A stretch of DNA of 46,708 nucleotides from Nitrosopumilaceae archaeon (GTDB lineage Archaea > Thermoproteota > Nitrososphaeria > Nitrososphaerales > Nitrosopumilaceae), in the NCBI GenBank assembly GCA_024644385.1, contig JAHELB010000009.1, forward strand, positions 1 through 46,708, in the 5' to 3' direction. The position numbers were made by a program, and so were the translations under genes. Position 1 is the stretch's first letter. Each line of letters begins with the position of its first letter. Below are positions 1 through 46,708 of this stretch, piece by piece. A model generated the notes under the pieces. The model worked only from the letters and a program-made list of their open reading frames with translations. It was not told where the DNA came from and did no database searches.

Positions 1-9
1 GTTAAATTT

Positions 10-996
10 ATGTTAGAAATCGCGATTGGAGCAATTATTGTAGCCCTAATCTTTGATTTTGTAAATGGATTTAATGATTCTGCGAATTCTGTGGCGACCG
101 TAATTGGTACACGTGTGTTAAGGCCTCTTCAAGCCGTTTCATTATCGGCAATTGCAAATTTTGTTGGACCTTTTATTTTTGGTGTTGCTGTTGCAACCAC
201 AATTGCTAAGGGAATTGTAGATCCTGATGACATTACTGTTTACATGATTGTTGGTGGTTTGGCTGGAGCAATAGGGTGGAGTTCTCTGTGTACTTATTTC
301 GGTTTACCGATTTCTAACAGTCACTCATTAATTGGAGGTATTATGGGAGCAGGAATTGCAGGTTTGGGTTTTGAAAAACTGGTTTATGGAGGTTTGACCA
401 AAGTATTGGCTGGAATCGTAATAGCTCCAGTAGGCGGAATAATTTTTGGCCTCTTATTAACTGGTGTAATTATTACAGTGTTTGCAAACCACAAACCCGC
501 AATAGTAAACAAAACCTTTGGTAGGTTACAAATAATTTCCTCAGCTTGGTTTGCTTTAACCCATGGAGCAAATGATGGTCAAAAAACCATGGGAATTATT
601 GTGTTAATCCTGTTTTCTGCCGGTTTGATACCTGAACTTGATATGCCTCTTTGGGTAATTTTTGCTGCAGCTTCTGCAATGGGGTTGGGTACCTTTTTCG
701 GTGGATATAAAGTCATTAAAACATTAGGAGTTAAAGTAACCAAACTCAAACCCTACCAGGGATTTGCAGCAGAAACTGGAGGTGGTTTGATGTTGGCAAT
801 TTTTGCTGTATTTGGAATCCCAGCTAGTACGACTCATGCAATTACTGGCACAATAATGGGAGCAGGGGCAGCAAGGCGAAAACGAGCCGTAAGATGGAAG
901 GTTGGGAAACAAATTGTTTTTGCTTGGGTTATAACCATTCCAGGTAGTGCATTAATGGGAATAGGGTTTACCTATCTTATCCAGTTGTTTGTATAG
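10..996 (+). CDS. pit: Inorganic phosphate transporter, PiT family
   Basis: Integral membrane permease that imports inorganic phosphate (or metal-phosphate) with a cation. The family signature is present twice: GFNDSAN at residues 20-26 and HGANDGQ at 185-191, which reflects the inverted-repeat architecture of PiT proteins. About ten hydrophobic segments run along the 328 residues, a normal length for archaeal PiT. The ATG at position 10 gives a complete N-terminus, with an acidic-aromatic first helix as usual in the family. It is followed 52 bp later by the bicarbonate transporter gene in the same direction. The promoter lies outside the window. Substrate choice between phosphate and sulfate cannot be fixed from sequence alone, but phosphate is the usual one. 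Confidence 0.93.
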   Translation: MLEIAIGAIIVALIFDFVNGFNDSANSVATVIGTRVLRPLQAVSLSAIANFVGPFIFGVAVATTIAKGIVDPDDITVYMIVGGLAGAIGWSSLCTYFGLPISNSHSLIGGIMGAGIAGLGFEKLVYGGLTKVLAGIVIAPVGGIIFGLLLTGVIITVFANHKPAIVNKTFGRLQIISSAWFALTHGANDGQKTMGIIVLILFSAGLIPELDMPLWVIFAAASAMGLGTFFGGYKVIKTLGVKVTKLKPYQGFAAETGGGLMLAIFAVFGIPASTTHAITGTIMGAGAARRKRAVRWKVGKQIVFAWVITIPGSALMGIGFTYLIQLFV

Positions 997-1048
997 TGAT
1001 TTGACAATTTAGTTTTTATTGACCCAAAATTTTTTTTGAATCATTCAA

Positions 1049-2134
1049 ATGGAAATTCTTGAGCTAATTCAATCGAATCTACTAACCCCAATTGTATTAT
1101 TTTTTATTTTTGGAATAATCGCTGCAAGAATAAAATCTGATTTGAAGATTCCTGATGCTATCTCTGAATTTTTGCCAATTTACTTGCTTGCAGCAATTGG
1201 CTTGCATGGTGGAATTGAAATGAGAAATACAGGTTTTGAGACAATGCTTGTACCTATGCTTGTAGCCATTGGGTTGTCATTGGTATTTACCTTAAACCAT
1301 TACCAAATACTTCGTAGAATTGGTAAATTCAATCTTTTTGATTCTTATGCACTTGCATCCACTTATGGGGCAGTAGGCGCAGTTACATTTTCAGTTGGTT
1401 TGTCTTTTCTAAAAAACCAAGGTGTCACATCTGAAGGATATATTGCAGCAATACTTGCAGTTTTAGAACCAGTAGCTTTTATCTTGGCAATATTTTTGAC
1501 GAACATGGCAGTATCAAAACAGATCAGGGAAAAAAAAGAATCTGTTGGAGAAACACAAGTTGCCTCTGAAATAGAATTAGGAATCTCAGAAACTAAAACA
1601 AATCTAAAGCAAGTTCTTCATGAATCAGTTACCGGTAAAGCAATCGTGATTTTACTTGGAAGCATTATCATTGGATATTTGATTGGCGAGGAAGGGTTTA
1701 GCTCCATCAGTATTGTTTTTGATGAATTATTCACAGGTGCTATTGTGATATTTTTAATAGAAATGGGAATAATAGCAGGTCAACGATTAGATGATATTAA
1801 AAAAGTAGGTATGTTTCTTGTGGGTTTTTCAATTTTAATTCCCACCTTTAATGGGATTATTGGAGTCCTCGTGGCAACCTTATTGGGTTTGAGTCTTGGA
1901 GGTGCAGTAATGTTTGGATTGCTTTTAGCAAGTGCATCTTTTATTGCAGCACCAGCAGTTTTACGACATGCCATTCCGCAGGCAAAACCAAGTCTTTACA
2001 TTACCTCTGCCTTAGGCATTACTTTTCCTTACAATATCATTGTGTTGCTTCCAATAATGTTTATGATTTCAACAGTTTTACATAATGAGGGATCGATAGA
2101 CTTATTCTATTATATTTCACGAGGTTTGTTATGA
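1049..2134 (+). CDS. sbtA: Sodium-dependent bicarbonate transporter, SbtA family
   Basis: Predicted high-affinity Na+/HCO3- symporter of the SbtA (DUF897) family, 361 residues against about 370 in cyanobacteria. It has roughly ten hydrophobic helices in two halves separated by a charged cytoplasmic loop around residues 155-190, as in SbtA. The segment LLAAIGLHGGIEM near residue 46 matches the family. It overlaps the downstream PII-like gene by 4 bp (ATGA), the classical sbtA-sbtB arrangement, which strongly supports the call. In an organism that fixes bicarbonate by a biotin-dependent acyl-CoA carboxylase, this would feed carbon assimilation; that link is inference. Confidence 0.88.
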   Translation: MEILELIQSNLLTPIVLFFIFGIIAARIKSDLKIPDAISEFLPIYLLAAIGLHGGIEMRNTGFETMLVPMLVAIGLSLVFTLNHYQILRRIGKFNLFDSYALASTYGAVGAVTFSVGLSFLKNQGVTSEGYIAAILAVLEPVAFILAIFLTNMAVSKQIREKKESVGETQVASEIELGISETKTNLKQVLHESVTGKAIVILLGSIIIGYLIGEEGFSSISIVFDELFTGAIVIFLIEMGIIAGQRLDDIKKVGMFLVGFSILIPTFNGIIGVLVATLLGLSLGGAVMFGLLLASASFIAAPAVLRHAIPQAKPSLYITSALGITFPYNIIVLLPIMFMISTVLHNEGSIDLFYYISRGLL

Positions 2135-2436
2135 AACTTTACAATGTAAAACTGTTGACAGTAACCTGTGAGATTCTGGCTCAAAAAAATGTAATTAAAA
2201 TTTTGTCCAAACACAAAATTACAGGATATACCACCTATGAAGTTGATGGAAACGGAGCTCGTGGTTTGCGAGGACAAGGCCTAAAAAATGAAAAAAATGT
2301 TAAAGTTGAGGTTATAATGCAAGAAAATACGCTGCAAGATGTCGTTGAAGAGATTGCTAGAACTTTATTTACAAACTTTGCAATAGTATTGTATGTAAGT
2401 GATGTCGGGGTTCTCCGAACAGAAAAATTTGTTTAA
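2131..2436 (+). CDS. sbtB: PII-like regulator SbtB
   Basis: Small trimeric PII-like signalling protein of 101 residues, predicted to bind SbtA and gate bicarbonate uptake in response to adenine nucleotides. It has the ferredoxin-like beta-alpha-beta pattern (KLYNVKLLTVTCE at the start, VVEEIARTLF in the second helix) and a glycine/arginine-rich T-loop, GNGARGLRGQG, near residues 41-51, like SbtB rather than GlnB. The start overlaps the end of sbtA by 4 bp, so translation is probably coupled. Its last 4 bp overlap the convergent arsR gene. The redox CGxxC tail of some cyanobacterial SbtB proteins is absent. Confidence 0.85.
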   Translation: MKLYNVKLLTVTCEILAQKNVIKILSKHKITGYTTYEVDGNGARGLRGQGLKNEKNVKVEVIMQENTLQDVVEEIARTLFTNFAIVLYVSDVGVLRTEKFV

Positions 2437-2732
2437 CAGCAAGTGTTATCTTTACATAACACTGGAATCTTTTTGCTTACTTTGCTAATATTTGAAATTA
2501 ATTCAGATAGTTGGTTATTTGAAATACTGTACATTGCTTTTTTACCCTCATCTCTTGATTTCACAATTCCACAATTTTTCAAAGTTTTAAGATGATGCGA
2601 TATTAGGGGTTGATCCTTTTTTATTCTATCTACAAAGTCATTTACACACAATTCTTTATTTTTTTGAAGTAAATCTAAAATCTCAAATCTAATGTCATTG
2701 CAAATACACTTGAGAAGATTAACTCCATTCAT
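2433..2732 (-). CDS. arsR: ArsR-family winged-helix repressor
   Basis: DNA-binding repressor of 99 residues with a winged HTH: the recognition-helix region DQPLISHHLKTLKNCGIVKS is typical ArsR/SmtB. It starts MNGVNLLKCICNDIRFEIL and ends VLCKDNTCC; cysteines near residues 9-11 and at the very C-terminus (CKDNTCC) could form the metalloid/metal sensor. It is divergent from arsC with only 40 bp between the start codons, so it should repress both itself and arsC-aqp. Its 3' end overlaps sbtB by 4 bp. As(III) as inducer is inferred from the neighbours; other thiophilic metals are possible. Confidence 0.85.
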   Translation of the reverse strand: MNGVNLLKCICNDIRFEILDLLQKNKELCVNDFVDRIKKDQPLISHHLKTLKNCGIVKSRDEGKKAMYSISNNQLSELISNISKVSKKIPVLCKDNTCC

Positions 2733-2772
2733 ATCAATTTAAATTTATATAAACTAATATTTATGTTATAGC
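2733..2772. promoter_or_regulatory. Divergent arsR/arsC promoters with interleaved TATA boxes
   Basis: The 40-bp gap holds TTTATATAAAC (about 2742-2752), centred some 26 bp before the arsC ATG at 2773, and on the other strand CATAAATATTAG (about 2753-2764), about 26 bp before the arsR ATG at 2732. Both genes would be leaderless. The imperfect dyad ATAAAC-taat-ATTTAT spans both boxes, so a single bound ArsR dimer could block both promoters. Confidence 0.55.
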
Positions 2773-3183
2773 ATGCCAAAATCGCGAAAAATTCTATTGA
2801 TGTGCGTGGAAAATGCCGGAAGGAGTCAGATGGCAGAGGGATTTTTTCGCCAGTATTCCCAAAAAATTGATGTAACAAGTGCAGGGACACAACCCAAATC
2901 CCAATTAATCCCCGAAGTAATTTTGGCGATGAAGGAGGTTGGTATTGACATTACAAATCAAAAACCAAAACTAATCTCAAATGAGATGATTGAACAATCA
3001 GATAAAACTGTAAACATGGGTTGTTTGAATAAGGAAACTTTACCCTCTTTGTTTGTTGCAGATGTTATTGACTGGAACATTGCAGATCCAAAAGGAAAGA
3101 CAATCGATGAAATAAGAATAATTCGAGATCAAATAAAATCTGAAGTATTGACATTAATAAAAAAACTTGAAGATGATTTATGA
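2773..3183 (+). CDS. arsC: Arsenate reductase, low-molecular-weight phosphatase type
   Basis: Reduces As(V) to As(III). The 136-residue protein has the low-MW tyrosine phosphatase fold: the CX5R loop CVENAGRSQ with nucleophile Cys11, and the distal catalytic Asp in the NIADPKG segment near residue 106. A second cysteine, Cys84 (NMGCLNKE), sits where Cys82 of the thioredoxin-linked enzyme lies, but the third cysteine seven residues later is missing, so the recycling chemistry must differ (for example a small thiol or a mixed disulfide). It overlaps the aquaporin gene by 4 bp, forming an arsC-aqp unit controlled by the divergent arsR. Confidence 0.85.
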   Translation: MPKSRKILLMCVENAGRSQMAEGFFRQYSQKIDVTSAGTQPKSQLIPEVILAMKEVGIDITNQKPKLISNEMIEQSDKTVNMGCLNKETLPSLFVADVIDWNIADPKGKTIDEIRIIRDQIKSEVLTLIKKLEDDL

Positions 3184-3860
3184 CTTATTCCAATTTGCAA
3201 ATTTTTGTTGTGGAGCTAGTTGGGACATTTATTCTTGTAGTCTTTGCTACCGGATCTATAGTTTATGATGTAAAAATTGGTGGTGTTTATGGTATTTGGT
3301 TTGCAGCTGTTGCTCCATTTGTAGCATTAATGATAGGTGTGTATTCTTTTGGAAAAATTTCACTTGCACATTTTAATCCAGCTGTAACGATAGGATATTA
3401 TATCACAGGACATATTTCTAAAATTCAAATAGCTTGGTATTTTGCAGCTGAAATTATTGGTGCAATCTTGGGATCTTTGTTTGTGATGAATTTTATTGGT
3501 CAGGAAGCTAATCTCGGAGCAAATACTCCAAACCTTGATTATTCAATTTTTTTAATATTCCCAGTTGAAGTTTTAGCGTCAGGTCTATTAATGGCTGTAA
3601 TTTTTACAGTGGTTTTTACTAAAGGATTAAAGGGTTTTAGTGGAATTGCGATAGGTGGGATTGTAGGGTTGGATATTTTCTTTTTAGCAATAATATCTGG
3701 AGCATCTATGAATCCGGCAAGAGCTTTGGCACCGGCTTTGTTATCTGGAGTGATGGATGATTTGTGGTTGTATTGGACCGCACCTTATATCGGAACAAGT
3801 ATTGTGGCTTTTTTGTTTAAAGGAAAGTTCGAAACCCAGCGAAAACAGGAAAATCTCTAA
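3180..3860 (+). CDS. Aquaporin/aquaglyceroporin (MIP family), probable arsenite channel
   Basis: Membrane channel of 226 residues with six hydrophobic helices and both NPA boxes: HFNPAVTIG near residue 64 and SMNPARALAPAL near residue 179, where the arginine after the second NPA is the selectivity-filter Arg. It overlaps arsC by 4 bp. No arsB or acr3 gene is present here, so the channel probably lets As(OH)3 made by ArsC leave the cell, as known for AqpS in rhizobial ars operons. Plain water or glycerol transport remains possible. The assignment to the MIP family is firm; the substrate is inference from context. Confidence 0.88.
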   Translation: MTYSNLQIFVVELVGTFILVVFATGSIVYDVKIGGVYGIWFAAVAPFVALMIGVYSFGKISLAHFNPAVTIGYYITGHISKIQIAWYFAAEIIGAILGSLFVMNFIGQEANLGANTPNLDYSIFLIFPVEVLASGLLMAVIFTVVFTKGLKGFSGIAIGGIVGLDIFFLAIISGASMNPARALAPALLSGVMDDLWLYWTAPYIGTSIVAFLFKGKFETQRKQENL

Positions 3861-3897
3861 AATTACGAATAATAATAGCCTAAATCCTCTTTAAATC

Positions 3898-5175
3898 GTG
3901 CCTAGATCTAGGGAATTATTTACGGATGCAAAAAAAGTAATTCCATCTGGAGTAAACAGCCCAGTTCGATTTTTTACTCCATACCCATTCTTTACAAAAA
4001 AATCAGATGGGGCTTACATTTGGGACGAAGAGGGAAATCGTTACATTGACTATTGCAATGGTTATGGGGCACTGCTCTTAGGCCATAGAAGAAAAGAAAT
4101 TCTCAAAGCTGTATCTGAGCAATTAAAACAAGGAACATTATTTTGTACTCCGACTAGGGCCGAAATCGAACTATCTAAATTAATTTGTGCAAACTTTACT
4201 TCGATTGATAAAGTTCGACTCGTAAACACTGGTGGGGAGGCAACAATGACTGCTATACGATTAGCTAGAGGATTTACCAAAAAGAAAAAAATAATAAAAT
4301 TTGAAGGGTGTTACCATGGCTCTCATGATTCTGTTTTGGTAAAAGCTGGTTCGGGATCTGCACATAATGGAATATCAGTTTCAGATGGAGGATTAGAGGA
4401 AGTCTCTAAAAATACTTTGGTTGTTCAATATAATAACTCAGAAGATCTGGAAGACACTATTCGGAAAAACAAAGATGTGGCAGGAGTTATTGTAGAACCA
4501 ATATTGGCAAATATGGGATTAATTTTACCAGAAAAAAACTTTTTACAAGATTTAAGAAAAATTACCAAACAACATGACATACCACTAATCTTTGATGAAG
4601 TTGTAACTGGTTTTAGAGTTTCTCCGGGAGGCGCACAACAACACTTTGGAATTAAACCTGATATTACAACTCTGGGCAAAGCACTGGGAAACGGATTTAC
4701 AATTGCAGCAGTTGGGGGTAAAAAAGAAATTATGGATATGCTGTCCCCAGGGGGTAAAGTTTATCAGGCTTCAACTTTTGCGGGAAATCCAATTTCCGTA
4801 GCTGCTGCGATATGTTCAATCAAAGAATTAAACAAAATTAAAGACAAAATCTATTCCAAACTTGAGAGGTACAATGTTAGATTTACTCGTGCATTAGATG
4901 ATATTGCAAATGATCTTAATATTCCCCATCAAATCAATTTTACCTCTTCAATGTTTCAGATATTTTTTACAAATAAACCTGTAACCGATTATTCTTCCTC
5001 TAAAAATGCAGATTCAAAAAAGTTTCAAAAAATGTTTAGAGTATTATTGAAAAATGGAATTTTTATTGCCCCTTCTCAGTTCGAGGTGGTTTTTCTCTCT
5101 GATGCCCATACTCAAAGGGATCTAAATAAAACTCTTGATAGTTATTCATTGGCATTAAAATCGGTGAAAAATTGA
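3898..5175 (+). CDS. hemL: Glutamate-1-semialdehyde 2,1-aminomutase
   Basis: PLP enzyme converting glutamate-1-semialdehyde to 5-aminolevulinate, the second step of C5 tetrapyrrole synthesis. The 425-residue sequence has the class-III aminotransferase pattern: NTGGEATMTAIRLARG near 106-121, substrate/cofactor segment DEVVTGFR near 231, and the Schiff-base Lys261 in TLGKALGNG. The start is GTG (3898), giving PRSRELF, a common N-terminus of the family; no upstream ATG fits. The gene opens an operon with hemC, cobA and hemD, each overlapping the next. The partner enzymes HemA and HemB are encoded about 16 kb downstream on the minus strand. Confidence 0.95.
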   Translation: MPRSRELFTDAKKVIPSGVNSPVRFFTPYPFFTKKSDGAYIWDEEGNRYIDYCNGYGALLLGHRRKEILKAVSEQLKQGTLFCTPTRAEIELSKLICANFTSIDKVRLVNTGGEATMTAIRLARGFTKKKKIIKFEGCYHGSHDSVLVKAGSGSAHNGISVSDGGLEEVSKNTLVVQYNNSEDLEDTIRKNKDVAGVIVEPILANMGLILPEKNFLQDLRKITKQHDIPLIFDEVVTGFRVSPGGAQQHFGIKPDITTLGKALGNGFTIAAVGGKKEIMDMLSPGGKVYQASTFAGNPISVAAAICSIKELNKIKDKIYSKLERYNVRFTRALDDIANDLNIPHQINFTSSMFQIFFTNKPVTDYSSSKNADSKKFQKMFRVLLKNGIFIAPSQFEVVFLSDAHTQRDLNKTLDSYSLALKSVKN

Positions 5176-6107
5176 AGTACATAGTTGGTGCTAGGGGTAG
5201 TCAATTATCCCTTGCACAAACAAACTGGGTAATATCTAAATTAAAAAATTTAAACACTGATTTTGAATTCGAAATCAAAACAATAAAGACAAAGGGTGAT
5301 AATGATGCTAGACCTTTATTTACAATTGATCAAAAAGGAATTTTTGAAAAAGAGATTGATAGGGCCGTAGCTGAACATAAAATTGACTTTGCAGTTCATA
5401 GTCTTAAAGATGTTCCCACTCAGTTGGGTGAAAATCTAGTGCTAGCAAGCATCCCCAAGAGAGAAGTGGTTAATGATATTTTTATTTCCGTCAATAACAC
5501 GACTTTGGATTCAATAAAACCTGGTGCCATAATTGGAACAAGTTCCTTAAGACGAGCAGTACAAGTGATGAGAAAACGGTCTGATGTTATTGTAAAACCA
5601 ATACGAGGAAATATTGAAACACGAATTGGAAAAATATCAAAAGGTGCTTATGATGGAATTGTTCTTGCCCAAGCCGGAATTTCAAGATTAGGATTAGATG
5701 TAAAGTATCATACTTTGGCTATTGATGATTTTTCTCCCTCTCCGGGTCAAGGTGCACTCGCAATTGTAGCTAGGGCTGATGATTTTGAAATTATTTCAAT
5801 GCTTAAAAAAATTGAAGATTCTACTTCAAGATTGGAAATTGAAGCTGAGCGTGCCCTGTCGGATTATGTGGATTCGGGTTGCCGATTTCCAATTGGTGCA
5901 TATGCTCAGTCAAATGAAAACGAAATGAATCTAACAGTTTCTGCCTTTTCAGTGGATGGAAAAAAATCAATAATTGTAAAAAAATCAGGACCAAAAAATG
6001 ATCCACTATCTTTGGGACGTGAGGTGGGGATTGAACTTGGTAACAAAGGAGTAAACGATCTTGCATTAAATTGGAGAGAAAAAGTTGAGGAATGGAATAA
6101 AAAATGA
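5172..6107 (+). CDS. hemC: Hydroxymethylbilane synthase (porphobilinogen deaminase)
   Basis: Polymerises four porphobilinogens into hydroxymethylbilane. The 311-residue protein shows the N-terminal GARGSQLSLAQTNWV segment, the catalytic Asp region FAVHSLKDVPT, the Arg-rich GTSSLRRAVQ and PIRGNIETR motifs, the SPGQGALAIVAR motif and the dipyrromethane-cofactor cysteine Cys237 in DSGCRFPIGA. It starts at TTG 5172, which overlaps the hemL stop by 4 bp; the start is supported because the conserved region begins four codons later. It ends with a 4-bp overlap with cobA. Confidence 0.95.
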   Translation: MKYIVGARGSQLSLAQTNWVISKLKNLNTDFEFEIKTIKTKGDNDARPLFTIDQKGIFEKEIDRAVAEHKIDFAVHSLKDVPTQLGENLVLASIPKREVVNDIFISVNNTTLDSIKPGAIIGTSSLRRAVQVMRKRSDVIVKPIRGNIETRIGKISKGAYDGIVLAQAGISRLGLDVKYHTLAIDDFSPSPGQGALAIVARADDFEIISMLKKIEDSTSRLEIEAERALSDYVDSGCRFPIGAYAQSNENEMNLTVSAFSVDGKKSIIVKKSGPKNDPLSLGREVGIELGNKGVNDLALNWREKVEEWNKK

Positions 6108-6853
6108 CTGGGAAGGTCTATCTTGTTGGTGCAGGGCCAGGCGATAGTAAGTTAATTACATTAAAAGGCGTTGAATTATTACAAAAAGCTGATGTCGTTC
6201 TTTATGACAGATTGGTAAGCAAAAAAATAATTTCTTTGATTCCAAAATCAACAGAAAAAATCTATGTTGGAAGGGCTGTTGGAGATGATACTACTCATCA
6301 AAATACAACAAATGACTTGATGGTTTTTCATGCAAAATCTAAAAAAAATATTGTAAGACTAAAAGGAGGTGACCCAATTATATTTGGGCGGGGTGGAGAA
6401 GAGGCAGAATTTCTAAAACAACACAACATAAAATATGAAATTGTACCCGGAATTACTTCTGGAATTGGGTCGGCTACCTATGCGGGAATTCCATTGACTC
6501 ACAGACAGTATGCTTCTTCAGTAGTTTTTGTTACGGGACATGAGGATCCAGAAAAGAAAATTGAAGCAGTAAAATGGAAACGACTAGCAAAATCTGTAGA
6601 CACTATTGTGATCATGATGGGCCTATCTAGAATTGATTTTATTTGTAAGCAGTTAGTTGCTGGAGGCATTGATAAAAATACACCTGTTGCGGTAATTCAA
6701 AATGGTACCACACCTCAACAAAAAATGATTAAAGGAAATGTATCTAATATCGCAAAACTTGTAAAGTCAAAAAAAATCAAACCTCCTACTAATATTATAA
6801 TAGGAAAGGTAGTGAACTTGTCAGATACAATTGGATGGAGAAAAAATGCTTGA
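6104..6853 (+). CDS. cobA: Uroporphyrinogen-III C-methyltransferase
   Basis: SAM-dependent enzyme that dimethylates uroporphyrinogen III to precorrin-2, the branch to siroheme, heme and cobalamin. The 249 residues form a single tetrapyrrole-methylase domain without a CysG or HemD fusion: VYLVGAGPGDSKLITLKG at the N-terminus, the YDRLVS motif, RLKGGDPIIFGRGGEE near 85-100 and VPGITSG near 118. It overlaps hemC by 4 bp and hemD by 8 bp, so it is translated within the hemLC-cobA-hemD operon. Confidence 0.94.
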   Translation: MTGKVYLVGAGPGDSKLITLKGVELLQKADVVLYDRLVSKKIISLIPKSTEKIYVGRAVGDDTTHQNTTNDLMVFHAKSKKNIVRLKGGDPIIFGRGGEEAEFLKQHNIKYEIVPGITSGIGSATYAGIPLTHRQYASSVVFVTGHEDPEKKIEAVKWKRLAKSVDTIVIMMGLSRIDFICKQLVAGGIDKNTPVAVIQNGTTPQQKMIKGNVSNIAKLVKSKKIKPPTNIIIGKVVNLSDTIGWRKNA

Positions 6854-7640
6854 AGGAAAAATAATTGCAATTACAAGATCTAAAGATGATTCTTCTGAGT
6901 TTATCGATTTGGTTAAAAAACACAATGCAATCCCACTTCCACTGCCTACCATAGAATTGGTAAGCAAGGGTGAAAAAATAGTAGATGAATTCTTGGATTC
7001 AGTCAAACAATATAATCCGGATTATTCTGTGTTTATGAGTTCAAAGGCCGTAAAACTCCTATTTGATACCTCACGGAAAGTTTCAAAATTTGAAAAATTA
7101 CAACTTGCAGTAGCAAATACCATTGTAATGGCAGTAGGTCCTAAAACCAAGATTGCCCTTGAAGATGAGGGAATAAAGGTAGCCCATATGCCAAACACTT
7201 TTTCTTCAGTCGGTGTGGGAGAGTTGTTTACAAAATTACATGCAGTTGGCAAAAAAGTGATTGTACCTAGAAGTGGTGCCTCTACCCCATTTTTAAAAGA
7301 ACTCTTGAATAAAATTGGAATTGATGTAAAGGAAATTCATTTGTACGATGTGTGTGCATTTAGAGACACAACTCAATGGAATGAGTTTAGGAAACTATTT
7401 TCTCAAAATAAAATTGATGGAATCGTATATACCAGCGCATCATCCGTTAGAGCATTTTTTGAGATCATGTCTAAAGACCATGATGAAAATTCTTTATTAG
7501 AAAGACTTCAAAATTCTTCAATCGTTGCTATAGGACCATTTACTGCAGACGAGTTAAAAAAATTCAAAGTAAAAAATACTGTATCTGAGGTTCATACAGT
7601 TCTTGGATCCTTTGAAACAATTAAACAAACTCTACTATAA
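6846..7640 (+). CDS. hemD: Uroporphyrinogen-III synthase
   Basis: Cyclises hydroxymethylbilane with inversion of ring D. The 264-residue protein has the two alternating alpha/beta halves of the weakly conserved HemD family: EGKIIAITRSKDDSSEF at the N-terminus, the VFMSSKAVKLLF segment, VPRSGAS near the hinge, and the C-terminal YTSASSVRAFFE and VAIGPFTADELKK segments. The ATG at 6846 is preferred over the in-frame TTG at 6831 because GGATGGAG, a purine-rich ribosome-binding site, lies just before it and the fold starts at LEGKIIAIT. It is the last gene of the operon. Confidence 0.9.
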   Translation: MLEGKIIAITRSKDDSSEFIDLVKKHNAIPLPLPTIELVSKGEKIVDEFLDSVKQYNPDYSVFMSSKAVKLLFDTSRKVSKFEKLQLAVANTIVMAVGPKTKIALEDEGIKVAHMPNTFSSVGVGELFTKLHAVGKKVIVPRSGASTPFLKELLNKIGIDVKEIHLYDVCAFRDTTQWNEFRKLFSQNKIDGIVYTSASSVRAFFEIMSKDHDENSLLERLQNSSIVAIGPFTADELKKFKVKNTVSEVHTVLGSFETIKQTLL

Positions 7641-7683
7641 TCTCAGCAAATTCTTTTATCTCTCACAATTTCTATCAAAAACA

Positions 7684-8412
7684 ATGTATACTTTAAAAAA
7701 ATTAATACCTGATTCTTTTTTGATATTGTTTATAGTATCTTTGGGGATGATGACTGGTCCAATCTTTGCAGATGATAATGCTACAAATGTTTCCATTGGG
7801 ATCGAATCCTCGCCTCTAGGATGTCAGGACATAAACGAATGTTATATTCCATATAGAGTTTCAATCGATGGGACAGAACCCACAGGATTGGAACCTAAAG
7901 GGAGTAATTCAGAAGATTCAGAATATGCTCCAGGAACCCTTGTTGTGACTTCTCCTCCAGAAGATGAAACCACGGTAACTGGAATTTCAACCGATGGTAA
8001 AGTACGCGCAGAAATCACTGCTAGTAATCCCAAAACAGGTGAGAAAGTGTTTCTTGAAATAAAATTTAGAGATTCAAACAGTGGGGCAATTAAAAAACAC
8101 GCAAACTATGATCTTTTCGTTTCTCAAAACGGCAAAGAAATTTTATCATCTCTTAATGCACATAAATATGAAGGAATTGGAGTGCATGAAACTTTACCGT
8201 TAAATTCAACCGATTCAGTGGACATCAAAATTACATTACACGGGTTTGGTTTTCCAGGTGACCAAAGTAATTGGGAAGGCCCTAGAGGAGAAATTTTGAT
8301 GTTTAAAGTAGTTCCAGAGTTTGGAACACTGGTCTTTATTGTTATGTTTGTGGCAATATCATCAGTTGTTTTAATGTCCTCAAAATATGGGAGATTAATG
8401 CCAAAACCTTAA
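7684..8412 (+). CDS. Secreted PEFG-CTERM surface protein
   Basis: Exported protein of 242 residues, starting at the ATG at 7684; a longer frame from TTG 7603 would overlap hemD and bury the signal peptide. Residues 1-31 are a signal peptide (KK, then a hydrophobic stretch ending GPIFADDN). The C-terminus is VVPEFGTLVFIVMF, a transmembrane helix, then SSKYGRLMPKP: the thaumarchaeal PEFG-CTERM signal, processed by an archaeosortase. The early segment GCQDINECYIPYRVSIDG looks like the first strand of thaumarchaeal plastocyanin-like domains, but the copper ligands that should follow are missing. The middle, residues about 90-200, is a beta-rich domain frequent in thaumarchaeal surface proteins. 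Its function is unknown. Confidence 0.75.
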   Translation: MYTLKKLIPDSFLILFIVSLGMMTGPIFADDNATNVSIGIESSPLGCQDINECYIPYRVSIDGTEPTGLEPKGSNSEDSEYAPGTLVVTSPPEDETTVTGISTDGKVRAEITASNPKTGEKVFLEIKFRDSNSGAIKKHANYDLFVSQNGKEILSSLNAHKYEGIGVHETLPLNSTDSVDIKITLHGFGFPGDQSNWEGPRGEILMFKVVPEFGTLVFIVMFVAISSVVLMSSKYGRLMPKP

Positions 8413-8478
8413 CTCCTTATTTTTTTATTTTCGTAACCTTTTCTCTAAAGGCTCATATTTTGATTCTTTATAGAACAT

Positions 8479-8736
8479 ATGATAATGAAAATGTTTTGCC
8501 CTAAATGCAAAATGAATAGAGACTTTTATGAAATTGATGATGGTCCTGATGTTGATGATGATAAATTAACCTACCTCTCTTATAATTGCCAATTCTGTAA
8601 TTTACATTTGGATGGGAATAACAAAAACTGGTACAATGGAGAAGATGTGGCTTGTTATCTCCATGTAGATCTTGTAGAGCCTTTCATGACTTCAAAAGAA
8701 TATGCTGCAGCGAAAGGTGGCTTCCAGGAAAGTTAG
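8479..8736 (+). CDS. Small zinc-ribbon protein, unknown function
   Basis: Hypothetical protein of up to 85 residues with two CxxC knuckles, FCPKCKMN near the N-terminus and NCQFCNLH near residue 36, forming a likely zinc ribbon. The middle is very acidic (DDGPDVDDD). Three in-frame ATGs lie at 8479, 8485 and 8491; a TATA-like CATATTTTG about 23 bp before 8479 fits the first. It stands alone between the PEFG gene and the suf operon. A role in nucleic-acid or protein binding is possible but not shown. Confidence 0.65.
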   Translation: MIMKMFCPKCKMNRDFYEIDDGPDVDDDKLTYLSYNCQFCNLHLDGNNKNWYNGEDVACYLHVDLVEPFMTSKEYAAAKGGFQES

Positions 8737-8856
8737 GATAACGTACTGTAAAAAGTAAAATGGTAGAAAGAGTCATGCCTAATCCTCATTTTGTATATTT
8801 CACATTATTAAACAGCGCTTTTTAACTCAAAAATTTAAAATAACTTAATTCTAAGG

Positions 8857-8884
8857 TTTAGCTTAACCTATTTAGCTTCACCTA
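8857..8884 (+). promoter_or_regulatory. Tandem 14-bp element upstream of the suf operon (candidate iron box)
   Basis: Two directly adjacent copies, TTTAGCTTAACCTA (8857-8870) and TTTAGCTTCACCTA (8871-8884), identical at 13 of 14 positions, end 14 bp before the sufB TATA box. The first copy is part of the imperfect palindrome AGGTTTAGCTTAACCT (8855-8870). A third copy with 12 of 14 matches lies before sufC at 27991-28004. The palindrome resembles DtxR/IdeR iron boxes. Operator function is inference. Confidence 0.5.
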
Positions 8885-8898
8885 TTTTTCCTCATGTA

Positions 8899-8909
8899 TT
8901 TATAATATA
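8899..8909 (+). promoter_or_regulatory. sufB TATA box
   Basis: TTTATAATATA is centred about 24 bp before the sufB ATG at 8927, the distance expected for an archaeal promoter giving a leaderless or nearly leaderless transcript. Confidence 0.6.
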
Positions 8910-8926
8910 ACGGGGTTATTTTCTGC

Positions 8927-10327
8927 ATGGCTACTGAAAATCTTGACATGGATTATTCAAAATATGATTTTAAAGATTCAACTGACATGTATGTCCATCT
9001 CAGCAAAAAGGGGCTATCAAAAGAAACTGTAATAGCAATAAGCAAAATGAAAGATGAGCCACAATGGATGCTTGATTTTAGGTTAAGATCGTATGAAATT
9101 TTTATGAAAAAACCAATGCCAACATGGGGTGGCGATCTTAGTTTAATTGATTTTCAAAATATCTTTTATTATGCAAAGGCAACAGAAAAAACTGAAAAGA
9201 ACTGGGATGATGTTCCAGCAGATGTAAAAGCTACTTTTGATAAGCTAGGTATTCCAGAAGCTGAAAAGAAATTCCTTGCAGGTGTTGGTGCACAATATGA
9301 ATCCGAAGTTGTTTATCATAGTTTAAGAGAAGATTTAGCAAAACAAGGTGTCATGTTTTTGGATACTGATGCTGCTCTAAAAGAGCAACCAGAAATTTTT
9401 AAAAAATATTTCGGTAAAATCATTCCACCAGAAGATAACAAATTTGCTGCACTAAACAGCGCAGTATGGAGTGGTGGCTCTTTCATTTACATTCCACCTG
9501 GCGTCAAAGTAGACATGCCTCTTCAAGCATACTTTAGAATAAATGCAGAAAATATTGGACAGTTTGAAAGAACCTTGATTATTGCTGATGAAGGATCTGA
9601 AGTTCATTACATCGAGGGTTGTACCGCTCCGGTATATTCCTCAGAATCATTACACTCTGCAGTAGTTGAATTGGTTGCACACAAAGATGCTAAATTAAGA
9701 TACACTACCATTCAAAATTGGAGCAGTGATGTTTACAATCTAGTTACAAAACGTGCTTATGCCTATGAGGGTGCAACTGTAGAATGGATTGATGGAAATA
9801 TTGGCAGTAAACTTACAATGAAATATCCTGGAATCTATTTGATGGGAGAGCGTGCATATGGTGAGACACTATCCATTGCATTTGCAGGAAAAGGACAACA
9901 CCAAGATACTGGTGCAAAAATGGTTCACTTGGCACCAAATACCACCTCAAAGATTACCTCAAAATCTGTAAGCAGATTAGATGGAAGATCCACGTATCGA
10001 GGATTACTAAATGTTGCAAAGGGTGCAACCAACGTAAAGGCAACCGTAAGATGCGATGCCTTGCTACTAGATGATACCTCAAAGACTGACACTTATCCAT
10101 ACATGGAAATCAATCAAGAGGATGCTACTATTACCCATGAGGCAACTGTAGGGAAAATTGGTGATGAACAAATCTTTTACCTTATGAGTAGAGGATTTTC
10201 TGAAGAAGAAGCTCTATCATTAATTGTAAACGGATTCATGGAACCCTTTACAAAAGAATTACCAATGGAATATGCAGTAGAATTAAACCGACTCATCAAG
10301 ATAGAGATGGATGATTCAGTCGGATAG
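8927..10327 (+). CDS. sufB: Fe-S cluster scaffold subunit SufB
   Basis: Scaffold subunit of the SufBCD complex on which Fe-S clusters are built. The 466-residue protein is full length and typical: N-terminal [20 protein letters not shown], central [25 protein letters not shown]-type segment, EGCTAP with the scaffold cysteine, [11 protein letters not shown], the core beta-helix and the C-terminal [18 protein letters not shown] motif followed by the two-helix SufC-binding region. It heads the operon sufB-sufD-Rieske-sufS-sufU. The ATPase partner SufC is encoded separately at 27.2-28.0 kb on the minus strand. Confidence 0.96.
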
Positions 10328-10343
10328 TCTAAAATGATTAGCC

Positions 10344-11741
10344 ATGTCCCAAACGCTTTCTACTATTAGTCATGGACATATTGATGAAATATCAATATCC
10401 AAAAATGAACCAGATTGGTTAAAAGAATATAGACGAAATTCTCTATCTGTTTATGAAAGTCTTCCAATAGAAACATCCCCACTTTATAACAAATACACCG
10501 ATGCCAAAAAAATGGATCCACAAAAAGTTTCTATTTCATTGTCTACCAATAATACAGTTCCAAATTTTCTCCAAAAAAGATTAGGAGAATTAGAAAATGA
10601 GATTTGCATTATTCAAATCGGAACTCATATTCACAAAATCAACTTGCCCAATGAATTAAAAACAAAGGGCCTTGTAATTTCATCAATTGAAGATGCAATA
10701 AAAAATAACTCTGAATTGGTTAAAAAATCCCTTGAAGTTTCAAATTCTAAAAATGATAAATTTACAGCATTAAACAATGCAGCCTTTAATTCAGGAATTT
10801 TTATCCATATCCCAAAAAATTTAATTTTAGAAAAACCAATACATATTCTAACTTGTTTATCTGATGATGGTATATCTATAATTTCTAGAAACATTGTATT
10901 TGTCGATGAGAGCAGCAAGGGGACTATTGTCCAAGAACTCTACTCTACAAAGTCAGAAAATCAACAAGCATATCTTGAATTGTTTAACACAAATTCAGCT
11001 CCAAATTCCCACCTTGATATAACTACCCTCCAGTTGATGGATCAAAGCTCAGTTGCTTTCTCCACTAAAAGAACCGACCTTGGACAAGATGCTAAAGTTA
11101 ACTGGTATTCTGGACTGTTTGGTTCTGCATTGTCTAGATTCCAAATAGCTTACTATCTTAATGGTACAGGAGCTTCAGTAAATGATTCTGAGGTGATCTT
11201 TGGAAATAAAGAACAATCATTTGATATTCAAACCGATGTAAACCACGAAGCACCTTCAACAGAAGGAAGAGTAGTTGAAAAATCAATTCTTAGAAACAAA
11301 TCCAAATCTCTTTTCAAAGGAATGATAAGAATAAAAGAAAATGCAGCAAAATCAAATTCATTTTTGTCAGGGCGCTCTATTCTTTTGGACAAGGATGCAA
11401 AATCAGATGCCATTCCAGGATTGGAGATTTTTACTAACGATGTAAAGGCAACTCACTCTGCGTCAGTAGCGCAAATTGATGAGGAGCAAATATTCTATTT
11501 AAAAACACGATGTCTAAGCCATGAAGAGGCAGAAAGAACAATTGTTGAAGGATTCTTAGAACCACTTTCCCGGAAAATGTCTTTTCAAATTAGGGCATGG
11601 ATTGCTTATCTTATTGAATCTAAATGGGATGACAAGGAATTAACCATAAACACTGATGAAGAACTTGCAAAATTCGTTGAAATAGAAGAGACTAGGTACA
11701 ACGAAGATGCAGAGATTGAGCAACACTACAAGTATAGGTGA
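10344..11741 (+). CDS. sufD: Fe-S assembly subunit SufD
   Basis: Paralogue of SufB and heterodimer partner in SufBCD, 465 residues. The beta-helix domain and the C-terminal SASVAQIDEEQIFYLKTRCLSHEEA segment match SufD/SufB, while the N-terminal third is divergent as usual. A conserved His is retained in THSASVAQID near residue 371. It begins 16 bp after sufB; the ATG follows a purine-poor leader, so coupling is by proximity. Assignment as SufD rather than a second SufB rests on the missing EGCTAP scaffold motif. Confidence 0.93.
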   Translation: MSQTLSTISHGHIDEISISKNEPDWLKEYRRNSLSVYESLPIETSPLYNKYTDAKKMDPQKVSISLSTNNTVPNFLQKRLGELENEICIIQIGTHIHKINLPNELKTKGLVISSIEDAIKNNSELVKKSLEVSNSKNDKFTALNNAAFNSGIFIHIPKNLILEKPIHILTCLSDDGISIISRNIVFVDESSKGTIVQELYSTKSENQQAYLELFNTNSAPNSHLDITTLQLMDQSSVAFSTKRTDLGQDAKVNWYSGLFGSALSRFQIAYYLNGTGASVNDSEVIFGNKEQSFDIQTDVNHEAPSTEGRVVEKSILRNKSKSLFKGMIRIKENAAKSNSFLSGRSILLDKDAKSDAIPGLEIFTNDVKATHSASVAQIDEEQIFYLKTRCLSHEEAERTIVEGFLEPLSRKMSFQIRAWIAYLIESKWDDKELTINTDEELAKFVEIEETRYNEDAEIEQHYKYR

Positions 11742-11747
11742 TCAAAG

Positions 11748-12056
11748 GTGCCTCAATGGATTAAAGCATGTAGTTTAGAGCAAATAAAAGATGGACAGCT
11801 GTTTGGGTTTCAAAATGATGAGAAAAAAATTCTTTTGGCAAACCAAAAAGGAAAAATTTACGCTACTGACTTGATCTGTACGCATGCCGAGGCTGATTTG
11901 TCCACTGGAATTCTAAGTGAGGAAGGTGTAAGGTGTCCTTTACATCTCTCCGTTTTTAATTTACAAGATGGAAAACCGCAAAACCTTCCAGCAGAAACTC
12001 CGCTAAGAACGTACAATGTTAAAATACGTCAAAACGAGATCTACGTGGAGGTTTAG
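11748..12056 (+). CDS. Rieske-type [2Fe-2S] ferredoxin in suf operon
   Basis: Small Rieske protein of 102 residues similar to the ferredoxin components of dioxygenases and NirD. The two cluster boxes are intact: C-T-H in LICTHAEADLS near 43-45 and C-P-L-H in GVRCPLHLSVF near 62-65. The start is GTG 11748, six bases after the sufD stop, preceded by a weak AAAGGTG context. There is no membrane anchor, so it is cytosolic. Lying between sufD and sufS, it may supply electrons to cluster assembly, or simply be a substrate of it; archaeal and bacterial suf operons sometimes carry such a gene. Confidence 0.9.
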   Translation: MPQWIKACSLEQIKDGQLFGFQNDEKKILLANQKGKIYATDLICTHAEADLSTGILSEEGVRCPLHLSVFNLQDGKPQNLPAETPLRTYNVKIRQNEIYVEV

Positions 12057-12059
12057 GGT

Positions 12060-13304
12060 ATGCAAAGCGCACAAACAACTTTTGAAAATATTAGAAAAGA
12101 TTTTCCCATTTTAAAAAGAACTGTTAGAGACAATAAACCCCTTGTTTATCTAGATAATGCATCAACTACACAAAAACCTACCCAGGTGATTGAGGCAATT
12201 ACTGATTACTATAAAAATCACAATGCAAACATTCATCGGGCAGTTTATGCACTCGCAGAAGAGGCAACTGAATTATATGAAAAAACAAGAGACAAGGTTG
12301 CAGATTTTATCAATATTTCAAACAGAGAAGAAATTATTTTTGTTAGAGGTACTACTGAAGCAATTAACCTAGTGGCCTATGCATGGGGAAGAACACATGT
12401 AAAGGAAGGGGATATTATTGTTACAACTGAATACGAACATCATAGCAATATTGTTCCATGGCAATTACTGACCCAAGAAAAGGGAGCAAAATTAGAATAC
12501 ATTGGTATGGATGACAATGGAGAATTAATCCTAGAGGATCTTGACAAATTACTTGGAACTGGTAAAGTAAAACTTGTCACCTTTAGTTTAATGTCAAATG
12601 TTTTAGGAACTATTTCAGATGCCGATAAAATAATCGCAAAATGCAAAGCGGCAGGAGTTTTTACTTTAATTGATGGCGCGCAAGCAATCCCACACATGAA
12701 AGTTGATATTGAAAAATTAGACTGTGACTTTTTTGCTTTTTCTGGTCACAAAATGTTAGGTCCAACTGGCATAGGAATTTTATGGGTCAGAAAATCTATT
12801 TTGGAGACTATGAAACCTTTTCACGGCGGGGGGGATATGATAAGAGAAGTTCACAAATATGAAACAACTTGGAATGATTTGCCTTACAAGTTTGAGGCTG
12901 GAACTCCAAATATTGCAGATGTTGTCGGGCTTGGAGCAGCAATAGATTATTTGTCAAAAATAGGAATGGACAACATTAGACAGCATGAAATTGAATTAAC
13001 TTCATATGCAATAGACAAACTTTCTGATGTAAAGGGATTACATATCTATGGAACAAAAGATATCTCAAAACGCGGTGGAGTAATTTCATTTAATTTTGCA
13101 GATGTTCATCCACATGATGTGGCACAAATTATTGATGAAGAAGGAATAGCAATAAGATCTGGACATCATTGTGCTCAAGTACTCATGGAAAGACTAGACG
13201 TTTCTGCAACATCAAGAGCAAGTTTTTACATTTACAACACCAAAGAAGAAATTGACAAATTAATTAATTCATTAAATAAAGTAGCAAAGGTATTCAAATT
13301 ATGA
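12060..13304 (+). CDS. sufS: Cysteine desulfurase SufS
   Basis: PLP enzyme that takes sulfur from cysteine and hands persulfide to SufU. The 414 residues match group II desulfurases: YLDNASTTQKP near 30-40, NIHRAVYALAEEAT near 59, the PLP lysine Lys231 in FSGHKMLGPTG and the persulfide-forming Cys371 in RSGHHCAQVLM in a short loop typical of SufS. It starts three bases after the Rieske gene and overlaps sufU by 4 bp, so the desulfurase and its acceptor are translationally coupled. Confidence 0.96.
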   Translation: MQSAQTTFENIRKDFPILKRTVRDNKPLVYLDNASTTQKPTQVIEAITDYYKNHNANIHRAVYALAEEATELYEKTRDKVADFINISNREEIIFVRGTTEAINLVAYAWGRTHVKEGDIIVTTEYEHHSNIVPWQLLTQEKGAKLEYIGMDDNGELILEDLDKLLGTGKVKLVTFSLMSNVLGTISDADKIIAKCKAAGVFTLIDGAQAIPHMKVDIEKLDCDFFAFSGHKMLGPTGIGILWVRKSILETMKPFHGGGDMIREVHKYETTWNDLPYKFEAGTPNIADVVGLGAAIDYLSKIGMDNIRQHEIELTSYAIDKLSDVKGLHIYGTKDISKRGGVISFNFADVHPHDVAQIIDEEGIAIRSGHHCAQVLMERLDVSATSRASFYIYNTKEEIDKLINSLNKVAKVFKL

Positions 13305-13741
13305 GTAACGCCGATATTTATCATGAAATGATAATAGATTATTCTAGAAATCCCATTAATTATGGAAAAATCGAAGATCATGACGTAACGTTCCATGACT
13401 CAAATCCCCTGTGTGGCGATAGCATTGACATTGACATGAAAATTGATAATGACAAAATAACTGATATTAAATTTCATGGTAAAGGTTGCGCCATTTGCAT
13501 GGCTTGCTCATCAGTTTTGACCGAAATTGCAAAGGGAAAAAATATTGATGATGTGAGAAATATTTCAAAAAATGATGTTCTAGGGGAGCTTGGTCTTGAA
13601 AATCTACAAGCTGTACGAATAAAATGTGCTTTACTCTCTCTGAAAGTTCTAAAATTTGCTCTTTATTCTTATCTGGGTAAACATCTAAAAAATTCCCAAG
13701 ATGTAGATAAGTTAAAAGAAGAGGCAACAAGCTTGTACTAG
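13301..13741 (+). CDS. sufU: SufU/IscU-type sulfur acceptor
   Basis: Zinc-containing sulfurtransferase or scaffold of the U-type family, 146 residues. The three conserved cysteines are present: NPLCGDSID with the following Asp, GKGCAICMACSS, and IKCALLSLKVLK. The longer spacing between the second and third cysteines and the pairing with sufS favour SufU over IscU. It overlaps sufS by 4 bp. It accepts persulfide from SufS for SufBCD; the scaffold role often ascribed to IscU is less likely here. Confidence 0.93.
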   Translation: MSNADIYHEMIIDYSRNPINYGKIEDHDVTFHDSNPLCGDSIDIDMKIDNDKITDIKFHGKGCAICMACSSVLTEIAKGKNIDDVRNISKNDVLGELGLENLQAVRIKCALLSLKVLKFALYSYLGKHLKNSQDVDKLKEEATSLY

Positions 13742-13744
13742 TAC

Positions 13745-14092
13745 ATGAATGCATTTACTCCTTCTACTCCTATTCAAATGCAAATTAGAAAAATAATTTT
13801 TGAAAAATACAACGATGTAGAAATAAAATTTACCAATGATGAGATATTTGAATCCATAAAGCAAGGAAAAGATTTTGATCCAATGTGGATAATTGATGAT
13901 TTGGAACCTTATATTATTGATATTTGCAAATCTGGGTTAACAAGAAACATTGCCCAAAACTTTACCACAATCTGGCTAAAGCTATTTGATCCTGTAAAAA
14001 AACATCATTGCAAGTCTTGTAACCACGAAATTTATCTTGGCGAATCTGAAAAAAAAGAATGTCCAAACCCTTCTTGTAACGCACCAATTTAG
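13745..14092 (+). CDS. Hypothetical protein with C-terminal zinc ribbon
   Basis: Protein of 115 residues starting three bases after sufU. Residues 1-75 are helical and acidic with no recognised domain; the C-terminus has HHCKSCNHEIYLG and ECPNPSCNAPI, a four-cysteine zinc ribbon (C-x2-C and C-x4-C). Its position at the end of the suf operon hints at a link to Fe-S or metal handling, but this is only context. Its last 4 bp overlap the convergent pgk gene. Confidence 0.7.
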   Translation: MNAFTPSTPIQMQIRKIIFEKYNDVEIKFTNDEIFESIKQGKDFDPMWIIDDLEPYIIDICKSGLTRNIAQNFTTIWLKLFDPVKKHHCKSCNHEIYLGESEKKECPNPSCNAPI

Positions 14093-15294
14093 TTTTTGTA
14101 TTTTTTTGCCGCTTCCTCTAATGCCTGCATCATAGGAAGTTTTTCACCTGTAAGATAAAGAACAAGGGCGCCTCCTGCCGTGCTGATGTGATCAATGTGT
14201 TTCTCCAATCCATAACTTTTCAAAACAGATGTCAAATGACCTCCGCTCACTATTGTTGTTGCCATTGAATTTGCAACAGCTTCTAACAAACCTTTAGTTC
14301 CATATTTGAAATTCTCTTTTTCAAAAAATCCAGCAGGACCACTAATAAAAACAGTTCCCGCACCTGCAATCAATTTTGAATAAAAATCTACAGTCTTTGG
14401 ACCTAAATCATAAATTTTATCCCCTTTTGAAATTTCTCTTACGTCCATCTCAACTCTCTCACCATCTTTGTCTATAGCAATATCTACTGGGGTTGAGAAT
14501 ACATCTGGATATTCTCCTATTAAGGAATGAGCTTTTGCCACAACTTCTTCTTCTCTTTTAATTCCCAAGGGAAATTTGATTCGTGCCTGAGCTCGCATAA
14601 ACACATTCCCAATAATTCCAGTGAGCAAAACATGATCTGCCCTCCCATTTTGAATTAACAATTTTATTGCCTCCAGTCTATCTGGGACTTTAGATCCACC
14701 TAAAACAATCACGTGTGGTGCCTTTGCCACAGTCATTATTTCATCTAAATTTCGAACTTCACGCTCAACTATCCTACCAGCACATGACGGTAATACTTGA
14801 GGAAATCCAACAATAGATGGATGAGATCTGTGTGCACTTGGAAATGAATCCAAAACACAAAGGTCGAAGAGTTTGGACAGTCTACTTACCATGATAGTTT
14901 TTGCAGCCGCCTCAGGGGAGAATTCGTAATTTTCTTCAGCACATAAACGTAGATTATCTAAAAGCAAAACTTCTCCATTTTTCAAATTTTTAATTTCATT
15001 TTGTGCAGCACTTCCAATCACATCTTCAACATACTTTACTTTTTTATTCAATAATTTTTCAAGAACTTTGGCATGTTTGTCCATTCCAGTATAGTCATTG
15101 TTTCCAACTCTGCCTTGATGTGATGCAACAACAACTTTTGACTGCTCTAAGGATTGAATGGTTTCAATAGCCTCTTCAATTCTCCCAGTTCCCGAAATCT
15201 CCATCGTGTCAGGATCGATGGGGCAATTCATGTCAACTCTAAGAAAAACTGTTTTATCTTTAAGATCAAAATCATCTAATGTGAGAACCTTCAC
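14089..15294 (-). CDS. pgk: Phosphoglycerate kinase
   Basis: Interconverts 3-phosphoglycerate and 1,3-bisphosphoglycerate in gluconeogenesis. The 401-residue protein has the N-terminal FLRVDMNCPID signature, SHQGRVG for substrate binding, the LLDNLR motif, the AHRSHPSIVGF segment, VLGGSKVPDRLEAI, the nucleotide-binding GPAGFFEKENF and a C-terminal ISTAGGALVLYLTGEKLPMM. The sequence is archaeal in length. It is monocistronic on the minus strand and convergent with the suf operon. Confidence 0.95.
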   Translation of the reverse strand: MKVLTLDDFDLKDKTVFLRVDMNCPIDPDTMEISGTGRIEEAIETIQSLEQSKVVVASHQGRVGNNDYTGMDKHAKVLEKLLNKKVKYVEDVIGSAAQNEIKNLKNGEVLLLDNLRLCAEENYEFSPEAAAKTIMVSRLSKLFDLCVLDSFPSAHRSHPSIVGFPQVLPSCAGRIVEREVRNLDEIMTVAKAPHVIVLGGSKVPDRLEAIKLLIQNGRADHVLLTGIIGNVFMRAQARIKFPLGIKREEEVVAKAHSLIGEYPDVFSTPVDIAIDKDGERVEMDVREISKGDKIYDLGPKTVDFYSKLIAGAGTVFISGPAGFFEKENFKYGTKGLLEAVANSMATTIVSGGHLTSVLKSYGLEKHIDHISTAGGALVLYLTGEKLPMMQALEEAAKKYKN

Positions 15295-15421
15295 GATCTT
15301 TCTATTATCCTCTTGGTTAAATTCTTTAAGTCGATCAGATTTTCTTGTACACTTTAATATGGATTATTGACTTTAATTCTTCTAGGAAAAATTAAAAACG
15401 ATGCAAAAGTGGTTTAACTAA

Positions 15422-16090
15422 TTGCAAAATTGGATTTTTGAAATTAGGTCTCGCTCCTTTATTTTTTTGGTAATCTTATTTTTGATTATCTTGGCATTAG
15501 TTTATTTTAAAATCACTGATAATTTTGACAACTACATAATACTTTTTGTATCTGAGAATGTAGGAAATCCAATTCTGGATATCCTCATGCAGTCCATAAC
15601 TGAAAGTGGTGATACATTTTACATGCTAGGTTTTGGAGTAATCACTCTAATTATAAAAAAAACTAGGAGGATTGGAATTACTCTAATGATTCTAATTGTT
15701 TTATCAACCCTGCTTACAGGCTACATTAAATGTGGTGTAGATAGAGATAGGCCTGATTTTCAATATGAAGGGGTTTCTTTTCCTGTAGAAATTAGCCGTG
15801 ATACATTTGCCTTGTTCTGTGAGGGAGGATTTAATGCCTCTTTTCCATCTGGTCATGCTGCAAGGTCAGCAGTATTTGGAATTGTTTTGGGGTATGTCTT
15901 ATCTGAAAGATTTCCAAGGGGATGCTATTTGTTATTTGCTTACCCAATTCTGGTATCTATTAGTAGAATCTATGTTTTACAACATTTTCCAATGGATGTG
16001 ATAGGCGGAGCGATTTTAGGAATTCTGTTGACAGGTGTCCTTGCTCACAGGACTAAATTGCACAAAATATTCCATAACTCAAGCACCTAA
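15422..16090 (+). CDS. PAP2-family membrane phosphatase
   Basis: Integral membrane phosphatase of 222 residues with about five or six helices and the three PAP2 motifs: KCGVDRDRP (KX6RP), FPSGHAARS and SRIYVLQHFPMD (SRX5HX3D). Such enzymes remove phosphate from phosphatidic acid or polyprenyl diphosphate; in archaea a role in recycling the dolichyl carrier is plausible but unproven. The only start in frame near the first helix is TTG 15422. The 3' end overlaps the convergent small gene by 12 bp. Confidence 0.85.
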   Translation: MQNWIFEIRSRSFIFLVILFLIILALVYFKITDNFDNYIILFVSENVGNPILDILMQSITESGDTFYMLGFGVITLIIKKTRRIGITLMILIVLSTLLTGYIKCGVDRDRPDFQYEGVSFPVEISRDTFALFCEGGFNASFPSGHAARSAVFGIVLGYVLSERFPRGCYLLFAYPILVSISRIYVLQHFPMDVIGGAILGILLTGVLAHRTKLHKIFHNSST

Positions 16091-16408
16091 ATCTTCCAGT
16101 GCCTTACTGCTGATCAAAATAATTGCATAATGATCAAAATCATGATGATATGTCCAATATTTGATATCTCTTACCTCTTTTTTTTTCCTTAATCCATAAT
16201 TTACACCAGTGGTTACCGAATATCCTATTCTTTTTGCGAGTTTAGTTTCCTTTGGCATTAAAACTTTAAACCCTTCCTTTCGATTACTAAATCCTAAGTT
16301 AACCATATCTTCTACTGCATCTGCAACGTCCTTTTCGCTTTTTAGATCATACGTTTTAAAAATCGGTAAATCTTTTGGATGACTATCCATGTCTTGATAC
16401 AAATTCAT
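16079..16408 (-). CDS. Conserved-looking small protein, unknown
   Basis: Soluble protein of 109 residues that I do not recognise. It is rich in charged residues, with an alpha/beta pattern: EKDVADAVEDMVNLGF helix, KVLMPKET, then a Lys/Arg-rich RKKKEVRDIKYWTYHHDFDHY with three histidines, and a hydrophobic IILISSKALEDLG end. The ATG at 16408 follows an AT-rich promoter-like stretch. It converges with the PAP2 gene. No metal-binding arrangement is clear. Confidence 0.6.
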   Translation of the reverse strand: MNLYQDMDSHPKDLPIFKTYDLKSEKDVADAVEDMVNLGFSNRKEGFKVLMPKETKLAKRIGYSVTTGVNYGLRKKKEVRDIKYWTYHHDFDHYAIILISSKALEDLGA

Positions 16409-16526
16409 TTACTAATATTTTTTAAAAAAAGGTGAATTGCGATCTAACTATGTTAATTTTCTTTACAGGTAAGTCAAATCCTGATTATATTAACAACTTA
16501 ATCTAGTCTGCTTTTGATCTAAAATA

Positions 16527-17297
16527 TTGGCCTCAATTGAAAGACTAGTCTTAAAATTAAGACAAAAAAAACAAGAAACCTCGAAGCTTAGATCAAAAGC
16601 AGAAAGAAATCTTAAAGAATCAAAATCCATTGAAAGGAGGTCCTCTTCTGGGTTGGTTTCATTGGATAAGAAAATAGAATCAGAAAAAGAAGACTCTTCA
16701 GATGTATCTAATATTTTAATTCAAAAAAACTCTCAACTTGAAAGCATTCATAGATTGATCACAGCAGCAGAAGAGCGATTAAATCGAGAAAAAGAGGCTC
16801 TTACTGAGGCAGAGCAACAAGTTGAATTTGCAGAAAATCCCAATGAAAGACAAAATGCTGAGGCTAGGATTAACTCCATTAAAACCCATATTGGTGAATT
16901 GGAATATGAAATAAAATCTAGACAAAAAACAGCAAAAAAAATTGAAGCCCAAGTGGAACAAAACAAAATAATCCAGTCTAAAATTTCATCGAAAATTAAA
17001 AAACAATCTCAATCAAAACCCACTCTTCGTGAAACCTTTTCTTCAAGTCATAAAACTGCTGGAAAACTTGAACAGGAATTAAAAAGACTAATTCGAGCCG
17101 AAGATATTGCGAAAAAGAATCTTAGTAAAGCCGAAGAAAAACTCAAGGAATTAAAAGGAAAAAGGAAGGCACCAAAGAGAAAGGCAGCACCAAAGAGAAA
17201 GGCAGCACCAAAGAGAAAGGCAGCACCAAAGAGAAAGGCAGCACCAAAGAGAAAGGCAGCACCAAAGAGAAAAACTAAAAGACCTTCAAAAAAATAA
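16527..17297 (+). CDS. Coiled-coil protein with lysine-rich H1-like repeat tail
   Basis: Protein of 256 residues in two parts. Residues about 1-205 are almost pure charged helix with heptad-like spacing, an expected long coiled coil. Residues about 210-256 are a basic tail with five perfect KRKAAP hexapeptides flanked by degenerate copies, ending KRPSKK. The tail composition (Lys/Arg, Ala, Pro) resembles linker-histone H1 C-termini, so DNA or RNA binding is likely. The start is TTG 16527: an in-frame stop lies 12 bp upstream and there is no ATG near. It is flanked by unrelated genes and no orthologue function is known to me. Confidence 0.75.
   Translation: MASIERLVLKLRQKKQETSKLRSKAERNLKESKSIERRSSSGLVSLDKKIESEKEDSSDVSNILIQKNSQLESIHRLITAAEERLNREKEALTEAEQQVEFAENPNERQNAEARINSIKTHIGELEYEIKSRQKTAKKIEAQVEQNKIIQSKISSKIKKQSQSKPTLRETFSSSHKTAGKLEQELKRLIRAEDIAKKNLSKAEEKLKELKGKRKAPKRKAAPKRKAAPKRKAAPKRKAAPKRKAAPKRKTKRPSKK
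17180..17269 (+). repeat. Five tandem 18-bp repeats coding KRKAAP
   Basis: Five identical copies of AAAGGCAGCACCAAAGAG lie head to tail inside the coiled-coil gene, with one degenerate copy before and a partial one after. Because 18 is a multiple of three, copy-number change would lengthen or shorten the basic tail without breaking the frame. Perfect nucleotide identity shows recent expansion or active homogenisation. Confidence 0.9.
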
Positions 17298-17394
17298 AAT
17301 TAATTATACGGGATCATTCTTGGATCACATAAATTTGATTTCTAGTTCACTGAATCAATAATAAAAATTTATTATTCTTTACTCCATTTTAATC

Positions 17395-17670
17395 CTATTC
17401 GGTTTCTAGTATTAATTTATAACATTTTTCAATTTCTTCCTTTTTAATATGTGATATTTTTTCAATATCTTCAAGAGTAATTTTTTTTGGATTTACTTGT
17501 GATACTGCATAAAAACATACTGCTGCTATCAAGTAAAAGGATTCATACTTGAAGGGATTCTTAGCCAATAAATCCAAATGTAAATTCTCGGCATTAATGA
17601 CTTCTGCCTCATCTAGGTTAAATTCTTCTTGGAATTTTTTATAGATAGTAATTTTATCCTGACGTTTCAA
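17395..17670 (-). CDS. Small protein resembling one TFB cyclin repeat
   Basis: Helical protein of 91 residues. From residue about 35 the sequence (KNPFKYESFYLIAAVCFYAV, then KKITLEDIEKISHIKKEEIE and KCYKLIL) follows the pattern of the last helices of the second cyclin repeat of TFB: an alanine/tyrosine-rich helix, a short loop, then an HTH-like pair. The TFB in this window has APNGIAAAYLYVASVLL and RDVSSIAGVTEVTIRNRCKE at the same places. It lacks the zinc ribbon and first repeat. It could be a regulator made from a TFB fragment; this is inference from pattern only. It has its own start at ATG 17670. Confidence 0.6.
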   Translation of the reverse strand: MKRQDKITIYKKFQEEFNLDEAEVINAENLHLDLLAKNPFKYESFYLIAAVCFYAVSQVNPKKITLEDIEKISHIKKEEIEKCYKLILETE

Positions 17671-17904
17671 GCTTTTAGTTGAACCAGCCTGAGTTATGAA
17701 TAATTAACTGTTCAAAAACTCCACCCATTCTTTTAAATTCTTTTAATATTTTTATTATTTTTATGCGAAATCAAGTCCCGCTAACTATGTTTTGAGGATA
17801 GATTGTGCTTGATTTTTCAGAATTTTTAACTTGTTAAGAAAACATATTACAAAAGATCCGCTTTAAGTATAGTTTTGTTGTAAACCATTTGGCGATAGAG
17901 AGAA

Positions 17905-18069
17905 TTGAATATTAGAAGTAAAACCCTAGCATGTGAAATAAATAATGTAGTACAAAATGCAATCGATGAGGGCCGTAATCGTCTAAATGATGAGGAGGCT
18001 AATCATATAATCCATATTAGTCAAAAGCTAGTTCAAGATTATGTAAAAGAATTGGAAAATCTTTCATAG
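17905..18069 (+). CDS. Possible 54-aa helical protein
   Basis: An open frame from TTG 17905 to TAG at 18069 codes for 54 residues, MNIRSKTLACEINNVVQNAI onward, ending YVKELENLS. It is highly helical and charged, with an amphipathic pattern. An in-frame stop at 17896 leaves TTG as the only usual start. A TATA-like TTTAAGTATAG lies about 36 bp upstream, which would leave a leader of about 10 nt. The codon usage and composition look coding, but the evidence is modest and no family is recognised. Confidence 0.45.
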   Translation: MNIRSKTLACEINNVVQNAIDEGRNRLNDEEANHIIHISQKLVQDYVKELENLS

Positions 18070-18188
18070 CTAAATTAAACTTTAATCCGCTTTCATCAAA
18101 TCAAATTTGTATTTTCAAAAGGGCATTAAAATTTTTTTATGGATAAAGGAGATTATTAAAACCAAAAATAAGGTAAAAAAAATATTGT

Positions 18189-18503
18189 TTATTGAGGATT
18201 TACATCCATTTTTCCAAATTTTCCCTTGGTTAAGGAAACTTCGTCTCTAAATGAATTGGTATATCCATTTGTAATCACAACCGTATCTCCTACATTTACC
18301 GCTTTGATATCGTCTCCCCAAAGGGTGAGCTTAACTTCATCATTTTCGGTTTCTCCGTCGGATATTACTGCATCACATACATCAATGGTTCCTCCACTTT
18401 TGAGGTTGACAGTTCTTGGTTCTCCCATGCTCTTTACGATGCCCCTGGTATTAATCCCACTTCGCATGTTTTTCACTTGTGAAATTGGTTGGGTTTCTTC
18501 CAT
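18189..18503 (-). CDS. OB-fold nucleic-acid-binding protein (RPA/SSB-like)
   Basis: Protein of 104 residues consisting of a single OB fold like the DNA-binding domain of archaeal RPA or SOSS-B type single-strand-binding proteins: INTRGIVKSMGEPRTV, then DAVISDGET, VKLTLWGDDIKAVNVGDTVV and ITNGYTNSF. The LTLWGDD...GDTV pattern is diagnostic for this group. The start is placed at ATG 18503 rather than the in-frame ATG at 18527, since a TTTTAA element lies about 28 bp upstream. It probably protects or processes single-stranded DNA or RNA; no zinc finger is present. Confidence 0.75.
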   Translation of the reverse strand: MEETQPISQVKNMRSGINTRGIVKSMGEPRTVNLKSGGTIDVCDAVISDGETENDEVKLTLWGDDIKAVNVGDTVVITNGYTNSFRDEVSLTKGKFGKMDVNPQ

Positions 18504-18655
18504 ACTAATTTGACAAAAACCACACAATTAAAAGCTTTGAAAATAATTTTTAGGTAATAGTTTTAACTACATTTTAGCGATCAAAACCCAATCCAAATAT
18601 GTTACAAAAAATAACTTGCATAATTTCTTTAGTATTTCAAAATCCCAAATAGAAA

Positions 18656-18671
18656 AATATCGGTCGATATT
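18656..18671. promoter_or_regulatory. Perfect 7-bp dyad at the tRNA-Leu promoter
   Basis: AATATCG-gt-CGATATT ends 10 bp before the tRNA. It covers the place expected for the TATA box (AAAATATCGG). It may be an operator or a chance palindrome in AT-rich DNA. Confidence 0.35.
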
Positions 18672-18681
18672 GAATTTCAAT

Positions 18682-18781
18682 GCAGGGGTATCGAAGCCCG
18701 GTCAACCGAGAAGGACTCAAGATCCAAAAATAGGAAATCCTTTCTCTTAGGAGTTCGTGGGTTCAAATCCCACCTCCTGCA
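18682..18781 (+). tRNA. tRNA-Leu (anticodon CAA) with 15-nt intron
   Basis: The cloverleaf can be folded: acceptor GCAGGGG pairs with CTCCTGC (one G-T wobble), D-arm TCG/CGA, anticodon stem AAGGA/TCCTT, loop CTCAAGA with anticodon CAA at 18718-18720, a long variable arm (TCTCTTAGGAGTTC, type II, as in Leu) and T-arm GTGGG-TTCAAAT-CCCAC. A 15-nt intron (18722-18736) sits at the canonical 37/38 position, where archaeal bulge-helix-bulge introns are cut. The exact boundary is ambiguous by one base. Discriminator A at 18781; CCA is not encoded. Confidence 0.93.
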
Positions 18782-18816
18782 TTCAAATTCTTTTGATTTT
18801 AAAAATTTTCTAAAAA

Positions 18817-18939
18817 TTATGCGGTGACTGTTTTGACTTTGGATACGGAGTGATTTAAAATTTTCTTGTGTAATTTTGCAACTTCTTCGTTTTTAAAAGA
18901 AAGATTACATCTAAAACACTTCCAAGCAACCTCAGACAC
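18817..18939 (-). CDS. 40-aa C2H2-type zinc-finger protein
   Basis: A short frame from GTG 18939 to TAA (complement of 18817-18819) codes for MSEVAWKCFRCNLSFKNEEV and then AKLHKKILNHSVSKVKTVTA. The pattern C-x2-C-x12-H-x5-H is a classical single zinc finger. A TATA box (CTTATAAG at 18962-18969) is centred about 27 bp upstream of the GTG, which makes this a leaderless gene and supports the start. Similar tiny fingers are numerous in thaumarchaea. Likely a nucleic-acid or protein-binding module; function unknown. Confidence 0.7.
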   Translation of the reverse strand: MSEVAWKCFRCNLSFKNEEVAKLHKKILNHSVSKVKTVTA

Positions 18940-18961
18940 AATTCCACTTAGGGATAAATTC

Positions 18962-18969
18962 CTTATAAG
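18962..18969 (-). promoter_or_regulatory. TATA box of the 40-aa zinc-finger gene
   Basis: CTTATAAG is centred about 27 bp upstream of the GTG at 18939 on the minus strand, consistent with leaderless transcription. Confidence 0.5.
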
Positions 18970-19123
18970 GATATTGAACGATCTTTCCAAAAAAATATGA
19001 AAAATTGATCAAGGTTTGTGATTTATGAAATTTTTTGAAAATTTATTGTCTTTCTTTAATTTTTCATTTGTATTAGAAAACCAAGGGTTTAGAAACAAAA
19101 TAATTAAAATCTAAGTACGTAAA

Positions 19124-19744
19124 ATGGCTGATCTTTTCGAAATCTTCGGAGAATTAGGGTATTTTGGAATTTTTTTAGTGTTGATTGGAATTAATGCATC
19201 TCCTATTCTTATGCCTCCAAGTTGGATAGTGTTAACATCATTTTATCTGCTTGACCCAAGTTTGAATATACTTGTACTTTCCGTAGTAGGGGCCACTGGA
19301 TCTACTATTGGAAGATATTTTTTAAAAAAATTCAGTGGATTATTTAGGAAGTTTGTTGGAGCGGAGCAAAAATCTAACCTTGATATTATTGGTGATTATC
19401 TTAACAGAAAAAAATTTGGATATGCTATTGCTTCCTTTCTTTTTGGTGCAACACCTCTTCCAAGCAATATGCTATTTATTACATACGGGTTGATGAAAGC
19501 AAAAAGTTTTGGAATTTACCTTGGATTTTGGGTTGGGCGTATTTTATCCTACGCTGTTATGATATATTTTGGAAACGCAGTTTTAAAACCATTTTTAGAA
19601 ATTTTTGAAGATCGCATTTTAGGTATTTTATTTGTCGATGTGCTTGGAATTATTATGATTATCTTCTTTGCTTCCATCGATTGGTCTCTTTTAATCACTC
19701 AGAAAAAATTAAAATTTACAAGGCCCAAATTCTGGAGATTATAA
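19124..19744 (+). CDS. DedA/VTT-like membrane protein
   Basis: Membrane protein of 206 residues resembling the DedA/SNARE-associated (VTT) superfamily: several hydrophobic helices, a re-entrant glycine-rich segment VVGATGSTIGRYFLKKFSG near 63-81 and the FLFGATPLPSNMLFITYGLM segment near 106-125 corresponding to the conserved GRF.P..R region of DedA, with proline and glycine kept. Members move lipids across the membrane or affect membrane homeostasis; a specific substrate cannot be given. The stop is immediately followed by the HD hydrolase gene start, so the two genes are probably co-transcribed. Confidence 0.75.
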   Translation: MADLFEIFGELGYFGIFLVLIGINASPILMPPSWIVLTSFYLLDPSLNILVLSVVGATGSTIGRYFLKKFSGLFRKFVGAEQKSNLDIIGDYLNRKKFGYAIASFLFGATPLPSNMLFITYGLMKAKSFGIYLGFWVGRILSYAVMIYFGNAVLKPFLEIFEDRILGILFVDVLGIIMIIFFASIDWSLLITQKKLKFTRPKFWRL

Positions 19745-20365
19745 ATGGAAGTTATCGAATCACTTCAAAAACAAGTTAAATTATTTATGAAAAATGATCC
19801 TGCACACGACTTTAGCCATATTTTGAGAGTTTTTAAAAATGCCCAAAAGTTATGTAAAACGGAAAAAGGAAATGAAAAACTTGTGTTAAGTGCTGTACTT
19901 CTTCATGATATCGTGTCGTTTCCAAAATCAGATAAACGATCCAAATTATCCTCTCTTCAAAGTGCTAAAAAAGCGGAGAAAATACTAAAAAAACTAAATT
20001 TCACATATAAAGAAATTCAAATCGTTTCAGATGCAATTCGGGATCATAGTTTCACAAGAGGAAAAACCCCTCACACTCTTGAAGGAAAAATTTTACAGGA
20101 TGCAGATAGACTTGATGCCATTGGTGCAATAGGGGTTGCTAGAGTTTTTGCAGTGGGAGGTTCCGAAAAAAGGGCATTTTACAATAATGCGGATCCCTTT
20201 TGTAAAACTCGTATTCCGGATGATAAAATATGGACACTAGATCATTTTTATCAGAAACTTTTGAAACTCGAAACTTTGATGAATACTAAATCTGGAAAAA
20301 TTGAAGCCAGAAAGAGAACAAAATTTTTGAAAAACTTTCTAAACGAATTCAAGAAAGAAATATGA
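19745..20365 (+). CDS. HD-domain metal-dependent phosphohydrolase
   Basis: Protein of 206 residues of the YedJ-like HD family. Metal ligands are visible: HDFSHILRVF near 21-30 (first His and HxxR), LLHDIVSF near 57 (the HD pair), IRDHSF near 99, and ILQDADRLDAIGAIGVARVF near 118 (the distal Asp and the family signature). It begins directly after the stop of the membrane protein. Substrates of this subfamily are nucleotides or phosphomonoesters; the true one is unknown. Confidence 0.85.
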   Translation: MEVIESLQKQVKLFMKNDPAHDFSHILRVFKNAQKLCKTEKGNEKLVLSAVLLHDIVSFPKSDKRSKLSSLQSAKKAEKILKKLNFTYKEIQIVSDAIRDHSFTRGKTPHTLEGKILQDADRLDAIGAIGVARVFAVGGSEKRAFYNNADPFCKTRIPDDKIWTLDHFYQKLLKLETLMNTKSGKIEARKRTKFLKNFLNEFKKEI

Positions 20366-20369
20366 TTCT

Positions 20370-20681
20370 TTATCCATAATCTACATACCTGTGGTATCTT
20401 TTCTCTACTTCTTGGTTTAACCCTCCAGAGATTTTTTTGATTTCTTCACTTTTTCTAAAATCAATATATTTTTGGATTTCACTGAATTTTTCCTCCTTTG
20501 GATAGGAATTAAAGACATTTTCAACCATTTTAAAATACTCTATTGTTTTTTCACGAAATTCTTCTGGAGTTGGATTTTTTATTCTATTTATTCTAAACCA
20601 AATAGATGCCCAGCTACAGCCAATTACATGAGGTAATAAATCAAATGCCCTTTGAATCTCAAACCTTTCGTCATTTCTCAT
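20370..20681 (-). CDS. Hypothetical protein at the end of the hemA-hemB operon
   Basis: Soluble helical protein of 103 residues with a start codon overlapping the hemB stop by 4 bp (ATGA), so translation is coupled to hemB. The sequence (RFEIQRAFDLLPHVIGCSWA, NPTPEEFREKTIEYFKMVEN) is all-helical with a single cysteine and two histidines; no domain is recognised. The linkage to hemB suggests a role near tetrapyrrole synthesis, but this is only context. Confidence 0.65.
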   Translation of the reverse strand: MRNDERFEIQRAFDLLPHVIGCSWASIWFRINRIKNPTPEEFREKTIEYFKMVENVFNSYPKEEKFSEIQKYIDFRKSEEIKKISGGLNQEVEKRYHRYVDYG

Positions 20682-21658
20682 GATTCTTGAAGAAATTTTG
20701 CTGCCAATTTTGCAAAGTATGTTACTATCATATCCGCACCTGCTCTTTTTATGGAGTAAAGTATTTCTTCGGTAATTTCTTTTTCATTTACCCATCCTTG
20801 TAAAACTGCTCCTTTGACCAGAGCATATTCACCTGAAACGCTATATGCTGCCACAGGAATATTAAATTGTCTTTTTGTTTCTGCAATCAAATCCAAATAA
20901 GATAACGCAGGTTTAATCATTACAATATCTACTCCCTCGTTGATGTCCATTTCGACCTCCCTTATTGCTTCTCTAGAATTGGTAAATGGAACCTGGTATG
21001 TTTTTCGATCTCCAAATTTTGGTGCACATTCTGCAGCATCTCTAAAGGGTGAATAAAAAGAAGAACGATGTTTCGCTGAGTGTGACATTATTGAAACATC
21101 TGTAAATCCATTATCGTCCAAAGCCTTTCGTAACGTTGCAACTTGCCCATCCATCATAGCTGATGGAGATACGGTATCAACACCCATTTTTGCTTGGCTA
21201 ATCGCAATTTTTGCCAATGTTTCAATACTTGAGTCGTTATCAATTTTATTTCCATGAATAATCCCGCAATGGCCTGAAGTTGTGTACTGACATAAGCAAA
21301 CGTCTGCCATTATTACCATCTTGTCCCCAAAATTTGTTCGAATTTGAGAAATTGCTTTTTGAATTATCCCATTTTCATCATATGCCGAAGAACCTACATC
21401 ATCTTTTTTTGATGGAATTCCAAACAACATAATTGCCGGAATGTTCAAATCAGAAATTGCTCCCACTTCATCATTAAGGTCATCTAGTGGAAGCCTTTCA
21501 ATTTCTGGCATGGATTCAATTTTAACTCGAGATTTAAGATCCTCCTGAACAAATACTGGACAAATCAAATCCTTTGGAGTAAGGACAGTCTCTTGAACAA
21601 GGTTTCTCATTTTGTCCGAAGTTCTTAATCTACGAAGACGTCTAGTTGGAAATGACAT
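20678..21658 (-). CDS. hemB: Delta-aminolevulinic acid dehydratase (porphobilinogen synthase)
   Basis: Condenses two 5-aminolevulinates to porphobilinogen. The 326 residues include the zinc-binding cysteine loop DVCLCQYTTSGHCG near 119-132 (three cysteines kept, so a zinc enzyme), the first Schiff-base region SHSAKHRSSFYSPFRDA with its lysine near 197, and the second lysine in MIKPALSYLD near residue 248. It follows hemA by 41 bp in the operon precorrin-2 dehydrogenase-hemA-hemB-orf103. Confidence 0.96.
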   Translation of the reverse strand: MSFPTRRLRRLRTSDKMRNLVQETVLTPKDLICPVFVQEDLKSRVKIESMPEIERLPLDDLNDEVGAISDLNIPAIMLFGIPSKKDDVGSSAYDENGIIQKAISQIRTNFGDKMVIMADVCLCQYTTSGHCGIIHGNKIDNDSSIETLAKIAISQAKMGVDTVSPSAMMDGQVATLRKALDDNGFTDVSIMSHSAKHRSSFYSPFRDAAECAPKFGDRKTYQVPFTNSREAIREVEMDINEGVDIVMIKPALSYLDLIAETKRQFNIPVAAYSVSGEYALVKGAVLQGWVNEKEITEEILYSIKRAGADMIVTYFAKLAAKFLQES

Positions 21659-21699
21659 ATTGAAATTCTATTCGAGCAAAATATAATCCTAGTCTATCC

Positions 21700-22956
21700 T
21701 TAATCTTGTTTGTTATAGTCAAACAACTCACTTGCCATTTCCAATAAATCTGACTTTCCTTTTTCTGAGGCCTTTCTGATGTTATTCATGGGCGTAGAAA
21801 CTATACTCTCAACCAATGCTTTAGTAAGTTCCTCAATAATTTTGATTCTTTTTTCATCTTTTTCATCTAACATGATGAGCGCCTTTTCTAATTCTTTTTG
21901 GCGAAGCGAATCAATATTTTTGAATACATCTTTTACTAGTGGTTCTGCATCTAAGCGTTTCATCGAAGCCTCCAATACGATAACTTCCTCATTAATTATA
22001 TTTTCAACTGTTTTTACCTTGTTTAATCGTGCTTTCATATTTTTTTCTACCATTTCGGCTATTTGGTCTAGATTCATCAATTTTATTCCTCCGATGGTTG
22101 CTACTCTTTCATCTACAGTTCTAGGATTGGATAAATCTAAGATCATCATTCCGTTTTTCCTTTTTTCAACTGCTTTTATTATTCTCTCAAAGGTTACAAG
22201 AAAATAAGGTGCAGTGGTTGCTACAAATAAAACGTCATAATTTTCAAAACCTGACAAAACCTTCTCAAATTTTATCGCTCGTCCCCCCATTGCATCACAA
22301 AATGCTTGAGATCTTTCCAAAGTTCTACTTGTGACCACAAAATCATAACCTCTCCTTTTAAGAGATTTTGCAACCAAAGTTGATACCTCACCTGTCCCGA
22401 TTAACAAAATTTTCTTTAATTTTAATTCATCAATATTTTCTTCAGCCAATTTTACTGCAATTGACCCAACTGAAATTCCTCCTTGACTTATTCCACTGGA
22501 ATTTCTTATTCTTGTGCCAATTCTAATTGCTTTATCAAATAAAGTATTAAGATGCTGACCTGATGCCTTTAGATTTCTTGCAGAGGTAATTGAATTTTTT
22601 ATTTGCCCAAGAATTTGCTCTTCTCCTAGGACCATGGAGTCTAATCCTGCCGTAAGTTTTAACAAATGATGAAAGGCCTTACCATTTTCCTCAATTTCTA
22701 AATTTTCTTCAAAAATTTCTTTATCTATCCCTGCCAAAGATGCCCAAATTTTTTTAATTTTTTCTTGATCCAAATTATTTGATTTTCCAAATAATTCAAT
22801 TCTATTACAGGTTTGAATTATTACACATTCGTCCAATTCTGAATTCTCTTTAAATCGTGAGTAAGCTTCCTCCATGTCTCTGATGGTAAATTTTTCTAGA
22901 ATATGGATTGGCGAATTACGAAAAGTCACCCGTGCATTAAAGATATTTTTGTTCAT
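21700..22956 (-). CDS. hemA: Glutamyl-tRNA reductase
   Basis: NADPH-dependent first step of the C5 pathway, reducing glutamyl-tRNA to glutamate-1-semialdehyde. It has the catalytic cysteine in VIIQTCNRIELFG near residue 49, the tRNA/substrate segment LTAGLDSMVLGEEQILGQIK, the Rossmann motif LLIGTGEVSTLVAKSL and the C-terminal helical dimerisation domain. The start is set at ATG 22956 (418 residues), whose ATGA overlaps the upstream stop; ATG 22962 would add two residues. Confidence 0.96.
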   Translation of the reverse strand: MNKNIFNARVTFRNSPIHILEKFTIRDMEEAYSRFKENSELDECVIIQTCNRIELFGKSNNLDQEKIKKIWASLAGIDKEIFEENLEIEENGKAFHHLLKLTAGLDSMVLGEEQILGQIKNSITSARNLKASGQHLNTLFDKAIRIGTRIRNSSGISQGGISVGSIAVKLAEENIDELKLKKILLIGTGEVSTLVAKSLKRRGYDFVVTSRTLERSQAFCDAMGGRAIKFEKVLSGFENYDVLFVATTAPYFLVTFERIIKAVEKRKNGMMILDLSNPRTVDERVATIGGIKLMNLDQIAEMVEKNMKARLNKVKTVENIINEEVIVLEASMKRLDAEPLVKDVFKNIDSLRQKELEKALIMLDEKDEKRIKIIEELTKALVESIVSTPMNNIRKASEKGKSDLLEMASELFDYNKQD

Positions 22957-23606
22957 TTCCATTTCCTCAATATTACATTGATACGGTTTTCAGCTTTTTT
23001 GAGTTTCCCTTCTTTTATTAACTGTTTAATTTCTTTATCTATCATGACATATTTCAAAAATTCCCTTCGACTTTTTTGAGTTTCAATTTTGCTTCTAGCA
23101 AGAGTCCTTGCGATCTCCTGAATTTTAATTTGGGCAATATCTTCTTTTGTGATTATTTCCTTGAATAATTTTTCTACTTGAATTCTAATCTTTTTTGACA
23201 TTGCTGGACTACGACCTCCTGTAAAAATTGCAATTTGAATTACATTTTCTAAATTAATTATTGCAGGATTTGAAAAGTCACTGTCCTTTGGATTATCTGC
23301 ACTATATGCAATAATTTTACTTTCTTTAGCACTATCAAGTATCTTTTGATTTAGGGCAGCATCGTTGGTAGTAGTAATAATCATATCGGGTTTTAATTTT
23401 AAAATAAATTTGGCATCTCTAATTTTTTGTTTAAAAAATTTAATTTTTTTTGTTTTTACCAATTTATTTATCGACAAGTTAACCGAATCACTTATCACCA
23501 AAATTTCACATTTTTGTTTTAGTAGTGAATTTATTCTTTTCTGAGCCTCCCTTCCACCACCAATGATTAGAATTTTTTTACCTTGTAAATTTAGATCAAC
23601 TATCAT
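22953..23606 (-). CDS. Precorrin-2 dehydrogenase (siroheme synthase N-terminal type)
   Basis: NAD-dependent oxidation of precorrin-2 to sirohydrochlorin. The 217-residue protein starts MIVDLNLQGKKILIIGGGRE, the Rossmann motif of the CysG-B/Met8p/SirC family, and has the DMIITTTNDAALNQKI segment, the YSADNPKDSDFSNPAII pattern and the IAIFTGGRSPAMSKKIR signature with the catalytic Asp region replaced as is common in archaea. It opens the operon and overlaps hemA by 4 bp. Whether it also chelates iron, as Met8p does, cannot be judged. CobA, which makes its substrate, is in the first tetrapyrrole cluster. Confidence 0.88.
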   Translation of the reverse strand: MIVDLNLQGKKILIIGGGREAQKRINSLLKQKCEILVISDSVNLSINKLVKTKKIKFFKQKIRDAKFILKLKPDMIITTTNDAALNQKILDSAKESKIIAYSADNPKDSDFSNPAIINLENVIQIAIFTGGRSPAMSKKIRIQVEKLFKEIITKEDIAQIKIQEIARTLARSKIETQKSRREFLKYVMIDKEIKQLIKEGKLKKAENRINVILRKWK

Positions 23607-23700
23607 TAATCAAAAAACCTTCGGTTTCTATTTATGTATTAAAATTTAATGCGTAAAATTCTAGCTACATTTTTAATTGAATGCACAAGTGATTTACTTA

Positions 23701-24726
23701 ATGAATTCCATGGATGAATTAGATAAAGAACTACTCAACGAGATCCAATGGACTTTCCCCCTTGTAACAAGACCATTTGATGCAATTGCGAAAAAATTTA
23801 ATTCTACTCCTGAAATCATTAAAGAACATCTAAACCGTCTTAAAAAAGATGGGATCCTTAGACAACTAAGTGCAATTTTTGATACACGAAAACTTGGGTA
23901 CACCAGTTCTCTTGTTGCTATGGAAATTGATCATGATCAACTAGAAAACGTAGCCAATCAAATTAACCGTCACCCTGGGGTGAGTCATAATTATGAACGT
24001 GATCATCAGTTTAACTTGTGGTTTACCCTGGCAGTTCCTCCAGGATCAGATTTGAAAACTGAAATTGACAAGTTCAAGGTTCTAAAGGGCATAAAAAAGA
24101 TAAGAATGCTTCCAACTTTGCAGTTATTCAAAATTGGTGTCAAACTTGACATGGTGGATGAAAAGAAACACGAAGTAGCTCCGACCGAAACAAAAAAATC
24201 CATTAAGCATGTAAAATTTGAACCCACCGAAGAAGACAAAGACTTTATCCGCGAATTACAAAAAGATATGGAAATTATAGATGAGCCTTTTGTAAAGGCT
24301 GCAAAAAATCTTGGAATTACCGAATCTGAATTATTTCAAAGGATGAAAAAGTATGAAGAAAACGGTGTAATGAGGAGGTTTGCTGCAATCTTGAGACATA
24401 GGCAAGTTGGATTTACAGCAAATGGAATGATAGTTTGGAAAGTTCCAAAGGACAGAATATCTGAAGTCGGTGAACAACTAGGTGCATTTCCACAGGTAAG
24501 TCATTGTTATGAACGGCCTACATATTCTGATTGGCCATATAATGTATTTTCAATGATTCATTGTAAAACTCATAATGAAGCCAATGAAATGGCAAAAGTC
24601 ATCCAAGATCAAATCAACGTTGATGACTATAAAATTCTCTTTAGCTCCCGTGAATTCAAGAAAACACGAGTAGAATATTTTGTTGAGAATTCCTTTAATA
24701 TTGAAGAGAAAATACCTGCATCCTAG
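23701..24726 (+). CDS. ahbAB: Fused siroheme decarboxylase AhbA-AhbB
   Basis: Two Lrp-like modules in tandem, matching siroheme decarboxylase subunits AhbA and AhbB, which remove two carboxyl groups from siroheme on the archaeal heme route. Module 1 (about residues 1-145) has LVTRPFDAIAKK, LRQLSAIFDTRKLGYTSSLV and SHNYERDHQFNLWFTLAVP; module 2 (about 185-335) has MRRFAAILRHRQVGFTANGM and SHCYERPTYSDWPYNVFSMI. The YER...W/F signatures are decarboxylase-specific, not those of amino-acid sensing regulators. Position 23677 (TTG) is an alternative start; MDELDKELL begins at 23710. It is divergent from the precorrin-2 dehydrogenase-hemA-hemB operon. Confidence 0.85.
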   Translation: MNSMDELDKELLNEIQWTFPLVTRPFDAIAKKFNSTPEIIKEHLNRLKKDGILRQLSAIFDTRKLGYTSSLVAMEIDHDQLENVANQINRHPGVSHNYERDHQFNLWFTLAVPPGSDLKTEIDKFKVLKGIKKIRMLPTLQLFKIGVKLDMVDEKKHEVAPTETKKSIKHVKFEPTEEDKDFIRELQKDMEIIDEPFVKAAKNLGITESELFQRMKKYEENGVMRRFAAILRHRQVGFTANGMIVWKVPKDRISEVGEQLGAFPQVSHCYERPTYSDWPYNVFSMIHCKTHNEANEMAKVIQDQINVDDYKILFSSREFKKTRVEYFVENSFNIEEKIPAS

Positions 24727-25061
24727 AACTCGTTCTCATCATGTCCCACAACATGAATAGTACAAAAATATTGATCATTCATGTTGCAGTAGTATAGGGA
24801 CTTGCCTCCGCACTCCTTACATGGCGGTTTTTCGTCTTGCTCTGAAAGTTTTGTGTGATATATTTTGCTTCTATTATTAATTGCTGAATTTTTGTAAATC
24901 CTTGTAAAATTTGTAAAATATTCTATCTCTCCAAGATTCAGAGGTTGCTGATTTTTAATTTTCTTAATAATTCCTTTCCACTTATCGTAATTTCCAATTT
25001 TAGCAAGTTGTATTCTTTCAATAATTTCAAGAGTTTTTTTTGAATCTATCAAGTCTTCCAT
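24723..25061 (-). CDS. Small protein with C-terminal zinc-binding cluster
   Basis: Protein of 112 residues; the N-terminal 75 residues are helical (EDLIDSKKTLEIIERIQLAK), the C-terminus carries PPCKECGGKSLYYCNMNDQY and FCTIHVVGHDENEF. The cysteines and histidines (CxxC, C, C, H, H) fit one zinc site or a pair. The last bases overlap the 3' end of ahbAB by 4 bp in convergent orientation. I do not recognise the family. Confidence 0.65.
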   Translation of the reverse strand: MEDLIDSKKTLEIIERIQLAKIGNYDKWKGIIKKIKNQQPLNLGEIEYFTNFTRIYKNSAINNRSKIYHTKLSEQDEKPPCKECGGKSLYYCNMNDQYFCTIHVVGHDENEF

Positions 25062-25077
25062 CTTTAAATTATTTTAC

Positions 25078-26067
25078 CTATACTGTTGCCTTTAATTCAT
25101 AAGCAGGCCACTTGTTGTACAACTCGTAAATCTCTTTCATATCTGAATCTGATAAGTATTTTCCATCAGACATTTCAGCATAACTAATTACTTCTTCTTC
25201 ACTGATCATCGTTGGGAGTACTGACGCAAATCCTTTTTTGGTGATTATAAACTTCATCCCCAACTCTGTAATATTTAATCCATTTCTATCTGCAATTGGC
25301 TTGAGCTGTTCTACTTTTTGTAATGATTCCTTAAGCCACTCTCTTTTTCTTACTGATCTATGATCATTTTCATCAAACTTTGTGTCAGCGTTTACTTTCC
25401 CTGTTAAAATCCCTGATGCTTCTGGAACTCTAACTAGAATCCCAACATTTTTTTCCTTAGCTTTTCTCATCAGTTCGTTTCCAGGAGTTTGTTCTAAGAT
25501 ATTGTACACTGTTTGAACCGCACTGAGATTTGGTCTATCCATTGCCTCAAGACCTTCCTGCGTCCATCCTATTGCAGGGCCTAGTGCCACCTGGTAAGTT
25601 TTAATGGTTTTATCTGAAATAAAACTATCTAGTAGATTGAAAATTGAATCGTCTCTGATGTTCTTTAGCTTAGGATTATGTAATCCATACATGTCTATAT
25701 GATCTGTCTGTAATCTTTCTAAACTGTTCCTCAGCGCCATTCTTGTAAAATCTGCATCAAATTTCTGTGGGAGCTCTGTGTGTCCAACCTGTTCAACACC
25801 TGTAAAATCATAGCCATATTTTGTAGAAATAACAATCTCCTCTCTCATGTCTTTGAAAACCTCGCCAATCAGTTTCTCGCTTTTTCCTTTACCGTACATG
25901 TCTCCCGTCTCAAAAAAGTTAATTCCTACATCATATGCTTTTTTAAGCATCCTTTTTGCCTCGTCTTCTTCAATCTTCTTACCCCACCAGTCAAGAGCAA
26001 TGGCCCAGGCACCAAATCCTATTTCTGAAACTTTAATGTCAGTTTTTCCTAGTTTATTATATTTCAT
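25078..26067 (-). CDS. Aldo/keto reductase
   Basis: NADPH-dependent oxidoreductase of 329 residues, (beta/alpha)8 barrel. The catalytic set is present: Asp and Tyr in FFETGDMYGKGKSEKLIGE near 51-69, Lys in VISTKYGYDF near 83, and His in DMYGLHNPKL near 126. The sequence is closest in pattern to the Tas/Kv-beta-like AKR group. The physiological substrate is unknown. It sits 16 bp upstream of the 112-aa zinc gene, in the same direction, and may share its transcript. Confidence 0.88.
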   Translation of the reverse strand: MKYNKLGKTDIKVSEIGFGAWAIALDWWGKKIEEDEAKRMLKKAYDVGINFFETGDMYGKGKSEKLIGEVFKDMREEIVISTKYGYDFTGVEQVGHTELPQKFDADFTRMALRNSLERLQTDHIDMYGLHNPKLKNIRDDSIFNLLDSFISDKTIKTYQVALGPAIGWTQEGLEAMDRPNLSAVQTVYNILEQTPGNELMRKAKEKNVGILVRVPEASGILTGKVNADTKFDENDHRSVRKREWLKESLQKVEQLKPIADRNGLNITELGMKFIITKKGFASVLPTMISEEEVISYAEMSDGKYLSDSDMKEIYELYNKWPAYELKATV

Positions 26068-26191
26068 TTTTCTGAATTTAAATAAAAAATTTCATCATTT
26101 ATGTTTATCCAAGATTTCGGTAGTTCAAATCTAGATTTTCAAGTAAAATATTTTCAGATTTTGAGATGATTGAAAGGTTTCTCTGATAAAT

Positions 26192-26866
26192 TTATCCAAG
26201 ACTTGTTATTAGAGGAATAATGTCTTTTTTAACACACACAATCATCGGAATATCGTTTTTGACATAGGTAGAAACTTGGGTTTCTCTTAAATCCATGATA
26301 AGATCTTGGAAATCTCTAATATTATCTACCTCAAAGGCTAACATAAAATCCTCATCATGTATTCCAAATGAATAAGTCGTATTTAGAATAACTTGCGGGT
26401 ATTTTTTACTTACCTCTATATGTTCATCCATTATTTCTTGACGTTTCTCCTTTGGTAAAAGATACCATTCACGCGTTTTTGTAAAAGGATAAACTATGAC
26501 GTGTTTTTTTGGCTCAGTCCTTGTGACAAAACCATGAGGTTTTCCCGCATCTACATAAATTGATGGTCTAGTACACGAAAGATAGGTTCTCGAAGGTACA
26601 ATATATTTTCCAAAAACGGTTTGGTATAATTTCTCAATCACTCTCTGAATTTCTTCAACTGTTTGGGCTACAAACCAAAACAAAAAATCAGCATCATCCC
26701 TTAATCCAAGATTTGAATAGGACCTAAACATTATTCCTGAATTTTTAATTACATTTTCAACTTCTTTTGCGGATTCTGCTTTTGCCAGGTCTGCCATCCA
26801 TCTCCACTTTGGATCTATTTTGAAAAAAGAGAAATTAAAAAAATATTGATCAGGTTTTTCTGACAT
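26192..26866 (-). CDS. Chlorite-dismutase-family (HemQ-like) protein
   Basis: Protein of 224 residues of the Cld/HemQ superfamily: tandem ferredoxin-like domains, the HVIVYPFTKTREWYLLPKEK segment near 110-130 (equivalent to the YPMSKxR...WY motif), EHIEVSKKYPQVILNTTYSF with the likely proximal heme His, and FGIHDEDFMLAFEVDNIRDF. The chlorite-cleaving distal arginine is not evident, so chlorite dismutation is unlikely. Bacterial relatives decarboxylate coproheme; archaeal members are heme-binding proteins of uncertain role. Closeness to ahbAB and hem genes supports a heme link. Confidence 0.82.
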   Translation of the reverse strand: MSEKPDQYFFNFSFFKIDPKWRWMADLAKAESAKEVENVIKNSGIMFRSYSNLGLRDDADFLFWFVAQTVEEIQRVIEKLYQTVFGKYIVPSRTYLSCTRPSIYVDAGKPHGFVTRTEPKKHVIVYPFTKTREWYLLPKEKRQEIMDEHIEVSKKYPQVILNTTYSFGIHDEDFMLAFEVDNIRDFQDLIMDLRETQVSTYVKNDIPMIVCVKKDIIPLITSLG

Positions 26867-26910
26867 GCTCTCCCAATTGAGAAACCCTATTTAAACAAAA
26901 ACTAGTTTCT

Positions 26911-27123
26911 TTAGGATTGAATTTCTACCATTCTTCTTTTAGAGTTATGTCCAGATTTAATCTGAATACTAGAAGCTGGAATTTGGAAATGTTTTGATAA
27001 TTTTTTTATAATTTCTTTGTTTGCTTCTCTTTTTACTGGTTTTGCTTCTAGTCCGATAGTAATTTGGTTCTTTGATATTTCTAAAAGGTTTCTTTGAAAT
27101 TTCACTGTTAATTCATACAACAT
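26911..27123 (-). CDS. DUF167 (UPF0235) family protein
   Basis: Small alpha/beta protein of 70 residues. The family pattern is clear: ITIGLEAKPVKREANKEIIK (normally L.A.P..G.AN..L), then KKLSKHFQIPASSIQIKSGH and SKRRMVEI. The usual GKAN is REAN here, otherwise it is normal. Function of the family is unknown; it lies 57 bp after sufC on the same strand. Confidence 0.8.
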   Translation of the reverse strand: MLYELTVKFQRNLLEISKNQITIGLEAKPVKREANKEIIKKLSKHFQIPASSIQIKSGHNSKRRMVEIQS

Positions 27124-27179
27124 AAAAAAATTGAAAATTTATGCTGAATTAACTTGTTGGAATTTATGTTAATTTTTTC

Positions 27180-27950
27180 TTAAGCGGTTTGCTCTAATGC
27201 CCATTCATATCCTTCAGATTCTAATTTGTCTGCAAGTGCAGCATCTCCTGTTTTTAAGATCTGTCCTCTAGCAAAGACATGAACAAAATCAAGTTTCTTT
27301 AGGAATTTTAGGATTCTTGCATAATGGGTAATGATAATTATGGTTGCATCTTTTCCTGCCACTTCGCTTATTGCTTTTGCAACCGATTGGACCGCATCGA
27401 TGTCTAACCCTGAATCTGGTTCATCTAAAATCGAAATTTTGGGTTTTAGGACTGCCATTTGTAAAACCTCTGCTCGTTTTTTCTCCCCTCCAGAAAATCC
27501 TTCATTAAGATATCTTGAAAGAAACTCTTCTTTCAAACCAACTTTGTTCAAATTTTCTTTGAGATATTTTTGAAACTCTCTAACAGTAATGAACACTTCT
27601 CTGTCATCTCCTTGAAGTGCTTTACTAAGAGAGTTGTAGGCTGTTCTAAGAAAATGAGAAAACCCTACCCCTGAAACTTCAGTGGGGTATTGAAATCCAA
27701 GGAATAATCCTTTTTTTGCACGCTCGTCTGCTGTTAAATCTAGAATGCTTTCACCATCCAAAAGAATGTCTCCTTGGGTGACTTCGTATTTGGGGTGTGC
27801 AAGTAAAGTGTAAGCTAGTGTACTTTTTCCAGAACCGTTTGGTCCCATTATAGCATGTACTTCTCCAGGTCCTGTTTTCAGATTAACTCCTTTTAGAATT
27901 TCCTTTCCTTCTCTTTTCACATGCAGGTCTTTGATTTCTAGTACTGCCAT
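27180..27950 (-). CDS. sufC: Fe-S assembly ATPase SufC
   Basis: ABC-type ATPase that energises the SufBCD complex, 256 residues. It has Walker A GPNGSGKST near 35-43, the Q-loop GFQYPTEVSGVGF, the ABC signature GFSGGEKKR, Walker B ISILDEPDSGLD and the switch His in IIIITHYARIL. It is separated from sufBD by about 15 kb, which is unusual compared with bacterial suf operons, but it carries the same upstream 14-bp element. It starts at ATG 27950 with a TATA box (TATTAAATATAG on the minus strand, about 27970-27981) 26 bp upstream. Confidence 0.96.
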   Translation of the reverse strand: MAVLEIKDLHVKREGKEILKGVNLKTGPGEVHAIMGPNGSGKSTLAYTLLAHPKYEVTQGDILLDGESILDLTADERAKKGLFLGFQYPTEVSGVGFSHFLRTAYNSLSKALQGDDREVFITVREFQKYLKENLNKVGLKEEFLSRYLNEGFSGGEKKRAEVLQMAVLKPKISILDEPDSGLDIDAVQSVAKAISEVAGKDATIIIITHYARILKFLKKLDFVHVFARGQILKTGDAALADKLESEGYEWALEQTA

Positions 27951-27990
27951 ATTTCGTTTTGTTTGGTTTCTATATTTAATACCGACGAAA

Positions 27991-28004
27991 TTTAGCTGAT
28001 CCTA
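27991..28004. promoter_or_regulatory. suf-type 14-bp element before sufC
   Basis: TTTAGCTGATCCTA on the plus strand matches the sufB elements at 12 of 14 positions and lies about 10 bp upstream of the sufC TATA box. It is part of TTAG-ctgatc-CTAA, an inverted repeat. On the minus strand it reads TTAGGATCAGCTAA, which resembles half of a DtxR/IdeR iron box. Orientation relative to the gene is opposite to that at sufB. Confidence 0.45.
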
Positions 28005-28022
28005 AGGTAATTTTAATAAAAT

Positions 28023-28035
28023 GGGGGGGGGGGGG
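28023..28035. repeat. 13-bp poly-G/poly-C tract
   Basis: Thirteen consecutive G on the plus strand, beginning one base after the tfb stop codon when read on the minus strand and about 73-85 bp upstream of the sufC start. Such a run is exceptional in DNA this AT-rich and is prone to slipped-strand length change. Confidence 0.9.
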
Positions 28036-28036
28036 T

Positions 28037-28993
28037 TTAATTTTTGGCCAGTGAGGGTCTCAAAGCAATTTTGAGTTTGTAACCGGTAAGAATCTCTTTA
28101 CATCTATTTCTGATTGTGACCTCAGTGACGCCTGCAATACTGGATACATCTCTTTGAAGGATGCTTTGACCCAATAAAACTGAGGCAACATACAGATATG
28201 CTGCTGCAATTCCATTAGGTGCTTTTCCATCAGTAATGCTACTGTCTTTGGTTTTTTCGGCAATTTCCAAGGCTAGTCGTTCCACTCTAACCTCAGTTTG
28301 GGTCATGTTTGCAATCTTTGAGATGTATTTGTCCATAGTAACTATTGGGGCAGTAATTTGACCCATTTCCATTACCATGGTTCTGTAATATTTTGCTGCA
28401 AGTTTTGTTTTTGATTTGACATCCTTTGATATACAAATTCCACGAACAATTTCTTCAAGTGATCTTACCACATGACATTGTTTACATGCCATGTAAATCG
28501 TAGCTGCAGTAATACTTGCTACTGATTTTCCTTTCACCTCGATATGTCCATCCAAATTTCTATATATTATGGAAGCAGTTTCCAAAACATTTTTTGAAAG
28601 AGACAATCCATTACACGTTTCACCCATTTTAGATAAAACATTGGCTAATCTCCTCTCTCGTGGTGAGGAAACTCGAACTCTTTGTTGCCATTTTCTGAGA
28701 TTGTGCATCTGGTTTACAACTTCATGGTTTATGGATTTTCCACTAAAGTCTTTTGAACTGATTGAAATCTCAGTAGCTATTCCCAAATCATGTTGAGAAT
28801 AAGATGTTTGTCCTGTTGCTCTTGCAAGCTTCATTTTGTCTTCAAGATTCGAACTTTTTGTTTCTGGACCAGAATCTGCTATTTGGTCTGCGACAACTAC
28901 GCCGCAACCCGAGCAAATTATTTCACCATTCTGAATATCATCTACTAACGATGATTTGCATTCAGGACAGCTTTGGGGTTCTAGAATATTCAT
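28037..28993 (-). CDS. tfb: Transcription initiation factor B (TFB)
   Basis: Archaeal TFIIB of 318 residues that recruits RNA polymerase to TBP-bound promoters. It has the N-terminal zinc ribbon (CPECKSSLVDD and ICSGCGVVV, near residues 8-34), a B-reader/linker with QTSYSQHDLGIATEI, and two cyclin repeats: first around KSVASITAATIYMACKQCHV, second around KAPNGIAAAYLYVASVLLG ending in the HTH-like VTEVTIRNRCKEI that contacts the BRE. It overlaps gar1 by 4 bp. The C13 tract follows the stop codon by one base. Thaumarchaea usually have several TFBs. Confidence 0.95.
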   Translation of the reverse strand: MNILEPQSCPECKSSLVDDIQNGEIICSGCGVVVADQIADSGPETKSSNLEDKMKLARATGQTSYSQHDLGIATEISISSKDFSGKSINHEVVNQMHNLRKWQQRVRVSSPRERRLANVLSKMGETCNGLSLSKNVLETASIIYRNLDGHIEVKGKSVASITAATIYMACKQCHVVRSLEEIVRGICISKDVKSKTKLAAKYYRTMVMEMGQITAPIVTMDKYISKIANMTQTEVRVERLALEIAEKTKDSSITDGKAPNGIAAAYLYVASVLLGQSILQRDVSSIAGVTEVTIRNRCKEILTGYKLKIALRPSLAKN

Positions 28994-29256
28994 TTTTTTC
29001 TTCTCCTAAATTTTTCTTTTTTTGCAGGAGAAAATTCAAGGGCGAAAACACCTTTACCTATGTATTTTTTGATGTTATTGGTTAATGGTGTAGCTGAGGC
29101 AAATGGTCTTTTTACTGGACCAATTAACTCCATTACTTTTGCAACCTTGGTTCCTTTTTCGTCACAAAGAATCGTCCCTTCAGATAACTCATCTGATAGT
29201 TGGATGATCACTCTGCCACTAGCGGCAAGGTGCATTATTTCGCCTACCTCCTGCAA
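28990..29256 (-). CDS. gar1: H/ACA RNA-protein component Gar1
   Basis: Gar1 helps load and release RNA in H/ACA pseudouridylation complexes with Cbf5, Nop10 and L7Ae. The 88-residue protein has the six-stranded core pattern GEIMHLAASGRVII, then DEKGTKVAKVMELIGPVKRP and FASATPL, with a basic tail KKEKFRRRKK. The start is TTG 29256, as the conserved GE(I/V)xH segment begins before the ATG at 29235; a GGAGG within the frame precedes that ATG, so the shorter form is possible. The gar1-tfb gene order is common in archaea. Confidence 0.9.
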   Translation of the reverse strand: MQEVGEIMHLAASGRVIIQLSDELSEGTILCDEKGTKVAKVMELIGPVKRPFASATPLTNNIKKYIGKGVFALEFSPAKKEKFRRRKK

Positions 29257-29330
29257 TTAAAAAAAATAATGTTCATTATCTTTTCATAGACTTCTGTCAA
29301 CAATACTTTAGCTAATAGCTAGATTTGATG

Positions 29331-29630
29331 TTATTTGGATTGTTTTGTCCTTTTCAAAAGTAATTTCTCGGAAATTTTGTTAAGAATATTTGTCTTAGGA
29401 GATCCTTTTGATAAAACAATGTATCCAGACCTGACATATGGTCTTCTTGGATATCTCACTTTTTCCTCCGTTTCTTTAATCTCAAAACCTGCAGCTTGTG
29501 CTGCTTCTGTTAATTCTTTTAACGAAGGATCGAAAACACATTTCTCTCTTTCTAATCTTCTTCCTTTGGCTCTTGGTAATGTCTTGTTGAAATAATCCAA
29601 CCAGATTACGACATGTTCGTAATCTTTCAT
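29331..29630 (-). CDS. srp19: Signal recognition particle 19 kDa subunit
   Basis: Binds helices 6 and 8 of 7S RNA and allows SRP54 to dock. The 99 residues show the family pattern: HVVIWLDYFNKTLPRAKGRR (normally IWP.Y....S...GRR), FDPSLKELTEAAQAAGFEI and RPYVRSGYIVLSK, ending in a lysine-rich tail LLLKRTKQSK. It begins four bases after the rps8e stop, so it is co-transcribed with scpA-scpB-rps8e. Confidence 0.92.
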   Translation of the reverse strand: MKDYEHVVIWLDYFNKTLPRAKGRRLEREKCVFDPSLKELTEAAQAAGFEIKETEEKVRYPRRPYVRSGYIVLSKGSPKTNILNKISEKLLLKRTKQSK

Positions 29631-29634
29631 TAAA

Positions 29635-30015
29635 TCACTTTATTAAAACTGCGCTAACTGTTCCGGTTTGTCCGGGTCTTGAAACAACTCTGCACTTTCC
29701 TTCCGAAGTTTCTAGTATTGCTCCCTTTGTAATAATTCCTCGTCTTTGATAATCATTGTTTGTCGCATTCTCTAAAACTTTTAGAATTTTGGTCTTCTTT
29801 ACTTTAGCATCTTTTGTTGCTAAATTAACAAAATCAATTGACTTCAAAGCTGTTTTTGTGTTTTTACCTCTGACATTTCTTGTTACTGTAATTTGGGCTG
29901 CATTAACTGGTTCATTTGGAAACCTATCTGTTTCGTATTTTCTCCTAATTCTTAATGGGTGTCTTCTTCCACCAGTGATTTTGCTTGTTGCAAGATTTTC
30001 TACTGATTTTCTCAC
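29635..30015 (-). CDS. rps8e: 30S ribosomal protein S8e
   Basis: Small-subunit ribosomal protein found in archaea and eukaryotes, 126 residues. It starts MRKSVENLATSKITGGRRHP, which is the family signature (SxxN...KITGG.R...R), followed by RRKYETDRFPNEPVNA and ends TKGAILETSEGKCRVVSRPG plus QTGTVSAVLIK. Length and ends match archaeal S8e. Located between scpB and srp19. Confidence 0.95.
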   Translation of the reverse strand: MRKSVENLATSKITGGRRHPLRIRRKYETDRFPNEPVNAAQITVTRNVRGKNTKTALKSIDFVNLATKDAKVKKTKILKVLENATNNDYQRRGIITKGAILETSEGKCRVVSRPGQTGTVSAVLIK

Positions 30016-30078
30016 GGAAAATCTTGAAATTACTCTAATTTATACAAAACGCAACAATTTGCCCATGAAAAATTTTTT

Positions 30079-30654
30079 CTAGGCCAGTTCTGGAATAACT
30101 TGAGTTTTTGAGTTTGTTTTTGTTTGTGCTGTTTTACGAATCTTTGAAAATAGTTTTTGTTTGAGGTTTTCAACGTCTCCTTGAATTCCAAAATATTTTT
30201 GGAATTTATCAGTTGTCGTGAAAATTCTCAATCTCCCAACATTTTGGTGATTAATAAAATCTAACTGTTTTAATTCTTTAAGATGAGAATACACTCCAGA
30301 TCCTCTAGTTTCAACTAATTGTTTTGCTGAGATTGGTTGCATGTATGCAATATAGGATAATGTCTTTAGTGTAGCTCTTGGCAAAACTGGTTTTGAAGCA
30401 TATTTTTTTACCGTAGAGCTATATTCTGGCTTTAACTGAAAAACAAATGATCCATCTGGAAGGGTGACTATTTCTAGGGCTTTGAAGACTGATTTGGATT
30501 TTTTCATCAAATTATTGAGAATATTATGGGTTTTAGTTCTTGATTCTGTGCCTGATGCCCTGATTAACTCTTCAATTTTTAAAGGTCTCCCTGCCGAATA
30601 TAATGCCGCCTCAATACGGGCAGTTGCCTCATTCTCATCTTCAATTTTAGCCAA
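30079..30654 (-). CDS. scpB: Segregation and condensation protein B
   Basis: Winged-helix kleisin-associated subunit of the Smc-ScpAB condensin, 191 residues. The N-terminal wing ARIEAALYSAGRPLKIEELI and the second wing RATLKTLSYIAYMQPISAKQ, followed by LVETRGSGVYSHLKELKQLD and FINHQNVGRLRIFTTTDKFQ with the YFGI end, are typical. It follows scpA by 54 bp. The Smc partner is not in the window. Confidence 0.92.
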   Translation of the reverse strand: MAKIEDENEATARIEAALYSAGRPLKIEELIRASGTESRTKTHNILNNLMKKSKSVFKALEIVTLPDGSFVFQLKPEYSSTVKKYASKPVLPRATLKTLSYIAYMQPISAKQLVETRGSGVYSHLKELKQLDFINHQNVGRLRIFTTTDKFQKYFGIQGDVENLKQKLFSKIRKTAQTKTNSKTQVIPELA

Positions 30655-30708
30655 TCATCTCATCTCCAATACCAAGTCTACTTTAAGAAATTTATTTTTC
30701 ATTTTTGA

Positions 30709-31386
30709 TCATTTTGTTGAATCTTGGTTAATTATTGTGACTTTGATATCGTCTTCGATTTGTTCAATATCAATTTTTTCATCTCTTGCTAAAAACAAAA
30801 TTGCAAAGAAGCATCTTATAGAGTCAATTACATCTAATTCTGATATAATATCTTGAAGCATTCCAAACCCTTGATTTGAAATCTTTCGAATTATTAGGTC
30901 TTCATATTTTCCGATGATATTTTCAAGGGAAATAAAATAATCTTGAAAGTCAGGAGGTTCAATAGGTTCAATGTCAATTTGTCTGTTTCTTCGTGATTGA
31001 GGATTGGCAATTGAGCCAATTAAATTTTGGAGTAACCCCAAAAGATCATCTAGAGATACCGGATATGTAGATTCATGTCGATATGGAATATCAATTAGTT
31101 CAATGTCTACATCTGTTCTTTGATGAATTGGTTTTTTTTCCATGGCTGCTCGTTGCAGAGCAAAAATGCTTTCTACTTTCATTCTGTAAATTAAAGACGA
31201 TGATAGAGCCGCCATTCCTGCAATTCTCAGGTCCTTTTTCTCAGTTTTTTCCAGAATTCTAATTAGTAAATTAAGAATTTCAATAAGATCAATATCCCAA
31301 ACATCTTTTTTAACAACTGAACTTGGATTAAAAAGAATACTCACTGGTTCTTGTGAAATGCTAATTGGTTTTCCTTCTTCACTCAC
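30709..31386 (-). CDS. scpA: Segregation and condensation protein A (kleisin)
   Basis: Kleisin subunit bridging the Smc heads, 225 residues. N-terminal VWDIDLIEILNLLIRILEKT and DLRIAGMAALSSSLIYRMKV form the Smc-neck-binding helices, the middle is a variable linker (residues 80-150), and the C-terminal winged helix DVIDSIRCFFAILFLARDEK followed by IDIEQIEDDIKVTI matches the kleisin C-domain. It heads scpA-scpB-rps8e-srp19 and is divergent from the alcohol dehydrogenase gene. Confidence 0.9.
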   Translation of the reverse strand: MSEEGKPISISQEPVSILFNPSSVVKKDVWDIDLIEILNLLIRILEKTEKKDLRIAGMAALSSSLIYRMKVESIFALQRAAMEKKPIHQRTDVDIELIDIPYRHESTYPVSLDDLLGLLQNLIGSIANPQSRRNRQIDIEPIEPPDFQDYFISLENIIGKYEDLIIRKISNQGFGMLQDIISELDVIDSIRCFFAILFLARDEKIDIEQIEDDIKVTIINQDSTK

Positions 31387-31480
31387 AGATATTTTGTTTT
31401 TTTATTCCATAATATCTAGGCGCTCTATTTTTTTGTCATTTCCAGTCAACTCTTATATTGTCAAGTCAGAAATTCCCTCT

Positions 31481-32557
31481 ATGAAATCTGCTAGAATTAC
31501 AGGCCCTAATGAGCCCCTTGCGGTTTCTGAATCTGAGACACCAACACCATCTGGACATCAGGTTGTAGTAAAGGTAAAATCTGTAGGGGTCTGTCATAGT
31601 GATTTGCACCTCTGGGAAGGCGGGTATGACCTCGGGGATGGTCAATTTATGAAAGTAACTGATAGAGGAGTAAAATATCCTGTCACTCCAGGACACGAGA
31701 TTGCCGGAATCGTTGAAGAAATAGGTAATGAGGTTTCAGGAATTTCAAAGGGAGATAAGGTTCTAGTGTTTCCTTGGATTGGTTGTGGAGAATGCCCTGC
31801 TTGTAAAGTTGAAAATGAAAATCTCTGTGATACTCCTAAATCCATGGGTGTTTTTCAAGATGGTGGATATTCGGATTTTGCTTTAGTTCCTAACTCAAAA
31901 TATTTAGCAAAACTTGATGATGTTGATCTTGACTCTGCAACTTCTTTGGCTTGTTCTGGACTAACAGCGTACAATGCCGTTAAAAAAGCAATTGCAAATT
32001 CTCCTGAATATTTATTAATAATTGGGGCAGGTGGATTAGGTTTGATGGCAATACAAATTGCCAAAGCCATATCAAAAGCAAAAATAATTTGCATCGATAA
32101 TGATGACAAGAAATTTGATACTGCAAAAAAGATGGGTGCCGATTTTGTTGTTAATACCAGTGTGACAGGCTCAATATCTTCTGGGGGTGGTAGTGCCTCA
32201 GAAAAAATAATTTCTATTTGTAATGGAAAGGGACCTGATAGTGTAATTGATTTTGTAAATGCTCCTCAAACTGTAAAAATGGGGCTTACGGTTTTACGAA
32301 AAAGGGGAAACCTAGTTCTCGTGGGACTCTTTGGAGGTTCTCTAGAATTGTCTCTTGTAACAATTCCACTTAAATCAATTACCATTCAGGGTGCTTATAC
32401 TGGTAACTATAATGATATGGTCGAATTAATAGAACTTGCAAAAAAGGGAGTAATTAAACCAGTAATTTCCAAACGATATTCTCTTGAGGATGCCAATACT
32501 GCTTTGGAAGATCTTAAAGCCCGAAAAATCATTGGTCGCGCAGTTATCAATCCATAA
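31481..32557 (+). CDS. Zinc-containing alcohol dehydrogenase
   Basis: Medium-chain NAD(P)-dependent dehydrogenase of 358 residues. Catalytic zinc: Cys in SVGVCHSDLH near 37 and GHE near 66; structural zinc: GCGECPACKVENENLCDT with four cysteines near 93-107; Rossmann motif IIGAGGLGLMAIQIAK. The insertion GGYDLGDGQFMK resembles Sulfolobus alcohol dehydrogenases. The start is ATG 31481, not the longer frame from 31358, because a TATA box CTTATATTG (31452-31460) is 25 bp upstream and the family begins at MKSARI. The substrate is unknown. Confidence 0.92.
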   Translation: MKSARITGPNEPLAVSESETPTPSGHQVVVKVKSVGVCHSDLHLWEGGYDLGDGQFMKVTDRGVKYPVTPGHEIAGIVEEIGNEVSGISKGDKVLVFPWIGCGECPACKVENENLCDTPKSMGVFQDGGYSDFALVPNSKYLAKLDDVDLDSATSLACSGLTAYNAVKKAIANSPEYLLIIGAGGLGLMAIQIAKAISKAKIICIDNDDKKFDTAKKMGADFVVNTSVTGSISSGGGSASEKIISICNGKGPDSVIDFVNAPQTVKMGLTVLRKRGNLVLVGLFGGSLELSLVTIPLKSITIQGAYTGNYNDMVELIELAKKGVIKPVISKRYSLEDANTALEDLKARKIIGRAVINP

Positions 32558-32564
32558 TTCCATT

Positions 32565-33128
32565 TTATTCTTCTAAAATCCAACCTTTTTTTATTTTGGG
32601 TTTATCTTGCTCTTCTCCAATCCCTGTTGCATATCTCCAAACAAATTTTGCATTTGTAGTCATTTTGGTTTTAATTTTTAGCAGAGATTCAATTTCGGAA
32701 TTTAAATTTTCATCTGCTGTATTGCCCTCTTTACAAAATTTACATTTTTGATCAAGAATCATTGGCTTTGATTCGATTAGAGGGTATGCCTTGCATGCGA
32801 GGGGTCTTGACTCATAAATTTTGCAGGGAAATCCACCATGGGGGGATGTTTTCTTAGTTTCGGTATCTAGAAAGGGGCATGTATTTCCATTTTTTTCTTT
32901 CCCCATCATTTGATATGCCAAAATTTGTATTGATGTTGAATCTTTTTCCTTAGAAATTCCAATTCTTGGAAAAATTAAAACTTTTAATTCATTTTTGATT
33001 GCCAATTGTTCAATTTTTTCTTTTTCTTCTGGTAGGATTAAAACCCCGATTTTCCCAAAAATTTTTTTCGGATAATATTCTCGTTCGATACAGCACTGTG
33101 AACAATCCTGAACACATCTAAATTCCAT
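32565..33128 (-). CDS. YkgJ-type cysteine-cluster protein
   Basis: Protein of 187 residues with the CxxCxxCC-type metal cluster motif: CVQDCSQCCIERE near 5-17, then CPFLD, FPCKIYESRPLACKAYPL and CKFC. These eight or so cysteines bind Zn or an Fe-S cluster. The family is widespread and uncharacterised. It converges with the alcohol dehydrogenase (7 bp between stops) and is divergent from the aIF1A gene. Confidence 0.82.
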   Translation of the reverse strand: MEFRCVQDCSQCCIEREYYPKKIFGKIGVLILPEEKEKIEQLAIKNELKVLIFPRIGISKEKDSTSIQILAYQMMGKEKNGNTCPFLDTETKKTSPHGGFPCKIYESRPLACKAYPLIESKPMILDQKCKFCKEGNTADENLNSEIESLLKIKTKMTTNAKFVWRYATGIGEEQDKPKIKKGWILEE

Positions 33129-33233
33129 GGCTCTTTTTATTCACCATTACATAAAATTGATCTTATTGTTTTTGAGATTTTTTGAAAAGGCCCAAAACCC
33201 CACAGTTATATGTTTAAAATAATGATTTACAAT

Positions 33234-33545
33234 ATGGGAAAGCGTCAAGTAAAAAATGAAAGTGCACTAAAAGAAATCCGTATTCCTGAGGAGGGGGAAC
33301 TCTTTGGAAGGGTACTAAAAATGCTCGGGGGAGAAAACGTGATGATAAAGTGTACTGACGGTATAACTCGGAGAGGTAGAATTAGAGGAAAATTAAAGAG
33401 AAGAGTCTGGATTCGTGATAATGATATTGTAATTATTGCTCCATGGGATTTTAAAGAGTCTGAGCGGGGCGATATAGTTTGGAGATTTACCTTACCGCAA
33501 GTAGATTGGCTTAAAGAAAATGGTCATATTCCAAGGGATTTCTAG
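33234..33545 (+). CDS. eif1A: Translation initiation factor aIF1A
   Basis: Archaeal homologue of eIF1A, an OB-fold protein that fits the ribosomal A site in initiation. The 103-residue protein starts MGKRQVKNESALKEIRIPEE and shows GELFGRVLKMLGGENVMIKC, RRGRIRGKLKRRVWIRDND and IAPWDFKESERGDIVWRF. The start is ATG 33234 rather than 33210: a TATA box GTTATATG (33205-33212) overlaps the upstream ATG and sits 26 bp before 33234, so the transcript is leaderless. Confidence 0.95.
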   Translation: MGKRQVKNESALKEIRIPEEGELFGRVLKMLGGENVMIKCTDGITRRGRIRGKLKRRVWIRDNDIVIIAPWDFKESERGDIVWRFTLPQVDWLKENGHIPRDF

Positions 33546-33649
33546 AAACTATTCTCAAAAATAAATAAAATTTTTTAAAATAGATTGACATTATTGGATA
33601 ATTTTTTTATACTTATCTTAATATACGGAGTCTTTTTTCAATAAATCAA

Positions 33650-33841
33650 ATGGAACAAGGCACAGTAAAATGGTTCAACCGTACTAAAGGCTTTGGTTTT
33701 ATCGAAAGAGAATCCGGCGATGATCTATTTGTCCACAAAACAGATGTTGAAGGATTCATCAATGAAGGCGATAAAGTCGAATTCGAAGTAGGCGAAGGTA
33801 AAAAAGGACCAGCTGCACAAAAAGTAAAAAAATCAGCATAG
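33650..33841 (+). CDS. cspA: Cold-shock domain protein
   Basis: Single-domain RNA/DNA chaperone of 63 residues. RNP1 (KGFGFIE) and RNP2 (DLFVHKTDV) are intact, with KWFN at the front and [16 protein letters not shown] at the end. Such bacterial-type CspA genes occur in thaumarchaea and were probably acquired early from bacteria. Two TATA-like elements lie upstream: TTTTATACTT about 42 bp and AATATACGG about 28 bp before the ATG, so both a leadered and a near-leaderless form are possible. The coding sequence is richer in GC than its surroundings. Confidence 0.94.
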
Positions 33842-33856
33842 ATGAAAAGTTTTTGT

Positions 33857-33912
33857 TAATTTAAGATCTTATTTTTATTTTCTTAAATTAGTCAATTTTT
33901 TATTTTTTTTTC
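33857..33912 (+). terminator. Stem-loop with T-tracts after cspA
   Basis: TAATTTAAG (33857-33865) and CTTAAATTA (33882-33890) form a perfect 9-bp inverted repeat with a 16-nt loop, followed by CAATTTTTTATTTTTTTTTC. T-rich tracts are the known archaeal termination signal; the hairpin may add to it. It begins 15 bp after the cspA stop. Confidence 0.5.
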
Positions 33913-33948
33913 TAAACTTATTGACAAATCTACATTTTAATTAAAATG

Positions 33949-34425
33949 TTAAATCAAATCTCTCCAAAATCCCGTAAATTCATCACTTGGAACAACACTT
34001 CTAATTTCAAGAAATCCTAAATGTTCTAATCTTTCTCGTTTGTCATAATACTTGTAAACTCCTTCCTCTGTAGGGTAAATTGTAATAACGTCCTGCTCTC
34101 CGGGTTCTAATAGGTTGGTTTGAATTTCCAATCCTTCAATGTAAAGTCTGTGATTCTTCTCTCCATTATTTTCTACAGTTAAAATGTATGCAAAACTTGT
34201 TCTGCTTATTAAATGAGGATTAGTTTCGCCTTTAATTCCTGAAACGCCTCTAAGTTGTACTTTTCCATCGATATCCTCAAAGGCCACTGTTTGTTCAACT
34301 TTTTCCTGCCAAAAAATTTCAACATGTCGAATATTTCCCTGGCCTATAAATCCCACCATTAAAGCCAATCCTGCAACTCCGACAATAATTGCGATAACTA
34401 TTATTTTTTTATCTCTAATAACCAT
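33949..34425 (-). CDS. Membrane-anchored cupredoxin-fold-like protein
   Basis: Protein of 158 residues with one N-terminal membrane helix (KIIVIAIIVGVAGLALMVGF, residues 7-26) and an extracytoplasmic beta-rich domain. The segments ILTVENNGEKNHRLYIEGLE, TNLLEPGEQDVITIYPTEEG and VYKYYDKRERLEHLGFLEIR resemble the last strands of cupredoxins, which end in a Y.C...H...G loop. No cysteine is present, so a type 1 copper site is not possible; the domain may be structural or bind copper in another way. Monocistronic. The exact family is not recognised. Confidence 0.65.
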   Translation of the reverse strand: MVIRDKKIIVIAIIVGVAGLALMVGFIGQGNIRHVEIFWQEKVEQTVAFEDIDGKVQLRGVSGIKGETNPHLISRTSFAYILTVENNGEKNHRLYIEGLEIQTNLLEPGEQDVITIYPTEEGVYKYYDKRERLEHLGFLEIRSVVPSDEFTGFWRDLI

Positions 34426-34521
34426 ATTAGGTGTTATTTCTTATTTTAAATAAAATCACTGTATTCTAGATTTAATGTAAACATAGGAAATAATTATTTT
34501 TACGCGTAAATAAAAACAAAA

Positions 34522-34530
34522 TTTTATATC
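34522..34530 (+). promoter_or_regulatory. TATA box of the 24-aa membrane peptide gene
   Basis: TTTTATATC is centred 26 bp before the ATG at 34552, the archetypal leaderless spacing in this window. Confidence 0.5.
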
Positions 34531-34551
34531 CATTTAAAAAATCGAAGCGAT

Positions 34552-34626
34552 ATGAATGACAACCATGTGGTTGCAACCGTATTCGTCCTAATCACTTTAG
34601 CTATTGGTATTCAATTAATGTTGTAA
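34552..34626 (+). CDS. 24-aa single-helix membrane peptide
   Basis: ATG 34552 to TAA 34626 codes for MNDNHVVATVFVLITLAIGI followed by QLML: a polar four- or five-residue head and one continuous transmembrane helix. A strong TATA box 26 bp upstream gives a leaderless promoter, which makes a chance frame unlikely. No neighbour overlaps it. It may be a small subunit of a membrane complex or a regulator of one; aa3-type oxidase and other thaumarchaeal complexes have subunits of this size. Unknown function. Confidence 0.6.
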   Translation: MNDNHVVATVFVLITLAIGIQLML

Positions 34627-34699
34627 ATGATTCACTTTTAATAAAATCATTCCTAGTCAGAATTTTGGTAATGTGAGAAAATTTACTTTAAGTTGTCTA

Positions 34700-34846
34700 C
34701 TATTTTTTGAGCCCTTCTCTTAAAACTTGGTTTAAAACACTTGAAAAGCTAACTGAACTAGTGGAATTTTGAATCATTTTTGCTTGTAAAATTCTCATTT
34801 TTTTGTCCAAATCATTATCTAACATTATGGTAATTCTTTTACTCAT
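34700..34846 (-). CDS. Ribbon-helix-helix regulator, 48 aa
   Basis: ATG 34846 to TAG (34700-34702) codes for 48 residues starting MSKRITIMLDNDLDKKMRIL. The pattern is a ribbon-helix-helix (Arc/MetJ/CopG) DNA-binding domain: beta strand KRITIML, helix A DLDKKMRILQAKMI, then SFSSVLNQVLREGLKK as helix B. Such dimers bind the DNA major groove with the strand. Two inverted repeats around its own TATA box suggest autoregulation. No toxin gene is adjacent, so it is probably not an antitoxin. Confidence 0.7.
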   Translation of the reverse strand: MSKRITIMLDNDLDKKMRILQAKMIQNSTSSVSFSSVLNQVLREGLKK

Positions 34847-34850
34847 AATA

Positions 34851-34888
34851 TGAAATTAAGATTTCATTATTTAAAGATTAAGATCTTT
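34851..34888 (-). promoter_or_regulatory. Twin dyad operator around the RHH promoter
   Basis: TGAAAT-taag-ATTTCA (34851-34866) and AAAGAT-taag-ATCTTT (34873-34888) are perfect 6-bp-arm dyads with the same four-base spacer, centres 22 bp apart (two helical turns). The TATA-like TTATTTAAAG (34867-34876, CTTTAAATAA on the minus strand) lies between them, about 26 bp upstream of the RHH start. Confidence 0.5.
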
Positions 34889-35019
34889 TAAGAATTAATA
34901 ATAAAATTTAAATTCTTCTAAATTCGCGATTGAATTATTCCTCAGTTATGAATTTGACCTTAAATTTCACTTTAGGAATTTATCCAAAATTTATTCTACA
35001 AGTTACTTGCTAGACAAGT

Positions 35020-35250
35020 ATGATGCAATGTAACGGTACTTGCAAAAATTACAAAGCAACGGATGATACCAGAGAAGGAGGTCGTTATGAACAAGGTCAA
35101 AAAAGATGCAATAGGTGTGAAATTTATCTTAAATGGGAAGGGCTTTGGTGTCCTTGTTGCGGATATTTATTGAGAACAAAACCACGTGGGACCAAATTAA
35201 AACGAAGGTTATTACTGATGAAAAAAGCTAGACGGAACTCTGGTTTTTAG
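35020..35250 (+). CDS. Small zinc-ribbon protein (thaumarchaeal type)
   Basis: Basic protein of 76 residues with MMQCNGTCKNYKATDDTREG, KRCNRCEIYLKWEGLWCPCC and GYLLRTKPRGTKLKRRLLLM. Six cysteines in C-x3-C, C-x2-C and C-x2-C arrangement plus a lysine-rich tail suggest a two-site or shared zinc ribbon that binds nucleic acid. I recall such WCPCCG...LRTKPR proteins as frequent and multi-copy in ammonia-oxidising archaea. ATG 35020 or 35023 may be used; AAATTTATT lies 29 bp upstream. Confidence 0.8.
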   Translation: MMQCNGTCKNYKATDDTREGGRYEQGQKRCNRCEIYLKWEGLWCPCCGYLLRTKPRGTKLKRRLLLMKKARRNSGF

Positions 35251-35312
35251 ATAATTCCTGTAACATTACTTTTTTACATATCCTTAATATCTAAAAATTT
35301 ACCATTCCTCAC

Positions 35313-35417
35313 ATGCCAAAATGTGTAACATGTGGTGAAAAATTAATTTCCAAAAATACTACTTATTGCTCTCAGGACTGTAATTATATTCATTTAGGAA
35401 ATTTGTTTTTGCATTAA
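35313..35417 (+). CDS. 34-aa zinc-knuckle protein
   Basis: ATG 35313 to TAA 35417 codes for MPKCVTCGEKLISKNTTYCS plus QDCNYIHLGNLFLH. Cysteines C-x2-C and C-x3-C form a single treble-clef-like zinc knuckle. A TATA-like CTTAATATC (35283-35291) is centred 26 bp before the ATG, so the gene is leaderless. It follows the 76-aa zinc protein by 62 bp. Function unknown. Confidence 0.65.
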   Translation: MPKCVTCGEKLISKNTTYCSQDCNYIHLGNLFLH

Positions 35418-35514
35418 GAAAAAAATCTACTGAAATAGGATTTGCATAATTTTATCTAGGACAGATAAGCCATTTGTTTTCGCCATATTTTATTATCTTT
35501 TGTATTGTCTGCTA

Positions 35515-36852
35515 TCAAACAACTCCACCAAAAAGATCAACCCTATAATAATCCCAATGTTCAGGATCAATCATCATTACAAACTCTACATTTTCTGAAC
35601 CCATTTTTTTCTGAATTACATCTCTTAGTGCAAAACTTGTCAAAAATCTATATCTTTTAGAGTTTGCCAACAATGAGAAAGTCTTTCGGAGCCTTGTGCC
35701 TCCCCCTAGTCCCCAATACCCCATTTTCATCGCAATAGGCTCCAAAAATATAGTATTTTTTTTCCCAAAATTCTCATCTTCTACACCTGCATACAGATTA
35801 TAGTTCTCCAGTGGTCCACCTTTGGCATATCCTACAATAGTACTATTACTATCAGTTAATCTCAAAGTGGCAATAATGGTATTTGGATCTAAAATAGATT
35901 TAGCGAACCCAAACTTTTGAAATTGTAAAGGGTGTGGTAATTCTTTGTATATCGATGTTAAAGCATCTATATAATCATCAGATTCTCGCTCTTCTATGGA
36001 ATCAGTTTTTGTCTGAAATACTTGTTTTTCGAACTCAAATTTAGATTCAATTCTAATTTCTTCTTGACGGAGACTCATAAAAGAAATAACCGTATTCATA
36101 AAATTTTTTCTCATCTCGGTTGGCAGGGCATGTAAAACCCGCCTACACATCTCGGTCTCTTTATTTAAAAGAGTTTCAAAAAAGTTTACAGACATTCTTA
36201 CTATTGATGATGGATGCCAGCCAAAAGCATGAGCATTTTTCTTGGCTTTTTCCATTGACTCCGAAAAATCTCCTATGGCGTATCCTCCCATCCTATCAGC
36301 TACGGACAAGAACCATCCTAATTCCTCATAATGGGTTTGCAATTCTGGTTTGTCTTTTGTGACTTCAGAGCGATTAAAGCATTCACGCATTTGAATCTCA
36401 GGTTTAATTTTATATTCTCCAGTCCATGGATATGATGTTCTTAAAATTAAGGCTCTTATGATTTCTAAATCAAGGTCTGCTTCCTTGATTAATTTCTTCA
36501 ACTCCTTATCAAGGGAAATATATTGAATTACACTTTCCTCATGTGGTCTATCTACTGATTTTTCCGGATCAAAGTCGTGAAATAATGCTGCTGTGAAAAG
36601 ATACTCTATATCCTTTGTGTTAAATTTTTGAATCTTTTTTTCCCAAGTTGCTGCTAGTAATGTGACGTAGGTAACCTCTAATTCATGGTCAATATTGTGG
36701 TATCCGTAATATTCCCTTCCAAGTCCCTGAGTTTCAAATATGCTAATCGTATAATCCAACATTTGATTATAGATGGCAGTTTTTTCAATATTCGATGACA
36801 CCAGTAATTCTTGAATCCTATTTTTAAGAGGATGATTAATTGCCTCTGCCAT
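35515..36852 (-). CDS. HD phosphohydrolase fused to a GNAT-like acetyltransferase
   Basis: A 445-residue protein with two parts. The N-terminal half has an HD phosphohydrolase pattern: YGYHNIDHELEVTYVTLLAA near 48-67, LFHDFDPEKS near 90 and FLSVADRMGGYAIGD near 180 giving H, HD and D metal ligands. The C-terminal part (about 290-445) looks like a GNAT fold: ATLRLTDSNSTIVGYAKGG, FLEPIAMKMGYWGLGGGTRL, RKTFSLLANSKRYRFLTSFA and PEHWDYYRVDLFG. The GxGGGTRLR resembles the acetyl-CoA pyrophosphate loop. Substrates for both halves are unknown. The ATG at 36852 is the only reasonable start. Confidence 0.75.
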   Translation of the reverse strand: MAEAINHPLKNRIQELLVSSNIEKTAIYNQMLDYTISIFETQGLGREYYGYHNIDHELEVTYVTLLAATWEKKIQKFNTKDIEYLFTAALFHDFDPEKSVDRPHEESVIQYISLDKELKKLIKEADLDLEIIRALILRTSYPWTGEYKIKPEIQMRECFNRSEVTKDKPELQTHYEELGWFLSVADRMGGYAIGDFSESMEKAKKNAHAFGWHPSSIVRMSVNFFETLLNKETEMCRRVLHALPTEMRKNFMNTVISFMSLRQEEIRIESKFEFEKQVFQTKTDSIEERESDDYIDALTSIYKELPHPLQFQKFGFAKSILDPNTIIATLRLTDSNSTIVGYAKGGPLENYNLYAGVEDENFGKKNTIFLEPIAMKMGYWGLGGGTRLRKTFSLLANSKRYRFLTSFALRDVIQKKMGSENVEFVMMIDPEHWDYYRVDLFGGVV

Positions 36853-36958
36853 ATTCCTAACCTTTGTAATCAGATTGTTTAATAAGTCATAATGATTTTC
36901 AGAGTTGGTTTTTTTATTCCTAATTCAAATATACTGTTCTTTGACTCTATTCTGTAAC

Positions 36959-37765
36959 TTGTCAAAATCTGAATCTAATATTTCTAGTCTTCCTCTTAGC
37001 GAATTGTTAGGATCTTCACTTACCTCAACTCCTTGTGTAAATGTTAGAAAAAATGCCAAAGTTCGACTTGTAGCAGGAATGCTAGTTCAGTATCTTGAAT
37101 CTTTTACTGATTCTGTGGTAGTTCGGGATGCAACCAAACCCATAGGAGTAATCGGAGGAAGGGAAATAATCCAAGGCGTATTCAAAAATCCTACTTCAGA
37201 TTTTTTCGAAACGAAATTTGTTGAAGAAATCTCTGATAATAGGCTATGTGTAGTAACTTCTGAATCTAGCCTTAAAGAATTAATTTCTCAATGGAGAAGT
37301 GTAGGAAGGGCATTTGCCATAATTAATGTTGGAAATGATGATTATTCGGTGATTTCTGCAAAAAAACTTCTCGAAATCGGAATGAACGATGAATCTGATT
37401 TTCATATTTCCAAAATTCCAAAGAAGAAAATTGTGACCATTGACAATGAGGCTAATTTTGGAGATGTAATTAAACTAATGTTGGAAAATAAGACAAGGAA
37501 AATATTGCTTGAAGGGACAAATCAATTTATCAACGATAGAATAATTATTGAAACAATTGAAAATTTTAATTTTCTACTGGGAAGAAATAATTTTTTAGAT
37601 ATTCCGATAAACATTGTCTCTCCAGCAGAAGCAATTACTATTTCCAAGGATTTAACACTCTCAGAGATTTCAAAAACAATGTACCAAATGTCCCAACCCT
37701 TGATTATTCATGATGATCGTGTGATAAGCCCTTGGGATATCTGTGTGACTTTGGGGACAATTTAG
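36959..37765 (+). CDS. CBS-domain protein
   Basis: Protein of 268 residues with repeated CBS-like units: ESFTDSVVVRDATKPIGVIG, VVTSESSLKELISQWRS and AFAIINVGNDDYSVISAKKL in the first half, then VTIDNEANFGDVIKLMLENK, TISKDLTLSEISKTMYQMSQ and LIIHDDRVISPWDICVTLG. Four degenerate CBS motifs probably bind adenine nucleotides. The start is put at TTG 36959 because AAATATACT (36928-36936) is 27 bp upstream; the longer frame from TTG 36905 adds an unlikely hydrophobic tail. No catalytic domain is attached. It is divergent from the HD-GNAT gene. Confidence 0.7.
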   Translation: MSKSESNISSLPLSELLGSSLTSTPCVNVRKNAKVRLVAGMLVQYLESFTDSVVVRDATKPIGVIGGREIIQGVFKNPTSDFFETKFVEEISDNRLCVVTSESSLKELISQWRSVGRAFAIINVGNDDYSVISAKKLLEIGMNDESDFHISKIPKKKIVTIDNEANFGDVIKLMLENKTRKILLEGTNQFINDRIIIETIENFNFLLGRNNFLDIPINIVSPAEAITISKDLTLSEISKTMYQMSQPLIIHDDRVISPWDICVTLGTI

Positions 37766-37881
37766 CAAATCCTAAAATATTTTTCACTATACTGATGACT
37801 TGTTAATTAAGTAAATTCCATTTTTGAAAATTTTCCATAAATAATTTATACAATGCGAGAATTAATAAATTTAAGAACAAA

Positions 37882-38292
37882 ATGACGACCTTAAAAATTA
37901 TGGAAATAGAAGGCATTGGACCTTCCTATGCAGGAAAACTTGAAGCAGTTGGAATGCATTCTTCAGATGACTTGCTAGAAAATGGAAAAACACCTCAAGG
38001 GAGAAAAGACTTGGTTGAAAAAACTGGAATATCTTCAAAATTAATTCTAGAGTGGATAAATCTTTGTGATTTAATTAGAATAAAAGGTGTTGGGGAAGAA
38101 TACTCTGATCTTCTAGAAGAAGCAGGTGTTGATACAGTAGTCGAACTTTCTAATCGAAATGCAGAGAACCTGCAAAAAAAAATGCAAGAAGTAAATGAAG
38201 AAAAAAACCTAGTTCGAAAAACTCCTACCATTGACCAAGTAACGGCTTGGGTAGAAGAAGCAAAGACTCTTCCTAGAGTAATAGAATACTAA
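37882..38292 (+). CDS. DUF4332 helix-hairpin-helix protein
   Basis: Protein of 136 residues made of two tandem helix-hairpin-helix modules: IEGIGPSYAGKLEAVGMHSS near 9-28 and IKGVGEEYSDLLEEAGVDTV near 67-86, each with the GxGxxYxxxLxxxG pattern of DUF4332, and an end with VRKTPTIDQVTAWVEEAKTL. Such modules often bind DNA without sequence specificity. A TATA-like AATTTATA lies about 35 bp upstream of the ATG, so there is a leader of about 10 nt. The protein is acidic; the partner is unknown. Confidence 0.82.
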   Translation: MTTLKIMEIEGIGPSYAGKLEAVGMHSSDDLLENGKTPQGRKDLVEKTGISSKLILEWINLCDLIRIKGVGEEYSDLLEEAGVDTVVELSNRNAENLQKKMQEVNEEKNLVRKTPTIDQVTAWVEEAKTLPRVIEY

Positions 38293-38404
38293 CATTTTTT
38301 TGCATGTAATAACTATTTTTTTTAAATATAATAATAATAATTTTAAAAATTTGTTCTCTATATGATTTAAAATATTATTCGAAACGATTTTATTCTGACC
38401 CACT

Positions 38405-38412
38405 AGGGAGGG
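38405..38412 (+). promoter_or_regulatory. Strong Shine-Dalgarno before dodecin
   Basis: GGGAGGG sits about 5-6 bases before the ATG at 38417, with a TATA-like TCTATATGAT some 60 bp upstream of the ATG. This is one of the few leadered genes here. Confidence 0.55.
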
Positions 38413-38416
38413 AATA

Positions 38417-38614
38417 ATGGTTGTAAAAATAATTGAACTTGTTGGTTCATCTCCCAATGGTTGGGAAGATGCTACCAAAGAAGCAGTAGCCAAAGCACAA
38501 GAAAGCGTCAAAGATATTCGAGGAGTGGATGTTGTTGCACATACAGCAGTCGTTAAAGACGGGAAAATTACGGAATATCGTGCCAATGTCAAGATTGGAT
38601 TTGTTGTTGAATAG
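38417..38614 (+). CDS. Dodecin-family flavin-binding protein
   Basis: Dodecin of 65 residues that assembles into a 12-mer storing or buffering flavin. It has MVVKIIELVGSSPNGWEDAT, the SSPNGWEDA motif with the flavin-stacking Trp, helix EAVAKAQESVKDIRGVDVVA and the strand KITEYRANVKIGFVVE with the typical YR.N..VGF signature (KIGF here). A strong Shine-Dalgarno sequence precedes the ATG. Monocistronic. Confidence 0.92.
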   Translation: MVVKIIELVGSSPNGWEDATKEAVAKAQESVKDIRGVDVVAHTAVVKDGKITEYRANVKIGFVVE

Positions 38615-38749
38615 AATTAATCATATTCTGTTTATAGAAAAATCAGATCAATTTTGAAAATTTTATTTTTTTAAACATTAATTTTTAAAATTTTAATATC
38701 TTTATTCCTTAAAACAAGACTTTTAGGTAAAAAAGAATGGAATTTCTCT

Positions 38750-41140
38750 ATGGAAATTTATGAAAAACTAGGAGAGTTTTTTTTAGGCAAACATTACAAT
38801 TTATCAAAAAAACAAGAAGATGAGATTCCTTTACTTTATGATGCAAAGAATCTAACTACACATGCAGTGTGTGTGGGGATGACTGGAAGTGGAAAGACTG
38901 GTCTTTGTATTACTCTAATTGAAGAAGCAGTTTTGGATAAAATTCCCACAATAATTATTGATCCAAAAGGTGATTTGGGCAATCTACTGCTTACCTTTCC
39001 AGACCTTCTTCCTGAAAATTTTCGTCCATGGATAAACGAAGATGATGCACGACGAAAAAAACTTGATCCAGACGAATTTGCTGGAAAACAAGCCCAAATG
39101 TGGAAAAAGGGATTAGATAGTTATAATCAGAGCCAAGAAAGAATTCATAATTTAAAAGATGCAGCTGATTTTATTATTTACACCCCTGGTAGCGAGATGG
39201 GCATTCCTGTTTCTATACTTTCTTCTTTTTCAGCTCCATCTGAGCAAGTCTTAAAGGAACCGGACCTTTTTCGAGATAGGATTTCAACTACTGCAACTAG
39301 TCTTCTTGGATTGTTAGGAATCAATGCTGATCCGATACAAAGCCGGGAACATATTCTTCTATCTACGTTATTTGATCATTTATGGCGTCAAGGAGTTCAA
39401 GTGGATCTTGGAACTATAATTCAATCCATTCAAAATCCACCTTTCCAAAAGGTAGGGTTTATGCAAATTGAAACATTCTTCCCAGAAAAGGAGCGCTTTA
39501 AATTTGCAATGCAAATAAACAATCTTCTTGCTGCACCAGGATTTCAAGGTTGGCTAAAAGGCCAGCCACTTGATATTGATCAAATTCTCTATACGCCTGA
39601 GGGAAAACCTCGAGTGGCAATTTTTTCGATTGCACATCTTACAGAGGCAGAACGGATGTTTTTTGTCTCATTACTGCTTAATCAGATTCTAAGTTGGATG
39701 CGTACACGATCTGGCACTAATAGTCTAAGGACCTTAATCTACATGGATGAAATTTTTGGATACATGCCCCCCGTTGCACAACCTCCTTCCAAAAAACCAT
39801 TATTGACTTTACTTAAACAAGCAAGGGCATATGGAGTGGGATTGGTACTTGCTACTCAGAATCCTGCGGATTTAGATTACAAGGGACTCTCAAACACGGG
39901 AACTTGGTTTATCGGGCGCCTCCAAACAGAACGTGACAAAGCTCGCATGCTCGATGGATTGGAGGGAATTTCGAGTGGATCAAATTTTGATAGGAAAAAT
40001 ATTGATAAAACAATTTCCAGTCTTGGTAAAAGGGTTTTTCTCCTTCACAATGTTCATGAAAAAGGTCCTGTCATTTTTCATACCAGATGGGCAATGTCCT
40101 ATCTGCGAGGACCACTCACCAGAAATCAAATTAAAATTCTAATGAAAGATAAAAAAAAGATTCCCTTTTTAGATACTGTACAAAGAGGAAAAACCATTCA
40201 ATCAAAACCATCTAAAAAAATTGAACTAAAAGAATCAGCACCCCCTCCAATTCTTTCTCCCGGCATTCCACAATTTTTTGTATTTCCAAAAAATTCGTTA
40301 TGCAATTTTCAAGCCACTCTAGTTGGTATGGCAACAATCCATTTTGTGCATCCAAAAACAAAGAGAAAGATTTACTCTAACAAAGTCTGTTTGTCTATTT
40401 ATTTAGATGAGGATATGCTGGATGCTGATTGGGAGGAAGCAGAAGAAACCGCCATAGAAGAACGACAGCTCAAAAAAAAGGCTCCAAGTCAGGGTACCTT
40501 TACATCCCTTCCAAATCAAGCTACAAAAGCAAGAAGCTATTCAAAGTGGAAAAAAGAATTTAGTAATTATTTATACCGAAATAAGGAACTTCATTTTTTT
40601 GAGAGCAAGAATTTTGAAATGAGCTCAAAACCTTTAGAAAGTGAACGTGATTTTCGTATTAGGCTAGGAGATGTTGCTCGAGAAAAACGAGATGATGAAA
40701 CTGAAAAATTACGTAAAAAATACAAATCAAAAACGGAGACTCTCAACGAGAAACTACGAAAAGCTAAACAAACCATAGAAAAAGAAAAAGAGCAATCAAA
40801 GGGCAGGAAACTACAGACAGCTATTTCTATAGGTGCCTCACTATTATCTGCCTTTTCTGGGGGAGGTGGCCTTAACATGTCTACACTAAGTAGAGCTACT
40901 ACTGCAGCAAGTGGTGTCGTACGGCAACGAAAAGAATTTGGAGATGTCAATCGTGCAGAAGAAACCATTGAAGCAATTTTGGAAAAAATTAATTCACTTA
41001 ATGAGGATCTGCAAAAAGAAATTGATAATCTTGGGGAAAGATTTGATCCTCTAACAGAAGATCTTGTAGATAAAACAATAAAACCCAGACGATCTGACAT
41101 TGACATTAAAACGGTGGCTTTGGTATGGATATCACAATAA
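38750..41140 (+). CDS. HerA/FtsK-like P-loop ATPase with coiled-coil C-terminus
   Basis: ATPase of 796 residues. Walker A GMTGSGKTG at 43-51, TIIIDPKGDLGNLL near 62-75, Walker B TLIYMDEIFGYMP near 325, and an AYGVGLVLATQNPADLDYKG segment near 365-384 (sensor) place it with HerA/DUF853-type hexameric DNA translocases. Residues about 500-800 are unique: a region of mixed character, then a long coiled coil with a glycine-rich loop FSGGGGLNMST near 710. No NurA nuclease or other partner is beside it. It may move DNA or proteins; the substrate is unknown. Confidence 0.82.
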   Translation: MEIYEKLGEFFLGKHYNLSKKQEDEIPLLYDAKNLTTHAVCVGMTGSGKTGLCITLIEEAVLDKIPTIIIDPKGDLGNLLLTFPDLLPENFRPWINEDDARRKKLDPDEFAGKQAQMWKKGLDSYNQSQERIHNLKDAADFIIYTPGSEMGIPVSILSSFSAPSEQVLKEPDLFRDRISTTATSLLGLLGINADPIQSREHILLSTLFDHLWRQGVQVDLGTIIQSIQNPPFQKVGFMQIETFFPEKERFKFAMQINNLLAAPGFQGWLKGQPLDIDQILYTPEGKPRVAIFSIAHLTEAERMFFVSLLLNQILSWMRTRSGTNSLRTLIYMDEIFGYMPPVAQPPSKKPLLTLLKQARAYGVGLVLATQNPADLDYKGLSNTGTWFIGRLQTERDKARMLDGLEGISSGSNFDRKNIDKTISSLGKRVFLLHNVHEKGPVIFHTRWAMSYLRGPLTRNQIKILMKDKKKIPFLDTVQRGKTIQSKPSKKIELKESAPPPILSPGIPQFFVFPKNSLCNFQATLVGMATIHFVHPKTKRKIYSNKVCLSIYLDEDMLDADWEEAEETAIEERQLKKKAPSQGTFTSLPNQATKARSYSKWKKEFSNYLYRNKELHFFESKNFEMSSKPLESERDFRIRLGDVAREKRDDETEKLRKKYKSKTETLNEKLRKAKQTIEKEKEQSKGRKLQTAISIGASLLSAFSGGGGLNMSTLSRATTAASGVVRQRKEFGDVNRAEETIEAILEKINSLNEDLQKEIDNLGERFDPLTEDLVDKTIKPRRSDIDIKTVALVWISQ

Positions 41141-41263
41141 CAAAAGAGACATTACAAGAAAAAATTTCCCAATACGTTTTATTTTGTTAATTTCAATAGA
41201 TTATAATTTACACCATTTGAAAAACAATGATCGGTTTATGTATGAGACAAGACAAGTACATTT

Positions 41264-41440
41264 ATGGGATTTTTAGACAAAATGAAAGAAAAAGCTGAAG
41301 ATGCTGTCAAAGAAGGTATTGAGAAAGGAAAAGAAGGACTCGATGATGCAATTGAGAAAGGAACCGATCTCGGTAAAGAAGGATTTGACAAAGCAAAAGA
41401 TACCACACAAAAAGGAATCGACAAAGCAAAGTCCGATTAA
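41264..41440 (+). CDS. 58-aa amphipathic-helix protein
   Basis: ATG 41264 to TAA 41440 codes for MGFLDKMKEKAEDAVKEGIE, KGKEGLDDAIEKGTDLGKEG and FDKAKDTTQKGIDKAKSD. It is a continuous amphipathic helix with an 11-residue-like periodicity (K/E-rich, G and A), reminiscent of LEA/CsbD-type stress proteins. A TATA-like TTTATGTAT (41235-41243) is centred 25 bp before the ATG, so it has its own leaderless promoter. The link with the HerA-like gene upstream is only position. Confidence 0.65.
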   Translation: MGFLDKMKEKAEDAVKEGIEKGKEGLDDAIEKGTDLGKEGFDKAKDTTQKGIDKAKSD

Positions 41441-41596
41441 CTTTTCTTTTTTATTTTCTATACAAGATTATTTTTTCCAAAAATAAGGCTTCTCGAATGT
41501 TTTTATTTGTAATTTGTACCTAGATTTTTCCAAAATTAGATATTCTATAAATATAAAAAACAGATCCGTTATATCTTAAAAAAATCTAATAACATT

Positions 41597-41701
41597 ATGG
41601 TAATACACTGTGAATGTGGTGTCTGCCGACATCAAGTTGAAACTGAGTGCATTAAACAAGAATGTCTCTGTTGTAGTAATTTCCATATCCGTTCAGGATA
41701 A
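41597..41701 (+). CDS. 34-aa cysteine-rich protein
   Basis: ATG 41597 to TAA 41701 codes for MVIHCECGVCRHQVETECIK plus QECLCCSNFHIRSG. Seven cysteines (residues 5, 7, 10, 18, 23, 25, 26) and three histidines in 34 residues indicate a zinc- or metal-binding micro-protein. GTTATATC (41568-41575) is centred about 25 bp upstream, giving a leaderless gene. Unknown function. Confidence 0.65.
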   Translation: MVIHCECGVCRHQVETECIKQECLCCSNFHIRSG

Positions 41702-41765
41702 ATTTCAAATTACTCATTATGATAATGAATTGGTTGCAGGATTAGCATCTGTTACTTTGCATAAT

Positions 41766-42185
41766 TCAACTTACCTCGATGTTCTTTTTATCTTGAAACT
41801 TTTCCCCATTTTTATTTGAAAATTCTCCTGTTACAATATAGATTCCAGGTTCGCTTAAAATCAATGTAAGGGTTGTAATATCGACATTGATATTTTCAAA
41901 AACTTTAGCAGTTTTTTCGGTGCATTCTATATTGATTTCCCTCCCCTCAATTTGCCTACCTTCTTTTGTTATCTGGACTTCATATGACCCACATTCACTT
42001 CCATACCCATTAAGAAATAAGGAAAAAGTTAGTTCTTCTCCAATTGCATACTTGTCTTTGATCCCAGATAGGCCAATTTTATAAAATGGGTCAATTTTTA
42101 CCTCTTCTTGATTTTCTGATGAAAACATAATCAAAATAATCACAATGGGAATGACAATTAGGATTAATTTTGAGGTTTTTTTCAA
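41766..42185 (-). CDS. Membrane-anchored beta-domain protein
   Basis: Protein of 139 residues with an N-terminal hydrophobic segment (LILIVIPIVIILIMF) and an extracytoplasmic immunoglobulin-like beta domain: YAIGEELTFSLFLNGYGSEC, GSYEVQITKEGRQIEGREIN and the ending GIYIVTGEFSNKNGEKFQDK. Two cysteines may form a disulfide. The start is placed at TTG 42185 because TATAAATA (42209-42216 on the plus strand) is about 27 bp upstream; an upstream TTG at 42239 would add 18 residues. Function unknown; likely surface protein or periplasmic-like module. Confidence 0.6.
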   Translation of the reverse strand: MKKTSKLILIVIPIVIILIMFSSENQEEVKIDPFYKIGLSGIKDKYAIGEELTFSLFLNGYGSECGSYEVQITKEGRQIEGREINIECTEKTAKVFENINVDITTLTLILSEPGIYIVTGEFSNKNGEKFQDKKNIEVS

Positions 42186-42291
42186 ACCATTTCTTAAAAA
42201 AATTTCTGTATAAATAAAATATGCGCATGATAATGACAATTTTAAATTAAATCAAACTAGGTAGATTCTTTTGACGTAGAAAATAAAGGAC

Positions 42292-42317
42292 CAAATTTCA
42301 GCGGAACTTGAAATTTG
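42292..42317. terminator. Strong hairpin between two minus-strand genes
   Basis: CAAATTTCA (42292-42300) and TGAAATTTG (42309-42317) form a perfect 9-bp stem with an 8-nt loop. It lies 22 bp beyond the stop of the 83-aa gene (minus strand). It may stabilise or terminate that transcript, or act as an operator for the downstream membrane-protein gene. Confidence 0.4.
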
Positions 42318-42339
42318 CTAAAAATTTATTCTAAAAAAA

Positions 42340-42591
42340 CTACTGTGTAGACTCTAACCTAACCTTGACATGCATCCCCTTACCATGAGAACGAAGATCC
42401 TTGTTTATTCCTAACACCTTCCATTTTTTTCCTTTCAATAAAACTTCAGATTCCTCCTTGTTTTTGAATTTGTCAATTAATTTGGAAGGTAAATCTTCAA
42501 ACCGGTCAAACTTAGCTATGGTTTTCTCTTCTCCTTTTATCAATTGTGTGAACTCTATCAGAGTTGCTTCAAAAAAATCATCATGAGGCAT
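42340..42591 (-). CDS. Small hypothetical protein
   Basis: Basic/acidic mixed alpha/beta protein of 83 residues: MPHDDFFEATLIEFTQLIKG, KFDRFEDLPSKLIDKFKNKE and SEVLLKGKKWKVLGINKDLR with HGKGMHVKVRLESTQ at the end. The last part looks like two beta strands. I do not recognise the family. It ends in a strong hairpin. The TATA region upstream is AT-rich but without a clear box. Confidence 0.6.
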   Translation of the reverse strand: MPHDDFFEATLIEFTQLIKGEEKTIAKFDRFEDLPSKLIDKFKNKEESEVLLKGKKWKVLGINKDLRSHGKGMHVKVRLESTQ

Positions 42592-42669
42592 TTTTTATAA
42601 TAGTATGAAATTAGATTTTAATTTTTGGATTTTATTTGAAAAATTTAGAACAACTAATTAATAATCAAA

Positions 42670-43035
42670 TTATTTAAAAAGCATATTTTTTTGCATGCTT
42701 ACAAGGTTTTGAAGATTAGGAGGTTTTTCTTCAACTGAATGGACTCCAAAATCCAACAATTCCTTGACCTGATCTTCATTAAAATCCAAAACACTAACTA
42801 CCACAACTTTTTTCAATTCTGATGGTCTTTGAGTTTTCAAATCTCGAAGAAAATCTAAACCGCTATATTTTGGCATGCACATATCAAGCAGGATCAAGTC
42901 ATAATCATTTTTTACAACCTGTTTTAATCCATCTTTTCCATCATTGCAACTAGTAATAGAGTGATTGTCTGCAGTAAACATATCTGAATACAATTCACAA
43001 ATTTGTGGCGAATCATCAATGTGTAAGACTTTCAT
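42670..43035 (-). CDS. CheY-like response-regulator receiver
   Basis: Stand-alone receiver domain of 121 residues. The acidic pair DD at 7-8, the phospho-acceptor Asp51 in LILLDMCMPKYSG, the Ser in VVVVSVLDF (usual Thr/Ser) and the Lys in VEEKPPN near 99 are all present. No DNA-binding output or kinase is attached or nearby. It is 89 bp downstream of the polysaccharide deacetylase on the same strand and may act on that system by protein contact, which is inference. Confidence 0.9.
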   Translation of the reverse strand: MKVLHIDDSPQICELYSDMFTADNHSITSCNDGKDGLKQVVKNDYDLILLDMCMPKYSGLDFLRDLKTQRPSELKKVVVVSVLDFNEDQVKELLDFGVHSVEEKPPNLQNLVSMQKNMLFK

Positions 43036-43124
43036 AAGATATACTTTTGAGATTAAATAATTATAACAATTGTATGTTCATTTAAACAAACTTGGATTTT
43101 ACTTGTTTATTGAGGCTAATTTTT

Positions 43125-45557
43125 TTAGATGTTAATTATATTCTGATCAATTAAATATTCTACCCCTTTTACAAATTCTTCATCAGAAAGTAAATCCTCA
43201 GACCACCATTTTGCGTTACTCTTCATCCAAGGTGGAATTTTCGTTGGGACTGGTCCGTTTTTCTCAGTTGGGTTTACATGGATAATTTTTTCATCTATTA
43301 AAAATTGGATTCCATTTACAAACGTAATGTCATTAATTTTTTCTTCAGCCCACCATTTAGCATTGTGTTTTATCCAAGTAGGGACCAGAGAAGATTCTAC
43401 ATCTATCTCATCCAAGAACACAATTTTGATCTTTTTATCTTTCAAACTGGAAAATAACCACTTTAATTCATTAAATTGCTGAGAATTGATTTCATTCTTG
43501 TAATTATCGTCATAAAAATTAGCGAACTCTTGCGGATGTAAAGTAACTACGGCAAATCCAAATTTTTTCATGCTTTCATTTATTTGTTGTAAAGTAGTTT
43601 GGTGTGATACACCCACAAATTTCATCTGCTCTTTATTCAAATCTCCGGTAAACGCGGTTTCCGGGAAGCGGTACAATTTTTGTCCATATTTTGGGAATGG
43701 AGGTGTTTCTTCATCTAACTCTGAACTAAAATGAGTAAATTTTAGGGACTCTAGTGCAGAAATTGTGTCGTCATTGAATGCATTAAATGGTGGAATGAAC
43801 ACATCTGGTTGTACTCCAAATAATGATTTGATCTTGTCATTTGCACGCAAAATCAACATTTCTTGTCCTTCTTTAGAAAACTGAGTGAAATTTTCGTGCT
43901 CCCATCCATGATTGGCAAATTTCAGATAGGGACTGTTTTTATTATATTTCAGAAATGATACTAACTTTTGATCATCTCCGATTTGACCTCCTATTACCCC
44001 AATGGTAAGTTTTACATCACTTTCAATAAAGGAATTGATTATTTCCATTTGAACATCATCTAGAAAATGGTCCTGTACATCATCTAGCCTAAATGCAATA
44101 CATTCACAGGAATCAAAAATTGAGATATTTGGATCATTACCTTTTTTTAAAAAGGAATCTTGCAAATCCATAATTTTAAAATCAGAAATCTCTAAGTTGA
44201 CACTCTCATTTGATTTGTCTTTGATTCTAAATTGAATTTGCGTGATTTTTGTAGAATTGATCTCTCCGGTAATATCCATATCATTTAATTCAAAAATTTG
44301 GATTGTTTTTTTATTAGGTGGAATGTCATCTATCGGAATTTTAAAGGTTTGCCATGATGATTCAAAATTGTCATTCGAAAAATATACCCAAAACTCTTTC
44401 AACGATAGAGGCTTATCTATCTTATAGGATAATTGAAGTTCCTTATTTGCCAGATTAATTGGTGAAAATGATTTACTTCTGGTAAAGACAGCATTTCCCT
44501 CTCCACCAGTTTCTAGTTCTAAAAAGAAATCAGAATCAGGTTTTAACTTTTGAATTCCCGCGGCAGATTGTTTAACCCATGTTAAATTAGCAAGGTTTTC
44601 TATATCTTGAAACGTAGTTTGGATAGAATTGAAAATGGTATTATTTTGAGGAACTTCTAAATTTTTTCTTGAAATGTATGGCTTGTCTGTTTCAATCTTA
44701 AATTCTGCATGACCCTTATCAATTGAAATTTCGCTGTTTGCAAGAATTTGGGAAGGGTCATTTTCATCATAAATTAAAATTCCATATTTACCAACCTTTA
44801 ATTCAGATATGTGAGCACTCCCACGGTTAAATGTTACAGTCTTTTCAAATCCTTTTGAATCAAAAATTTCGACAATATAATTTGCCCCCCAAGAATAGTT
44901 AGGACTATTTTCAGTACTGGTCTGAATAATGATATAATCAACCTTGGCAGGCCAGTCTGTAACAATTTTAAAATCATGACTGCCTGATGCCAGTCTTATT
45001 GGGGAATACTCGTATACAATATCATTATCGATAGAAACTTCTGCTTTGTAGAATTCACCCTCTGAAATTGTTGAAGGTAACCAGAACCTTTGGGTTTTTC
45101 CTTCAGCATCGGTGTGTGTGGTTTGAATTACATTTCCTTTATGAGAGTATACTTTCAAAACAGCATCCTCTATTGGAGTCGCTCCATCCTCATAATATGC
45201 AAAAAATTTCATCCCAATAGATGGATTGATTGGGATCTTTATCACTTGGCTTATTTTGTTTTCTAGTGCGAGAAATTTTGTCCCAACTAGCATATCATTA
45301 GAGTAGGCAGAAATCTTGTATTTTTTCCCAATAGGTAACTCGGAATTAAAATAAGGATCCAACTTCTTTCCAATTAATTCTAAATTAATTTCCTTATCTT
45401 CAGAGTTAATTTGTAATTGAGAGTTACCAAGAGACATCCTGTCTCCATTGGGATATGTTAATTCAAATCGAATAGATGCTTGTTCTGCATATATCCCATC
45501 GATTACATTTGGAATTAAAAAAACCCCTAAAACTAATAATAAAAATATCTTCTTCAT
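43125..45557 (-). CDS. Secreted polysaccharide deacetylase with C-terminal repeats
   Basis: Exported protein of 810 residues. A signal peptide (LLLVLGVFLIPNVIDGIYA) is followed by about 460 residues of beta-sandwich-type domains, then a NodB-homology deacetylase: RLDDVQD near 490 (metal Asp), NHGWEH near 550 (two metal His), PPFNAFND near 587 and VVTLHPQE near 672 (catalytic His). The end has two repeats of about 40 residues, WIKHNAKWWAEEKINDITF and WMKSNAKWWSEDLLSDEEF, a motif common in thaumarchaeal surface proteins. One base separates it from the glycosyltransferase. It would deacetylate an N-acetylated cell-surface polysaccharide. Confidence 0.88.
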   Translation of the reverse strand: MKKIFLLLVLGVFLIPNVIDGIYAEQASIRFELTYPNGDRMSLGNSQLQINSEDKEINLELIGKKLDPYFNSELPIGKKYKISAYSNDMLVGTKFLALENKISQVIKIPINPSIGMKFFAYYEDGATPIEDAVLKVYSHKGNVIQTTHTDAEGKTQRFWLPSTISEGEFYKAEVSIDNDIVYEYSPIRLASGSHDFKIVTDWPAKVDYIIIQTSTENSPNYSWGANYIVEIFDSKGFEKTVTFNRGSAHISELKVGKYGILIYDENDPSQILANSEISIDKGHAEFKIETDKPYISRKNLEVPQNNTIFNSIQTTFQDIENLANLTWVKQSAAGIQKLKPDSDFFLELETGGEGNAVFTRSKSFSPINLANKELQLSYKIDKPLSLKEFWVYFSNDNFESSWQTFKIPIDDIPPNKKTIQIFELNDMDITGEINSTKITQIQFRIKDKSNESVNLEISDFKIMDLQDSFLKKGNDPNISIFDSCECIAFRLDDVQDHFLDDVQMEIINSFIESDVKLTIGVIGGQIGDDQKLVSFLKYNKNSPYLKFANHGWEHENFTQFSKEGQEMLILRANDKIKSLFGVQPDVFIPPFNAFNDDTISALESLKFTHFSSELDEETPPFPKYGQKLYRFPETAFTGDLNKEQMKFVGVSHQTTLQQINESMKKFGFAVVTLHPQEFANFYDDNYKNEINSQQFNELKWLFSSLKDKKIKIVFLDEIDVESSLVPTWIKHNAKWWAEEKINDITFVNGIQFLIDEKIIHVNPTEKNGPVPTKIPPWMKSNAKWWSEDLLSDEEFVKGVEYLIDQNIINI

Positions 45558-45558
45558 T

Positions 45559-46708
45559 TTACCTTGTCAACCACTCATTTTTTCTGAATCCCCACAATGC
45601 TGGAAATATTAACCACGAGGTGACAAAGGTAGTCAAAAGATCCATCAAGGGTTTAAACAGCCAGGTCTTTGCTCGATAATCGCGAAATTTATAATCTGAA
45701 CCATGTGCTAAACCTGGTAAAATCATTCCGGCCAAATACAATAACGGTAAGGAAACGTTGTTGAGTACAATGGGGACATATAGAAATACTGTAAGGATTA
45801 TCATTGGCATTGAAAACATTGACATAAAATCTAAATAAAAAATCGAAGCCATTAGTGGATGTTTCTTCCAAAAGAATGTACTTACAAAGAAATTAACTCT
45901 CAAAGTGCCTTTTTTCCACCTTTTTTGTTGTTTGATGAAAATTTTCCATGATTCTGGTACGTCTGTATATACAATTGCACTTGCAACGTAACCTGTCTTC
46001 CAAGCCACAAATGCTTGTGCTGTTAATGCTCTGTCTTCAGCGTCATCATATTCTGACATGGCTTGCATTGTTTTTTTTGAAAGCGATGAAATTTTTTTCC
46101 CATTTTTGTGCACATACATACTTGCAATTTGATCTTTCGCCCACTTTGGTGCCATAGCGTATGATGTTAATTCCCTATCGTCCCCGTAGTGAATTGGAGA
46201 TTCTGCCCAATATGGAATAAATTGCTCTAAAGACTCACGTCTATAGGCAGCAAGGCACCCTGAACAACACAGGACAGATCCAAATTTACTTTCCGTTGTT
46301 TTGCGGATATTAAAAAAATAATCGTACCAAACATCTTGAAATTTTGTTAACAAATTTTTTCTGGAATTCCAGACCTTGGCGTGTCCAACAAGGGCTCCCA
46401 ACCTAGAATCTTTTGAAAATGCTTTAACAAACTCTTCAATTGCGTGTTGATCTATAATGCTATCTGAATCTATAAGAACAAAATACTCTCCATTTGCAAT
46501 TTTAAACCCATCTGCAAGTGCACGTCTTTTTCCTGAATTTTTCTTGTGAATTACTTTTAATCTTCTACCATGCTGTTTGACCAAATCATCTAATATTTTT
46601 TTACTCCCATCATTACTTCCATCGTTAACAGCTATTACTTCGATTTTTTTGTATGATGAACTCAAAATGGAGTTCAGAACATCTCTTATCATTTCTTTTT
46701 GATTATAC
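45559..46708 (-). CDS. Membrane glycosyltransferase family 2, 5' end cut by the window
   Basis: Processive family-2 glycosyltransferase. The visible 382 residues include VIAVNDGSNDGSKK, the DxD site FVLIDSDSII, ED in DAEDRALTAQA, and QQKRWKKGTLR (QxxRW), the mark of polymer-forming synthases such as PgaC, HasA and cellulose synthase; three or four membrane helices follow (MSMFSMPMIILTVFLYVPIV). The ATG at 46692 cannot be the start: codons before it read YNQKE, part of the conserved PxYNEE motif, so the gene continues past the edge. Together with the deacetylase one base downstream it looks like a PgaC/PgaB-type pair. Confidence 0.88.
   Translation of the reverse strand, partial: YNQKEMIRDVLNSILSSSYKKIEVIAVNDGSNDGSKKILDDLVKQHGRRLKVIHKKNSGKRRALADGFKIANGEYFVLIDSDSIIDQHAIEEFVKAFSKDSRLGALVGHAKVWNSRKNLLTKFQDVWYDYFFNIRKTTESKFGSVLCCSGCLAAYRRESLEQFIPYWAESPIHYGDDRELTSYAMAPKWAKDQIASMYVHKNGKKISSLSKKTMQAMSEYDDAEDRALTAQAFVAWKTGYVASAIVYTDVPESWKIFIKQQKRWKKGTLRVNFFVSTFFWKKHPLMASIFYLDFMSMFSMPMIILTVFLYVPIVLNNVSLPLLYLAGMILPGLAHGSDYKFRDYRAKTWLFKPLMDLLTTFVTSWLIFPALWGFRKNEWLTR

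Follow-up and report, generated by a model that had tools for sequence, protein, structure and literature searches.

A conserved inverted-repeat element at the split suf promoters of Nitrosopumilaceae probably marks an iron/iron-sulfur control circuit

Genes and promoter elements of the two suf loci

The window analysed here is a 46,708-nucleotide stretch of DNA from a Nitrosopumilaceae archaeon, and it carries suf genes at two loci. One cluster on the plus strand consists of sufB (8927 to 10327; over the TIGR01980 cut-off), sufD with the SufBD core (10344 to 11741; just over the TIGR01981 cut-off), and three genes that encode a Rieske-type [2Fe-2S] ferredoxin (11748 to 12056), the cysteine desulfurase SufS (12060 to 13304) and the SufU/NifU_N scaffold (13301 to 13741). 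The cluster ends with a 115-aa ORF that matches no family (13745 to 14092). sufC (27180 to 27950; over the TIGR01978 cut-off) lies 17–19 kb away on the minus strand. Directly upstream of sufC is a TFB gene (28037 to 28993, minus strand), which is distinct from the operator-bearing TFB paralog described below. None of the genes in the suf cluster is an Rrf2 or SufR-like regulator.

Two putative operator sites, recognised by sequence and conservation, precede sufB on the plus strand. Site 1, TTTAGCTTAACCTA (8857 to 8870), and site 2, TTTAGCTTCACCTA (8871 to 8884), are arranged head to tail, and the pair ends 14 bp before TTTATAAT (8899 to 8906) in the sufB TATA box, TATTTATAAT (8897 to 8906), which is kept in all complete promoters of the genus. 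The preliminary description had reported both elements with exactly these sequences and set their start at 8855, 2 bp too early. It had also reported a third 14-bp copy near the sufC TATA box, and this copy, TTTAGCTGATCCTA, is present at 27991 to 28004, 9 bp beyond the TATA box (27971 to 27981, minus strand). As sufC is on the minus strand, the copy is inverted relative to its own gene. In gene orientation the putative sufC operator, likewise based on sequence and conservation, reads CTTAGGATCAGCTAAA (27991 to 28006, minus strand). Upstream of sufC, a run of about 14 G occupies 28022 to 28036 on the plus strand; in several relatives the G run is followed by CCTCTTTTCATTTTATT (gene orientation).

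A second palindrome, ATAACGGGGTTAT (8907 to 8919, plus strand), lies directly downstream of the sufB TATA box and is kept order-wide. The form ATAAC-N3/4-GTTAT was found directly after the sufB TATA box at 24 of 34 loci (L068–L106, L320–L348), among them loci from further families in the order. Its conservation is deeper than that of the tandem 14-bp element, and it may be an independent suf operator. A related sequence, ATAACGCTGTT, is present at ssuA.

Conservation and extent of the element

Matches to the 14-mer were counted in the window and in the source genome. The window contained 10 matches at up to 3 mismatches against 7.9 expected, and the source genome contained 23 at up to 2 mismatches, where the reversed control gave 57. 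As these counts are not in excess, frequency alone proves nothing and the window cannot decide. One more relaxed match in the window, at 37761 to 37776, is a perfect TTTAGCAAATCCTAAA palindrome, situated at the end of the ORF at 36905 to 37765 and 105 bp before the ORF at 37882 to 38292.

Phylogeny, not frequency, lifts the element above chance. The sufB promoters were picked by using the SufB protein, not the motif, as the anchor. The layout TTTAGCTNNNSCTA.TTTAGCTNNNSCTA.TTTTT..TATTTATAATATAACG occurred in nearly all of the nine readable promoters of the genus, with one or two letters changed in a few, and the sequences further upstream were unrelated among the nine members. Pairwise identity among them was 96% at the half-site positions of both sufB sites, 45% and 55% in the four spacer bases of site 1 and site 2, respectively, 37% in the 60 bp upstream of the sites, and 93% in the 40 bp downstream including the TATA box. 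For sufC, nine genus members were found, and each of them carries TTAGGATYAGCTAAA.

In a family-wide pattern search, 65 of 121 genomes contained the tandem pair, generally as a single copy, and the control had no match in any genome. All 29 scorable sufB promoters carried a site, compared with a mean of 0.12 and a maximum of 2 in shuffles and none with the reversed-pattern control. Sites upstream of sufB occur in named Nitrosopumilus, Nitrosarchaeum, Nitrosopelagicus, Cenarchaeum, Nitrosotenuis and Nitrosotalea genomes, with varied spacing in some. The sufC site was found in 14 of 20 genera by the strict pattern, and in up to 18 when four near matches identified by eye are included. Thus, the two features on which the preliminary description had staked its claim, conservation before suf genes in related species and placement at promoters, were both found.

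We next define the unit that is conserved. The consensus of 54 collected sites was TTAGCT-NNN-[C/G]CTA-[A/T/C], that is, TTAGCT-NNN-SCTA(A), in which the fixed positions are inflated because the sites were chosen partly by pattern. The conserved unit consists of inverted NCTAA half-sites around four free bases, giving the palindrome TTAGCTNNNSCTAA. The AGG-extended palindrome AGGTTTAGCTTAACCT (8854 to 8869) was rejected as the true unit, since its AGG is not kept in relatives and represents a local extension. The 16-bp palindrome TTTAGSNNNNSCTAAA was rejected on its counts, which were below the control at 2 mismatches.

Promoters that share the element and its likeness to DtxR/IdeR boxes

Across 12 genomes, TTAGCTNNNSCTA gave 119 matches against 37 for the control. 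The element recurred at orthologous promoters of sufB, sufC, tusA, an SsuA-type transporter, a TFB paralog, phnDCE, an FTR1 permease and nirK. Of the nine strict matches in the source genome, seven are at promoters that also turn up among the matches of other species; its phnD site differs from the 14-mer at two positions. The products were assigned as follows. TusA belongs to PF01206. The SsuA-family substrate-binding protein scored over the TIGR01728 cut-off and has ABC partners; its gene is divergent from an argG-like gene. The PhnD-like protein matched PF12974 and scored over the TIGR01098 cut-off, with PhnC/PhnE-type partners (the PhnE equivalog over cut-off). FTR1 is an iron permease (PF03239), found with a site directly downstream of the TATA box in genus g15, and the nirK product is a copper nitrite reductase-like multicopper oxidase with Cu-oxidase domains, whose best NCBIfam match, TIGR02376, was below the cut-off.

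Several further features were noted at these loci. The FTR1 genes (L239, L248) and phnD genes (L018, L265, L268, L274) have a common place beside an orthologous HTH gene, with the operator at the same position. The operator is borne by the promoter of the TFB paralog at L003 (G000:C13), L240, L249, L252, L264, L266 and L279. An inverted repeat, ATTCTA-N5-7-TAGAAT, was observed upstream of phnD and TFB promoters (L239, L240, L265, L274) and also in Nitrosotalea-type sufB upstream regions (L092). In a Nitrosotalea genome (L377, G017:C1:989154), TTAGGCTTGCCTAA separates a divergent HTH gene from the gene for a ZIP-like transporter, whose score falls slightly short of the Pfam cut-off.

The position of the site relative to the TATA box falls into two geometries. 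With promoters aligned at the start codon, the site ends about 9–14 bp upstream of the TATA box at sufB, sufC, tusA and ssuA. At phnD and FTR1 the site follows a few bases after TTTAAATA, and at nirK it sits immediately upstream of TTATAAATA. Archaeal regulators usually activate transcription from sites upstream of the BRE and usually repress it from sites at or downstream of the TATA box. The simplest reading of the two geometries would be one regulator with two outputs.

The preliminary description had likened the palindrome to a DtxR/IdeR-type iron box. Two boxes are defined by IdeR structures, one of 19 bp, TTAGGTTAGSCTAACCTAA, and one of 14 bp for a single dimer, TTAGGNNNNCCTAA (PMC8464063). 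The likeness stands for the spacing, as TTAGC-N4-SCTA(A) has inverted NCTAA-type half-sites 4 bp apart within 14 bp, as in the one-dimer box. It does not extend to AGGTTTAGCTTAACCT, the sequence cited for it, which is only local, or to the 19-bp double box for two dimers, as the copies are tandem at 14 bp (sufB) or single. In Nitrosopumilaceae one half is GCTAA, so that TTAGC replaces TTAGG; CCTAA in both halves was found only in three Nitrososphaeraceae, at sufB and at other genes. The canonical TTAGGNNNNCCTAA was not enriched in Nitrosopumilaceae genomes (0–3 matches against 5–10 in the control), and we rejected it as the element of this family because it is rare and below control; occurrences such as those at C15:10101 and C51:5991 have no evident regulon gene.

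In Nitrososphaeraceae, the exact 14-bp box was found upstream of sufB in three genomes, each of a different species, with diverged surroundings. The three species also have a canonical box upstream of a large FTR1 permease gene, and a pair of boxes 17 bp apart before a two-gene cluster whose second gene encodes a DtxR-family protein. One genome has a second FTR1 permease gene with a canonical box. Genome-wide, the canonical box was not enriched in Nitrososphaeraceae (6–8 matches against 11–15 in the control). The placement of these boxes speaks for an iron circuit of the DtxR type in this order, to which sufB would be joined. Iron-uptake genes are among the linked genes, namely FTR1 in g15 and, in Nitrososphaeraceae, the two FTR1 genes preceded by canonical boxes.

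The element thus shares with DtxR/IdeR boxes its length of 14 bp, NCTAA-type inverted half-sites, a free 4-bp spacer and linked iron permease genes, and in the sister family canonical boxes stand at sufB and upstream of a dtxR-containing gene pair. It differs in having TTAGC(T) for TTAGG in one half, in its head-to-tail repetition at sufB, with 14 bp from one box to the next rather than the 5-bp offset of the double box, in its activator-like placement at suf, and in the inclusion of sulfur, TFB and nirK genes. Leyn and Rodionov reportedly described in 2015 palindromic motifs in archaeal DtxR regulons (FetR/MntR/ZntR), mostly before metal transporters; the motif here is palindromic as well. 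In bacterial SUF control by IscR, SufR, Fur or RisR, Fe-S assembly genes are under a dedicated regulator, as is proposed here, but those regulators belong to other protein families and use other operators. The promoter motifs of Nitrososphaera viennensis under Cu limitation, TTCSGSMTTTGWACYANT and an A/T-rich motif (PMC7785015), are also conserved, metal-linked thaumarchaeal promoter motifs, but their sequences and genes are unrelated to the suf element.

Candidate regulators and models of control

A DtxR-family protein is encoded in 119 of 121 family genomes. The source genome encodes two, the MntR-like DtxR-A (C69) and the IdeR/SloR-like DtxR-B (C46). The best PDB match of the C69 protein is MntR, and its alignment shows the MntR metal-ligand pattern. 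The C46 gene is preceded by a TrmB-like gene. G053, a genome in one contig that retains the tandem sites, lacks DtxR-B, and this weakens DtxR-B as the sole regulator. DtxR-B was also not found in four g15 genomes with tandem sites (G084, G099, G104, G109), and DtxR-A is missing from some drafts, such as G024, where the sufC site is present. Neither paralog was found in every site-bearing genome, and each is a candidate binder. In Nitrosopumilaceae, neither of the dtxR genes showed a site upstream; in Nitrososphaeraceae the box stands in front of the gene preceding dtxR. A change from T to R at position 37 of DtxR-B tracks the switch from TTAGG to TTAGC, but g15 genomes with only DtxR-A, which has S at this position, also keep TTAGC sites, so the change is a lead only. 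Additional MntR-like paralogs, in which the recognition helix is altered (RPPSVTKM), were observed at L208 and L218 in G053 and at L378 in G038; in G053 they occur where DtxR-B is missing, and G038 has both.

The shared motif probably marks a previously undescribed iron/iron-sulfur control circuit in Nitrosopumilaceae. We consider it fairly likely that the elements serve as operators for a single dimeric metalloregulator of DtxR/IdeR/MntR type, which would coordinate Fe-S assembly with iron/metal and sulfur supply by activating from sites upstream of the TATA box and repressing from sites downstream of it. Which protein binds, with which metal, and whether it activates or represses are inferences here. 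A protein bound just upstream of the TATA box/BRE, at the two sufB sites, sufC, tusA and the SsuA-type transporter, would most likely activate transcription. Bound directly downstream of the TATA box (phnDCE, FTR1) or abutting its upstream side (nirK), it would most likely repress. In metal-replete cells, uptake would then be shut and Fe-S assembly switched on, and through the common site sufBDSU and the distant sufC would respond together. The preliminary description had proposed a shared iron- or Fe-S-responsive regulon for the split suf genes. The conserved cis-element at both loci and the link to FTR1 support a shared regulon; iron is the likely signal rather than an established one, because the tusA, SsuA-type, NirK, phosphonate-type and TFB genes share the element. 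We counted nirK, ssuA and tfb, which are not classic iron genes, against the DtxR model.

A possible but less favoured reader of the same operator is another winged-helix dimer of the TrmB/ArsR/MarR-like kind, for example the HTH protein encoded beside phnD/FTR1, sensing Fe-S, redox or sulfur. Small HTH genes adjoin the phnD/FTR1 locus and the box-bearing ZIP-type gene of Nitrosotalea, TTAGC is not a DtxR half-site, and the patchy distribution of both DtxR paralogs would fit such a reader. The exact DtxR half-site spacing argues against it, as do the canonical boxes that the sister family has at sufB, at FTR1 and at the gene pair that includes dtxR. It is rather unlikely that the regulon answers to sulfur or cysteine supply instead of iron, with a protein that senses sulfur limitation and coordinates SsuA-type uptake, TusA and SUF. 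The tusA, SsuA-family transporter, sufB and sufC promoters do have a common upstream geometry, but FTR1 iron permeases carry sites in two families, and the nirK and phnDCE sites have no obvious sulfur role. We regard as quite improbable a class-specific basal promoter, in which the element would not be a regulator site but would serve one particular TFB/TBP pair as an upstream promoter element. In most of the genomes examined, the promoter of a TFB paralog itself contains the motif, and the suf and ssuA sites adjoin the BRE/TATA box; against this, the motif lies downstream of the TATA box at phnDCE/FTR1, occurs in both orientations, and consists of inverted half-sites separated by a free spacer. 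Similarity by chance, or young promoters conserved without selection, would suit the window and source-genome counts, which alone are not above expectation, but this reading is refuted by family-wide conservation despite divergent flanks and spacer and by the absence of control matches.

Extending the metalloregulator model, a single variant DtxR-type operator might run an iron/Fe-S/sulfur regulon across ammonia-oxidising archaea, with its effect set by position: split SUF and a dedicated TFB on, transporters off. PhnDCE would then be the missing iron importer of Nitrosopumilus maritimus, as it takes the place of the g15 FTR1, with the same HTH neighbour and operator position. We put this extension forward as speculative and hold it to be doubtful in its full form.

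In the ocean, ammonia-oxidising archaea rank with the most abundant cells. They may be iron-limited in surface waters, and for N. maritimus no iron-specific membrane transporter has been reported, with reductive uptake as a probable route (PMC6776035). Our literature search returned no iron or Fe-S regulon for ammonia-oxidising archaea; part of the motif may have been mentioned before. The element provides an operator that is defined and can be tested, together with a short list of genes and two candidate regulators. It flags phnDCE as a possible iron importer in N. maritimus, and suggests how the separated suf loci stay coordinated.
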